A stretch of DNA of 64,000 bases from assembly GCA_027596075.1 (NCBI GenBank), contig JADGJC010000001.1, positions 68,796 through 132,795 on the forward strand. Direction: 5' to 3'. Of this stretch, positions 1-64,000 are shown piece by piece. Both the position numbers and the translations under genes were made by a program. The stretch is from Rhizophlyctis rosea. Taxonomy: Eukaryota; Chytridiomycota; Chytridiomycetes; Rhizophlyctidales; Rhizophlyctidaceae. The notes beneath the pieces are model-generated. The model searched no databases and was not told the origin of the DNA. It was given only the letters and a program-made list of their open reading frames with translations. How positions within the stretch are numbered: position 1 is the first letter of the stretch; every line of letters begins with the position of its first letter.

Positions 1-495
1 ATCAACGGAATTTTTTTTTACGGGGCGCGTAAGTTTTGTTCCGTTTTCCACTCAAGATCCACACCCCAAATGGTGCAGTTGCAATCAATTGGTTGCACCC
101 AAGTCCTGGTACTTAAATAGGACAACATTGGACAGCAAAAAGTGGTAGCAGCTCCTGCATCAATGGAGGGGAGACAAGAGGAAAGACATGAGGGAAGACA
201 TCAGAGAAGACGGATTCAACGGGAGAGCGAGTGGGACCTGGTGAGAGTGGATCATGAAGGATGGGATCATGGAAAGCCATATGCGACAATGAGCTCCAAA
301 AATCTCATGTGTTGGACCCTGGTGGCCATGTCGCGTTCAGATCTAGCCAACCAATCAAAATGCGGGCTGCTCACCAGTCACTTCGACCGTTGGGCGGAGT
401 TTACGGCACAAACGGAACCCATTCCCACGATCTAAAACTTCAACAGTGCACCTCTTCTAGGAATTTTTCATTGACCACACAGAGCGAGCTTCGCC
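1..495. other. Upstream flank of FRS1, no gene seen
   Basis: The short open frames here overlap one another and have no recognisable domain. The stretch before the ATG at 496 is presumably the promoter and leader of the PheRS beta gene. No clear TATA box was found. Confidence 0.5.
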
Positions 496-2951
496 ATGCC
501 TACCGTCACCGCGGATACCGAAATCCTCTTCGCCGAGCTGGGTCGGAGGTTCAGTAAGTTTGACCACATGCGGGACTGGTGTCAAAGACCTATTTGTTTA
601 CGCCCCACTTCAGCTGACCAGGAATTCGAGGAATTGTGCTTCGAGTTCGGCATTGAGCTGGAGGATGTTGTACGTATTGAATATACATTCGCTAGGGCTT
701 AGTGACGAAGGCACGACCTGACGCTTTATGATTCTCAGACTTCTGAGCGGGAAATGGCAGCGAAGGAGGGTGGGGCGGAGAAGGGAAAGGATCTATCCGA
801 CCGCAGAATTTACCGTATCGATATACCCGCCAACAGGTAAGATTTTCAGAAAACACAGCGAAGAGGGTTTACTCATTCTTTTTGACGTCACAGATATGAT
901 ATGTTGTGTGTGGAGGGAATTGCACGAGCGTTGAAAGCTTTCTTGAACGTTGAGAAGCCACCTGTGTACATGGTTGTGAAGCCGAAGAGTGGAAAGGTGC
1001 AACAACTGACCGTCAAGCCAGAAGTACGTGGGAAATCAATGAGGGCTTTGCAGAAGTTCATGACTAAGGAGCTGCCATAGACCCAGCAAATCCGGCCCTT
1101 CGTTGTTGCGGCGATCTTGAGAGACATTACTTTTGACGAACATCGGTACAACAGCTTCATTGAGCTACAAGACAAGTTGCACAATAACATTTGCCGGTAT
1201 TGATCAACGATTAGTATGTCTCCTCATATGAGCGTTAGAAATCTCACAGATTTGGATATTCAGCAAGCGTACCCTTGTCGCCATCGGAACACATGATCTT
1301 GACACAATCGAAGGCCCTTTCACATACGAAGCGTTGGCACCAAAAGACATCCAATTCATTCCCCTCAACCAGACAAAGTCGATGAATGCGGAGGAGCTCA
1401 TGACCTTCTACGAAGTATGTCGAAGGGAGTCATTCTGTAAACTGTCCATTACCCAGATGACTCAACATGGCAATATACAGAGCGACCGAAAACTGAGCAA
1501 ATTCTTGCACATTATCCGCGACTCACCAGTATATCCCGTGGTCTACGACAACAAACGCCGTGTTCTCTCCCTCCCTCCCATCATCAACAGCGACCACTCA
1601 AAGATCAAGCTGACCACGAAGAACGTCTTCATTGAATGCACAGCAACAGATTTGACGAAGGCTAAGATCGTGTTGAATACGGTTGTGACCATGTTCAACC
1701 AGTACACAAAGGAGAAGTTCACGTAAGCTCAGAATACAGATTGAACCAATTGAGAGGCGCTCCTCACCCCGTTTCGTGCAGCGTCGAGCCGGTCGAAGTT
1801 ACGCAAGTTGATGGAAGCAAAACCCTTTACCCCGACCTCACAAATCGCACCGTCGAAGCCGATGTGGACTATATCAACCGTTGCGTGGGATTGCAATTGT
1901 CAGCAGATGAAATCACGAAACTTGTAGAAAAGATGTCCTTGACAGCCTCCGTCAAGGACAAGAAGACGATTGCCGTGTCGGTTCCTCCCACGCGAAGTGA
2001 CATTCTTCACGCTTGTGATGTTATGGAAGATGTTGCTATCGCGTATGGCTTCAACAACCTCATTGAGACCACACCCAAAGCGAGTACCGTCGCCGTTCCT
2101 CAGCCCGTGAACAAGCTATCAGACTCACTTCGGAGAGAAGTTGCTTTGGCCGGATATACCGAAGTTTTGACTTTCACATTGGTAAGCACGTTCGATGGTC
2201 AGTTATAGAGTCATTCAGCCACTAATGTGTGTCACTCATTTTGCTATAGTGCTCGCATGATGAGAACTTCGCATGGCTAAATCAAAAGGATGTCGGACAG
2301 GTTGTAAAGCTGTCCAACCCGAAGACCGTCGAATATCAAGTAAGATCAAACATGACTTCATCCAGGTATCGATTTCTATCTTGACACGATGTGAACAAAT
2401 AGGTCGTGCGAACCAGCTTGTTGCCTGGTATCCTCAAAACGGTCAATGCCAACAAGCGATACGCACTTCCCATCAAAATTTTCGAAGTCTCGGACGTCGT
2501 TTTCAAGGATGAGAGCCAAGAGCGGTTGTCTCGCAACCAGCGGAACTTGTGCGCTCTTTACACAAACAAAACGTCTGGATTCGAGGTATGGAATCTTTTC
2601 TCCATCCTGCTCACTGACCACTTGATTGGCCTAACTACCAATGATTGACAGCTTGTTCACGGTTTGCTGGATCGCATCATGGCGAAGCTCAACATCCCCA
2701 GTGGCAGCAAGGGTTACTACATCAAGGAATCAAACAGTACGTGTGCTATTTACTGTGACAATCTTGATCCCGCTAAGTCTGACATCATCTTCTCGCCAGA
2801 CGAAACCTTCTTCCCAGGTCGCAGAGCAGACATTTATTTCCAAGATAAGGTCATTGGCACGTTCGGTATCGTGCACCCCAGCGTACTGGAGAAGTACGAA
2901 ATTGGGTTCCCTTGCACAGCGTTGGAGATTAACATTGAACCTTTCATTTAA
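496..2951 (+). CDS. FRS1: Phenylalanyl-tRNA synthetase beta subunit, cytosolic
   Basis: This is the beta chain of the alpha2-beta2 enzyme that charges tRNA-Phe in the cytosol. Twelve exons join in phase: 496-553, 614-669, 739-836, 894-1023, 1081-1196, 1264-1414, 1481-1722, 1782-2181, 2250-2339, 2403-2585, 2652-2736 and 2800-2951. They give 586 residues, against 589 in the human protein. Recognised family blocks in order are the N-terminal [23 protein letters not shown], the B3/4 region with [13 protein letters not shown] and LSLPPIIN, the B5 region with [12 protein letters not shown], and the catalytic-like core with [21 protein letters not shown] and [11 protein letters not shown], ending [10 protein letters not shown]. 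The start at MPTVTADTE matches the usual MPTV start. All introns are short GT-AG. No disruption is seen. Confidence 0.95.
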
Positions 2952-3498
2952 TTTGAGTATATATGTTTAAGTTACTAGATAGATTTCAGATTGACTGGTT
3001 AAGTTTAGTAGGGGTAGTGTATAATAGGAATTCTGTGGTCGAGTTTGCTGCATCCAATTCTTGAGAAGCGATGACGAAGGGTCTTGGCATAAAACATTTT
3101 TTGATGGATTCCGCGATACCGGTAAACATGATGAAGGTCTTTGGTAAATCTCAGGGTCGCAGATTTACACACGCATCTACCCCTGACAACTTCGGTGACT
3201 CCGAATTTGAGCGCGGTCATTTTCGCCAGTGTCGCCCGAAACGTTGTATCTGCCATTTTGCGAAGCCCTCACAGCTCATCTACTGAAGGGCAGGAAATGG
3301 TCAAAGCTTGGACGGTTGTCGTTGGAAAGAACTTCGTCCTTTGGTTCGTTATCCTTACCCATCATCTAAAAAGCCTATGCGGTCATCCAAACCACAACAT
3401 TCTCTATTCACTCCTCCAAAACACTACCTTACCCAACACCCTCAATGCCACCATCTCCTCAAGACGCCCCATGCCTTAGAGCTCTCCCGCGCGCTTGA
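2952..3498. other. Intergenic, no gene seen
   Basis: It follows the FRS1 stop. Several overlapping short frames on both strands have no family features. The 5' exon of the next gene may lie here, but no convincing start could be fixed. Confidence 0.4.
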
Positions 3499-4271
3499 TC
3501 AATCTATACCGTTGATCCTGCCCTCGAGTTTATTCGCGAATGGTGCGGCATTGACCTGGGAGAATCCCTCTGGTGCTGGCGTAATGATGAAGCATCCCGT
3601 AGGCTAGCAGGAGTATTTGGCAGTTGGGCAAGGACCAAGCTACATTCTGGGAATTCGTACAAGCCGGAAGAGGAATGGCACGAGGAGGACGATTGGGCGC
3701 ATTTAGGACTTAGATTTTTGGCTTATCAGTTTCCTGTTGATACCGATATGGCCAAGGTGCAAAGGACATTCCGAGAACGATTCTGGGCGCCACTGTCATA
3801 TGAGTGCGTTGTGCCATCACCTTGTTATCCATGGAGTGATTGGGTGGGTGCATATCTTCGAGAGCAGTACGTACCTGTCACGACCTTCTCTGTTGTCTTG
3901 CTCTGCCTAATCTGCTTTCTCAAATGACGGTCCTCAGCATGTTCCCATACCCCAAACTCCAAAGCTCTGACCAGAAACTAATGGTTGAATCAAACGATCC
4001 TTGGCCGCTATGGCGGTTGATTTCCATGCTGAAGGAACATGTGGAGGCTCGGCAATGGATATTTGTCTTCATACGGCAGTTCCCGGAAAGATATACTCTC
4101 GGAGCAGGATGGGCTGAGGAACAGGTGTTTGTGGAGTATGACCGTGATACCACTCAGGCTCGGAAAGGGAAGAGACAGGTGCGGTTCAACCCTCATGACG
4201 CGGATGAAAGAGATATTTTGGAGGAGTTTTGGAATAGGATGTTATGTAGGGTCTTGTGTATACATACATAA
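3499..4271 (+). CDS. Hypothetical protein, 5' end unresolved
   Basis: An open frame from 3499 runs through an intron (3867-3937, GT-AG) to a last exon at 3938-4271, giving about 235 residues in phase. The protein is rich in Trp, Glu and Arg (for example EFIREWCGIDLGESLWCW and WHEEDDWAHLGLRFLAYQ). It ends with an acidic stretch containing KRQVRFNPHDADERDI. QVRF there fits the RVxF docking motif for protein phosphatase 1, but such motifs occur by chance. A TGA at 3496 closes the frame just upstream and no in-frame ATG precedes residue 84. A 5' exon is therefore missing from my model, or the gene is broken. No family is recognised. Confidence 0.55.
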
Positions 4272-5661
4272 AAGGTTTGATTCAAGATGCCGACATGGAA
4301 GGTCAACACTGACCACCGCAAGCGACTTAAGTATATGACTTCTGCAATTTGAGTTCAGCGGGAGTGGTGAGTAATGGGAATGGTGTCAAAAGTCGTGTGT
4401 TCGTGAAACTTTTGCGCAGCTGGTTTTCCCGCAGGGAGCCTACAATTTGGTCAAATTTGGCAACACCTGCTGCATTGGGAGTGCCGGATAAATGCCATTC
4501 GCCACAAATCTGGAGGGCACGAAATGAACGGAGGCACAGCCTTTCCGCAACCAATAGGATGTGTGCTCCAGGTCCCGACCAAATAACATCAATAAATGAC
4601 GACGGCTGGGACAGGCTACAGGCTTTTTTGAAACCACGTTTTGCGTGTGTAACGTTGCACCAACTTGCGAATCCTCCGGGCGCATCTTCTGGGAAAAACG
4701 TGTGGAGTGTAATCCATGCGGGGCTATCTAAGCCCAGAAGTTATGATGTTGTAACGCGTCCAACTGTCCGCAACCCACCAATCTGGAAACAGTCTTATGG
4801 GAGGCAGGCGAAGCACATCTCCCAGGTTTTTTTGTTTGAAATCAATGATAAAGACTATCATCTTTCCCTTCATGCAAGGAGATGGATGAACATACCGTCC
4901 AGACCAGTTGCCCTTTTCAATGGAACAGTTGAGTTGCAGATTTGAATACCACCATGCGCTTCCTATGCTACATATCGTGCTCCAAGCATCATGAATTTGA
5001 GGAGCTCTTGGGCTGGTGGGACAAACACGGAGGATATGGAGGCACAATGCCGCACCAACCCACGCCTTGGTGCCCTTGGAGCAACGTGCACAAAGATTTG
5101 GTTGGACAGTTCAAATTGTTCAACAGAAAAGGAAGGACGGGGAGAGCCTATTTCGGAATAACACGAACAAAAATCAATTTGTTTCATCGGAGCGCGTCCC
5201 TCAGGTCTCTCTTGTTCTTCCCGTCCCAATGCTTGACTGGTGAGGATTGCAAAAAGTCGCAGACACTCCTCTTCCTCACTGTCAATCCTTGCGCTGGCCT
5301 CCTTCGCTTATTGGACTGGGAAAGAAGGTTCAATCATCCTGCGCCCTTCGCACGACGCGTGAGAGCCCTTGAATTTCATTGTCCCATCTTGCAGGCGGGC
5401 AGTTTGACAGCTAGTAGCCCGTCCCTTCATTGGTTTGGTGAGTAGTATATATCAGAGTGATTGGATCGAACTCAAACCAGGAGGATAACCTTCAACCCAA
5501 CATTCAGCAGCTTCTTTGTCCTAGATCGCCCACGCTAAGCATCATACTCAGTGTAGTCCTTCCCTGCCATTGGTTTTGCGTTTGCCAGCCCCTCACATCC
5601 GACGCGTTCGGTCGATGCAAATCGATAGCAGCAATTGACAACACCAGATCCTTGAATCATA
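4272..5661. other. Intergenic before the GATA gene
   Basis: Frames of 198 codons (4349-4945) and 167 codons (4942-5445) are open on the plus strand but have low-complexity, gene-unlike composition and opposing open frames. I see no gene. The last part is the likely promoter and leader of the GATA factor. Confidence 0.4.
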
Positions 5662-7928
5662 ATGGCACCCATCATCCTGAAAGTGAAAGCCGGCGAAAAC
5701 GACTTCTCCCCCTTCGCGGATCTCGATAACGGGGAAGATCTGGCACGAACATGGAAGACTTGCACAAAAGTGAGTTTGACAGGTCCAGCCGATGCTGTCA
5801 AAGTACACGCAACTCTCACACGTCGACCGTATCAATGATTCCTGATACCATTTGTGCTTCCAATAGGTCAAAGACACATTGGAAAACGGGTCCCGCCTCG
5901 AAAACCTGTCGTGGCGCTTGTGGCATCTGCACCAACGCCTTGTGCAATCTAATAAGATTGACAGGAGACAGTTTCGCAAGCTCTCATCCGCAACGACCAA
6001 AAAATTAGACGAAGTAGATCAACAAGTCTCTCCACTCAGTCGGCCTCGAACACGTTTTGGATCTGAAGCCGCCAGCAACGCACCCGTCAATAGGCTTCCT
6101 GTCAAAAGGGAAGCTTCGGTAGCGCGTGGAGATAGAATCGGATCCGCGGTGATTGGAACGCAGGATGTGCCTAGCAATGATCTTGAGATGTTGTTTGGGA
6201 ACAGCGCAGAGTTCTTGGCCTGCATTGACCGGGACCAAACAACAGATTCGCTGAATGATATGTCGTTCTTGTCAGAAGGTTTGAGCGAATTGGTACCAGC
6301 ACCGCAGACATCCCAAACACCTTTGATGGAAGCCCTTCCCAGTCCCATTTTGTCTATCCCGTCGCCATCACCTTTCATTCCACCCAAAATGGAGGAAACC
6401 ACGCCGAGCCCCCTCGTTTATGCATGGCAACCTACATCTGGATCGTACAATCATGCACCTGCGCCTCTCCCAACTCCGCCATACATGGAATTTGTACCTG
6501 TCGGTCGCAACACGATGAATGCGGTTAACCAGGCTGTTCCTATTGGGCCTGTATCAGCTACGTCTTATGCCTGCCTAGCGCCTTCAACATTCGCGTCCTC
6601 AATCGCTCCCTTGAATCCCGTCCCACCTTTCAACGAAACACAACTGAAGATGACATTCGTACCCCCCACATCTCAAATCAATTTGCAGCAAGCTAGTATG
6701 CCCACTGTTGCTCTCATACCGCCAACCACTCCCTTTGCACTTCCGCCGCCGGCACCCGACTTGCGTCCTCAATCCCGACCCCCTATGCCTCCACGTCCGC
6801 CGAAGTCACTCATCGCGAAAGCTTTCTCGCACCCAGCAATCAAAGCAGAGCAGTCTCCGCAATTGAAAGCTTTTTCTACTCCAGTCATATTGCCCACAGT
6901 ACAGCCGGTGCTCAACCTTCCTACATCGACCCCTCTGGCTCCTTCCACTCCCACAGCGCCTTCAACGCCCAAACTTTGTGCAACTCCTCCATCCATCATC
7001 TCTCCCTCCCGAAAAAACCGATCAGACCGACCCGTCATGCCACCAGCGTCCCGCACCGGCAGATCAATGCCATCCAGTGTCAATCTCCAATGTGAAAATT
7101 GCACCACTACCACAACACCCCTTTGGAGGCGATCTGCGAATGATGAGTTATTGTGTAATGCATGCGGACTTTAGTGAGTATGAAACAACTTTTTCTACGA
7201 TGATATCAATAAAGAGAAACTTACCTTATTTCTTGAAAGCTTGAAACTGCACAACGTAAACCGTCCCAAAACTCTGCGCCCATCATCGAAAAAGGAAATG
7301 GATCCTCAAGCGGAATGTTGGAATTGCCATACGAAGAATACGCCTTTATGGAGGCGGGATGATGATGGGCATACTTTATGCAATGCTTGCGGCCTATAGT
7401 AAGTATTCGGAGTCAGTATTGGTGCAATGTCATACCTTGGTACTTATCGCTTTCAAAACTTCCAGTCTGAAACTCCATAACTCCCATCGACCCCTTTCCA
7501 TGAAGTCGGATGTTGTGCGGAAGCGGCATAGATTGGACTTGGCGGGTTTCGTCGGGAAATCGGAGGGTGCTGATGGGTCTGTAGGAGGAGAATCTGCGTC
7601 CAACGAAGTCGGCGACGGGTGTGAGGGACAGGAGGCGCAACCAAACAAGAAAGTCAAATTGGAAGGAGAAGGATCGTCAGGAGGGGTGACAGCCATGGCG
7701 TACAATCAACTTCAGCATGCGGTTCCAGCATCTAGCCACCAGCAGCTTCAACATCAGCTGATTCTACAGCATCATCAGCAACAACATAACGCCATAATCG
7801 TACCGCAACCAACCTCGGTAGGCACTCAACCACACCAACAATACCATATTTTAGCAATGACACCTGAACAAATCAAATCGCTCCGTCTCCTCCCGACACA
7901 CTTCACGACCCACCCGCCTTCGTCCTGA
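5662..7928 (+). CDS. GATA transcription factor with two zinc fingers (AreA/Gln3-like N-terminus)
   Basis: Nuclear DNA-binding regulator, probably of nitrogen use. Exons 5662-5769, 5867-7173, 7240-7398 and 7466-7928 join in phase to 678 residues. Residues about 13-55 resemble the DUF1752 block of AreA-type factors ([27 protein letters not shown]). The middle is rich in Pro, Ser and Thr. Finger 1 starts near residue 445 (CENC-x17-CNAC) and finger 2 near 498 (CWNC-x17-CNAC). Both are followed by LYLKLHN and are split by introns at the same place, inside the Tyr codon after CNACGL. Basic [15 protein letters not shown] follows finger 2, as in AreA and Gln3. A Gln/His-rich tail closes the protein. 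Two fingers are unusual for AreA. Siderophore repressors have two fingers but a Cys-rich linker, which is absent here. Confidence 0.9.
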
Positions 7929-8378
7929 TACCACCCATCCAAAATCTCAACTTCTTTGTTCCATGCTCTCACCCGAGTCTTTGCTGGGCACGGTATCACC
8001 ATCTTCATAGATTGTTTTGCGTGGGGGCCAACTTCATCATTCTTCTGTATATTGTTAGTTTTCATTCTTGCTTGTCGATGTTAGTATTTACTTTTCTTCC
8101 TTCGCCATCCTTTTGTGGTAACCGGCACTTGTAAAATAAAGGCATTCTTTCACACTCACGACTTGTTGCACGACCTGCAATAATGCTTGACGTGTTCTAG
8201 ACAACTCCTTCTGCGTGCTTCACTGAGTCACTGACCCTCTTCACCACACGCTCAGATGTCGCAAACAAAGAAACACTCTGTTCTTCATGGACGTATAATT
8301 ACAGTAATGATATGTGGGGCCTGCCCATCATAGACGGTGGGGATGTGTGACAAGCGCAATGCAAAAGATATTCTACAC
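7929..8378. other. Convergent 3' region between GATA and GDSL genes
   Basis: No gene is seen. It should hold the 3' ends of both flanking transcripts. Confidence 0.5.
8135..8140 (+). terminator. Possible polyadenylation signal AATAAA of the GATA gene
   Basis: A perfect AATAAA lies 207 bases after the GATA stop codon and before the facing esterase gene ends. Position and strand fit, but the hexamer alone is weak evidence in fungi. Confidence 0.35.
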
Positions 8379-9564
8379 TCAGTGGTAGTAGGTAGCCCAC
8401 TTGGACTCTCCCTTGATAGCCTTAGCGAATTCGGTGGCGACGACGGTGCTGGTTTGGACGGAGGGGTGGAGCTCGTCGTACCTATAAAAGACGTAATCAC
8501 ATGTCAGCGCAGCAGAAGATGATATCCATAGTTTGAAGATGTGAGAATTACCAGGCGTAGCCGTTCCTGCGCTTGTCATCATAGAAGTATGCGTCGTCGC
8601 AGGAGCTGGGGCTGCAGTGCCAGGAGTAGCCAGTTGCGTTGTAGGGAGCGGCGAGGTACTTCTTAGGTTGGTCAAGGATGTCGGAGATCTGGAAAAGAAG
8701 GCACTCATTAGGACAAGAGCTGTGCAGTCAATTGATCAAAATCGAACTTACAAGGCCAAAGCTGTTGAATTGAGCAATCTTAGCACCACGAAGGTCTTGC
8801 GAAAGAACCTCAATTTGGTACTTGTAGATCTCGTTGGCAGTAAAGACAAGAGACTTCATGCGGACAGAAGCATCGGTGGTGTTACCCTTCATGTCTTGGT
8901 CCTTGCTGGGCCAATAGTGTTGGGCACCGGTGGTGCCCCATGGGGGAAGCGCATATTGGGGAGCGCGGTGGAGGGGAGCGACGTTTTGGAAGATGAAGTT
9001 GCGAGCACCAGCTTTGTAAAGCGTCTTCACGGCATTGACGGCGCAGTTAGTGACGTCGACGAGAGTGGCACCGTTCAACTGGTTGCCGGTGATGAGAGCA
9101 CCGTTTCCGAGGTCGTTGGTACCGATCCAGATGGAGAAGAGGGTGTTCTTGTAGTCAACCTTGGTCTTCGAGTAGGCTTGCTTTTGGTCAGCCAAGAAAG
9201 CAGGGACTTCGTATTCGGTGACGGAGGGGAAGGGGATGTCGGAGGGGAGGCAGCCGTCGCAGTATTTGGGAGTGATTTTGTTAGAGCAGGTGGCTCCGGA
9301 AACGGCGTAGTTGTGAAGTTTGATGCCAGTCTTGTCGGAGACGATGCGCGGCCAGCTCTTGCCACCAGATGCAGTAGCGTTGCTGGGGGGAGCGACCCAT
9401 CCAACGGGAGGGGGAACACCCTTGGTGCCAATGAAGTATCCGAGACGGGACTCGTCAGTGTAAGAGTCACCGAAGGAAACGAGATCAGTGATTTTGGGGA
9501 AGAATGCGGCGGCGGCGAAGCCGTTGAGCATAGACGCGGAGACGAGGATCAAGGTGGCCTTCAT
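8379..9564 (-). CDS. Secreted GDSL esterase (SGNH fold, CE16-like)
   Basis: Predicted extracellular ester hydrolase, perhaps removing acetyl groups from plant polysaccharides; the substrate is inferred. Exons 9564-8752, 8688-8552 and 8481-8379 join in phase to 350 residues. A signal peptide spans residues 1-20. The nucleophile is Ser34 in FGDSYTDE. The oxyanion Gly90 lies in NYAVSGATC, and GTND is at 148-151. The Asp319/His322 pair sits in YDELHPS, coded by the last exon. All four SGNH blocks are therefore present and the enzyme looks active. Cysteines at 93, 102 and 105 may form disulfides. A TATA-like box lies about 105 bases upstream of the start. Confidence 0.92.
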
Positions 9565-9666
9565 TTTCGGTTAATAGTATTCTAATTCTAATGTTCTATT
9601 GCAAAGTCTAGCAGTCCGGCTGCGGTGGAAAAAGTATGTCAAAGGGTTACGGAAGACCGCTGCCTG

Positions 9667-9674
9667 CATTTATA
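9667..9674 (-). promoter_or_regulatory. TATA-like box of the GDSL esterase gene
   Basis: TATAAATG on the minus strand lies about 105 bases upstream of the esterase ATG. This spacing suits a regulated secreted-enzyme promoter. Confidence 0.45.
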
Positions 9675-11448
9675 CTTTCACCTTCACACCTCCTTTCCGC
9701 ATGAGACCAAAAGCGATGGCAAGACACCCACCAGAAAGGGAAGGTCGTAAGGTCGCACATATTGGGAGGAAGGGTGTTGGACACGTTCAATTTTTCGGCA
9801 AGAGCACCGAAGTGGTCACCAAGCCACCCGGTAAATAAACACGTGGCTTCACATTTGGCCTCCTTTCGGCAAGTTTGCCCGGTTCGGCAAGTTCGAAGTT
9901 TATCTATCAGTTCTAAAATCATAAAATGGAACGATTTCGGCTGTCACACGAAAATGACACGAGTGTTGTTGGTGCTCGGTCTTCACAATATTCAGCCCAC
10001 GGCCAATGCAATAAATAATGGTTGAACGTAGGTAACCCTCCTGGCCGTGCGTGCTCACTCCTGTTTTGGTTTTTCTGAAATTCATTGGTGTGAGTATCTT
10101 GACATCCATCAAGCCGTTTAGATCCCTGGACCATCTCGCGTTTCCTATTTTCTCATCAACTTTCGCACTTCTGACCCATTTTCTATCAGCCCCTTTTCAT
10201 TGCACTTTCCCCTCAGTCTGAAGCATCCATCGCTCCTTGGCGATATATGATTGAACAATGTCCTGTTTGGCATCGTTCCCAGGCTCTCTTGGTTTTTGAT
10301 CGTGTCTTTCGCACCCGCTCCCTCCCTTCATTCCCGCACCATTCTCGTCAACATCCCTAAATACCTCGGAAGTTTGCAATGGCCATAACGATAATAGTTC
10401 AGTTGTTTGACTCGATCCTTTTTCAGCACGATGACAATGAGCTTCATGATTTCAAAAATGCCCATATTGCCAAATTGGAGAAACACGGAATACTGAGATG
10501 ATGAATGCAGTGCATCTTCAGCTCTCGTGAACCCACTTTTGTCGCCATACCACGCTAAGAATGCTCATCGTCCGGCTTTTCAGATGCTCAAACATTTGGT
10601 CAGCTTGTAACACCCATCAATGCAACAGCGATCCACTCGTAGTATTAGGCACTTCGTGTTGTCGAGGGCTGTCCGCATACTGCGGGCAACATTGTAAGTT
10701 CAACAGTAAATGTCAAAGGTGAAGATGCACAACAGTGTGAGCAGATGCTCAAAGAAGTGCTCGCAACCAATATGGCGAAAGCATGCTGGAATAAGTGATT
10801 ACAACCTTGGAGACTCCATGGCTGGGTTTGGGTTTCTGAGAGGGCCATACCTATTCCTACTAAATTCGGCTTCGCTTACCCATACAATCATTCTCAAGGC
10901 AAGGCATTGTTGTGTCATTCACTATCAGAAATCACAACAACCGCCCTATGGAACATCCATATGTACTGTATATGATGCCATAAAAACTTTTGCTTCTCAC
11001 TGGTACGGCAGCCCCAAATTCGCCAGGATGGTAAAAGATCCGCTCAGATTTTGTTGACCCAGTATGCTCGTGGATAGGAAATGGCCCCTTCTAAAGCCCG
11101 AACCGCAATCGAATTTTGGTATCTTTTCTGTGTCAATGTTCAGTTCTGCTGAAGCACCATTCTGGATACACAGAGTGAATGCGGGAGATTTTAACCCGTG
11201 CAGCCCACCATCCCATTCGTCAGTAATACAGACAGCTAGATGTCGCGATGTGTCAGTCCATTCTGGCCCATTCTACTACACTCCGCTCCATTTAATGACC
11301 TATAAGTAACAGAAAATCTAATATTAAATCAAAAAATATGTACTAAATCGATCTTGCACGGGTTGATTAGGCGCATGCAAAGATAGCTAACCCCTCCCTC
11401 CAATCTATATACAACCCGCTCGATTACCAATCCCAAAACCCATCAGCG
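9675..11448. other. Intergenic, no gene seen
   Basis: About 1.8 kb with only short, overlapping open frames. I see no domain, tRNA or clear repeat. Confidence 0.4.
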
Positions 11449-12102
11449 CTAATGTGCGCAAGGAACAGCGATACAAAACGCCGACGCCATATCCCGCAAT
11501 CTACTACTGAAACCCCATCCCCACCCAGACGACCCAGTATCGACCTGGACCCGATGATTATTACTTCTTACAGCTTGCCCAGGTTTCGAGTACCCCGTTG
11601 GCCGAGCATGGTCCATCTGATCCAAATCTGCCATGGTATGTACGGGGATGTCGTCCTCATTCAGATCAATATCAAGCTCCTCCTCGTCGTCTAGTGCTAC
11701 CATATGTTCTAGTGACATTGGTTTGGATAGTGATGGGCGGTCGGTGGACATGGCTGGGATTGATGTTGGGGCGGTGGAAGGTCGAGGGGATGAGCTTTTG
11801 CGACTTGTATCTTCTGCGGCGGGTGCGACGTTTGCCCAGGGACTAATGACGGCTTCAACGTCGTCGTATGAACCTAGTCTTCCCAAACTTGGGTCCCCTT
11901 CTTCGTCCGCATCGACATCGATATCAACCGTTAGTGGACAGGCTAATGGTACGGATTCTGTTCGCACGGAGGAATGTAGGTATTTCAATTTATGAGCTGT
12001 TTCGTCTGCTGAAAGGCGTACAATGTCGCTTGGTTCCAGTAATCTCGTAACAGACAAGTGCTGAAGTTCTCCTTTGGTTTCGCTTTGCTCGTGATTTGCC
12101 AT
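11449..12102 (-). CDS. Hypothetical acidic, Ser-rich protein
   Basis: An uninterrupted frame gives 217 residues if it starts at the ATG at 12102 (MANHEQSETKGE). It stays open upstream to 12165, and a possible acceptor (TTATACAG) sits before the ATG, so a 5' exon may exist. The sequence is disordered in character: acidic segments (DIDVDADEEGDP, DDEEELDIDLNEDD), Ser/Pro-rich middle, then a short Gly/Trp motif (GSSGWGWGF) near the C-terminus. No family is recognised. The frame is much longer than chance neighbours, which supports it as a gene. Confidence 0.6.
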   Translation of the reverse strand: MANHEQSETKGELQHLSVTRLLEPSDIVRLSADETAHKLKYLHSSVRTESVPLACPLTVDIDVDADEEGDPSLGRLGSYDDVEAVISPWANVAPAAEDTSRKSSSPRPSTAPTSIPAMSTDRPSLSKPMSLEHMVALDDEEELDIDLNEDDIPVHTMADLDQMDHARPTGYSKPGQAVRSNNHRVQVDTGSSGWGWGFSSRLRDMASAFCIAVPCAH

Positions 12103-13545
12103 TTTGAACCCCCTTCTGTATAAGCAGTAGTAGGCTGTTGAGTTGTCTGAACAAGTCGTGAGCATAGCGTGGGCAACTTACAGAATCAATATAACCAGTA
12201 CAGGTAAAAAACCGCAAAAAAAAGGTTTGGAGAAGGCTTGGAGAGCCTGATAGAGCATTTTAGTTATCAAAGTTGGCTGGGTACAACACAGGGGGAAGTG
12301 TACACAAACCTGGTCAGTGTAGGTAAAGGAGCGTAAGCAACGGCGTTTGGTAAACGATACTTCTGGGTGCTGCGTTGCTCTTGTGGCGGGGTGATAGCTG
12401 AATTGTCAAGGAAGCAGAGGAAGCAATCCGAAGGAAGCAACAATTTTGAGCCTGGACGCAGCAGGGACCCGGATGGCTTGTGCGACGCGTGTACAACGCC
12501 ATCTTGGCGCATGGCGGTATGGCGCTCAGCCACCCTCCGATATGGACCCTGAAAATGTCATGTATGTTGACATCCCCCTCGTTCAACACATTCTGATCAA
12601 ATGCCACTCACTAGCCGAGTTGGTCATGGCGGGTTCGATTCCCGCAGTGAGCAGCGACATATGGCCCCGGTTGAAATCGGGTGTCCTCCATGTGGGCTTA
12701 GCGCATCGCACATCAGTGTGCTTGAGAGCCTTGTTCACATTCAGAGTCGACCACTACTCGAACCCGGCCCGCATCTTTTTTCACTTAGTTCCTTTCAAAC
12801 ATCAACCATCATGAATATCTCCCTTGTGTTCCCTGTCCCTATTTTTCGCCAATGTGTGTGGATATAATATGACTTAGGATTTCCCCTAGTTGGCATTCTG
12901 TATAGCTTCAATGAGAGCGACAGGGAATCCAGGGTGGTCTCAGCCTAGCAGTGCACAATCTCCTGGTTGAAAGTGGACCTAGGGGCTTGTAAGACATGTC
13001 AATCGGTGCCGATAACCAATGCATACTTGGGTAGTTGTCTCATCTAAAGGGCGATCAACATTTGATTTTCAATACCAAGTCGGTAACTAATTGATGATCG
13101 ACTGACACCTCCCAACGAGAGCCAGATAATCGATCCACAGAAAACGCGATATGATTCGATAACTCAAATCTACAATTCAGTCTCAAAATGTCATCTATTT
13201 AACCTGATCATCGCCTTGTACAAGTCATCCACTGCATACGGTATGCAACACTATCTCAACTGTCTTTGTGATTCACAACCATGTACCTACCGATGCGATA
13301 TGCTCGCACACCCCATCCTTGATTGCAAAGTCAAGAATGTAATGAATATCTGCATAAATCTGCTTCACATATCCACACGACAGCCAGAGCACCTAAACGG
13401 AACTCTCAATCGCCCTCGCATATATAAAGGCATCCTATTTCATAAACAAAGAAAGTACATACAATGAAGATTAAGTTACTGCACGACCAACCCAACCCGT
13501 CTCCTCCAAGTCCTCCACGCACACTTCCACGCGGATATAAACTAC
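12103..13545. other. Intergenic with a tRNA-like fragment
   Basis: No protein gene is seen. A tRNA-like sequence without an anticodon arm sits at 12607-12651 (separate entry). AT-rich sequence with TATATAAAGG near 13421 precedes the 3' end of the Utp30-like gene. Confidence 0.4.
12607..12651 (+). repeat. tRNA-like fragment lacking the anticodon arm
   Basis: An A-box-like TAGCCGAGTTGG and a perfect B box GGTTCGATTCC are only about 10 bases apart. CTCAC (12607-12611) pairs with GTGAG (12647-12651) as a short acceptor stem. GCC...GGC can form a D stem, and GCGGG/CCCGC a perfect 5-bp T stem around TTCGATT. No anticodon arm fits between them. This may be a tRNA pseudogene or the head of a SINE. 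Confidence 0.5.
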
Positions 13546-14666
13546 TCATTCCGCCTTCTCCTCCTTCTTCTTCGCCTCCTCCTCCGATGGCTTGTCCGGA
13601 AGAGAGTTCCATAGTGGCAGAGAAACGGATGTGGTGGTTTTCAGGTGGATGGATTGCACATTCTTCCATTTCTGTGGGATCTTCTCAACGATAGGGCCGA
13701 TTGCGGTGGTGATGTTTTCGACGAGTTGGTCGGCCGTGAATCCGGTTGTGCCCACTCTGATCAAGCTGCAATGAAAATGTATCAGCTGTTTTTCCAAAAG
13801 CCTGGCACAGACGCTTCTCACTCACTTGCAGGTTCCCTTGTTGAGATGCAGGTATGTTGCTCCGATGGCGCTGTCAATCTCTCCAAGCAGATTTCCCTTT
13901 GTCATGTCAACCGGAACGGGATGCCTATGAATGATGACAATACTATTAGTGACCTGGCAGAGAATGATCGCCAAGGATGATGACGCGGAACACTCACTTC
14001 TTCTTTTGAAAGAATGTCTTCCCCAGCAATGTTGGTACGAGTGTCAACACGCGGTCATCCGCCATGAACAAATCATAGGAGGAACACAGTTGGCGCTTTG
14101 CCTCGTACGACTTATACTTTGCCTTGAGCTTTGAGACACCGATCACCTATGAGGTGACCAACGATGTATGAGCAAGGGCCATAAACATGGGCGAATACAG
14201 TTCCCGCTTTGTAACTGACCTTGCTGACACGCGTGACGCCCTTCTCAGCCAAAAGATCTTTGTATGTCCTCTGCGGGTCTTTTGTGATTAGACAGACTTC
14301 GGCTTTCTCATCGAGCAGGGCATGACGGATAGGGCTGCATCATGAACCACAGAACACAGGGTTAGGACAAATTGTTCTCTTCCTGGGTAACAATACGCAA
14401 AAGTGGACTCACATCCTGAGAGGCTTCACCCGCAACTTTTCCGGCATCTTCTTAGTTGACACAACCAGTTCCACATACTCGTGGTCGCTCCCTTCAATCA
14501 AAGGGTTGGCACCCTCCCGCTCCGCCTTCCGCTTGGCATTGAAAGCTAAGAGAGCCTTTGCGGCTTTTCCCACCTGAAGGCAACCAAGTCAGTAAACACG
14601 GATGCTTCAAAGACTCCTCCAAGGTCAAAAATATACCTGCACAGGGTCAATGCTCGCTGCGGACAT
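13546..14666 (-). CDS. UTP30: Ribosomal L1-domain protein, Utp30/RSL1D1-like
   Basis: Nucleolar L1-fold protein expected in pre-ribosome assembly. Six exons join in phase: 14666-14637, 14573-14413, 14334-14220, 14146-13998, 13924-13826 and 13765-13546, giving 257 residues (yeast Utp30 is of similar size). Family features in order: EGSDHEYVELVVSTKK, LRIPIRHAL, VCLITKDPQRTYKDLL, VSKLKAKYKSYEAKRQL, LFMADDRVLTLVPTLLGKTF and LIRVGTTGFTADQLVENI. The C-terminus is a Glu/Lys-rich tail. Unlike cytosolic uL1, it lacks the compact ribosomal length and carries the CLITKDPQ block of the Utp30/Cic1 branch. Cic1 is longer, so Utp30 or RSL1D1 is preferred. The first exon codes only ten residues. Confidence 0.88.
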
Positions 14667-16515
14667 TGTGTTGTCTGGAAGTTGTAAATTGGTTAAAACC
14701 GCCGGACGCTTTGTGAGGGAAGGGAGCAAAGGGAGTACGGGAAAGGCAGGAAACATTCAAAAAACATTTCAGAGGGTGCGTGGCTTTTCATAGCCAGCCA
14801 CATGCCTTGTGCTACAAGCCACTGCTCTGTGCCACCATGGCAATCTTGAAACTCAATTAAAGCAGACCTGACCGGCCTTTCAAACCACTTCATTCCCTCA
14901 CCAACTTCAACATCGACCTCGATCTCAACATACAACGCCTAGTCGCGAGACGCTTCCACGATGTAACAAGGGGTCGTCTCAGTGGGCCGTGTTCTGGGTG
15001 CTCATTGCATGGACGGGGTTAATCCGACCTGGGTGCTCCCAATATTGGACCGCGGAGTGACCACGGCTTAACCTCGTCAATGCATATGGTGTTGTCCGCT
15101 ACGGTCTGGAGGCGACGCCGACTTACAACGGGCGTCTAGGATAGATTTTCAAGTCCCCTTTTCAAGACCTGTCATGTAGGTGGAGGTGATCCGCCCCGAA
15201 CTACAGTTGGTGGTTCCAATTGGGTGGTTCCTGGTGTCCTTGTTAGTCCCAGAGAGTATTCACGGCAAGGCCCCGTAAACACATGTAGAAGTCCTTTTTG
15301 TGACTCGCGGTCGAAACGTGGGGCCGCTGACACTGGGCCCTCTCCTTTTAGCATTGAATCATCACCCTTTATGCTTCACTCTTTTGCTTTTCAGAGCGAT
15401 TCTCAGACTGCCACCAAGTTAGCTCGAACTCCTTTGCTCAAGCGGACGCGGGTATTAAGTAGCCCCGTGACGTTTGAGCAAAGAAGTTTGGGACTCCAAA
15501 GAAGTGTCCACCCTCAACACCACAACACACACAATGGGTTGTTAAAACGCAGTTACGAGTTCCTTCAATGGGATACACCAGAGCCAATTGCAACTTCGAC
15601 TTCCACCATTGTCGAGCTCTAATGTCGCCCACCTTTCGCTGCGAAGCGGGAGGTGGAGGATCCCCAGCCCCTGTAAAGACAGAGGGGAGCACAATCCTTC
15701 AAGACACATCCGTCGTCGGAGTACGTTTGGGATCGGCTCAACGTACTACTCCCTTGACCACAACTTCTCCTTCAAGCTCTCCTTCACGCTCTCCTTTAAG
15801 CTTCTCTTTCACGCTAGATAGCATCCATCTCGCGATACCTTTACGCCTCGTCAGCTCTCACTCTCACGGGAGTCTCAAGAAACGAGGTCCCCCACTCTCA
15901 CGGGGTAGCAAGACGCGAGTCCTCCCAATTACCGAATGGTGGTGGAGCTTTTTGCTCACTGGCAAAGGGTCGAGGCAACCCCTAGCATGCCATGACGGAG
16001 GACTTAGACTAGGATGTATATAAATAGACTAGGATGTACATATACGGTTCTGATTTTGTACTTGTATCAATATACTGTTCGCTGGAACCGCTCAGGGGAG
16101 GAATTCGAAAGTCGAACTGTGAAAGATAACTCTGAAAGTGCGGAAGATACGCTTCATTGCTCAAAATGAACTAAAGCTGATGGCCACGTCACTTTAGCGG
16201 CACCTGCAAGACATCGACCACAATGCAAATCACCCTCAAACCAATGACATCCACACAACCAACCTGTTGCAAACAACGCAAACCATGCTATTCCTCGACA
16301 AACTGTGAAAGGACCACCACAAAATATACATGACCCCGCCACATGGGGACCCCACTACATACAAATTAAACTATGCTAAGCTAAAAGAACAAGAAAGAAA
16401 CATGATATACAGGATGAAATCTACATATGCTTTGATTGCACACTAATAAAAACACAATCAACCCTCCCATCCGAACCGTAATTCCTGAACGCCGTGAAAG
16501 CATCCCTCCCATCCA
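14667..16515. other. Intergenic with simple repeats
   Basis: No convincing gene is seen. Around 15765-15820 there are imperfect copies of a CTCTCCTTCA-type unit. Around 15855-15920 ACTCTCACGGG occurs twice. At 16004-16040 AGACTAGGATGTA is duplicated. Frames of 130-150 codons near 15224-16023 read through these repeats and are not believed. Confidence 0.4.
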
Positions 16516-18815
16516 TCAAGCATCCTCCTCCGCATCCGGCCTCTCCAACGCCATGATCACATGCTTGATCTGACGACACCTCCTCCGCCTCACAACTCCA
16601 CCCTGCTGCAACCCGAACGGCGCCTCAGCAATACCACGCTTCGACATGGCAATCATCAGCGCAGCCGCAGCCTGCATTTCGGTCTCCGCGCTCAAAGCCG
16701 GGAACCGTGCGCGGATGATGGCTTGGATTTCTTCTTGTGTGCGAGCGTATGGGGGGAAGAGTGTCGATGGGCGGTGTATGACGATGGAAGGGATGGGCGT
16801 TGGTGTGGCGAGGGTCCCGAGTGGTGACGAGGACGAGGATGCGTACGGTGTTTGGGCGGCGGAGGACGACGAGGACGATGCGGTGGAGAAGTCGATGTAG
16901 TCGAACATGCCGTTGGATGGTGTCATGGGACGAGACTCTTGCTCGTAAACGTAATGTTCCGTTTCCGAGTCGTCCAGTTCCATGTCCTGCTCCCCATCAA
17001 CATCCTCCTCTTGCTCTCCCTCTCCCTCTTCTTCTTCAACCGGCGCCTCCCCATCACTCCCCATCTCCATTACTTCATCCTCATCAACTTCTGTCCGGTC
17101 CTCATCAGCATCTGCTACAGTAGCATTTTCATCAAAGTCATCGACTTCCATTGCCATCTCCCCTGCATTGTCACCCGGAACTCTATCCTCCGCCTTCATG
17201 CACTCACAATCAATCTTGAAGTCAGGAATGCCGAGCGATGCCAAGAAATCGCGACGTGCTGTGGAGTTGATGGTGCAAGAATGATCGGTTTCATCGGTGA
17301 TGGTGGAGTTGGAATCCGATCGCTTGAGCGAAGATGAGGCTGAGCGGGTCAATGTGGAGCGGTCAGCGGCGTAGTTCAGTAGTTGACGCAGTTGTTTCGG
17401 GGTGATAAGGAAGGAAGATTGCAGGAAGGATAGGATGTACTCGAGGATTTCGACGGGCATGGTGTGCAGGCCGACTCGTCGCGGCGGTCCTTCTCGGCGT
17501 CCCAACTCCAACTCCATCTTCCCACCCGCCATACCATCCGGTCCAAACACATTCTTGGCTGATTGCGGAGGCGCAAGCTTCAGCTTCGTACCCAACAAGA
17601 CACGGGACGGTGTGACCAACTCCAATGCAGCAACGACCCGCATACGCCGCTTGGCTTCCTCACACCCATTTGCCGCCGCCCGCGTGTAATTCTTCTTGGC
17701 CAAATCCCAGTTCTCTTCGGTCCCGATTCCCATCTCATAGCACACCCCAAGAGACAGCTGACTCAATGCATGCTTTTGATGAGCTGCTCGGCCGAACCAT
17801 TCGACAGCCTTCGCATCGTCCCGATGTGTCCCGAAACCATCGTGGTAGCAGCGTCCCAAGTTGTATTGTGCGTGCGGATGACCGTTGCCGGCTGCAATGG
17901 TGTAGTGCTCCACAGCAAGCCGAGGGTCCTGATCGACCCCAACGCCCTGTTCGTAGAAGATCCCCAACACGTTTTGTGCATTGAATGAACCCCACCTAGC
18001 GGCACGCGTGTACCAGTTGAATGCGGCCGAAGCGTCCTCGGTGACGGCGAGTCCCCGCTCAAACAGTGTCCCGATGTTGTAGATCGCTGCGGCTTCTCGC
18101 TGCTCAGCTGCTTTGATATACCATTGCAGGCCGATTGTGGCGTTGGTGGTGCAGCCGGATCCCTCGATGTACAGGTTTCCGAGAACATTTTGAGCGCCAG
18201 GGTGCCCGGCATTGGCCGCCTTTTCGCACCATCGGAAGGCTTCACTGTCATTCTCTGCAATACATGATTTTAGAAGTCTGAATACGACATAATACGTCTC
18301 TCCTTAAGAAATACCTGTCACAGCGATTCCATTGTAATAGCACAACCCCAAACAGAACTGCGCTGATGGAATCCCAGCATCAGCAGCCTTCTGCAACCAA
18401 GCAACCGCTTGTAGACCGAGCTTTGCACATTTGTTCCGGTAGACTTCGGCCAGCGCATGATCGATTTTGATACCGGGTCGTCCATGTGTCTTCAGGAATG
18501 CCATTCGCGCCTGCGCAAGACCCGATCCCCGTTCTGCGGCCTGTTTGTAATACCTGAGTGTGTCGAAATGGTCAGCTATCGGTATCACCATAAACTACCC
18601 ATCTCATTTGCAATACCATACCTCTCAGCCGTAGGGAAATCAGCCGCCCTGAATGAGATACCAAACTCGAAGAAGAACCCAACCACAGCTATCGCCAGTG
18701 GATACCCCAACCGAGCCGCCCTCGCGAAGTAAACAAAAGCGGTGCGTGCATTCTTTTCGTTCAGGAATAGTTCGTGCCCGCGCGCAAAGTATGCAAGTGC
18801 CGCTAGTTGCGACAT
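16516..18815 (-). CDS. Sel1-repeat protein with F-box-like segment and acidic tail
   Basis: Exons 18815-18622, 18553-18315 and 18254-16516 join in phase to 723 residues. The N-terminal 350 residues hold tandem Sel1 (TPR-like) repeats, with motifs such as AQFCLGLCYYNG, AQNVLGNLYIEG, AIYNIGTLFERG, AQNVLGIFYEQG, AQYNLGRCYHDG and SQLSLGVCYEMG. Near residues 410-425 the segment MPVEILEYILSFL resembles an F-box core. Residues about 510-575 are strongly acidic, then come Ser-rich and basic stretches (VVRRRRCRQIKHV). Sel1 arrays act as adaptor scaffolds, and an F-box would link it to SCF ubiquitin ligases, but the F-box call is tentative. It diverges from the GCR1-like gene. Confidence 0.85.
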
Positions 18816-19398
18816 GTTGTCTTTTGACGAAGTTTGGGTACTGAGATGGGATGCAATTGGGACCGATGGTACACAGATACTTGGGGGTGTGAAAGTGGTA
18901 TGGCAAATAGGGTGAGAGCGTGTGAGTTTACTTGCTAGGAGTATATACCGTGAGCTAGTTGCTCTATGCGGCTTGACTGACTAGTAACCGGCAGTAGTAT
19001 GGGTCCCCTTGTTCTAATTTAGGAACAAGATTTGAAGTAGGCAAAGGAATAGGAAGTGTGGAGCGGGACAGAGTTGGGCTCAGTTTTGACAGATGCGCCA
19101 ATGTTCTATTTCTGGGACAACAGGGTGCAATGCACTCAATGCAATCCCACTACCTATGTGCTGTCACATCAACCACGTGATGCATTGTTACATAATAAAT
19201 AAAAAATTGAGACTCAGCAAATAAGGGAAGTGGTGCCACCATGAAGTGATGAAAATGACACAACAAACTCAGTGACGGGCACTTCAACGTGCTTGGGCAC
19301 TGTAAAAGTCACAATCAGACACTCTGGGGGGGTGTCAACACTGCCCCCTCTCTCCTTTCCCACCATCGCGTAAACAATCTTGACAACAAACTGTAAAG
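18816..19398. other. Divergent promoter region
   Basis: 583 bases between the starts of the Sel1 gene (minus) and the GCR1-like gene (plus). No other gene is seen. Confidence 0.5.
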
Positions 19399-20784
19399 AT
19401 GGAGCAACAACCACCAACATCCAACAAACGGGATGCCAATGACGCGGGTTTGGACGACGACGTCGACGAGGACGAAGTTCCGGCTGCCGGTGAGAACGGA
19501 GGCAGCAGTACCAGCAGCAGTGGAGGTAGGTTGGTGACCACGTTCTGCCGAAAAACTCCTTACTCACGGAGCCTTGTAGTCTCTGCCGCAAAAAGACCAA
19601 AAGTTGAACCCACTTTGAGCGAAGTTCTTGCGGAAATCACATCAAAGTTGACAGAATCAGAAAATCGCATTTATACTCGTCTGGACACGCTGGCCGACGA
19701 ACTGCGCACCGCCTTGGCTACCAACGTCTCACAACTCACGTCAACTGTGCAAAGCTTACAAGCGACCATAGCAGCTGAGGGACCAGCCTTGCTAGCCATT
19801 CAACGTGCTGTGACTGAGCAATCTTTGGCCACCTTGAGTATGCGTGGAGTTCTCTCCGATATGGCTTCCTTGGCTTCTTCGCCCCAAATGCATCGCTTCC
19901 AAAGCAGTGCGCGCGTTTTCTTGCAAGAAAGACCTGTCGCTAGCGCACCTCTTCCATTATCCTCACAGCCTACATCGTTTCCCGTCTTGGCGCCCGTCGT
20001 TGGTACTCCCATCGGACGTACAACAGCACCAGGAGCAGATCAAGGAGCGGGATCTGCAGGAAGCCCATCACCATCCAGCACCGCACCACCAGCTGCACCA
20101 TCACCAGCTCCCAATGGCGCTGCGCCTTTCTTGCGCCAACCCATTCCGTCCTACATCCCGCATTCTTCGGCCAACATCAGTGTTCCCGTGCTACCTACTT
20201 CAATGCTGCCGGGTACGGTACTGCTCGCGCCTTCAGCGGCGGCCATTACCCCTTCTGGAGGCCCTGCGGTGAGTTCGATATCATCTTCGGCCGCGTCTGC
20301 GCATTCACCAACGCCTACACCGGCTGGCGCCTCCTCTTTATCAGCTTCAAACGTCGAGCCTCCCTCACCAACCAGTCCCATCATAATTGGACCAACCCAC
20401 CCCCTCCTTGCTACACCTCTCTCCAACTCGAACAACTTGATCCCATACGTCCCTCCTCCTCCACCACCACCTCCCCCGATCTACAAACTGCACCGGAATC
20501 TGCCATCAATCATCGACGTATGGGAAGAGTATGATAAAGGTCTTGACGGCAGCCCTCCCATCCGGTACCTTGAAGCCACGTACAAAGCAACATGGCGCAA
20601 TACCCCCACTGCTAGAAAATACTTCAGTAGAAGGAATGTGATATATAGGGCAGTGCAGAAAATGATGGATGAAAGGAGCATTCCGGGCGACATGGCGGCA
20701 GCTGCTTTGGAAGGCATGAGGAGGCAGATGAACCTGGGGATGCATAAATTCATGCAGTATTTAGTTGATAACAAGATGTGTTGA
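19399..20784 (+). CDS. GCR1-like DNA-binding protein
   Basis: A single open frame of 461 residues. The N-terminus is acidic. Residues about 70-150 are helical, with heptad-like spacing (LAEITSKLTESENRIYTRLDT and following), so a coiled coil is likely. The middle is Pro/Ser/Ala-rich with a run of nine prolines. The last 90 residues match the GCR1_C type of DNA-binding domain: LPSIIDVWEEYDKGLDG, PIRYLEATYKATWR, KYFSRRNVIYRAVQ. In yeast Gcr1 this domain binds CT boxes of glycolytic genes; the targets here are unknown. An in-frame 54-base stretch near 19527-19580 begins GTAGGT and ends TTGTAG, so it could be a spliced intron; this would remove 18 residues without shifting frame. Confidence 0.82.
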   Translation: MEQQPPTSNKRDANDAGLDDDVDEDEVPAAGENGGSSTSSSGGRLVTTFCRKTPYSRSLVVSAAKRPKVEPTLSEVLAEITSKLTESENRIYTRLDTLADELRTALATNVSQLTSTVQSLQATIAAEGPALLAIQRAVTEQSLATLSMRGVLSDMASLASSPQMHRFQSSARVFLQERPVASAPLPLSSQPTSFPVLAPVVGTPIGRTTAPGADQGAGSAGSPSPSSTAPPAAPSPAPNGAAPFLRQPIPSYIPHSSANISVPVLPTSMLPGTVLLAPSAAAITPSGGPAVSSISSSAASAHSPTPTPAGASSLSASNVEPPSPTSPIIIGPTHPLLATPLSNSNNLIPYVPPPPPPPPPIYKLHRNLPSIIDVWEEYDKGLDGSPPIRYLEATYKATWRNTPTARKYFSRRNVIYRAVQKMMDERSIPGDMAAAALEGMRRQMNLGMHKFMQYLVDNKMC

Positions 20785-21505
20785 AATCTTGTATTGTAGC
20801 AAGCTCTTTCCGTGTTTTGGAACTCATGCATGGGAGGGTTCAACACGTTCATAATATAACTGTCTTGTGCTTGGAGCTAACGAACTGGGCATGGAGCGTG
20901 GAGCGACCGTGGAAAGCAACAGAAGCATTCAAATTTATCCAAAGTGTCTAATCCCCAATTTGAGCACTTTGAGCAAGTGTGGCATGACGTGCGGGTATTC
21001 AGGAGGCTGGCAGTGCATTTGTTTGTGTGGCTTTGGCGACGCGTCGTTTGGGGCCAGAAAAAGTAAGATTGTTGAAGTCGATCATGCTGTCCCGCTAAGC
21101 ACGCTCCGGCAGTCTGGTCCACTTGCTCCACTTTTCAGTGTTGAGGGTCCTGTTGCCACTTTGACTCATTTGACAGCTTGTTGTTCTTGATCATGTTTGT
21201 AAACATTGGGGTCGTGCCTCCTCCCAAAAGCATTATAGAAGCATGGAAGGAGGGAGGAGAGTAAAGGGAAGGGAAGAGGGGACGCCCAGATGGAACATGC
21301 TTTTACAGCCCAGTTACTGGGCAGTGGACACTTTACCATCAACAGTCTGGATTTTTGTATTGCTTGGAAGCCTCACGGCCATCGATAACCCTCCCGGTTG
21401 ATAAAAGTATAAAAGACAGTTTACCTCCACCATGCCCTCTCCGAAATAATCAAAACCCCCACTCCTCATCATCCTCATCCAAAGAGTATACGGCAACACC
21501 CAACA
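20785..21505. other. Intergenic before the secreted protein gene
   Basis: No gene is seen. The right end is the promoter of the secreted cysteine-rich protein. Confidence 0.5.
21408..21415 (+). promoter_or_regulatory. TATA box of the secreted cysteine-rich protein gene
   Basis: TATAAAAG lies 98 bases upstream of the ATG at 21506, a typical distance for a strongly regulated fungal promoter. Confidence 0.5.
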
Positions 21506-22910
21506 ATGAACCCTTCCAACGTACCGGGTGCAATAGCCCTCCTCCTCGCAACTCTCCTCATCCATCATGTATCATCCGAACCCATCCCCATGCACCTCTC
21601 GCGTCGTGCTCAATCGGGAATCACGCTCGTCGTGAAGAGCGCTACGAACTTCTGCGCCATGCTGGTGAGTTTTGGACCGTTGGCTGAATTGGGTTTTGAT
21701 TCAATATATCAGCACTTTGCCGGCGCCTGATTCTGATACACGGTTTCCCGCCATTTTGCCAGCCTCCGAACCCCGGAGACACGGTCGGAAATACCGAATC
21801 AATCTCCCTCGCGTATTGCACATCCCCAGTCGACGGCGACGCCATTGGTGCCAGGGCTTTTCCGGGCGGGTTCATCACTTCTGCGCATTACGTTGCTACC
21901 TCTGGATATGTCCAAGTCACTGGAACCTTCGACAGGAGCAAGGTATGTAGTGCACCACGCATGATGATTCGTATGTTTGTTTCGAACGATCACCCCCTTG
22001 GACAACCACAACCTAACGTCTGATTTTCTATTGCACCATACAGTACAGCCTGAAGTCAAGTGACGGAGGAGGCCAGTACGACAGCGCAGCAGCAGGCATT
22101 CGTCCAGGATCGTCCTGTGCCGGTTGGGGATCCTACCTCGAATACCTGGAACCCGACAGCCAACGCTACTGCGTCAGATGCTGCGCGGATGACGGCGAGG
22201 CCGACAATTCGCCTTGCAATTGGCATCATGATTTGGATGGGTGTAACAGAATTGGTGGCGACTATGGTTGGTATTTCCCCATCCCCTCATATGCGGTTAC
22301 CTCCTTCCTGATGTTTGCCCTCCAAGACGTGAAGTTCCTTACATCTATGCATACAGGATCCGGATTCACGAACAGCGGCTCGACCGGAGGCGGTAGCGGC
22401 GGCGGCGGCGGCGGCGGTGGGTCCAAGAAAAGCGACTGGGACTTCTGCTCTTCCAACTCCGAATGCGCGAACGGGTGCTGCTCCAGCGTCTACAGCAACG
22501 ACGGCAGAACCAAGTGCACCCCTGGCGGCTTCCAATCCTACTGCACGGGCTCAACCGGCACGGGCGGCGGCGGCTCCAGCGGTGACGGTTCCGGCAGCGG
22601 CACCGGCGGCGGGTCCAAGAAAAGCGACTGGGACTTCTGCTCTTCCAACTCTGATTGCTCGAACGGGTGCTGCTCCAACATCTACAGCAACGACGGGAAG
22701 CTCAAGTGTACCCCAGGCGGGTTCCATTCCTATTGCACGGGAAGTTCGGAGGGCAGCTCCAGCGGTAGTGGTGGTGGTGGTGGGGGTAGCAGCAGCGGGA
22801 CGAAGGTCGATTGGGACTTTTGTACTGCGAACTCGGAGTGCGCGAACCGGTGTTGTTCTAACAAGTATTCGAATGATGGGAGGTTGAAGTGTACGCCTGG
22901 AGGGTGTTAG
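21506..22910 (+). CDS. Secreted protein with three cysteine-rich repeats
   Basis: Exons 21506-21664, 21763-21942 and 22044-22910 are in phase. Within the last, 22267-22356 may be a further 90-base intron, since it is in frame and ends CATACAG. The protein has 401 residues, or 371 if that is spliced. A signal peptide (about 1-24) precedes a fungal secreted domain with NFCAML, SISLAYC, GGQYDSA and QRYCVRCCADD. After a Gly/Ser linker come three repeats of about 37 residues with the pattern C-x6-C-x3-CC-x10-C-x8-C. The last repeat stops at its fifth conserved cysteine before the final C-x8-C spacing. The repeats are separated by poly-Gly/Ser linkers. The disulfide-rich modules suggest a wall-binding or extracellular role; the function is unknown. 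Confidence 0.82.
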
Positions 22911-23277
22911 GTAGATCGTTCATTGTATGGGGCAGATTTGGATACGGGGGGTGTGGGGTTTGCATATATGGTGTAGAGACTTTTGTTGCAGAGACTTTTG
23001 TTGCATTTATACTGTACAGTTTTCCTATGTATTGAATACCAGAGCAATAGTGACGTCTGGCACGATTTATTCAGTTGCGAGAACTTTGGGATATGTAAGA
23101 GTCGAATCAGGACACATGCATGGTCATAATCATTATCTTCTTCAAGAAAATCATCTTATTGATATACTTACACAAATTCTCAACGAGAATGCATATCGAT
23201 CCCTCCTTTTGCATACTTGTAACTCCAGATTTCACCATCGTTCACGCTATTTGCCCCGTTCACCACCGATACCCTTT
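22911..23277. other. Convergent 3' region
   Basis: No gene is seen between the secreted protein and the RING-ubiquitin fusion. GAGACTTTTGTTGCA occurs twice in tandem near 22977-23006. Confidence 0.45.
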
Positions 23278-24555
23278 TTAGCATCCACCAAGCCTGAGGA
23301 CCAAATGCAAGACACTGTTGCACCGAATCCTGTGGTGGCTAACAGTACGAGTATCCTCCAGTTGCAAGCCAGCGAAGATGAGTCTTTGTCGATCGATTGG
23401 AACGTATTCAGTCTCCTCGATCATCATCTTAAGTCGTTCAAGGGTATCATTGGGCCGCATGAGATATAACATTGTTTTGCCTGTAAGACTTATGACATAG
23501 ATGGGCAAGCATGGCTGATATTCGTTCGATAAGGCCTTACATTTGCGATATGTGAGACAATCATGTCCAAATTCACTGCCTACAAGGAATGGAAGTCTTA
23601 CCTCACTCATTTTCCAGTTCTCACCATCTACAGGGCAGGTTTCCTCCCTATACCCCCAAATGCGCAGCCATCCACGGATGCAATGGAAGTGGAAAGCGTG
23701 CTGTTGAGTTAAAATGTGATTGCTCTTAATTCTAACGATACCCATCAACTGGAAGCGTTACAGTATACATCGTCCCAACACTAAGAACTTACACCACAAT
23801 CCCCAACGACGACATCGCAAAATCGGTTATATTCCCGCGTGTGCTGCGACTTCCTCTCGCAATTCTTGCCTGGAGAAAAAAATCGATCAGCTTCCGCTAT
23901 AGTGCACTCCCCCTGTTCAAAAATGCAAACTGGCGAAACTGAATGGCTTACAACAGGCCGCGAGCTGTCGTCTGCAGATGAAGCAATTGGTCTCATTCAT
24001 ATCTAGCCAACAAAGATGGTGTCATTCGTATGGACCATGAGGGAGCTTTGATTGCTCTCTTTACTTACCTTCACACTTCCGCTTAGCATCCGGCGCGTCG
24101 AGTTCAAGTTCATCCCCTTTTCGCTTGATGTGACATTTTCTGTCTTCGAACTTGACGCCAAGCTCCTCATCCTCAAACATGTTCCAAATGTCCGCCGGCG
24201 GCTTCGTCGCAAAGTACTTCTCATAAGCAGCCAAAGTCGTCTGCCTTCTCTTCTTTCTGGCCGCTTCGTCCTCACCGCCATCAGGATTGTGGTGAATGAC
24301 CATGTCAACGACATTCATCATTTTCTGGTAATGACGCGTGTCCAGAATGTGATGATGCCAGCATTCATCTATCAGAGGGGACGGGGACAGGATCGTTGTG
24401 TTCGTATCCTGGAGTTTGATTTTCAGAACAAGGAAACGCTTGTATTCTATGATAAGGTTGGAAGGCGTCGAAGGGTTGGAGCGCTTCATGCGTTGTTCGA
24501 GATTGGTAAGGTCCAGGTTGAGGACGTGCTCGATCTTCTTTTGTTCGATGTCCAT
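23278..24555 (-). CDS. Fusion: unknown N-domain, RBX1-type RING-H2, C-terminal ubiquitin
   Basis: Exons 24555-24069, 24002-23952, 23869-23793, 23700-23602 and 23514-23278 join in phase to 316 residues. Residues 1-162 hold an unnamed domain with [13 protein letters not shown] and [15 protein letters not shown]. Residues 163-238 form a RING-H2 like RBX1/ROC1, with candidate zinc ligands Cys169, Cys172, Cys180, Cys183, Cys197, Cys204, His206, His209, His211, Cys212, Cys227 and Asp230 (CPVD). Residues 241-315 are ubiquitin-like ([31 protein letters not shown]), ending Gly-Gly-Cys. RBX1 recruits E2 enzymes to cullins; here such activity may be joined to a built-in ubiquitin. The Gly-Gly-Cys end could be trimmed by a deubiquitinase. 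The third exon boundary was chosen because its TTTTTTTCTCCAG acceptor restores the RING spacing. Confidence 0.82.
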
Positions 24556-25514
24556 CGTCAAACTATAGTGTTAGATGACGGTCGTCAGCGCGACCATAAA
24601 TTCCACCTGTCAAGTTCTGTCAACCGTCAGTGAAAAATCTTACTGTGTTAAGACTGCGACAATATGTGTTGATGGGTTTGGCGCACAGTAGCTGAGGTTT
24701 GATTATCTGGGCAGGCTTCCTTCCAACGATGGGTTTATATGTGGTGGGGGGCGAGTGAAGTGGGTGAGGGAATGGGAAAGCTCGTGGCTGTGGTCTCAAT
24801 CCGCAACCCGGAGTGCCTCTTCCCATGGCTGCGGAACCGCTGATTGTCTCGTTTGCCTCGAAAACTGCTGCCATCGAGAAATGACGGCTCGGGCCAAAGG
24901 GGGTTGGAAGCCCCTGAACATTGACAGGTGGTACGAATCCTGCCACGATAGACCCGCGCCGTCGGCATGAGTGCCACATGGGCCATGGTGGAACACGATC
25001 TTCACTGATCCCGTTTGGCAATGCGCACTGCTCCGGTTCGCATACCCATCAAAAAGTCGCAGCCAGTCCGCTGAACCCGCCAAATCGCTAGGAAATTGAG
25101 TACGGAAGTAGCGGATGTAATGAAGCGTCGCGTGGCCAAAACTGTTTAGGTGAAAGAGCTCATTGAGTGGAGATATCATGAGAACATGCACGCCTCACCG
25201 ACGATTTCTGAGGAAGATCAGTGTTTGATCTTCACGGGCGAAGAGTGATGCTAACACAAATTACAGTAAGGAGTCTTCCCAACTTGCTGACCCTTGACCT
25301 CAACGGATTTCATTCTCCAAGCATTGATTTTATTCTATGGTAATCAAAACCTTCCTTGTTCGCGCTCCGTATTTTAACAGCACTTTGCCGCAATGCTTGG
25401 TATGGAGCAATCAGAGACACGGATCATTTGATGTGACACTGAATGCGTTCTCATGTGGAATCTTCGATCATTGCTGCAGACAGTGTTGTATTTGACGATG
25501 CACCGCTCTTTTGC
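24556..25514. other. Intergenic, no gene seen
   Basis: Short overlapping frames on both strands lack any family features. Confidence 0.4.
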
Positions 25515-26115
25515 TCATTGAAGGTAATATGATTGTTGAGAGTACATCCAAAAGAGACTGACAGCTGTGTCCGGGAAGGAGAACGGTGTGAGATGTGGGC
25601 TTAGCGCGGTTGACGCTGTCAAGACTTACGAGCAAGAATGAATACTGGAAAGATGCCTGGAGATGTTATGGGAGCAGTCTGGAAGACAAAAACCTCCGTA
25701 CCAAAGTTGAAGAGGGCCAGTACGTAGGTCCACATGCAGAGGTAGTAGGCGCTAACGCAAATCAAAAACTCAAATGTGAGATGATAGTCAAAGTACGAAA
25801 GGCTTGAGGGCCAACATACACAGGGTTGTGGATGTTGTATGCTGTATAAAGGCGGATGATGGCGGATGTGAGCGTCCACACTCCCATCATCCTAGCCATT
25901 AGAGGGGATGCTAAACAAACACGACGATAGAGACGGGGCATTAAAATCCTGGGCATGTGCCTGACGCGGTGCTTCATCCCACCTTCTGCAGGTCGTTTGG
26001 CATAGATGCGAGTGGTGAGGCGCATACTAGGAACGTAGCACTGGATGGCATTGTAGATTGCCATGATACCAACAGCCAGCATGTACTTTGGTAGTGCGCC
26101 TTGAGGGATAAACAT
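25515..26115 (-). CDS. ERG28: Ergosterol biosynthesis scaffold protein Erg28
   Basis: ER membrane protein that tethers the C-4 demethylation enzymes (Erg25, Erg26, Erg27) in fungal sterol synthesis. Exons 26115-25983, 25910-25822, 25768-25630 and 25564-25515 join in phase to 136 residues, the usual family size. Family features include LPKYMLAVGIMAIYNAIQCY, RIYAKRP, ARMMGVWTLTSAIIRLYTAY and a C-terminal VSLFWMYSQ. Four hydrophobic segments are visible, as in known Erg28. The donor of the second intron (GTGTAT) is weaker than the rest but keeps phase. The gene diverges from RPL30, with 582 bases between starts. Confidence 0.9.
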
Positions 26116-26697
26116 TTTGAAAGATGCTGAATTGGAAAATGTGGCACGTCATGTCAATTTCAAGACGATTTTCACAGCTGAACTCAGATCACATGTGCGG
26201 CGCATACTGCGTGCTTTGATTCTGAATGAAGTATCGACGTTGCGCTGATTTACTCCAACACAATACGAGTGTTGGTGTTTGGAGTGGTATCTGCAGAATG
26301 ACAATATCGCAGGATCAGCTAAGTTCACAGTACCGCTTAACCCGCGGTGATCAGTACACAAGGGTCAAAGGCTGAGACGAGCTCCACGGAGACCGTACCT
26401 GAGGTTGTCACGATACAGCGGACTTTGGAGGAAAAGCGTTGTGGCTAGGTGACCCAGATGCAACAATGAAGAGAGCAAGCGAGCGGGAGTGAGAGGAGAG
26501 CCTTGGGTTGTTTACACCAACATCTTGCAGTCACCGCGCCACATTCCGCCACATGCTCCTGGTCTGTTCAATTAAGTCCAACTTCCTGGTTGGTGCCCTT
26601 CCTTCTCGTCCACTATCCATCCACACCCAATTCTTGCATCTTACTTGCGGGAGGGCAAAAGGCATCCATCCATCATCAACTAACGACAACAGCAGAA
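26116..26697. other. Divergent promoter region of ERG28 and RPL30
   Basis: No gene is seen. The short frame at 26503-26856 overlaps RPL30 exon 1 in another frame and is not believed. Confidence 0.5.
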
Positions 26698-27268
26698 ATG
26701 GCCCCCACTCAGAAGAAGGTTAAGAAGAGCATCGGTATGTGGAGTTGTTCCATTCGACGGATGGATGGATGGATTCGACTTCGTGAACGAATGGCACTAA
26801 CCGTGGGGATTCAATGTCAACAGAGTCCATCAACTCGAGGCTCGCTCTCGTCATGAAGTCCGGCAAGTACACCCTCGGCTACAAGTCCACCTTGAAGACT
26901 CTCCGCCAGGGCAAGGCCAAGCTCATCATCATCTCCGGTAACTGCCCCCCTCTCCGCAAGAGCGAGTTGGAGTACTATGCCATGTTGTCCAAGACTGGTG
27001 TCCACCACTACTCTGGCAGTAAGTGTCTGGCAACTTCCCCCAATTTTTGATCATCCTGTTTCTCCTCATTAGAGATGGGTTTTGGCGTGGCCCCGCCCCC
27101 ATCGAATATGAGGCACACCTGGGCTCGTTCTCACAGATTTGCCGTTCCGCTTATGCAGACAACATCGACCTCGGTACTGCCTGCGGTAAATACTTCCGCG
27201 TTGGCGTTTTGTCCATCATTGATGCTGGTGACTCCGACATCATCTCCAAGCCCCCCACCGACGCTTAA
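26698..27268 (+). CDS. RPL30: 60S ribosomal protein L30 (eL30)
   Basis: Cytosolic large-subunit protein. Exons 26698-26734, 26824-27018 and 27159-27268 join in phase to 113 residues. Typical blocks are [59 protein letters not shown] and [15 protein letters not shown] [12 protein letters not shown]. The start codon lies in a good context (CAGAAATGG). In yeast, L30 binds its own transcript to block splicing of its first intron. A first intron close to the ATG is present here too, but I cannot show such control from sequence. Confidence 0.96.
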
Positions 27269-29651
27269 GCGCGCCCAACCCTTGGTCGCTGAAGCTTGCT
27301 TAGTCTAGAGTTGGGAGGGCACCTTCGTTCTCCGATGCGTTCACAGTATCTGTTGTTTGTTTCGTCGGGCCCTTTTGATGAGATAATAGATCTTTGGCGC
27401 TGAAGGCGTTTTCTCTTTGTGGATGGACATCCGTTTTATTGATGTGGTTCTGTTTTTGGGTCGAAGCGGTGTGGTCGGGTGGGATTGGGGATGGAGCATA
27501 TGGTGCCTGAACGCTGATGGAGGGTGAAGGATGATACATTCGGGAGGCATGAGCGGAGGAAAGTTTTTTTGTTAATCAAATATCTTTTTGCGAGCCGCAT
27601 CAAAGTTGCACTCATGCACAACTCAATCCGGAGTGGTGAAGGGCCTTGAGACGTATACAAACCCTTGAGGCAAAAAGCCATAATATGCATGATGATTTGT
27701 CAACCCCCGTGTTATGTTCTATGCTTTGTTACCTTCTGTTGCAGTCGCTCATAGTCAACCATCAAACTATTTTGTAAAAGTTTATCTACCCATCAGCTGG
27801 TGTTTCGCTCACCTCCGTCATAAAAACATCACAATCTTTCCGAGATGGCAGGTGACGAAACATAAAACATATGATTTAACCTATGCTAAAGTCGATGAAC
27901 CTCCGTCATGGCCAAACGATAGCCGTGTGTTGCAGCAAATACCTACCCTAACCACCACGCGAGTTAGGTATTCGAAGACACCCGCCCCACACCAAATATC
28001 AATATGGACAGAAGAAGTAGAAAGGTGATGACTTGCAATTTGTGAAAGTTAACACCTTGACGGATGAGATGGACTCTCACCCACAAGCGAAGGCACGAGC
28101 ACAAGCAATCGTGCATGCGGTGATGCAGGATATGGAACTTTGAGTGATCGATGTGCTTTTGTAAAGTAATCTAAGGACTTGTAGTCGGTTGGAGAGGGTT
28201 TTGGTTGTATACGTACTTTTGGTAGAAAACTTATCAGAATATATTTTTGGTAGGACGATGCATTATGACACCAGGAGCCACGAAATCATCTATTTGGTCC
28301 ATATACCGTCCTATATATACATCAATACACTATATCTAACTTGGGTTGCGCGGTTTCTTGTGACTCGTCATAGAACTCACCAGAACCATCACCAAGAAGG
28401 CCCTAAAGTTCTAAGTCTTAAGGGTCGTCGCCGGCCCAACCGCCTAAGCGTTTCTCGAGATGTCAAATCTTGAGAAGGCAGAGTGGTCAGTCCTTTGCTC
28501 TCCCCAGAGCCCTCAGAGTCTCGTGCAAAGAAGGTGGAGTCGATGGTGTGGTTGTAGCTAATCTTCTAGAAGTTGCCGGAGTTGTTGCCGAAAGTCGAAG
28601 TGCTAATCATCAAACCAGCAAAGCGCATCCAACCAAAAAGGAGGATGTCAATGCTGCTAAGGGTCGTCGCCGGCCTGGCCGCCTAAGCTTATTCTCGCGT
28701 GTAAAACATAACGAGAAGGCAGAGTGACCAGCCCTTTGCTCTCTCCAAGGCTCTCCTAGCACTTATGGAATCTTGGAAGGGGTGCGCTCGGGTATCTCCA
28801 AGTTCGTGCCGTGAAGTTCTGCGGAAGGCAAGGTTAAATCAATAAAGGTGTGAGGACAGCAAGCACGGCTCCTGTGGTCAAACGTACGCATACGATGTAC
28901 AAAAAAAGGAACAGTGAATCCCTTCCGCAAACGCATCGACGCTAGGTGTCGTTGCTGAGATTGATTCGTCCCCGAGCAGCTCGGGGTAGGTTGCCGAAAC
29001 GAAAAGAGGCGGGAAACAAGGCAGCGAACTGGGCAGTGAAGGGGGTGCTGGGCCTTGAGGAAATCTGCCAATCAGTGGGCGTCATAACATTTGGCTTACG
29101 CAACCCGATAGAGGCGCATGTGGCGCAATTCCCGGTCGTGATGTGATCTCTGATTTATTGATATGCCCTGCTCTCCGATGCCCGTTAGGACAAAGCCTTC
29201 GTGCCTCCAGGGTGCATTTAATGATGGTGGTAGAACTTTACCAATTAAACCGTTTTGCGGCGCCATCCTGTACCGTGGCGGGATATTTGAAAGTATTGGT
29301 GAGAAATCTGTACCCGAATCCCCGTCACATGCGGGTAACTCGAAACACCCGTGCTGCGGATCGCATCGCATCTTGAACTTTTGAAAATATGCCTTCCTAT
29401 TAATGTAATGGACACGCTATCATCACCATAGCCCCCGTTGCAGTCGTGGCTGCATAGGAAGCGCCCCTATGACAACAATGGATCCATGCCTCATGCAAAC
29501 CGTAGCACTGGGTTCGAAAGGGCGGGGGCAAGGCGCCAAAGCTGAGCCCCCATTCAGTTACTATAATCTGAACTCTCCAGAACCATACCATCCCCTTTGA
29601 ACCCCCAAGTCACACACCAATAGTGAAAACACCATAAGTCGTTGAGCAACA
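27269..29651. other. Intergenic with a tandem duplication
   Basis: About 2.4 kb after RPL30. No supported gene. A 239-base-period duplication lies near 28420-28740 (separate entry). The rest has only short scattered frames. Confidence 0.4.
28420..28740 (+). repeat. Two diverged tandem copies, period about 239 bases
   Basis: Copies start with AAGGGTCGTCGCCGGCC at 28420 and 28659 and run at least to CCTTTGCTC at 28500 and 28740. Each contains a hairpin: TTCTCGAGAT with ATCTTGAGAA in copy 1, and TTCTCG with CGAGAA in copy 2. In one frame both read KGRRRPxRLS, so the unit may derive from a coding exon, but copy 1 meets a stop. No function is assigned. Confidence 0.55.
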
Positions 29652-30513
29652 ATGTCCTCTCAAGCCAAGTTTCACCCCAGCGCTCCGAGGAAGAGTATCA
29701 CCCAACGAAACGCCGCCGCAGCCGAATGAATAGCTCCCGTCCACCATACTATTCGTTTTGTCGGCGTTGCTCAAGGGTTCAGTAACGACACCCTCCGCAA
29801 AGTCAAAGACAGACTTGTTTCCCCACATCTTCGCTCCTGCCTCCTATCCGCCTCGATGCTAAAACCATTAGTTGCACCCCTCCGAGTTGATGTAACCGTC
29901 AAGTCCGTCAACACTCTCCAGAATGCTTCTGCAATCATCAATGGAGAATTCTGGAAGTCCGACCGAAACACGGCTGCTAGAAAGACAGTCCGTGGAGCGC
30001 CGGCCGGGATGGCAGGCGCACCTGCTGATAGGACCATGCTATATGACTTCAAATTGCAAAGCATCGAATTTGCCACCAAGGAAGACATTCGTGCTGGTAA
30101 GCAACTCCACTTTTCCATCCCGCCATTGGTTCCAGGACACGTTACAATTCTTCTTCAACAGCTCGGGCAGCAGAGACTTCACAGCGCCGAAAGCCTCGTA
30201 TTGAGATTGATTGGCCAAGTCGCCACGGCCTCTCGGTGGTTTCCGAAGCCGTTAATAAACATCATATGGCATATCGGTGGGCGAAGACGGGAAATGATGA
30301 CTATATTACCTTGACTCATGAAGACGTCGACCACCGCGCAGCATTGCTTGATCTAACTAGTGTCGACGATGCGCTAAGTCATGTGGGTACCATCTGAAGC
30401 TTCCTTCTTATCAAAACAACCTTCTCACAAACCGGTTCTCTCTTGTTCAGTGGGATCGATTGAGAGCGCTTGATTCGAACAGCACTGTTGAGGACGTTCC
30501 TTGTTCCACTTAG
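29652..30513 (+). CDS. Hypothetical protein, with TGA or a 39-base intron near the start
   Basis: Exons 29734-30096, 30162-30382 and 30451-30513 join in phase with clear GT-AG introns. Upstream, the frame continues to an ATG at 29652 but contains a TGA at 29727. Treating 29695-29733 as a 39-base intron (GTATCA...AATAG) removes the stop and keeps phase, giving 229 residues. Otherwise translation could start at 29856. The protein has IRFVGVAQGFSNDTLRKVKD, a middle with VDVTVKSVNTL, and a C-terminal half with RIEIDWPSRHGLSVVSEAV and LDLTSVDDALSHWDRLRAL. I do not recognise the family. Confidence 0.6.
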
Positions 30514-30933
30514 GCGAAGACGTTTTTGTTTATGTTCAGATGTGTACAGGTTGGTTTTAGACAATAGATAAAGCTACATTGTCAGCGGTCGAAACAAGGT
30601 GTTATGGAGATAGGGCTTTCAGAGGATATGTAGCTTTGACAGCCTCACCTGCTAATGTCTTGCATGAGCCTCAGAGTGATTGGATTAGTGATCCCTCATG
30701 ACTGACTCCCGAGCACAACCAATCCTTCCTTCCCTACGCTCCTTCCTTACAGCGCATTGATCTTTGAAACAAAAGATGATACTGCTTAAATTTAAAAGCA
30801 ATACTGGTACATAGGCACGACAATACCTCATAAAAGCTGAAAACTGCTACAATGCAAAGCAGATGCCTGTAGGCAAAAATGCAAAACTGCTTTCCCTTCA
30901 TCTGATGAGAACCCGCCCTCCTTCGCGCAACAT
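30514..30933. other. Convergent 3' region
   Basis: 420 bases between the stops of the unknown gene and the reductase fusion. No gene is seen. Confidence 0.5.
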
Positions 30934-33900
30934 CTAAGCACCCAAAGCCTCCGGCCCAACATATCTATCTGGCAACAAAACCGCCACCTCCGCCGCCGTC
31001 GCCCCAGCCTCCTGCAACGTATCCATAACCATCATGTTGAAACTAGGTGGCCCACACACCATACACTTAGTCGCCAACCCTCCATCCTGCGCCTCCTCTC
31101 CCCACCTATGCCTACCCAACACCTCCATAAGCTTGCCCGGATCCAACCTCCCCGCATGCAAGGTTCCAAACTCCACCCCATCGTCCCGTGCAACATCTCG
31201 TGGCTGCAACGCTTCCACAAAGTGGTGCACGTCGATCAAGTCCGGGTACGCCAGCTTGGCTCCCGTGAAGACTTCGCCGCCGTAGACGTCGTCGAGAGAG
31301 TGTACGCAGTTGATGAGGGTGATTTTGAAGGGGCGGGTGGAGTCGTAGTGGGGCGGGAATGTGACGGGGAGGGGGAAGATGCCGGTGGCTCCGGTGTGTG
31401 CGACTTGACCGAGGGCCCAGCCGTCGTTGTAGTGGTAGGTTGGGTAGACAAAGTCACCGGGGTAGAGCGGCAACTCGTCCTCAGCGGCCGGGTGGTGCTC
31501 CGCTGCAATCATCAATGGGTGACCAATCGGCAACAACAAGTGCTTGACGGCCTGGATGAATGGCGACAACCCACTGCCCGCAGCAATAAACACAATTTCC
31601 TCCGGAATCCCGTTGTCACGTGCGCCATGAACGACCCGAACAGGACCACAGCCAGGCACAACGCGTCCAGGTCCAACGATGGGTGCCCCGAACGGTCCCC
31701 GCACCTTTAATTGCCGGTCCCCAGGCTTCAATTTCGCCAACCATTTGCTCATCAACCCATCCGGAATAACCTTCACGTCAATCTCGAATGCACTCATGTC
31801 GCCGGAGACAGGAGTGTAGTACCGGCTGACCCACTCGCCATCAATACGCGCCTGGACTTCAATGCTTTGACCAGGAAGAATGGGTGGTGGGGTGCCGACG
31901 GCGGTGTGCGGGTAAATATGGCAAAGGCGGAGAGAGTAGACAGGAGTGCGGATGGCGTTGGTGGTAAGGAGCGTCTTGACGGTGATGGTGTAACGACGGT
32001 ATTCCTGGGGATCGAATTCGTCCGACGGTGCAAGCTCATAAGCCGGTGGTGGAAGCTCTCCGATCAAGAGGGAGGCCAACTTCTGAATGGCCAAACGACT
32101 GTGGACGTGAGTGCGGCGAGACCGGAGGATCTTTTTCCAGTCCTCTTCGGTGAGTTGCGATTGTGTGAACTGAGATTGGAAAAGCTCAATGGCGGAGTCG
32201 CGAGGACGCTTAGGAACAATGGAAGACTCGCGGTGGACGTTTTTGACATCAAGCGTGCGATTGTTTTTCTGCTGCGGAATGGCCTTCTTGGGAGTGAACT
32301 CGCTAGCATCGAAACCAGCTTCGTGGAAGTAGTCATTGCTGTTTGGTGTGGTAAAGTTAGGCTTCTAACAAAAAATATGAATTGATGCAAGAACATGAAC
32401 ATACCTGATGTCGGTACCGGCGACAGCATACAAGATGATCTGGCCACCAGGATGGCTTTTGATCCATTGTGAGATGTCATACACGTAACGACGGTTGCCG
32501 ACAACCAAAAGTTCTCTGCAACATATCCGTCATCAAGCTGCCCATACTCAAAAGGTCATTTGATGGACAACTCACCCATCCAAGATAGCTTGGTTCAGAG
32601 ATGCCCAGCTGAACGTCCGAGTGGTTGGCGACAACAGGTTGTCCGACGTCAAATTATCCAAAGGCACATCCACAACCCTCCCGTTCTTCCCCTTCATATC
32701 AGGTCCATTCGGCTTCATGTTCGCCTTGATAACCTCCACCTGGTGAATTCCAGGATCCTTCCTCTTCATCTTAGTCTGATGCCAAATCTCAGCAAAGATA
32801 AATGCTCCCAACCACACGCCAAGCAACGCCCAGTACGCAACCCACAATCCCGGCACACGCGGTTCAATCCACGGGTACAAGATGTCCAATCCCAATCCAA
32901 CTTGCGCAGCGCACAAAAGCATCAACGTCGCGCCGATCAAGTAATGGAACCTTTGGATGTACTTGCGGATGCGGTCGTACTTTTCAATCATCAGACCCAA
33001 CGCATTGAAGACGCCAAGACTGATTTGGGCAGCGATAAGACCGAAGATGACAAAACCGACGACGGCGTGTGGGATGCTCATGTTGATGTAGTTGCTGAGG
33101 ATGAGGGCTAGGAAGGCAATCATGGCGACGATTCCCAGGCATTGGATGGTGATGTGGACGACGATCCAGCGGTAGGTAGATCGCAGGTAGCGGGCGTAGA
33201 AGATGGAAAGGGGGAAAATGATCAACCAGATGGTTGCCATACCGCCTCCATGGACTTGCTTCTCCAGAAGGGTGAAGGTCGGGATTTGAACGATGTTGCC
33301 GCTCGTCAAGTCTGCGCGCAGCTTTCCGCGATGGTTTTCTTGGTGGTAGCTGAAGGTTTCCCCACGGTAATTCCAACCGGAACGAGGGTTAAAAGCCCAC
33401 AACATATCGATAGTGTCCGCGACGTTCACGCTGTTGAGTACGGCGATGTCTGACTTGGTCTTACGTTGCCAGTGGCATATGAACTGGCCGTTCTGGTAAC
33501 CACCTTCCAAGCCCTTTGTGATGTTATGGGGACTCTTCCATTTGAGCTGATTGATGCGATGGCATGAGATCGAGATACGCTGGTTGTAAATAAACAAATG
33601 ACAAGCAAGATAGTCAATCCTTACCGGTGCAGCATACTTCTTCTGGGTGTAATGCTCATGGACGTCTAGATTTGTTCGCAGGCAAAATTTCGTTTAATAC
33701 ACGGACCTCTTCGCTTCACTCACGCTCCCAAACCATACATACCGGCTGCCAATGTTTGGTTGCCAAGCTTGAGCTTCTCCACATCCATATGGCAAATCGT
33801 GAAATCCGCCTCCAACATCGACCTTCCCCATCCAATGCCCACCCAGGCCAGCGCCAACGCATTGGGATCGCTCAAGTCGCTCGGCGCCGTCAACACCGTC

Positions 33901-34175
33901 GTCATGTCAATGAGCTCATTGTCCGTCCCTTGATTTGTGATATTCCAGAAGATGGAATACCTGTAGGTGTTATCTTGGTACAGCGTCCGAGACCATTGAT
34001 AACCCGCTGTGGAAGGCAGTCCGATGGGAATATAGTCTGGATCGGGAGTCAAATCCGGGTGGATTGCGCGCTTGGAATTGGTACCGAAGTAGATGGCGAT
34101 GGGAATAACGGCGATGACGACCAGGAAAGGAAAGAAGAGAGGCCATGGGAGGATTTGAAGCTTCCGGGAAACCAT
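30934..34175 (-). CDS. DOMON / cytochrome b561 / cytochrome b5 / FAD-NAD reductase fusion with SH3-like insert
   Basis: Exons 34175-33743, 33665-33625, 33579-32576, 32515-32405 and 32338-30934 join in phase to 997 residues. Order: an N-terminal membrane anchor (about 11-30); a DOMON domain (about 40-215); a cytochrome b561 core with several membrane helices and His residues (VHITIQ, IPHAVVG, RFHYLIG) near 265-435; a cytochrome b5 domain near 493-575 with SHPGG and NDYFHEAG supplying the two heme His; then a ferredoxin-reductase-like module from about 635, with flavin motif RYYTPVS and nucleotide motif AAGSGLSPF. Near 806-858 an SH3-like segment (DELPLYPGDF, NDGWALGQ, GIFPLPV) interrupts the NAD lobe. 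Electrons could pass from NAD(P)H to a DOMON heme or outside acceptor; this is inferred. Confidence 0.88.
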
Positions 34176-35411
34176 TTTTGCGTTTTGGTTTTAGGATGTA
34201 GGTTGTTGGGATGATTGGACGCGAAACGACCACGACGGTATTGCGGCTGGAAGAGGAGAGTCGCTACAAGACTGCGTCGATGGCCTTCTCTGATTACTAC
34301 TTAATGCCAGTTAGCGAATGATATGAGGACGGCGTCGTGACCCTGTGAGCGACGCACCAAAATATCAAAGAGGTCCAGCTGCCAACCGGTCGTTTGAGCT
34401 CGACACGCGGTAAAAAGCAACCTCGGGTTCAGATACACTCAGAATATCGGATACCGCGGAGAAGAACACGCCCCTACCACTATGTAGGAAAAGAACGTAA
34501 TGAAACCTACCCAAAAGGTCGCGAGAGAAGAAAGAGGATTGCTGATGTCCGCCTGTCCAGTGTTCTCCCATCCAATGAAGCCTTCAGTGGGATCTGCAAG
34601 GTTTTGGCTTTCCTGCCATGAAATTTCGATAAAGTCTGTGTTGCATCGACATCCAAGCCCCAGCAGAGTCTCCCCAATTTGACGTGCAAGCCCGACTCCG
34701 AGGTGAGACAACAGAGACATCCAAGACATGGTTGCACATGGTTGCACATGGGATTTTTGACAAGGGGGCAGTGTTGCACTGGAAAAATTGTAAGGACGCC
34801 ACCCATACGGTACCATCAGTTGTACATTTGTAACACGACATCCGATTACATAGCTCCGGCATACCGGATGGGTTGGTCTAAAGACGCCTTGGTGTGACAC
34901 TACAACTAATCAACCGCAATTGCCAGATGTTCGTGCTGTTACCAACAATCCAGACCGATGTCTGATGTACAACCCACCACTCGGATGGTGCGGGTCATTT
35001 GTGACCTGAATGCATTGTGGTCCATCAAAATGTTGCCCCAAGCTGAAGCTGAAGGACCCTGGCGCGCTTGTAACAAACGATCATATGTGGTAGTAAACAA
35101 ACACGCCTATCTAAGTGCAATTTCATGTTGCCTTTTCTCTCAATGTAGGCCCATGCAGCTTCAGCTGTGTGAGAGTTCGCATAGTAGATAGTAGGTGCAG
35201 AGACATATGGAATGAGCGCTACAATTATGCAGCGGGACATTACACAAGTAGGCTGCACGACTGCACCGTAACTCCTGACAATGATTGCCATGTATCGAAC
35301 CATCCCAGCTCATTCTCTTTCAGACATAAGTTAGCTGATTCGGAAGGAGATATTTGCATATGGTATACTATTTACAACTGCACAAGTTGAAGACAACCAT
35401 TCTCCTAACTC
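34176..35411. other. Intergenic, no gene seen
   Basis: Opposing short frames only. ATGGTTGCACATGG is tandemly repeated near 34729-34752. Confidence 0.4.
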
Positions 35412-36422
35412 CTACTTGAATCTATTCATCTTCCCGCCACGCAGCAAACACACACAGAAACACAAGTTCCTGTACCATGCCGGACAAGCCCCAATATCCC
35501 GTAGAGTTTTAGTCACATTATGGTGCCCATTCACAGATGCTTTCCAACATGCCCTCTTAATGCCCTGAGCACCACCGGCCACCAATACTTTCACCACTTC
35601 CGCACGCCCCTTTGCACTCGCCATCCGCAGGGCCCACGCTTTGTCCTCATCCTTTATACCAATCGCAATGAGAACCTCGATCACCCCAACATGGACCTTC
35701 TCGGTTGCAACCTTGATGATGTCGTGGTAGGTCTCAATGGGTAAGCGTCCGCCCAAACTGAAGTACACCCGTAAGATCTGGTGATGACCCAACTCCACAG
35801 CTTTAATCAAACCCTTTTGCATGCCCCACAAATCCCGGTTCCGCCGCGCGTCTCCGGCTTGGAGTAAGACTTGTACGATGTCTGCACGCCCCCTCACTGA
35901 AGCCCAATAGATGGAATTACCACCTCCTATGGTTACATCTGCACCAAAGTTCAACAATGTATGTACTACATCCAAATGACCCGATGCCGCCGCCATGTCC
36001 AACCCCAAGTGAATGCAATCCCACTTGTCGTCATATGCGGCCCCATACCACATCTGCCGGTTCACACGTGTATGACCAAAGGAACAGCCGCCATCATTCA
36101 AGGAAGAGGCCCTATCCTCTAACGCCATTGACAGAATATCCACATAACCCTTCTCTGAGCCGATGATAAGGGCAATCACAAAACCGATTGGTCCACTCCT
36201 GGATCCCAAACGGCGGACGACATCCATGTGGTGGTTCTGCAAGGACCAATACCAGGCTTTGGAAGGCCCGTGTAGTTAATACCTCCACCATGTTTCTGCC
36301 CAGATGAGATCTTTTGATGTGATGACTTTGGTGAGGGTTTTATTGGTGATACGTAGGTTACGGGCCGTGGCAGGATGGCATGTATGTGCAATTTCGCGTA
36401 CAAGTTCGGTGGGCAGTTGCAT
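35412..36422 (-). pseudogene. F-box-like/ankyrin protein interrupted by an in-frame stop
   Basis: From an ATG at 36422 the frame reads an F-box-like start (MQLPTELVREIAHTC, RNLRITNKTLTKV, LIWAETWWRY). A TAA at 36278-36276 then stops it. The same frame continues without shift into LHGPSKAWYWSLQNHHMDVV and an ankyrin array (SGHLDVVHTLLNFGADV, RGRADIVQVLLQAGD, KGRAEVVKVLVAGGA) to 35412. Splicing GTATTA...TTGCAG across the stop would break the frame, so an intron does not rescue it. Without the stop the protein would be 336 residues. Options are a nonsense mutation, readthrough, a base error, or use of the downstream ATG at 36227, which would give 271 residues of ankyrin repeats alone. Confidence 0.65.
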
Positions 36423-36978
36423 CAAGGTGGTAGTTGGGCTGGAGGTGGTAGAGGCCGGTGAGGCAGATGGGGGCGACGGGATTGTATCGGCAGGGAGGTT
36501 GATGGATGAGTCGGCAAAAGCATCGGCATCAACACTTGAGGTGAATGCAAGGTTAAAACGATGACGAAATGACGAAGTGGTGAGTCAGCATCAAGTACCT
36601 AGATTGTCCAAAACTAGGCATTGGGTCAGAGCAGGTATTCGCAGCGATATGTATTGCGTAGATGGCCAGTGATTCTCAGACGCGTACTGTGAATATCGTG
36701 GAACGGCCAATACTATAGTTCTGTAACGAGCGAAGATAAACTCTTGAAGACGAGCCTGAACTTTGGCAGACAGTTTTCAGAGGTGGCCTTCCTCTGTAGG
36801 AGCTGCTCTGAGAGGAAGGAAGATTGTCCAGATTTTCACAGAGCCTTAAGACCCTGAGCTGTGCCACCATCGGAAGCATTTGTGGCGCAGCTCAGCATGC
36901 CCAAAAATATCCCCATCAGCGCACGCTTCTCGCCATTCCCTCACCCGCCCAATCTGCAAACAAGTGGCCAATACCAAA
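36423..36978. other. Divergent region between the ankyrin gene and POP7
   Basis: No gene is seen. The upstream frame of the ankyrin gene stays open to a stop near 36571, so an unseen 5' exon is possible. Confidence 0.4.
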
Positions 36979-37787
36979 ATGTCGCCACATAAACAGCCCT
37001 CCACAACTTTGCAAGCACGAGCTCCTCAACATTCAAAACGAAAACCTTTCCAGGCACCAACAACAACAACGGACGGCATTCCCGGGTTGGACCGTGAGTT
37101 CTTCCTTCACGCCTTCCCACACTCAATGCTGACATAACAAAATGGTCTCACAAATTCCCAACTTCCAGGCAAACGCCATAAACGCGCCCCACAACGCCCA
37201 CCCACTTTGGAAACAGACATCTACGTCTCTAAAAAGTCTAATTTCGCAGGATACGCAAGTCGCGCGCAGAAACTGCTGGACCGGAAGGAGTATGTGTTTC
37301 GTCGCTTGAGTTTTGTGAAGAGCTGCAGAAACTTGGCAGGACGACGGGATCTCAAAAAAATTTGCTGATATTCATCTGCGCGCTCCCTTAAACAGCATCA
37401 CACATCTAACAATCCACGGCCTCGGCGCAGCCATCACGCGAGCAATCAACCTCGCACTCTACCTGAAGGAGAAGAACCCAGACGCGTTCTCATGGACAAT
37501 TACTACATCAAGTGTGAAACTGTATGATGACGTCGAACCGGAAGATGTGGTAAATATCGTGTCAGCGAAATTGCCAGGATTTTGTTGGCACATGATCAAC
37601 GACCTTTTGGCAGGATGATGATCTAACAACAGACGTGCGAACAAATTCGGCCATACACATCAAAATTGTCAAAGCTAGTTTGATTGATGGTGGTAAGAGC
37701 AAGGGTGAGATGAGACGTATTGTAGATGTGGTGGATGAAGAGAAGGATCCAAAGCGGGTGCGGCTTGGAGAAGCTACTACAAAATGA
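36979..37787 (+). CDS. POP7: RNase P/MRP subunit Pop7 (Rpp20, Alba family)
   Basis: Alba-fold subunit of RNase P and MRP, which pairs with Pop6 on the RNA. Exons 36979-37093, 37169-37287, 37340-37549 and 37614-37787 keep one open frame (205 residues). Family blocks: ETDIYVSKKSNFAGYASRA, LTIHGLGAAITRAINLAL and NSAIHIKIVKAS. The basic N-terminal tail is longer than in human Rpp20. One oddity: just after YASRA the family motif QKLLD appears in the next frame (CAGAAACTGCTGGAC at 37265-37279). That frame would splice from 37287 to an acceptor at 37395. A small indel near 37262 is therefore suspected; otherwise the frame above replaces QKLLD with unrelated residues. Confidence 0.82.
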
Positions 37788-38019
37788 CATCGCAAAGGTA
37801 GGTGTCCATTCTCATCATCTCCATGTCATCATGATGGTAACAGGAGGCACGGAAAGCCAAACAGAGGCCCATAACACACCGCATACCCACAGCCATCGCA
37901 CGGATCGTACTTCAACATTCCCGCAGATGGCAACTGTAAAATTTGTACCATACGCCAAAAAATTGTAATAGAAGGCAGATGCTGCATAAGACATGGCTAT
38001 CTGAATCCAGCGCAAGCGG

Positions 38020-40119
38020 CTACACGAAAAACCGCGTATCAACCCCTGTCGAGAAGTCCCATACGATTATTCTCTGCAATGGTTGTGCCAGAAGGCCGAC
38101 TGTAAGATTTTTCTTCATGAAGCCATCACAAATGCTGCAAAATAACCCACCTGATCCTGACTGCAACTAACCACTCTCGCAACATCAAATTGCAGCTTGA
38201 ACACTCGACTCGTATGCCCCCCACTCTTCAACTCCAACACCTGCTGCCCGCTCTTCCGATCCCAGACCTTGAGCGTCTCATCATAACTCCCGCTCACTAT
38301 CCGTACGGCGTCGAATTGAAGAGTTCGGACTAAATCGCCGTGCCCACTGATGGAAAGAATGTTTTGTCCGGTGTGGATGTCCCATATCTTGATGGTTTTG
38401 TCTGCGGATGGAGAATTGGAAGGGATGTAGTTAGCACCAATCCTTGAAAGAAAAAGAGTTCGTATTTCCTACCTGATGATCCAGACACAATGGTATTTCC
38501 GTCAAATTGAATGCACGCTATTCCGCGTGTATGTCCCAGCAAACTCTTTCTCAGCTGCCCGGTTTCCATATCCCAAATTTTGATCGACCGATCTAAAGCA
38601 AGAAAAGAGAAAAACTGATTGGTACACGTTGCCCACCAAACGCATTTCACGCGACCAATCTCTCCATCCACCTTCCCAAACCACCCCTCCATAACAAAAA
38701 CCTTCAACGTGTTCCTCACCTCCAGAAGCAGAAACAATAACCCCATTCCCATATTGTACCGCATTAACCGCCGCCTTATGGCCCCTCAACATCCGCACCA
38801 ACTTTCCCGTCTGCGTCTTCCAAATATTCACCGTCGTATCCTTGCTGCAACTGACAATATGCTCGTCATCAAATCGCAAATTTAGTACAGATTCCGTATG
38901 CCCAAACAGCGTTCGGAGTGCACGGTTACGATGAATGTCCCAGACGATGATGGTTGAATCCGAGGATCCCGAAACGATGTAATTGGCGTTGTATTGTAGG
39001 CAGAGGACGGAGCCGTGGTGGCCGGTGAGGGTTGTGCGGCATTTTCCTGTTTTCATGTCCCATACTTTTATGCTGTCTGTTGAGTGGATGCGTTTCAAGC
39101 GTTAGTGGTAATTTTGATATATGAGACCAAAAACTCAAGCAATCTTACCATCGCGAGACCCAGAAACAATCTTATCCGCGTCAAATTGCAAGCAATAGAT
39201 AGCTTCCTGATGACCCGAAAACGTCCGGGGTACGTATTTGCCCTCCCGCCAGTTTCTCTCCAGCAAATTCCGCTGGTAATAGATGTACTTCCAATCCACA
39301 TCCGCATATTTGTCACTTTCAAATGATAGACGTTTCCCAAGCGACCTGCGCCTGAGTTCTGGCATATATGTGGGCGACGTCGGGGTATCGTTGACAGCCG
39401 CTAAGGCTGCCTGTGTATCGTGCGCCCATGACCCGGTGCTCATAAACGACGTCGAAAATTGATTTGATGATTCGTGCCGTCGGTCCTCGTCCATGTCCAT
39501 CGCTTCAGCATCATAAGGATCATAGTATTCTTCGTCTTCATCTGCGCCACCCCCATCCCGTGCCGACCCAACCTCCGACACCGCCGCTCCACTTGGCCGT
39601 GCTGTTCGCTTTTCCCGCCTGTCCTCCACCTCGGCTGGATCCCCGCCTTCCCTCATCCATCGCTCCAAAAATTGCTCATTAATTGCCCATCCTTGTCTTC
39701 TGAAGAGGGTTCTCCATATTCCGTTATCGTGCGACAGTTCTTTCCATTTGCGTGAGACCAGTTGACATCGGCCTAATGTTTGGCAGTCGAGGTAGGATAG
39801 GATGTATACGGCGAGTTCTGAAGGTAGGTGGGAGACAAAATCACGTTGAAGTAATGGAAGGAGACGGGATGTGAGGGAAGCGAGCGTGGGTGTTGATAGG
39901 GTCAGTAGAAGCTGGAAGGCATATTCTTGAAGGGAGGAAGTGGGACTTGAGTTTTCAAGCTACGTTTGGGTGACATGACGTGACTGCCAAATATTTTTTG
40001 CAATTCTTACCTGCACGCTGGTCTTCTGGCCAATCAGCAAAATATGCTGGTAAGGTTGTAGGGGTTTGTTCCTCAAACCCTTCGTCTTTGAAAGGCAAAG
40101 CTTTGGAGCTGGTGCTCAT
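38020..40119 (-). CDS. F-box/WD40 protein (Cdc4/Fbw7/Pof1-like SCF substrate receptor)
   Basis: Substrate-recognition subunit of an SCF ubiquitin ligase. Exons 40119-40011, 39925-39149, 39076-38720, 38592-38473, 38401-38151 and 38073-38020 join in phase to 555 residues. The F-box lies near 68-115 (HLPSELAVYILSYLD, LVSRKWKELSHDNGIWR). An acidic, Ser-rich linker follows. Seven WD repeats fill about 268-555, each with GH...VSGSxD...IKVWD-type ends; the last, RIIVWDFSTG, is completed by the small final exon. Repeats 2-6 are interrupted by introns mostly just before the Asp of SxD. The second exon uses a pyrimidine-rich acceptor that keeps phase, while nearer AG sites do not. The substrate is unknown. 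Confidence 0.92.
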
Positions 40120-40797
40120 TGGTATGGCGCGAGTGACTTCGGTCTCCCTGGGAGCAATGCGGCTGACACTGGAAAAGGATAGTAGGCGGCTCGGGGTATG
40201 TTAGGTCGTGATAGCTTGAGTGAAGAGGTCGGTAACGCTTGTGAACCTAGTGTTCGTTGAAGTCCACTGCAATTGGGAAAAGAGTTGAAGAGGTGCTTTC
40301 TCCTTTGTGTTCTGATACGGGACGGCTCGCGTGATTCTTCAACGCGAAATTTGGGGGAGGAGGGAAATTGGAAAGTTGGTTCCCAAGTTGTGGATGGTTG
40401 TGGCCCGAAAGTGATATGCATGATGCATTGATGTGGTGGCTAACAAGCCACACGCCAGATGACAGCCACAGTGCCACCCACCGGAATGCTCGGTTGGTTG
40501 GGAGGAGTTTGAAGACCCAAATCCCCAAGTCCAGATTGAAACAACCTGTTGTCTATATTCGCGAGTATAAGGTATGTAAAGATTGATACTGGGAAACAAT
40601 TAATCCATCCATCCACCCATCTGCACGGACGTCTTGCGTGTATAGGTATCGTCGCCCGCGGGATGATAGTTGTTATAGATAGGAAATAGAGGAGGACGGA
40701 TGGATGGTTGGGACGATTTAGGACAAACGGGTGCATGGAGACAGTCGCATGTGTTCCCATGTCACTAACCTAACTCTACCTCAACACAGCTGCCACC
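40120..40797. other. Divergent promoter region of the WD40 and RPL40 genes
   Basis: 678 bases without a supported gene. Confidence 0.5.
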
Positions 40798-41649
40798 ATG
40801 CAGATCTTCGTGAAGACTCTTACGGGTAAGACCATCACCCTCGAGGTACGTGACCTTACGCTTTTGTGTTAATAATGTCGAGCAAACCCACTCACATATC
40901 AATTGTTTGTGAACAGGTCGAGTCCTCGGACTCCATCAACAATGTCAAGGCCAAGATCCAAGACAAGGAAGGTTCGTTGACAAACAAGTTCTCACTTCAT
41001 ACGTGTCAAAAGTCGGTAGAATATGCTCAGAAGGGGACGGTTGTGGATTGTGGATAGTCGATGGGACACGGTCGGAATTTGGGCGGAAGAGCCGCGGCGA
41101 CCCTGGAACGGCTAGATAAGTCTCAGTTATGGAACGCGGATGTTTGGACTGGGACGGTTGAAAAGTCTGAGACGGCTGGGGTGGGGAATGGTGGAGGTGG
41201 AGGGAGTTTGGAAGGATGAGCCGGGTCGCGGTTATGGGTGCACGTATTACGCTTCATCCATAGTGCGGGAACTGACACGTCGCCGAATCCTACAGGTATT
41301 CCCCCAGACCAGCAACGTTTGATCTTCGCTGGTAAGCAACTCGAGGATGACCGCACTCTTTCCGACTACAACATCCAGAAGGGTACGTATCACCTGTTCT
41401 CTTGCCCGTTATCCATCGGTCGGCATACTCAAAACCTACCCACATCAAACAGAGTCCACCCTCCACCTTGTCCTCCGTCTCCGTGGTGGTGTCATCGAGC
41501 CCTCCCTCAAGGTGTTGGCCTCCAAGTACAACTGCGACAAGATGATCTGCCGCAAGTGCTACGCCCGTCTCCCCCCTCGTGCCACCAACTGCCGGAAGAA
41601 GAAGTGCGGTCACTCTAACCAGCTCCGCCCCAAGAAGAAGCTTAAATAA
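40798..41649 (+). CDS. RPL40: Ubiquitin-60S ribosomal protein L40 fusion
   Basis: Precursor cleaved after Gly76 to release ubiquitin and eL40. Exons 40798-40845, 40917-40971, 41296-41382 and 41453-41649 join in phase to 128 residues, the exact family length. The ubiquitin part is complete and ends LRLRGG. The L40 tail has its zinc cysteines ([27 protein letters not shown]). The start context GCCACCATG is strong. Compared with the nearly invariant ubiquitin sequence there are changes at residue 22 (Ser), 24 (Asn for Asp/Glu) and 53 (Asp for Gly). The second intron is long for this window (324 bases). Confidence 0.95.
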
Positions 41650-42450
41650 GCGGTCAACCGTTGTTGTTGGTTGCTGGGGCATTTGCAAAGGGCAGGGATG
41701 TGCAGAGGGGTTCGAGTCTCGTCATGCGGATTTCCTTGGTCTTCGGATGTCTTGTGTAATATAATTTTGCTTGAACATGACCTTGGGTTTGGTGACGAGA
41801 GATGAGTGGCTGCGATTTTGAGGAAGGACGAAGGTGTTCGGGGAGTGTTAAGGTTCATGGTCCGCGCACCCCAGATGACCAATGAGAGATTACTTGCTTA
41901 TGAGGGAAAGAGTTCGGTCGGAGATTCAGATTCAGTGGGGACTAATGGTGAGGAGGGGTCCAATTGACGCCAGTGATGGTCGACGGCTGAAGGTGATGGT
42001 TTTCAAGGGTGAAGACACGATATTGTCCGGTAACCTTCTCATGGAGGTCTCAGAGATTCTTGCATGTTGAAGGCTGGTGAATACGGAGGCAATGGCGGTT
42101 CGTTGCGACACTGCCAGACAGACCTCACGAGACTTGGACCCACACCAGGTCTGTAAAGGTAGGTATGGTGCTTTTCTTGAAGCCCGAGGCCCAAGGATGG
42201 TTCAATGGATGGTGCGGTAAAGTTCTGCCTGAAGTAGTAAGATGTGTGGTGCCTCACCACCTTCGGTTCTTATCTTGGTTAGGAAGGGTCGTTTGCCACG
42301 AGTGGCCAAAGGGGTTCACCCCAAAATACGTGCGCTATGCACTTCAGGCAGCCTAGTTTTGAAGGGAAGAAACAAAACATTTACAGGGCGAATACCCAGT
42401 CCAGCGAATTAAATACACTACTACCACACTCCATTCGTTATCCGACCCAT

Positions 42451-42530
42451 TAGGTTCAAGGCGGGAGTCGAACCCACTGACACATCCGACCACCACACCA
42501 TACTCCCACAGAGCGGACCAACCTTATGTG
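42451..42530 (-). repeat. tRNA-like or SINE-like fragment (B box, weak A box)
   Basis: On the minus strand GTGGGTTCGACTCCCGC forms a T arm (five pairs, one G-T) around a B box. About 30 bases upstream, TGGTGTGGTGG resembles an A box. No matching acceptor stem or anticodon arm was found, so this is not called a working tRNA. Confidence 0.4.
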
Positions 42531-42972
42531 TGGCAAAAAGCACACATATAGGGAGTCGACCACGAAAAACCGTCCCAGGCCGGAACCTGGGGGGCGCCCG
42601 GACTTGCAAGCGCCGGAAACCGACGCCTACCCATTCCGTGCTGCTCTATTAGACGTCAGGCGTGGGTTTACGTAGCATGGGATGCTGTACCGACACAGGG
42701 ACGTATTTGGAGGTAAGGTAGGAACAAGACGAGGCAGGAGGGTAGCCGGGTACAAAGAAAGAGAAAGTGGAGTGGAAAAACGGGGGCAACGGACAAGCGA
42801 CCACACAAGTGTGGCTGAGGAGACATCTAACTGAGTGTTGTGCGACTTGTCCAATGTTGACTGTTGCAGGGCTTGGAACCCACTTGCACGGGAGAAGTCG
42901 TTTGTAGCCCGGTTGAAAGTGAAATCAAAGTCGAGAGCCCCATTGGGGGCTCAGGGTAAACCTGATAGAGTA

Positions 42973-43605
42973 AAGTAGAATCAGTCCGTCGTACATAACT
43001 CGGGTGACCAGTTGAGGATAAGGCAACTTGATGATAACACGTCAGGTGCTCCGAAGAAGGCAGCAACCATATTTTTGCGAAGAGGGCTGAAATGCGTCAC
43101 CCTTCCAGGGGGGATGTCATGCGAGGCTACTTGTGTCTCGTCGTCCCCCCATCGAGCTCATGCGCAATGCCTTGGCCACCACTCTCCATTTTCGGTTTGC
43201 GTGTTATCGCCAGCGGTTGCCGTCTCCTCACTCGTCACCCGAGGGTATCAGACGAAAACTTAACTTGTATTGTATACACAGCAGTCTACAACCCCGGCGC
43301 TCCCAGCACCTGGCCCCTCCCTGCCGCAACCTGCAAAGCAAAGTGGAATCAGTCCTTATCAAAGAAAAGCGGATGACAAGTCATGAAGAAAGCACCAAAG
43401 TGACACATCAGGCGCTCCAAATAGGCAGCTAACCATCGGACTCTTCGAAGAGGGCTAAAATGCGTCACCCTTCCGGGGGAGGTGTCATGCGAGGCTACTT
43501 GTGTCTCGTCGTCTCCCCTTCGGGCTCATGCGCAATGCCTTGGCCACCACTCTCCATTTTCGTTTGTGTGCCACCCCAGTCTCTTCCATGCTTGTCACCC
43601 AAAGA
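42973..43605 (+). repeat. Long direct repeat pair, about 270 bases each
   Basis: Copy A (about 42973-43255) and copy B (about 43338-43605) share long blocks such as AATGCGTCACCCTTCC, GTCATGCGAGGCTACTTGTG, and CTCATGCGCAATGCCTTGGC. The offset is about 366 bases. Copies differ by point changes and small indels. No coding frame is shared, and no terminal inverted repeats were found. Confidence 0.7.
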
Positions 43606-44181
43606 AAAGAAGCAAGACACTTAGCTGATTGATACTCATCCTATCGAGCTGGAAGCATCGGCATTTGGACGCTTGGTGGAGGCGGCAAGATTTGTGGAGA
43701 GCATGCAAATCTTGTCAAGTGAGGAGGGGTGACTCGAGTAGAAGCCAGGACGAAGAACCGAGAAACAGCAACGGGATACGACAGAGGATGAAGGGCGGAA
43801 AAAGAGAAAGGGAAAGAAGTGTAGTTACGGGAAGGCATGTCGATGCCCATGGGCATGGCCTCAGTGCACAAGGTTGTCCAACTCGAAAAGAGGAATGATG
43901 GTGAAGGAAGAGAAAGAGCGAAGAGAGAAGGCAATTCGACCCCTCTTATCAAGTCGATCCGGGGCTTATCCGGGCTTGTGTTGCGGCTTGTGACATTGAT
44001 AAATGAAACGTGTGACACCACAATGGTTGCAGCCTGACTGGGAAATTTCAGGAGTAAACACAGTCACACCTCAACTTTCCTCGCTCTCCAAAACCTCTCT
44101 CCGCCTGAATACAACTGACGGCAAAGTTGACCTGACGACCTTTAGTACGTTAAGTACGTGATAAGTGCGAGAGCGGGAGCG

Positions 44182-46681
44182 ATGACCCCTTCCGCGTTTC
44201 GGTTTCGGCCGGCGCTGCGTCGCGGCATCCAAAAGCAACTTTGCTTTATCCACCTCCACGTCCTGCCTTCCGCGCGATCATATGCCACACCAACCTCTCA
44301 AAACCACATCACTCCAGACCGAATAAGAAATATCGGAGTTGTGGCGCATATTGATGCTGGAAAGACGACGACAACGGAGAGAATGCTATATTATGTGGGA
44401 TATACCAACCGGATAGGAGGTATGGCTTTGTAAACCTCATGACACGCGTATTGCTTCTCACATCAGCACCTACTAGACGTGGACGATGGGAACACAGTAA
44501 CAGACTTCCTAAAGGCGGAACGCGAGCGCGGAATCACAATCACCTCCGCATGTATACCCTTCTCTTGGCGGAACCACAGAATCAACCTCATAGACACGCC
44601 AGGACACGTAGATTTCACAATAGAAGTAGAGCGATCGATACGAGTTCTGGACGGGGCGGTGTGCGTGTTGGACGGTGTGGCTGGGGTGGAAGCGCAAACG
44701 GAAACGGTCTGGCGGCAAGCGAATCGGTACCAGGTTCCTCGGATAGCGTACGTCAATAAGATGGATCGGATAGGGGCGAGTTTCACAAAGGCGGTGAAGG
44801 CCATGCAGAGGAGATTAGGAGGGTGGGGTCGGCCATTGGTGGTACAGTGGCCTGTAGTGAGGGGTGAATCGCATCATGCCACTGGTATCGGCTCTGGGGG
44901 TCCAGACTTTGAAGGGGTTGTGGATGTCTTAACCATGGAGGTTTTGGATTGGAAGAAGGTCCCTAAAACGGGAAGTGTCATCACCCGATCACCACTTAGC
45001 CCGTCATCCGATCCCGACTCTGCACGACTATACCAAGAAGCCTCCGCAGCACGGAACGCGCTGGTCGAGAAACTTTCCGAAATCGATGATGAGATCGTTG
45101 ACGTGTTCTTAGAGCACGACGGGGATCATATGAGCGTGCCGGCTGATGATCTGCGGGCAGCATTACGCAGAGTGACTTTGAATGGAAAGGGCGTACCCGT
45201 CCTATGTGGCGCGTCGTTCAAGAATATTGGTGTGCAACCGGTGCTGGACGCGGTTGTTGACTTTTTACCTTCACCTGCTGATATACAACCTCCCGAGGCT
45301 GTTACATCTGACGGCAAAGCTGTGACAGTGAAGCTTGATGATAAAAACCTCTGTGCGTTAGCTTTCAAAGTCACCCACGACCCACAAAGAGGCCCATTGG
45401 TGTTTGTGAGAGTATATTCAGGTAATTTGATGATTGTCGATCCCCACTTGGTTCCAACGAATTGACCACCGCAATCCAGGATCATTGCAATCCAGAGCAA
45501 CCCTCTTCAACTCCTCACGAGATGTTAATGAGAGAGCCAACAAAGTGTTGCAAATGTACGCAGACGACTTTGAAGAAATCCCGCACATCGAAGCCGGAAA
45601 CATAGCTTGTGTCGTCGGTCTGAAGGAAACCGCTACTGGCGATACCCTTCTAGGCCCAAAGCATGAAGGCAACATCCACCTCCACCCCATCACTATCCCA
45701 CCACCAGTCTTTGTCCGCTCCTGCGAACCAATGTCAACCGCCGACGACAAAGCACTAGAAAACGGATTACGGGCATTGACACGCGAGGATCCATCACTGC
45801 ACTTCTACGTCGACGAGGAAACGGGACAGATGCTGCTCAGCGGGATGGGAGAGTTGCATTTGGAGATTGCTACTGAGCGGTTGAAGGAGGTGCATAAAGT
45901 CAACTGCAAGATGGGCAAAGTGTTGATTAGTTATCGTGAGACGTTGGGGACGGAGAACGTTGATGAGGACGGCACGATAACGGAGACGTTTTTGTATGAT
46001 AAGGACATTTTTGGGAAGAAGGCCAAGGCGGAGGTAACGCTGGAGATATCGCCGCTGGCGGATGTGAATGAGGAGGATGGGTTGTTACCTGCGGGACGCG
46101 GCAATGAAGTGTCTGTAGCAGCGATTTCGAGAAAGTCGGGACGGGCGTCAGGCTCGGATGCTGGAGTGCATTTCCCACCAGATATTGTGAAGGCTATCAA
46201 ATCTGGCATTGAGGGGGCACTCTTTAGGGGACCGGTGTTGGGCTTTCCATTGACCAATCTACGGGTGGAATGCACAGACGCGACATCATTCGGATCTGAA
46301 GTCAGCACCCCCGCAGCATTTCGGACGGCCGCATATCGATGCGTGCAAGCGGCTTTACAAAAGAGTGGGCCGAAACTGTTGGAGCCCATCATGGATGCCA
46401 TGATTGAAGTTCCAGAAAATTATATCGGGACGGTTGCTAAGGATATGTCTGGGACTAGGAGGGGACATATCATGTCGCTGGGATCGGAGGATGATGATGT
46501 AGGAGAATATCAGCATAGGACAGTTCATGCGCATGTGCCGCTGAAGGAGATGGTGGGGTATTCGACGGCAATGAGGGGTCTTACGGCAGGAACAGGCACA
46601 TTCACCATGGCCATTCGCGGATATGGGTCGATGCAGAGCGATCGAGAGCAAAGTGTATTGAAAGGGATTCGAGGGTATTGA
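44182..46681 (+). CDS. MEF2: Mitochondrial ribosome-releasing factor 2 (EF-G2mt, GFM2/Mef2)
   Basis: GTPase that works with mitochondrial RRF to split ribosomes after termination. Exons 44182-44419, 44477-45421 and 45480-46681 join in phase to 794 residues. A basic, Arg-rich presequence (first 45 residues) suits mitochondrial import. GTPase motifs: [42 protein letters not shown] and VNKMDR. The GFM2 branch is indicated by [21 protein letters not shown] and the C-terminal [18 protein letters not shown] rather than EF-G1 features. Domain III ([20 protein letters not shown]) and IV are complete. The start at 44182 is preferred, since upstream only GTG is in frame. Confidence 0.92.
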
Positions 46682-46751
46682 TCTATTAATATATCTTCGC
46701 ACTGCCTCCAGGTCTATCACACTACTCCATTGATATCCGCGGCCGATGTGT

Positions 46752-47674
46752 CTATGCTTGTGTTTGTGCTGTCGATGTGGAATTTGGATTCGACGATCCA
46801 AACAAAGAATCTACCCATTTCTTTCCCGTCATCCGCCATTCATCGAACTCGGCTCCGTGATGGCGAGTTCCGAACAGTGATGATGCTACTCCTGCCCACA
46901 TGAGAGCGTACTTGTTGTACTGCCAACCCAACCGATCTGTGATCAAGAATGAGTATGCTTACGTCCGCAGTGTCGTGAAATAGCGAGGAGCGGTGGTGGA
47001 ATGAACATTGACAACTTACATATACTAGAAAACGCCAAGGTCGTCCCAACTCCAGCCGCCAATGTATTCAAACAAGACTTCTTGCCCGTCACCTTCTCCA
47101 ACCCAAGCTCCGTACACGCAAACGCCGTCGTCACCCCTGCAAACTTCGTCCCCATTTTGACAAACCCGTTCACACCCGAACCGATCACATGCCAATTTTT
47201 GTGTTTATGGTAATTGTACCATCCGGGTACTGTGCTAGGCTGTCGGTGGGCGTTTTCGGCTAGGAATTGCAAGGCGCGCTTTTGTCCTGCCATCCACGCA
47301 CCGAACAGTCCGCCTCCGAAGAAGCCAGCACCGCCGGCTTGGAGGAGGTAGGTGAAGTCTGGGCCGAAGTGGGCGCGGACTCTGTCTCGGTTGTGGGAGT
47401 TGAAGGAGAAGAAGTAGACGAAAATTTGGTGGGGTAGGGAGGATTCTTCGATTGGCTTTGAACTTCGAGGACCGCTTTTTATCGGAGTTTCGGGTTCGGT
47501 GGAGGGTGATGTTACTATGGGTTGGGACGTTGAGGCAAGGGTATTGGATGTAGATGTTGAGAGTGCGATTGGTTCGGGAGAGGGTGGTGTTGGTTGGAGA
47601 GGGGAGACTTCGGGTGCGGGAGCTATGGGAAGAGGGGCTTCAACAGGTGTTGAAGACTTTCCTGGCCACCACAT
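46752..47674 (-). CDS. Tim17/Tim22/Tim23-family mitochondrial inner membrane protein
   Basis: Exons 47674-47020 and 46936-46752 join in phase to 279 residues. A long Pro/Ser/Thr-rich N-terminus is followed by a conserved block (YLLQAGGAGFFGGGLFGAWM, VNGFVKMGTKFAGVTTAFA, LNTLAAGVGTTLAFSSI). The block has the Gly-rich helices typical of Tim17/22/23 folds, and a final helix WAGVASSLFG. It is not canonical Tim17, Tim22 or Tim23; a Timmdc1-like or fungal-specific relative is possible. The stop lies only 70 bases from the convergent MEF2 stop. The start is 299 bases from the divergent AAGAB-like gene. Confidence 0.75.
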
Positions 47675-47973
47675 TTTCCGTATATCTTCAGTTCAGTTAA
47701 AATGCCTGATACGATGTACACGCTTCGTTAGATCACCCTCAAGAATGCAATTTAGATGACCGCAAATTCAAGGTGAATCTGGTGGAACAATATTGCCCGA
47801 AATTTGGATGCTAGTGTGGCTTTTACACGATGCGGCATGGCGCTGATCTGATCGTGATCATGATTTCGGCATCACAGCCCAATCGCAGCCTTGGCCGATC
47901 TTCAACCCCGTTCCCGCCTCCTTAACTCTATACACTTTCCAGCAATAACGAAAACCCCACAATCCCACGGAAA

Positions 47974-49208
47974 ATGTCTGAAGGAACGCGTAAGAACAAG
48001 GTACTGGTCACCGGGAATCCCGGTGTAGGAAAAGTCGAGCTGGTCAAACGTGAGTAACCTTTCACGATCTTGGCGGCTATCGTTATGTAACACCGATATG
48101 TTCAGGCATCCTTTCGAAAACACGCAACCCGCCCTCAATTCCAAACACTCAAAACGCGTCCCTGCAACAACCCCTCGTCCTTTCATGCACTCTTGACACA
48201 AAATACTACACGGCCGAAATAGGTTTTTGGGTCGACTCCGCAAAAGGCGTTCAAGAAACAGACCTGGAAGAGTGGAAGCAGCTCGGAAACTCCGTGGACG
48301 GGTTTATTTACGTCTTTGACCGTAACAAGGTGAGAAGTGACGCCGTTATACAATCCGCCGATCTTCCGTTGAGCTGCCGGCTGATTGTAGATGTATTCCA
48401 AGGTAGCCCGAAACTTTCACCGATTTGCGCGCATGGGCAAGCTTCTTGTCCCACGTTGAACCCAACGTCGCGCTATGTATTGCCAATGGTCCAACACCAG
48501 ATCACCATTCTTCTTCGGCATCCGTCAGCGGCAGTATAGACGAATGGGAAGATTGGTGTGTCAGCAATGGCGTGGAGTTCATCGACATCATGCAATCCGC
48601 AGCAGATCAGACGACAAGCGATGACAGTGAGTCATGTTCCCTTACGTCCATCGTTTCTGATGAGAATGTTGATCGCATCTCTGCCCCATAGTGCTAGGCG
48701 AGGAGCAAGTGGGCTTCGATCGTATAGTGGAGGCATTGGAGTCAAATATGTGGGACGGTCTTAGGCGGAAGCAGAATCCCAATCGTCAGAGAGAAGTAAT
48801 TGGAAATGACGAGGATGAGGACCATGATGCTGCGGAGGAGCATCATGATTTGTTTGATGACATCAACGGTATCCTCAACCTTCCATTCGTCCTCAACATA
48901 CGGATTGCTGACCATGGCGAATAGACCTTCCCGATTCTGAGGCCGTTCGTCAAACGCATGAGCAAATCTTCGGGCGGGGAACGGATGACGATGAGGCTGA
49001 CGGCTTCGAACGATCACTGAATGCTTTGAGGGGGCTTCGAGGTGAATATCAAACGAGGCATGTTTTCCAGGCCATTCATTCACATTCCCATATTCCCACA
49101 GAATACGGCCAAAATCTGCCTGATATAGAAAGGCGAGCATTAGCTGCTCGCGTTGCGCTTTCCTTTGGTCTCGAATTGGGCGACGACTCCGATGAGGACG
49201 GCAAGTGA
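47974..49208 (+). CDS. AAGAB/Irc6-like clathrin-adaptor assembly factor
   Basis: Relative of p34/AAGAB, a chaperone that helps assemble AP1 and AP2 adaptors, and yeast Irc6. Exons 47974-48049, 48106-48329, 48407-48626, 48692-48868 and 48925-49208 join in phase to 326 residues. The N-terminus is a Rab-like pseudo-GTPase: VLVTGNPGVGKVELV has a P-loop shape but Val instead of Ser/Thr after the Lys. Later blocks include DGFIYVFDRNK, VEPNVALCIANG and EWEDWCVSNGVEFIDI. The C-terminal half has GFDRIVEALESNMWDGL, an acidic linker and the helical end ALRGLRGEYQ...RRALAARVALSFGLELG. The third exon starts at 48407; nearer AG sites break the frame. Confidence 0.82.
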
Positions 49209-49274
49209 TGTGCGGTGAAAGGGTTCAAAATATACAGTTATTCAACAATATGTACACGGAAAGATCCAGTTTGA

Positions 49275-50066
49275 TCAAACAAATCGGAAAATATCAGAGC
49301 CTACGAAGTCTGAAAAACAATCGCTTGAGTAACACGCTATGAACCGATGGACAAGTGAACAATCAACCTACATGTCCCTTTGCGTTGTGGGTCGGAGTCT
49401 GGACATAAAACGAATGTTTGTTGGAAGAATTTACCATCCCTTTCGTTTTCGTACTTGACGGAACCTGCCGATATGGCAATGAGAGCCTTGTTGAAGTCAA
49501 TGCGCAGGTACAGATACTCACCCGAAACCGTAACAAGAATCTGACTGCGTGTGGGGTCTGTTCCTGGAGCTAGAGGAGAGTATTTAGCTTTTGCGTGGGA
49601 CAGGTTCAAAAACTCAGACCCACTACTCACGAATGAGCGGTTGACCGTCATACGAGTGCACTTCGTGATCTATGATGTTCTTGTCAGCTCCACGCCAGTA
49701 ACTTCTCTCCAACAGACTGTGAACCAACCTGTAACGGGCACCTTCAAAACGAATTGTTCGAAAGGTCCAACCCCGGATATAGCATTGCCGTTCCACAATA
49801 CTGCGGATGTGTCCTTGTAGAGTTGTGACAGCATATGTCGTTGCCGGTCATAGAGTTTGTAGTATGTTGCGACGAAAGTGTCGGCCGCACGGCTGTCGGT
49901 GAAACGTTCTCACGGTGAGCTAACGCTTCGGAAGGTAACGCTTGCTCTTGAATTGCCCACTCCGCAAGTAAGTAACTGACCTTGCCACATCTAGCAACTG
50001 AAATGATTGTCAGTTCTAAATCTTATGACCGGCAGTACTGACACTTACTTGATTTACATCAGCCAT
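49275..50066 (-). CDS. NXT1: NTF2-related mRNA export factor Nxt1 (p15)
   Basis: Partner of Mex67/NXF1 in mRNA export through nuclear pores; NTF2 fold. Seven exons join in phase: 50066-50049, 49990-49981, 49908-49729, 49669-49631, 49563-49522, 49464-49372 and 49309-49275. They give 138 residues (human NXT1 has 140). Blocks: ADTFVATYYKLYDRQRHMLS, TSAVLWNGNAISG, EVHSYDGQPL, QILVTVSGSVKYE and FFQQTFVLCPDS, with an SDIFRF end like human SDCFRF. The second exon is only 10 bases long (ATGTGGCAAG), with matching phases on both sides. This metazoan-type p15 is typical outside the yeasts, which use Mtr2. Confidence 0.9.
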
Positions 50067-51161
50067 ATTCGACTTTTTCTGTTTTTGTGAGAAGGAATTC
50101 AGGTGAATCGGGGAGTGGGGGAGGTTGAAGAAACGCGATGCTCGGCCGGATGCTCAACTGTGCTGCGCGAAATGGGGATCGAGTTGGGCTCCGTGTGGCT
50201 TGGATGCTGTCACACCCAAGCCCACATACACTCTCTGCTTGGGACCCTTATGAATAATCCTGTCATTTACACTATTTGCCACCACTTCGATTTCGCCGTT
50301 CCATTCATTCGAATTCGTATGTACTCTCCTTGCCACAAGAGGCAGCCGTCCATTCAACCTGTTGAGCACATCACATAGATTGGACTAAATGGTCAACTTG
50401 TAGGGCTCCGAAATTTCATGAAATTTATATTTCTTGCAGTAATTTTCGTTTCACTTTTCATTTCTTTCACTTTCGCAAGAAATATAAGCAGTGGCTTGGT
50501 GACTGTGGATGGTTAAAAACAGTATTTTTCAGTAAGTTTCATGAAAGTTTGGTTTCATTTCACTTGCGCAAGCTTCACCGTCGGAGCCCTATGGTCAAGA
50601 AAAATCTTCGATTCGCAGAGATGCAACGGCGAGGAATCATTGGCATGATCAGAGTGGGTAGAATAAAGAAGATGGTGAGTATGAGGGCAAGGTGTGAGCA
50701 AAAGAAAACTTGAATAGTGCAGACTGCATGAGCTGCAGGGCCTGTTACCAGCCGTTCATCAATCAGCAGTAAGATCAAGTTTAATCGCTGGATGCGCTTC
50801 CGTAATCAGGGATGATGACAATTGACATCACCAACGCGTAAATGAGTTCTAGGCGTGATACCCCAGTCGGAGCCATCCATGCTACCGTATTGGACGGCTC
50901 TGGCCCGCAATGATGAACCCATCCCTTTACAGTGGCAACACATACCGCTACCGCCGTGCGGAGAAAGCTATCGCCCAAGGGGCTCCCGTCGATCGGTATA
51001 TCCTTCACATTCCAATCCAAACGTATATAAACCAGCTGTTCACGCACCGAGATACAATTGAAATTGATTAACACTTTACATCCCACGAACTACTTACTTG
51101 GCCAATACCGCTATTCATACTGATTGGAACCCCATCCACACATACATCCTCATCAAACAAA
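50067..51161. other. Intergenic with a MITE
   Basis: No protein gene is seen. A short inverted-repeat transposon lies at 50403-50589 (separate entry). Confidence 0.45.
50401..50591. mobile_element. MITE with TA target duplication (mariner-like)
   Basis: The element at 50403-50589 (187 bases) begins GGGCTCCGA and ends TCGGAGCCC, a perfect 9-bp terminal inverted repeat. It is flanked on both sides by TA, the target of Tc1/mariner elements. Inside are a 16-bp palindrome (AAATTTCATGAAATTT, 50411-50426) and a 12-bp inverted pair (TATATTTCTTGC at 50426-50437 with GCAAGAAATATA at 50475-50486). It is AT-rich and has no coding frame, as expected of a non-autonomous element. Confidence 0.7.
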
Positions 51162-51516
51162 ATGCCTACCAGTCCAGCTCACACCGTCCATCACTCTGAA
51201 GGCAAAACCCCGCTACCGGAAGCCAGCAGGTTCGTCCGCAAAAATGTCATCAACAGACCAGGGCTTATCCCCCTTATGGCTGCCATCGGAGGAATCTATG
51301 TTGGTGAGTTGACTGATTGATTACACCGTCCACTTGACAGCAATCGGGATTTAATTGTCGCTGATTTATTGGTACCTAATAAATGGTTCTCTCTCAAACC
51401 CCACAGTCGCTACGATGATGGGAACCAAGAAGAACTATGTTGACCGTGTCTCGGAGGGTGATATCGGAGCGAACAGGGCGCCAGGCGGAGAAAAGCCTGG
51501 GCACACTTTGAAATAG
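51162..51516 (+). CDS. Small single-helix membrane protein, probably mitochondrial
   Basis: Exons 51162-51303 and 51407-51516 join in phase to 83 residues. A basic N-terminal third (EASRFVRKNVINRPG) is followed by one hydrophobic helix (LIPLMAAIGGIYVVATMMG) and a polar tail (KKNYVDRVSEGDIGANRAPG). The layout resembles small accessory subunits of respiratory complexes, but I recognise no family. The clean intron with a CCCACAG acceptor inside the helix codons supports it as a real gene. Confidence 0.65.
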
Positions 51517-52251
51517 AGTAACAACTACCTCATGTCAATCTGACATTTGCGATGTAGTTACTTGGGAGGCTGCAACTTTGGATATACCACATTGGAATTT
51601 TGTATCCGTTTTGTAAATACACATAGTGAATCTTTTCCTCTTATTGATTTTCTTTTCAAAATGGGGTTTTGTTTGTGCGCAAACCACTGGCATGCTTGAC
51701 CGTTATCATATTACCCTCTCGTCTTTGAGGAGGAGGGCTGACATCTGAGTTCAGGGGTTTGCACGAATTTTGATTGCAGTCTGCTATATATCACAACGGC
51801 TTCCAGCCAACGAGAATGTGCAAAGTTGTAAGGAGAGTGGGGGCCGCTCTGCCAAGATCAGATGGTGGGTAGTTCCCACTTAAAGCGAGCCACTTGCCGG
51901 TCGTAGATGTTGGATAATTGAAGATCGCTGACGTCAAGACAAAATGATTCCCCATTTGACGGACTTTGACACGCCGGATGGGCTCAAAGGCTTGTTCACT
52001 TGGCCGGGATCACCCGCAGAACAGCGGTTACGCTGCTCTGGGTTTCAGCCGTGAATGTTTCAGAGTTTTCAGGTTTGCGCCATCTGACCATTGACACATT
52101 TTGACGTTGCTGCGGAATTGCAATGCGCCACAAAGGAGGCACGGACTTCCGGTCTTCCACCCCCCTCGACTTCTGCACCCTATGCGTCACAGGGTTTCAA
52201 AGGTCCTCTCCAGGTTCTACTACACTGTATGCCATCACACTGTAAATATCA
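51517..52251. other. Intergenic, no gene seen
   Basis: About 0.7 kb with no supported feature. Confidence 0.4.
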
Positions 52252-53343
52252 GTGCTGCCAAAAACAGAAATACCGCAACTATATCTCAGCGTTCTCAAAC
52301 TCCTGAACCACTTCCTCACCCTCCACGCTCTCGCTATGAGCTCACGGCTCCTTACGATTGTTCTGAGGGCATGGCGGCTTTGTTGCAACCTCATAATCAT
52401 TCGCTATTGGATAAAGCCAATCTTCTACCTCCTCATCTATCGTAGTTACTATGTAGGCGTAACGGAAGTAGTTTATGAGATAGTCGGCGAATGCTTGTGG
52501 GATAATGCGGCATTGGTCGTCTTCTACGTGATTACCTATTTGGAAGCAATCGCAACGGCCTTATTTTGCGTTGTTCGGAACGTACCAATCCCCACCAATG
52601 CAATACTAGTTGAGGAGAAAGTTCCCATCACTCATATCCTCGCCATCCATACCGAGGAGTTTAACATACGCCAATCCGAACGGTCTTCCCATTGGACAAT
52701 CGGCTTCCACCTCACCTACATAAAATCCACTGATGGAGACGAACCCTTCATTTGGTTCACCGTACCAACGTCGAAGCATGAATTCACCCTCACTGCCACC
52801 CCCTGGACCACCGTCCCCAAATTCGACATCCTCGCAATCGAGAGCGAACGCTGGGTCTCGCGCCAAGGTCAGGCAATCTTCTGCCGCTACAAATGGACCT
52901 CGCCAATCACTGGAGCGAGGTTCCGTCGCACTTTCAGCTTTTTCGCTGTGGAGGATGGAGTCAGCGAGGACTCACCGTTAGAACTGCTCGGTCAGGAAGT
53001 CACACCAATAGAAGTAATCACCAACAGCGAAGGCGGACATAGTCCCAGTGGGAGGAATAACATCACCCTCACCGTAAAGCACACAAAGAAAGAAAAGAGT
53101 CCCCGGCAGAACCGTCGGTCGAAATCATCCCATCCGACAAGCTCCCCGCCCCCATCCCTCGCCACAATCACTGACAACCTCATAACCCTCCACCTTCCCA
53201 CCACACCCATCCGATACACCCAACCCTTCATCGCACCCTCCTTCTCCGACGGCAAATCCATCCACGCAACCCTCCAAGCCCTCAAAGCAAAAACCATCAA
53301 GCCGAGTGATATCCCGCCTATGGAGGTCGCGGAGTACCGTTGA
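52252..53343 (+). CDS. Hypothetical membrane-associated protein
   Basis: A single open frame of 363 residues from 52252, or 335 from the ATG at 52336 (MSSRLLTIVLRAW). The first 120 residues hold two hydrophobic, aromatic-rich stretches (LIIIRYWIKPIFYLLIYR; AALVVFYVITYLEAIATALF), probably membrane segments. The middle looks like a beta-rich soluble domain (SHWTIGFHLTYIKST, FIWFTVPTSKHEFTLTATPW, FCRYKWTSPITGARFRRTFS). The C-terminus is Pro/Ser-rich and basic. No introns are needed. I do not recognise the family; its length and steady composition argue for a real gene. Confidence 0.6.
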   Translation: MLPKTEIPQLYLSVLKLLNHFLTLHALAMSSRLLTIVLRAWRLCCNLIIIRYWIKPIFYLLIYRSYYVGVTEVVYEIVGECLWDNAALVVFYVITYLEAIATALFCVVRNVPIPTNAILVEEKVPITHILAIHTEEFNIRQSERSSHWTIGFHLTYIKSTDGDEPFIWFTVPTSKHEFTLTATPWTTVPKFDILAIESERWVSRQGQAIFCRYKWTSPITGARFRRTFSFFAVEDGVSEDSPLELLGQEVTPIEVITNSEGGHSPSGRNNITLTVKHTKKEKSPRQNRRSKSSHPTSSPPPSLATITDNLITLHLPTTPIRYTQPFIAPSFSDGKSIHATLQALKAKTIKPSDIPPMEVAEYR

Positions 53344-54079
53344 GTATGGTACTCGTTCGATAATCGGCGGTTGTGGGTGTTTCGGGAAGCTGGGGTGGGG
53401 AGTGTGCTTGTGAGGAAAGTAGCCAGCGATAAGGCCGGCGAGGGCTTGGCGGATTTGAGTGAGAGGAGGAGGAAAGAGGTGTTGGACGGTGGGTTTACTG
53501 TAGTGGTGGTACATAGTTGTCGAGGGAGTGCGTCAGTGTCGAGTGGTAGGTGACCTATGCATGTTGGCAAGGCAAATGTTGAGTGCCAGGGCTCCTAACC
53601 AGCAATGTTACTTTCACAGAGCAATGTCAGTTCCTTCATCATTAGTGCGTCCATACGTGTACAGATGTTTGTACGAAAAGTGCAAATAGACAATAAGATT
53701 CATGAGGTGATTTTGCGTTGCTCTGTAGGGGCTACGAACCCCTCTCGCATTCATAAATGAAGCGATTCTCAAAAGACCAGAGCGGGGTCTGAACCCCTCC
53801 AAATCGGGTGTCTTAAAATTCAACTCACTGAGAACTCAAACTCAAAAAAACTCAAAAGCAAAGCGAAAAAGAAGCAAAACACCCAAGTCCCTCCCTCAAA
53901 CACTCCAAAGTATGTACAAGAATCTAAACTAACGACGATTTTTTAGCGGATCTTTTTTGTTTTGACCTTTTTTTTTGGGTTTTCGAGATATGAAGGAAGG
54001 TAGGAAAGCCCTCAGCCGCGCCGCATGCCCGTGTCGCTCGTGTTCCTTGGTCGATATCGGCAGTTCCTTCGATACTCGA
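53344..54079. other. Intergenic with T-arm-like sequences
   Basis: No protein gene is seen. Two tRNA T-arm-like hairpins lie at 53714-53815 (separate entry). T-rich sequence follows near 53937-53980. Confidence 0.4.
53714..53815 (-). repeat. Two tRNA T-arm-like hairpins in tandem
   Basis: On the minus strand AGGGGTTCGTAGCCCCT and GGGGTTCAGACCCC occur about 60 bases apart. The first lies in a 64-base unit whose ends GCTCTG and CAGAGC pair, like an acceptor stem. Its centre is a TTCAT/ATGAA hairpin with too small a loop for an anticodon. A degenerate tRNA or SINE head is possible. Confidence 0.35.
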
Positions 54080-54610
54080 TCACATATTCCACCTCAACTC
54101 TCCAGCGCGGAACAGCCTCAGCGACTGTCCGTCACCCTCGAGGTACTTGTCCACAAAGGCTTGGCATAGAGCCACGTGAGCTGACTCGTCTTCGTGCCGC
54201 AAGTCCCAGTCGAGGACATAGAGCTCGTATAGCCAGATCGGCTCCTCCACCCGCCAGTCATCTGGTCCAGGGCCGTGCAACCTCTGTCGGCATCGCACGC
54301 GTTTGTGCTCGAGGCAATCGTAGGTCTCGATTTCCTCAACCTCGTCGTTGAAACTCACCCTTCGGGACTTCTTCCACTCCGACCTCTCCGCTTCGAAAAG
54401 CCTGTCTTCGTATTGATCGACACTCCACATGAGCTGGAGGCCAAACGAGATAGCGGCGCGACTCGGCGACTCCACGTGCAACCCCAAGGCCAGGAGGAAT
54501 AACGCGATCGCTTGGAACACGTGCGACATGATCGACGGGGCAGCGGAAACTGGCGGGCTTCGCAGGGCAGCGGGTTGTTTGGTGGGGTATGTGAAGAGGT
54601 TCGCGTGCAT
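54080..54610 (-). CDS. Hypothetical protein with an RVxF motif
   Basis: An open frame of 176 residues from 54610, or 149 if it starts at the ATG at 54529 (MSHVFQAIALFLLALGLHV), which would give a signal-like hydrophobic start. The rest is charged and Trp-rich (DQYEDRLFEAERSEWKKSRR, WLYELYVLDWDLRHEDES). KSRRVSFNDEVEEIE is a classical-looking protein phosphatase 1 docking site (RVSF followed by acidic residues). No family is recognised. A GT microsatellite lies just upstream (54614-54634). Confidence 0.55.
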   Translation of the reverse strand: MHANLFTYPTKQPAALRSPPVSAAPSIMSHVFQAIALFLLALGLHVESPSRAAISFGLQLMWSVDQYEDRLFEAERSEWKKSRRVSFNDEVEEIETYDCLEHKRVRCRQRLHGPGPDDWRVEEPIWLYELYVLDWDLRHEDESAHVALCQAFVDKYLEGDGQSLRLFRAGELRWNM

Positions 54611-55381
54611 GTTTGTGTGTGTGTGTGTGTGGATGTGTGTGAATGTGAATTGAATGTAATTTCTGAACTTCGATGAAATTCAGAAGGTAAAGAAGATCAA
54701 GGGGTCTCCGGGGTTGTGGGGGTTTATATAGAATTTTGATCGGTGTCTCCGGAGTGTGGTTAACAACGTCTGCTGAGCTGCTGACCTCCAACTGCGCAAA
54801 TCAGTTCTTGGCATGACGTCAATCAACTGGGATCGTCATCATCCCAATCATGATCCATGCGCCGATCTATGGTAAACAAAAGGCAGTGAAAAGAACCGGG
54901 GTACCAGGGACGGACGGACAAGTGTTCTTCAAACGCGTAGGAGCCTTGGGGAACGCGGTCAACGTGAAGTGTGCTGTAAAGACCCGTGGCTGCTCATTAC
55001 GTAAGCAATTGCTGTGGGGCTGGCTCTTGTGCAGACCGTCGACACTTACTGCCGGGGGATACTCATTGCCCACAAAAACTCCCAAACCATCTCGCCTGGC
55101 CTTTCAGGGTTTTACAAAGAAGGCAGGCGACATGTTTGATAGTACGAAAGACTTGGAGATTCTGAATGAGCCAGTGGCTACATGCTTTTGACTCTCTTGC
55201 ACTGAAAAGCTCCATTGATTCGTGACTGATGTTCATGCATGTGTCCAATGATGCGGACGTCCCGGAAGCAGCAGAATGGATTAAAACTAGATACAATGGC
55301 CCACCAAAGGCGCGATAGAGTCCAAAAAACACTAAATGTAAAATAAAACGCCAAAGCTAACCCATCCAACAACCTCAACCA
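54611..55381. other. Intergenic, with a GT microsatellite and TATA-like box
   Basis: GT repeats lie at about 54614-54634. TATATAAA on the minus strand at 54723-54730 may serve the gene at 54080-54610. No gene is seen in the rest. Confidence 0.4.
54723..54730 (-). promoter_or_regulatory. TATA-like box upstream of the RVxF-motif gene
   Basis: TATATAAA on the minus strand lies about 113 bases upstream of the longer start codon of the gene at 54080-54610. Confidence 0.35.
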
Positions 55382-56995
55382 CTACCGCCTATACGAAAAC
55401 CCCTCCGATTCATTCCCTTCCAACTCCTCCCCCAACTCCAACTCCAAATCCCCCAAATCCAAATCATCATCCTCCTCCCCATCCCCAACCTTCGCCGACG
55501 AATTCAGCCCCGTATACTGTCTATACATCCGCCACCGCTTAACGCGGTTAACGAAATTAACAAACCGATCCCAAATCTTATCATACCCCAACGCCCGCGC
55601 CACGACGTATCCAATCATTAATATAAATGCTAGGACTACGCCGAGGATCATGGGTATTATGTAGAAGGCTGTTTGGATGTGCTTTGCGAAGGATTTTCCG
55701 GGGCGGCCGATTTTGGGTTTTAGGGTGTCGGCCATCATGGCCAGTTGGAGGATGGGTTTTAGGTGCTGTGTGAGAGGTACAACAAAATTTAGCAATAAGC
55801 TCCCGGTTATGCTCATGCCTCATTGTCAAAGAACGGTCCTCCACGCACCGTTGCAGCAACATCTTCAATCTTGCCTTTCGCCACCCACTGATCCCCACTC
55901 TCCGTTCCAACCTGCAGCATCACCGCAAAGCAGTTTGCCTGATCAAAGGCCCAATCTACCTCCGACCCGGATATCGTCTTCTTCGACACCTCATAGCTCG
56001 TCCCAATGACATAGTTAACACTATCAGTCGCCTTCTGCATCTCGCTAGTGATCGCCTGGTATTCGGCAGCATCGTTCGCGTGCATTAGCTTTAGTTTTGA
56101 TTGCATTTCTACGTTCGCGGCGTGATAGGTGTAGGGGATGATGAGGCGTGATGATCCGGCGTCGGGGCGTTGGTGGATGAATGCTGCTGCTTTGGGTTTG
56201 ATGCGTGTTACTAGGTCGCGGATGGCGACGGTTTCGGGCTCGCTGAAGGGCTCCGGGCCGTGATAGTCGGGGGAACAGCCGTCTTCGTACTGTTCCGCGC
56301 GGTTCTCTCTTGGCGGCAAGTAGGTGTCCCATTGATAGTTATAGTTATGTCCAAGATTTACACCCGAGGATTTTGAGTCTTTCGAACATGTGTCCCTTCC
56401 GTTCTTTTCCACAACCGCTATCCGATCCTTCGTAAACCACGCGTCGGGGTTTACGATAGGTACAAAATACATTCTAGTTTTCTCCAGCAACCGCTTGACC
56501 GGCTCGGAATCTCGCGATTGGACGACGTTCCGTAGCACGTATAGTAGGGTCGCTAATGAGAGAGGTTCATCGCCGTGAGTTGTTGCAGTGAACAAGACTG
56601 ATGGTCGGTGATCGCCGCTCTTTTGATTTGTCACAGATAGTGCAAAGAGTTCCCTGATCGAGCAATGTCAATAATTTTTGCAAACAGCAAAGTTGACACC
56701 GGGCATTCCCACCTATTTCCCAACGAGTTTCCCAACGACTCATACTTCACCAGGTCCGGGTATCCTCGAGCGAGACGCTGCGCAGTATCACTGACCTCTT
56801 CATACTACAGAAATATTGCTGAGCCTTCTCTCCTACTTATGGACAAACCGAGCACGCTCAACTTACTGTCCAAAACCCCTTATTAGAACCGGACGTAAAG
56901 TCTTCGTCAATTATTGGCACACTGTCTGCACGAGCGTTGAAACCAGCAACGGACAGCAACAGTGCGAAGACGAAGAAGCTATTGAACGCTCTCAT
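55382..56995 (-). CDS. Membrane-anchored M14 zinc carboxypeptidase
   Basis: Exons 56995-56867, 56804-56713, 56653-55819 and 55765-55382 join in phase to 479 residues. A signal peptide (1-23) precedes the M14 domain. Zinc ligands are His100 and Glu103 (THGDE) and probably His234 (AFIHQRP). The proposed catalytic Glu is Glu325 (LQVGTES). GVNLGHNYNYQW stands where many M14 enzymes have an Arg-Asn pair; here the Arg is His. A helix near 386-409 and an acidic tail (GEEDDDLDLGDLELELGEEL) suggest a type I membrane protein of the secretory path or surface. The last intron (55766-55818) uses a GC donor with a CACACAG acceptor; without it the frame stops after NEA. Confidence 0.87.
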
Positions 56996-57416
56996 CGAGT
57001 GTGACTTTGTACGAAGATAAGATGTCAACTGCACCTAAAGCTTTTCCTAAGTTGGACGCAGAACGTCGATATGTTGGGTTGAATATAAAGAAATTTCTCC
57101 AACGCAAGGGTAAGAAATGCCAAGAATCGTTTTAGAGTTTGGTAGAATCCGGGGAGCCACCACCATGGGGCGATTGCGACCAAGTTTCGCGATTACGGGC
57201 CTGGCCGCAAGCCGGTGGCACATTTGACGCGGGCGTGGTGGCACAGTCGGTGTGGCTAACGACTTCCATGAATCATCATGACACACATCAGTCGCGAAAC
57301 AGCCCAAATCCTCAACTCTCATTCCCCAACATCTTCAAATTAAACTGCATTACACCAACTCTAATCAAAATATAGAACAAGGAGCTTGAGCAGATCAGCA
57401 ACTGCCACCAGCCGCA
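56996..57416. other. Divergent promoter region
   Basis: 421 bases between the carboxypeptidase and uL15m starts. No gene is seen. Confidence 0.5.
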
Positions 57417-58534
57417 ATGCTCTCAATACGGCCCGTCTCCAACTTCCTGCGCTCTTCTGCCCCCCTTTTCCGTTCACATCCTCAACTAAGGCAACCATGC
57501 CAGTCCTGCCAACCCACCATTCCCACCCTCCTCACTTCAAAAGCCACATTGACTACCCTCGCCAAAGGATTACACGCAAAGAACCTATCCCCAAATCCCA
57601 AAGCATGGCCGAAGGTAGGGTGCTCCTGTATGAGAGACTTTGCTGACGGAAACTGACCGTGCGAGCGCCTGCAACTCTACAGAAAAAAGTATATGGTCAC
57701 GGTGGTAAACACGGGAAGAAGGCCGGGCGTGGTGTAAAAGGGTGGAAGAAGTACCATGGGAAAGACCGTCCAAGTCCCGGGTATGAAGGTGGACAACCGG
57801 GTATCATCAAAGCCATCCCCTTCCTCGGTAAAGGACGTAAACGAGAGTGAGTGCTTTCGTCTTATTTATTTGTTCCACTCTGCCCCAGTTTGTTTACAAA
57901 TATCACGTTCATATTACGCAGAGGCGTACCCGTCTATTCATCTATCCATCTTGATACATTGCAATACCTGATCGATAAAGGTAGTTTGGATCCATCCAAA
58001 AAGATCGGTTTGAAAGAACTATGGGCGGCGAGAGCGTTTAGCAAACTGAACGATGGGACTGTGCTGCTGGCTAGGGTAGGACTTCCTGGGAATGCATTGG
58101 AAACACTGGTTCACGGGCGTTGATATTGATATAATCGCTTTTCAGGGTGCAGATTTTTTCACACATAAGATTGACATTGAAGTCTGTCGAGTCTCAGACG
58201 CCGCTGCAGCACATATTGAGAAGCTTGGGGGGAAGGTGACGACTGTATACTATGATTGGGAATCGATTGATGCGATCAAGCAGCCCGACCGATATGCCAT
58301 TCCCCCATCACACGTTCCTCTACCAACAAGAACGGCCGATATTGGTAAGTGGTTGAACAAGGGTGTATGTGATTTTGCGGATAGCGACTGATTTCGTGCC
58401 TTTCATCTTGTGCAGCCAAACTGATCGACCCGGCACGACGCGGTTTCTTGGCGCCAGCTGTGGAGGGAGCAGAGCCGAAGGATATCATTAAAAGGATTTT
58501 GGAAGCCACGAAACCAAAAACGCAATCTGCATAG
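57417..58534 (+). CDS. MRPL10: Mitochondrial ribosomal protein uL15m
   Basis: Large-subunit protein of the mitochondrial ribosome. Exons 57417-57614, 57683-57846, 57922-58075, 58146-58344 and 58416-58534 join in phase to 277 residues. An Arg/Ser-rich presequence occupies about the first 45 residues. L15 blocks are VYGHGGKHGKKAGRGVKGWK, YEGGQPGIIKAIPFLGKGRK and the later VSDAAAAHIEKLGGKVTTVY. The length and the C-terminal extension are typical of fungal mitochondrial uL15. All introns are GT-AG and short. Confidence 0.92.
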
Positions 58535-59068
58535 TTCTCCTTCGGGCACCGTCTGAATGCCAAACCAGATCTGTTATCCACCTTTTCCCTGTAAATTAAT
58601 ATACTATTTCAGAGTTCACGATGCCTTCACCGATTATGATTTCCCCCAAATGCAGCCAGCTGTCGACGCGAGCTGGGACCTGATGCGTGAGGGGTTCTGA
58701 AGCGGCCATGGTCTAGCTTGAACGCGGTTGTGGCTTCCGCAATATGCATCAAATCATACAGCGATCTTGCCCCATAATTCACGTCGGAGTTCTAGTTCAC
58801 TTCTGACTCCATTTGAAGTCCTCCCTCTTATTCGCCATAACATTCCCAGTGAAATTGACCATTCGTATTATATTATATTTAGAAGAAGCGGGTTAGTAAT
58901 CGAGCAATGGGTGTTAGGGCAGTGAGAAAGGTGGTGGGTGGTCGAGGAACAGCTGGCGTTGGTAGCGATATTGAAGGAAGTGTGCTGTGGCATGACATGT
59001 GAGTGACAACTTCTCCAGATTCCGTGCGTAGAGTGTTCAATCAGAAAATATCGCGGCATGTCCCAGAC
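58535..59068. other. Convergent 3' region
   Basis: 534 bases between the stops of two mitochondrial ribosomal protein genes. No gene is seen. Confidence 0.45.
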
Positions 59069-59452
59069 TCACCTCGTGGTATACCGCCTCAAACTAGCCG
59101 GCAACGTCCTCCCGTTCAACCTCTTCGCCGTCTTCCCGTTCGGTCTCGTCCTCTGTCCGTTCACCGGCCGCCCGTACTTATGTCTATCACCCCTCCAAGT
59201 CCCAATCCTAACCAAGTGCTCAATGTTATTGTTGACCTCTCTTCTCAACTCGGCCTCGATCTTCATCGTGTTGAGGAGCGTTGCGACTTCGGTGAGTTTG
59301 GTTTCGGGGAGGTGTGCCAGACGGCATTTTGGGTGGATTCGAAGTTTGTTGCAGATGTCTGACGCGGTTTTGCGGCCTACGCCGTAGATTTCTGTGAGAG
59401 CTATGGGGACAACTTTGTGGTCTGGGAGGTTTACGCCGAGGAGGTAGACCAT
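59069..59452 (-). CDS. SWS2: Mitochondrial ribosomal protein uS13m
   Basis: Small-subunit head protein of the mitochondrial ribosome. A single exon gives 127 residues from the ATG at 59452 (MVYLLGVNLPDHKVV), which matches the usual start of bacterial-type S13. Blocks: IALTEIYGVGRKTASDICNK, EVATLLNTMKIEAELRREVN, IGTWRGDRHKYGRPVNGQRT and a basic C-terminus. The frame is open for another 50 codons upstream to 59602; that part (TNTLSKPLPTKKRS) could be a presequence but is Ser/Lys-rich without clear helix. Confidence 0.9.
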   Translation of the reverse strand: MVYLLGVNLPDHKVVPIALTEIYGVGRKTASDICNKLRIHPKCRLAHLPETKLTEVATLLNTMKIEAELRREVNNNIEHLVRIGTWRGDRHKYGRPVNGQRTRPNGKTAKRLNGRTLPASLRRYTTR

Positions 59453-59806
59453 TGTGTTGAGTTTGGAGGGCGATCTTTTTTTTGTTGGCAATGGTTTTGA
59501 CAGAGTGTTTGTAGAGCGTTGGGGGAAAGGTGAAGATTGCGATTGTGAAGGGGCAGTCAAGAGCCATTGCTCAGCCACCGCCACTGGGTAAGCCACATTC
59601 ACCCGCAGTCAAAAGATCGTCAGCTCACAGGCTCGCGTCCAGATTTCTCTTCCATCACTCACATTCTCAATCTGCTCGTGGTCACACCAAAGCACGTTCT
59701 TGTCGGAAAGTGTCGACTTCTGTCCAACCCAAGTCCAGTACCTGGTCGCAAGGCCAGAGGCATCCTGCTAACTCGAGAGAGCAGGCATGCCCACTGCGGG
59801 CTGACG

Positions 59807-60103
59807 GCGCGGTTAAGTTTGTGCAAACAAACTGTGCTGGATGATGCTGAGGACATCGGTCACACTCGGCCGGTGCACAGTCCATCCTGACCTAAATCCA
59901 GTGCTCCACTATAGCCATACATTCTCTGCTGTATAGTACCCTAATCCGGGGGAAACTGTGGCTACGGCGGGACATGTGGGCTACGGCCATCACCATGTTC
60001 TTGTAGCTCGATACGGCGGGGTGGTTGTGTTTGCGATAGCAAACCGTGCTGGAGGATACTAAAGGATGGCCGCGCAAGTGGGTTCGATTCCCACCAAGGA
60101 CCA
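59807..60103 (+). repeat. Two related hairpin units; the second carries a tRNA-like T arm
   Basis: Copy 1 (about 59807-59870) and copy 2 (about 60011-60071) align through ACGGCG, a hairpin, and GTGCTGGA(T/G)GAT. The hairpins are GTTTGT-GCAA-ACAAAC and GTTTGC-GATA-GCAAAC, a paired compensatory change. After copy 2 comes a perfect T arm, GTGGGTTCGATTCCCAC. CAAGGAC after it can pair with GTTCTTG (59998-60004) as a 7-bp acceptor stem with one G-T. The roughly 105-base unit resembles a degenerate tRNA, but the central loop lacks the T expected at position 33. Confidence 0.45.
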
Positions 60104-61649
60104 TAACAGAATTGTGAGCCTCTTTTCCGTTTTCCTTGTGAGTTGGACCACGTCCACTTATTTTACACCTTGCACATGCTCGAGACCTGATCTGATCAGA
60201 TGATCATATAACAGATCAACGAAAGGCAACTCCTGCATCCTTGCCCGTCAGTCCTTTTGAGCTGACAACCTCAATGTTGCTTCCACTCTTGTGGAGGCTG
60301 TGCCGTATAGTATTTTCATATCCTAAGTCCTCTTGCTCACCGGAAATTGTTGGCACTGCGTTGGCATCGTGGGCACTGCCCAGTAGGTACTGCACCGGTC
60401 AGTGCACTAGCGCGCAACCTGGTGGGCCAATGAGAGGTTACCTCTCAATCATAATTGTGTCGCTCACTAAGTTTCATCGTCCAGATACCTATTATTCACG
60501 GTGACCGCCATCCGTCAGCGAAGCCGCGGACAGTCACGTCAGAATATAGATAGGCCTCATAGATAGTTGTATCATTCGGGGAACAAGGGCTTTGGAATGC
60601 GGGGCATGGGTGGGTGCGTACACCAGACAACAAGGTAAGTGAGGAAGAAAAGGCAATGACGATATACATAGGTCACACGTTCTTCTGGTGCGCTACCCGG
60701 TTTTTGCGCTACCGGGTTTCTGCTTCCGGTGATAACGACAACTCCGATTCAGCGCCCCTGCCTAACTCCACTGGTAGGGGTGTCTGGATGGACTCGGTCA
60801 GGAGGCCTTCCCTATTTGGGAGTAAGCCAGTCCGTGGGAAATCTAGTTTACTGTTTGAGCTTGATGATTCTCTGTTTTACTGTATCGGTCTTATGACAGC
60901 AAATGCGCTTCCATATATCGCACCATCTCCCTCACCCCATCCTCGAGAAGCCGTTTCTTTCATACCTTTTGTTTGGATCCTTCCCCAGCCGCAACTCATC
61001 CCCATTCAATTCGCACCTCCTGTGCAAATCATTCAACCTGCACCCCCACATCCACTCGTTCACTCAGGTCAAGAACCGCCCACCCTTTCCAAAAAAAAAT
61101 CTTGCACCGGCTCCATACCCACATGGACAACACCAAGCCAAGCGACCTTGAGTCTCCGTCACGAGGCGACAGAAGGATGGTCATCGGAGCAGGCAAATCT
61201 ACATCTTCGCACGGGCAACATCAGGCGCTGTTCCTGTAATCGTGGCATAGCCCTTATGATGTTGTCCAATGATGGGCCAGTACGTTGCTCTGGTTTGAAT
61301 AGCAAGATATCGATACTGGACGGAATGTCGTGTCAAGATGAGCTTCTATTCCACTTGCTGTGATGCACTTCCTTTTGAGCGCGAATTTCAAAATCCAGCA
61401 TGAAGGTAAAGTCGACAACGCCTCAAACTCAGTCGAAAGGGCGAATCGGCATCATCCTCCATCAAACTTGCGCGTGTCAGCCTATTCCTGACAAGATCCT
61501 ACGTCCCCTTGATGAGGGGAAGTTCAATGTCGGATTTTTTGACCTCAGTGGGATAGGTCTAATTGTATGTCGCAGCCATGTATGGACCCTGCTTTTGTCG
61601 TGAGACCATCTGGCTTCGGTTCCTTGCGGGATCACATCCATGCCAAAAG

Positions 61650-61700
61650 TACATGTACGAGAGGAGGGGTCGAATCCCTGCCGGGGTCGTGGGATGACGT
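61650..61700 (+). repeat. B-box-like fragment
   Basis: AGGGGTCGAATCCCTG resembles a tRNA T arm with one mismatch to the B-box consensus. No acceptor stem or A box was found. Confidence 0.25.
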
Positions 61701-61810
61701 GCATTGCGTTAAGCCCTGCAGTTTCTGGCACTGTAAGATCGATTCCTTGTCATCATAGCCAATTGATTGATGTATTTATGTACAAAAGCTCGAAGAATAT
61801 CGTCTCATCC

Positions 61811-63380
61811 CTACTCGGCCCCATCCTCCCACCACGATTTATGGCTTTCCAACAACACACGATCCTGTGCATCCAACCCTGCAGCATACATAACTTTCGA
61901 GCCCCCATTCTTCTTCACAGCCTTCACCTTTGGCTTCTCCTTCTCCCTCCTCCTCAACCTAGCATCAACAACCATCTTCCACAAAGCCAGATACAAAGTC
62001 TTCGCCTTCTTCTCCCCAACCTCCCCACTCTTCAAACATCGATTCATAAACTCCTCCTCGGACAATTTAGCTAACTGCAACCCAGCTTCGTCGTCGCGCA
62101 CCAGGATAGAGGGTAAGGTCTCTGCTGAGGTTCCCACTCGTGACTGGATCCAGGTTTTGCAGGTTTCATTAGTCCACGTGGTTGGGTCATCAGGATCCGG
62201 TTGGTGGGGTTGAGTAGGTGGCGGGATTTTGAGAGGTGCGACGTACTTCAATGTGTTGGCAGAATGCGATGCGTCGAGCAGATTGGGGGATACGTGAGCA
62301 ATGACGGCCGTGTGGCAGTGTCGAGGAGCGGAGAGCTCAAAGGCGTCTTTGAGGAGTAACGTCAGCTTCGATTGACGGTATGGGATGTGGATATGTGATT
62401 GCGATTGGGTGGATGCCAGAGCCCGAGAGCGGATGCAATCTTTAAGTGTCATGAGACTGCGATTGATCTCGCGAGTTTCTGCCAGCCGGTCTTTATCGTG
62501 GTTTTTGGAGTCACGGGTGGACTCGGAGCCGGCAAGGTCGAGAAGGAAGAGGGTGCCTTCCTTTATGGATGGTAGACGGGTGTTTTTGCACGTTAGGCGG
62601 TAAACAGCGTGGGAGCGGGAGGAGGTGTCGTTTTTGGCGGTTGTTGCTGTGGCGCGAAGGATGCTAGCTGCAGTAATGAGCTCCAGGTACTGTTCCTTTG
62701 TTGAAACAACATAGTCCTTGACTCTTGGGACTTCGACATTGCCAAATTTGTCTTCCAGGATTTTCAAGGGCTTTCGATCATCGAGTAAGTCACAAACGTC
62801 GTTGCCTAGTATCTCAAAAGCGGCCAACTTGAACTCGTAATGTCCTCCACGTTCTTCCGCAAGCTGGAATACATCCCTAGCTACCAACCCTTGCAATCCT
62901 GTCATGGTGTATGTCTTTCCGGATCCCGTCTGTCCATATGCAAAAACGGAACCCAGCCCTCCCCCCAGCACAAGAGGAATGAACCCCTGAATGGCAATAT
63001 GGTACACACGCTCCGTCCCATCTTCCGGACCGAAGCAACCGTCTCCTGCTGTAACCAGAGGGGAGATGCGAGGACCTTTCCAATTCATCTCAGGCTTGTA
63101 GAGTACCAGGGTTTCTCCATTAGCATATGCTGCATTGATCGCATCGAGAGAAAGCTCGTTGGAGAGGAGGGGCCGCGTCCGAAGGTAGACGGATATCTCT
63201 CGTGCGTCGTAAACAGCGGACGGAGCGTCGGGCAGCGTGGACTCAAGTTTAAGGACTTCGGACGATATCGCTTGGCGGAAAAACTCTGCCTAAAAATTAT
63301 ACATTAGGCATCCGTATGAGAAGCGAATGATACCGTAGATTTACATTTGAAGCAATCTGCTCAAAACTTGCTGAAGCCAT
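61811..63380 (-). CDS. Kinesin-13-like motor with a SAM-like C-terminus
   Basis: Exons 63380-63345 and 63289-61811 join in phase to 504 residues. The motor begins near residue 35 (ISVYLRTRPLLSNE). It has the P-loop GQTGSGKT at 131-138, switch I NDTSSRSH at 232-239, switch II DLAGSE at 263-268, and EINRSLMTLKDCIRSRA with PYRQSKLTLLLKDAF. The segment LLDDRKPLKILEDKFGNVEV and the short form resemble kinesin-13 (KIF2/KIF24), which depolymerises microtubule ends. The N-terminus is only about 35 residues before the motor, unlike KIF2. After the motor comes a SAM-like helical region (about 380-460), then a basic stretch. Kinesin-13 genes commonly go with flagella, fitting a zoosporic fungus. Confidence 0.85.
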
Positions 63381-64000
63381 TAAGACGATCCCACAACTGA
63401 GAGATGGAGTGGAAGGGGCCTAGGTGCCAAAGAACCTATTGGAGCGCTACGTAGCGAATGGGACAGGTAGATTAGACGTGGCTGTCGCTATCCTAGGGGA
63501 AAAGCTGATTGCTCAAATCTGGATCACCACTTTTTGGGTCGTTGAATTCAAGGCGTGGTGGCAGTGGCCGGTCGGCCGGAGATTTCGGTCCAGATGTCGG
63601 ACGAATTTGGCAAGGCCAAGTGAAGTTACCAACCTTTCCATCCCTGTAGGGATAAATGTAGCTTTGTCACCTTTCCAATACTAAGTTTGTTGCTTTCAAA
63701 AAGACTGCGTGGTCTGCCACACAATCGACGCGCAGTGCGACTGCTTTTATGACAAACTTTCCAACTGCTCCCGCCCTCCCTTTTTCAGGCTTGTGAGATT
63801 TGCAAAAACAATCGAATCGGTCCATCCTCTTTCCTCGTTTGGTCGATACTTTCGGTTTTTCGTAGGCGCGGCCGTTGTGGCATGATGATCGGAACATTTT
63901 GCATATTGTTCGTTTTGCTAGAGAATGATCAACCAGTGCGACTGCTTTTATGACAAACTTTCCAATCTTATCCATTTCACTCGAAATGACACAGAAAGGT
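63381..64000. other. Terminal intergenic region with direct repeats
   Basis: No gene is seen. A 32-base direct repeat is listed separately. Confidence 0.45.
63733..63965 (+). repeat. 32-base perfect direct repeat
   Basis: A 32-base sequence starting CAGTGCGACTGC and ending AACTTTCCAA occurs at 63733-63764 and 63934-63965, offset 201 bases. The sequence between is unrelated and non-coding. Confidence 0.75.

Follow-up and report, generated by a model that had tools for sequence, protein, structure and literature searches.

On the minus strand of the 64,000-nucleotide stretch of Rhizophlyctis rosea DNA analysed here (the window), a gene modelled from the sequence comprises five exons totalling 951 nt, which encode 316 amino acids and a stop. 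All four introns (66, 82, 92 and 87 nt) have the form GTAAG...AG. An earlier note on this DNA had likewise joined five phase-consistent exons into a protein of 316 residues; the same model was obtained on rebuilding it, and its introns were then found to match those of RBX1 (see below). The parts of the gene are as follows.

Exon 1, 24069..24555, minus strand: N-terminal helical domain (WHHHILDT), residues 1-162; phase 1 at its end
Intron 1, 24003..24068, minus strand: 66 nt, phase 1; place and phase of the RBX1 intron before D-x5-C
Exon 2, 23952..24002, minus strand: 51 nt, the length of RBX1 exon 3; first zinc pair CFIC..C
Intron 2, 23870..23951, minus strand: 82 nt, phase 1; inside a Cys codon, exactly like RBX1
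Exon 3, 23793..23869, minus strand: from the second zinc pair to C204
Intron 3, 23701..23792, minus strand: 92 nt, phase 0; directly 5' of HAFHFHC, like RBX1
Exon 4, 23602..23700, minus strand: rest of the RING after intron 3
Intron 4, 23515..23601, minus strand: 87 nt, phase 0; at the RING Trp plus four residues, like RBX1
Exon 5, 23278..23514, minus strand: ubiquitin-type domain, residues 239-316; ends LRLGGC-stop
Cys316 codon, 23281..23283, minus strand: terminal Cys, at ubiquitin position 76

An open reading frame beside the gene (22017-22910, plus strand) contains a linker rich in glycine and, in three copies, a Cys-rich unit (SKKSDWDFCSSNSECANGCCS and its variants).

Pfam profiles applied to the 316-residue protein recover zf-rbx1 at residues 168-230 (3.4e-15; 56.5 bits, cut-off 31) and ubiquitin (PF00240) at residues 243-313 (4.1e-17; 62.1 bits, cut-off 25.4); residues 1-162 have no match above cut-off. 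These are the profile searches that the earlier note had called for, and they bear out both its C-terminal ubiquitin domain and its N-terminal domain of unknown kind. The presence of a helical domain, an RBX1-type RING and a ubiquitin-like domain (UBL) in one predicted protein is confirmed at the level of sequence.

The zinc-ligand spacing of the RING is C169-x2-C172-x7-C180-x2-C183-x13-C197-x6-C204 in its first half and C204-x-H206-x2-H209-x-H211-C212-x14-C227-P-V-D230 in its second. When it is aligned to the RBX1 encoded in the same genome, all 12 ligand positions are present in the RBX1 order, the positions being called from what we take to be the zinc-binding residues of RBX1; with the zf-rbx1 match above cut-off, the RBX1-type spacing proposed earlier holds. 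The two proteins also share the HAFHFHC core, the four introns, and the Ile of CxIC, the Trp of the WL motif and the Pro of CP, presumably the residues through which the RBX1 RING contacts E2. The window RING differs from RBX1 in its longer C183-C197 and C212-C227 loops, in its fusion to other domains and in its linchpin, Asn98 in RBX1 (CPLDN) and Gly here (CPVDG). According to an extract of one study, the N98A mutation of RBX1 inhibits activity with UBE2D2 (PMC12326332).

The RBX1 gene of R. rosea (contig C281, L055) was modelled as six exons of 120, 28, 51, 71, 87 and 12 nt, interrupted by introns of phases 0, 1, 1, 0 and 0. All four introns of the window gene coincide to the base, in position and in phase, with RBX1 introns 2-5. 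The first shared intron (phase 1) interrupts the codon of an Asp that lies six residues ahead of the first zinc Cys and the second (also phase 1) within the Cys codon that opens the second zinc pair; the exon between them, exon 2 here and exon 3 in RBX1, is 51 nt in both genes. None of these four intron places is occupied in the APC11 gene of the same genome (C33, read by eye). Because the window splice model was fixed before the RBX1 gene was inspected, the match of all four introns supports this model independently of transcripts. The simplest account of the gene structures is a capture of RBX1 exons 3-5, which came to lie downstream of an N-terminal exon with a phase 1 end and upstream of a UBL exon with a phase 0 start. 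The window protein lacks the cullin-strand exons 1-2 of RBX1 (RFEVKKWNAVALWAW) and its final YGR exon. This agrees with the earlier suggestion that the cullin-entering part of RBX1 has been replaced: RBX1 exons 1-2 have no counterpart, and exon 1 of the window gene is unrelated to them. The intron match would make this an unusually clean exon capture, in which the RBX1 RING was freed from cullins at existing intron boundaries.

The whole R. rosea genome (44.1 Mb, 634 contigs) was searched with the window protein. The N-terminal domain occurs at ten loci: the window, two on C34 (C34A and C34B), C605, C627, C621, C13, C602, C22 and C284. An eleventh locus, C318, starts at a contig edge within the RING, and C45 gives a further weak match (E 0.8). 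For C34B an open five-exon structure with phases 1-1-0-0 was obtained at the first attempt, in a model that begins at an internal Lys. C34A could be fitted by hand to the same exon order and phases, as could C605 with one extra intron. The splice sites of these two were hand-picked with the RBX1 phases in mind, the first choice containing stops and the second being open, and both models carry less weight than those of C34B and the window gene. In C318 the last RING exon is 87 nt, as in RBX1, and is followed by a UBL. As read by eye, C284 carries an in-frame stop in its first exon and a diverged UBL that still ends Gly-Cys, the UBL of C627 is broken, and C621 has a UBL-like stretch without Gly-Cys. 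No UBL was noticed by eye in frame translations of the 1.7 kb shown for C13 and C22.

Two of these loci deserve separate mention. At C602 (L044, about 2300-3300) the N-terminal domain is followed by what appears by eye to be an RRM-like part in place of the UBL, an arrangement that recalls plant GRDPs. The public protein of C34B (L039), P0031, has only 150 residues and is without the downstream RING and UBL exons; the C34B fusion has therefore been missed by automatic annotation.

Purifying selection acts on exon 1: dN is 0.20-0.44, and dS is 0.85-2.5 in all but one of ten pairs, the remaining one being saturated. The UBL exon changes more rapidly than exon 1. Its pN/pS is 0.52-0.86 over ten pairs and its dS is saturated in four of them, so that constraint on the UBL as a whole is either weak or poorly measured. 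It is very unlikely that the window gene is a modelling artefact or a pseudogene. Damage does occur among its sister copies, such as the in-frame stop of C284, a stop within the domain in C13 and the broken UBL of C627, but in the window gene all five exons are open, the splice sites are of consensus type and match those of RBX1, the zinc-ligand positions are intact and the first exon is under purifying selection.

Only the window copy was seen to have a complete RING among the copies compared. C605 has lost one ligand position (Asp-Phe at the fifth Cys of RBX1), and the RINGs of C34A and C34B have lost more. Sixteen database relatives carry both the N-terminal domain and a UBL, as found by protein searches that detect only relatives sharing short words and are no census; precomputed Pfam annotation places a RING in none of them. 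Since ligands are lost in C34A, C34B and C605 and no Pfam RING is seen in the 16 relatives, the RING cannot be essential to the family core. It was probably added in this lineage to a common core that, as judged from these comparisons, consists of the N-terminal domain and a Cys-ended UBL.

The UBL ends Gly-Gly-Cys, which aligns to ubiquitin positions 74-75-76 without a gap. It follows that the Cys substitutes for the conjugating Gly76; the earlier note had the residues of this end right, but the Cys is a replacement and not an addition after Gly-Gly. R74, K48 and K63 are replaced by G, L and C, respectively, and K11 and K27 are the sole survivors of the seven lysines. The Ile44 patch (L8, I44, H68, V70) is retained in the window copy. 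Ubiquitin-RPL40 and polyubiquitin genes also hold a ubiquitin unit within a longer open frame, but there the unit is N-terminal or repeated and is released after Gly76, whereas here it is C-terminal and bears Cys76. An ordinary ubiquitin-RPL40 fusion gene, with introns inside its ubiquitin part, lies on the plus strand of the window at about 40900-41650.

The earlier note had offered, among other roles, a source of free ubiquitin after trimming. Human polyubiquitin genes likewise end in a capping residue, and a precursor of this kind would have its ubiquitin-type domain cut off, trimmed and used as free ubiquitin. Such a role is hardly credible for the window protein: the Cys is at position 76 and not 77, Gly76, R74, K48 and K63 are all lost, neither Gly-Gly nor Met stands directly before the domain, and the latter shares only 51% identity with the polyubiquitin units of the same genome. 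It would be just as surprising if Gly75-Cys76 were self-activating, that is, if an N-to-S acyl shift produced, with neither E1 nor ATP, a thioester at Gly75 that would be passed to an E2 so that the protein marked targets with itself. Peptides ending in Gly-Cys do undergo N-to-S acyl transfer to thioesters, but, in an extract of the report concerned, this chemistry ran with added thiol, in acid and at about 60 C (PMC3277902). No catalytic partner for such a reaction is known, and the UBL would have lost Gly76.

A Gly-Cys end is found at six of the seven R. rosea loci with a UBL. All five loci whose UBL was detected by tblastn or a Pfam profile (the window, C34A, C34B, C605 and C318) have it; of the two UBLs seen by eye alone, that of C284 does and that of C621 does not. 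Eleven of the 16 database relatives, among them P0043 from Catenaria anguillulae, end in the same way; four near-identical proteins end Gly-Asp and one (P0036) runs on. The Gly-Asp proteins (P0033, P0039, P0040 and P0041) have their Asp at position 76, and the similar P0034 and P0042 end Gly-Cys. Inspection of the ends of 24 further UBL loci in the genome revealed no Gly-Cys-stop; these loci are part of those behind 52 matches and include a few (such as C334, C442 and C202) in which the frame breaks before the domain end. Nor does a Gly-Cys end occur in the eight fetched database matches that have a UBL without the N-terminal domain (P0017, P0018, P0023-P0025 and P0027-P0029), P0001-P0016 lying outside the matches fetched.

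An alignment of 17 UBLs has a median pairwise identity of 28%, and its two most conserved columns are Gly75 (17 of 17) and Cys76 (16 of 17). This alignment omits P0039-P0041 (near copies of P0033, with Gly-Asp ends), P0036 (whose end runs on), C284 (first exon broken, UBL seen by eye, Gly-Cys end) and C621/P0032 (UBL-like by eye, no Gly-Cys). In the aligned sequences no feature of the UBL is thus as conserved as its Gly75-Cys76 end; the RINGs of sister copies decay. The Ile44 patch is not retained in C34B, C318, P0043, P0044 and P0046, and partners may therefore differ among family members.

Two relatives, P0043 and P0046, score above the cut-off of the SUMO-type Pfam profile and below that of the ubiquitin one. 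Among the 60 PDB rows listed, their matches are mostly SUMO or SUMO-tagged chains; the first row for P0043 is a repeat protein without a passing stretch. The SUMO alignments stop one residue before the Cys, which places the Cys of both proteins at the position of SUMO's terminal Gly.

The ligase could be self-priming or locked, as the earlier note envisaged, though the evidence leans towards a non-conjugatable mimic. We tentatively propose, without regarding it as probable, that the UBL is a ubiquitin mimic whose Cys76 thiol traps the catalytic Cys of an enzyme, the RING being the E2 dock. The UBL would settle where donor ubiquitin docks, by way of the Leu8-Ile44-His68-Val70 patch, and the terminal thiol would pair reversibly, as a disulfide, with the catalytic Cys of an E2, or else of a deubiquitinase or E1. 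The RBX1-type RING of the window copy, in which the contact residues Ile, Trp and Pro are kept, would serve to dock the E2, and the change of linchpin Asn98 to Gly would let it bind E2 without activating it well. Such a RING, able to bind an E2 but poor at activating it, and beside it a donor-ubiquitin mimic that carries a thiol at position 76, would be expected of a device that holds E2. The whole protein would then resemble an E3-E2~Ub intermediate frozen by a disulfide, acting as a redox-gated brake, trap or sensor, and the N-terminal domain would probably provide location or target.

A laboratory precedent exists for such a linkage. In the case of Ube2S, the thiol of ubiquitin G76C was activated chemically and joined by a disulfide to the catalytic Cys of the enzyme; in the extract of that study, ubiquitin made few contacts with its own E2 (PMC4734694). 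The G76C variant has also been disulfide-linked to the catalytic Cys of the SdeA deubiquitinase, in a report whose available part cites the approach for other E2 and HECT enzymes and describes deubiquitinases as varying in reactivity, one having reacted via another Cys (PMC10619426). The window UBL shares with ubiquitin the fold and the Ile44 patch and with the engineered trap a Cys at 76. Unlike the latter, it is natural, conserved in a family and placed at the end of a larger protein, and it has lost K48, K63 and R74. Several points count against trapping. Because the cytosol is reducing, a lasting disulfide would need oxidative conditions. The Gly-Asp ends of four near-identical proteins, as well as C621 and P0036 with no Gly-Cys end, would also be awkward for a family of traps. 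The faster evolution of the UBL exon, the loss of RING ligands in sister copies, the incomplete conservation of the Ile44 patch and the chemical activation used for Ube2S weigh on the same side.

RING and UBL are combined in one chain elsewhere. In the RING ligases Parkin and UHRF1 the UBL is N-terminal and the RINGs are not RBX1-type; likewise, the database protein P0029 has an N-terminal ubiquitin and a RING that is not RBX1-type. The window protein could, then, be an ordinary RING E3 whose fused UBL recruits a partner (the backside of an E2, the proteasome or a ubiquitin receptor), the terminal Cys being of minor importance. The RING, with its 12 ligand positions and E2-contact residues, would allow this, as would a UBL with an Ile44 patch, and UBLs play such roles in other ligases. 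We consider it rather unlikely, given that no part of the UBL is kept better than its Gly-Cys end, whereas RINGs decay, that the linchpin is Gly and that the cullin strand is absent.

The N-terminal domain bears on a further reading. AlphaFold, run on residues 1-162 with a 50-row alignment (the domain and 49 relatives), predicts an all-helical structure with a mean pLDDT of 85. Ten-residue blocks up to residue 120 score 94-98, except for 81 at residues 91-100, so that this part of the protein very probably adopts a real fold. It contains conserved Trp-His, Tyr and His columns; the nearly invariant Cys80 of the domain is absent from the window copy. The window's own N-terminal domain has no match to PF07173 (GRDP-like, DUF1399), but its relatives do: P0019 and two of the six bacterial members tested (L085 and L086) score above cut-off. 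Through these three, sequence comparison suggests that the domain is related to GRDP-like proteins.

A scan of bacterial and archaeal contigs yielded 194 stretches with a relative of the domain, of which 80 were kept. Sequence patterns guided the choice of the bacterial sample, in which related Burkholderiales and Pseudomonas are abundant, so that its copies are not independent. A Cys follows the domain in 78 of the 80 bacterial copies. The Cys content is 7.6% in these tails against 1.3% in the domain, and five or more Cys are present in 51 of the 80 tails; the tail count leaves out L152 (a masked stretch) and includes L148 twice (two domains in one ORF). The small bacterial proteins (L074-L153; for example L092:2863-3726, L088:2860-3678 and L076:2902-3618) consist of a WHxHILDTRxY domain and a Cys-bearing tail. 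Some of the tails are tandem repeats (PAYCAITPGAEAK, AAWCSLEAGKP) and look like precursor peptides. To our knowledge, bacterial WHxHILDTRxY proteins with Cys-bearing tails have not been described. Among plant proteins, GRDP2 holds DUF1399 and, according to an extract of one report, has a glycine-rich C-terminal part with interspersed cysteines (PMC4299439). The window protein is comparable to the plant GRDPs through the profile matches of its relatives and through the Gly/Cys-bearing tail that follows the domain in GRDP2; it differs in having a UBL and a RING instead of an RNP motif and a glycine-rich tail.

Bacteria, plants and the UBL family have in common that a domain of this kind is followed by a C-terminal Cys, and this is the main support for the view that the domain pairs with a Cys-bearing tail as such. 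The Cys would then be a metal ligand or a site of lipid or other modification, and the UBL a carrier. A metal site would be in keeping with the Trp-His, Tyr and His columns that the domain conserves. This view, which we find conceivable though doubtful, does not account for the precise placement of the Cys at ubiquitin position 76, nor for the fact that the UBLs remain recognisable as ubiquitin or SUMO types. Moreover, the window protein does not end in a prenylation-type CaaX, CC or CxC, and its copy of the domain is without Cys80.

The individual parts of the window protein are already known. The titles and abstract openings of the open-access papers that were searched hold no description of this domain combination or of a fixed Gly-to-Cys change at the functional end of a UBL. 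Extending the proposed trap to the family, one may speculate, with real doubt, that there is a natural class of UBLs, both ubiquitin-type and SUMO-type, in which Gly has become Cys. Its members would be thiol warheads, not modifiers, capturing catalytic cysteines under oxidation, and in this chytrid one of them would have been joined to an RBX1 RING by exon capture to give a covalent E2 trap. Members of the Cys-ended family come from two fungi (R. rosea and Catenaria anguillulae) and from further public sequences. The C-terminal glycine is what ubiquitin and its relatives work through, and a family that keeps a Cys at this very place would represent a new use of the fold.
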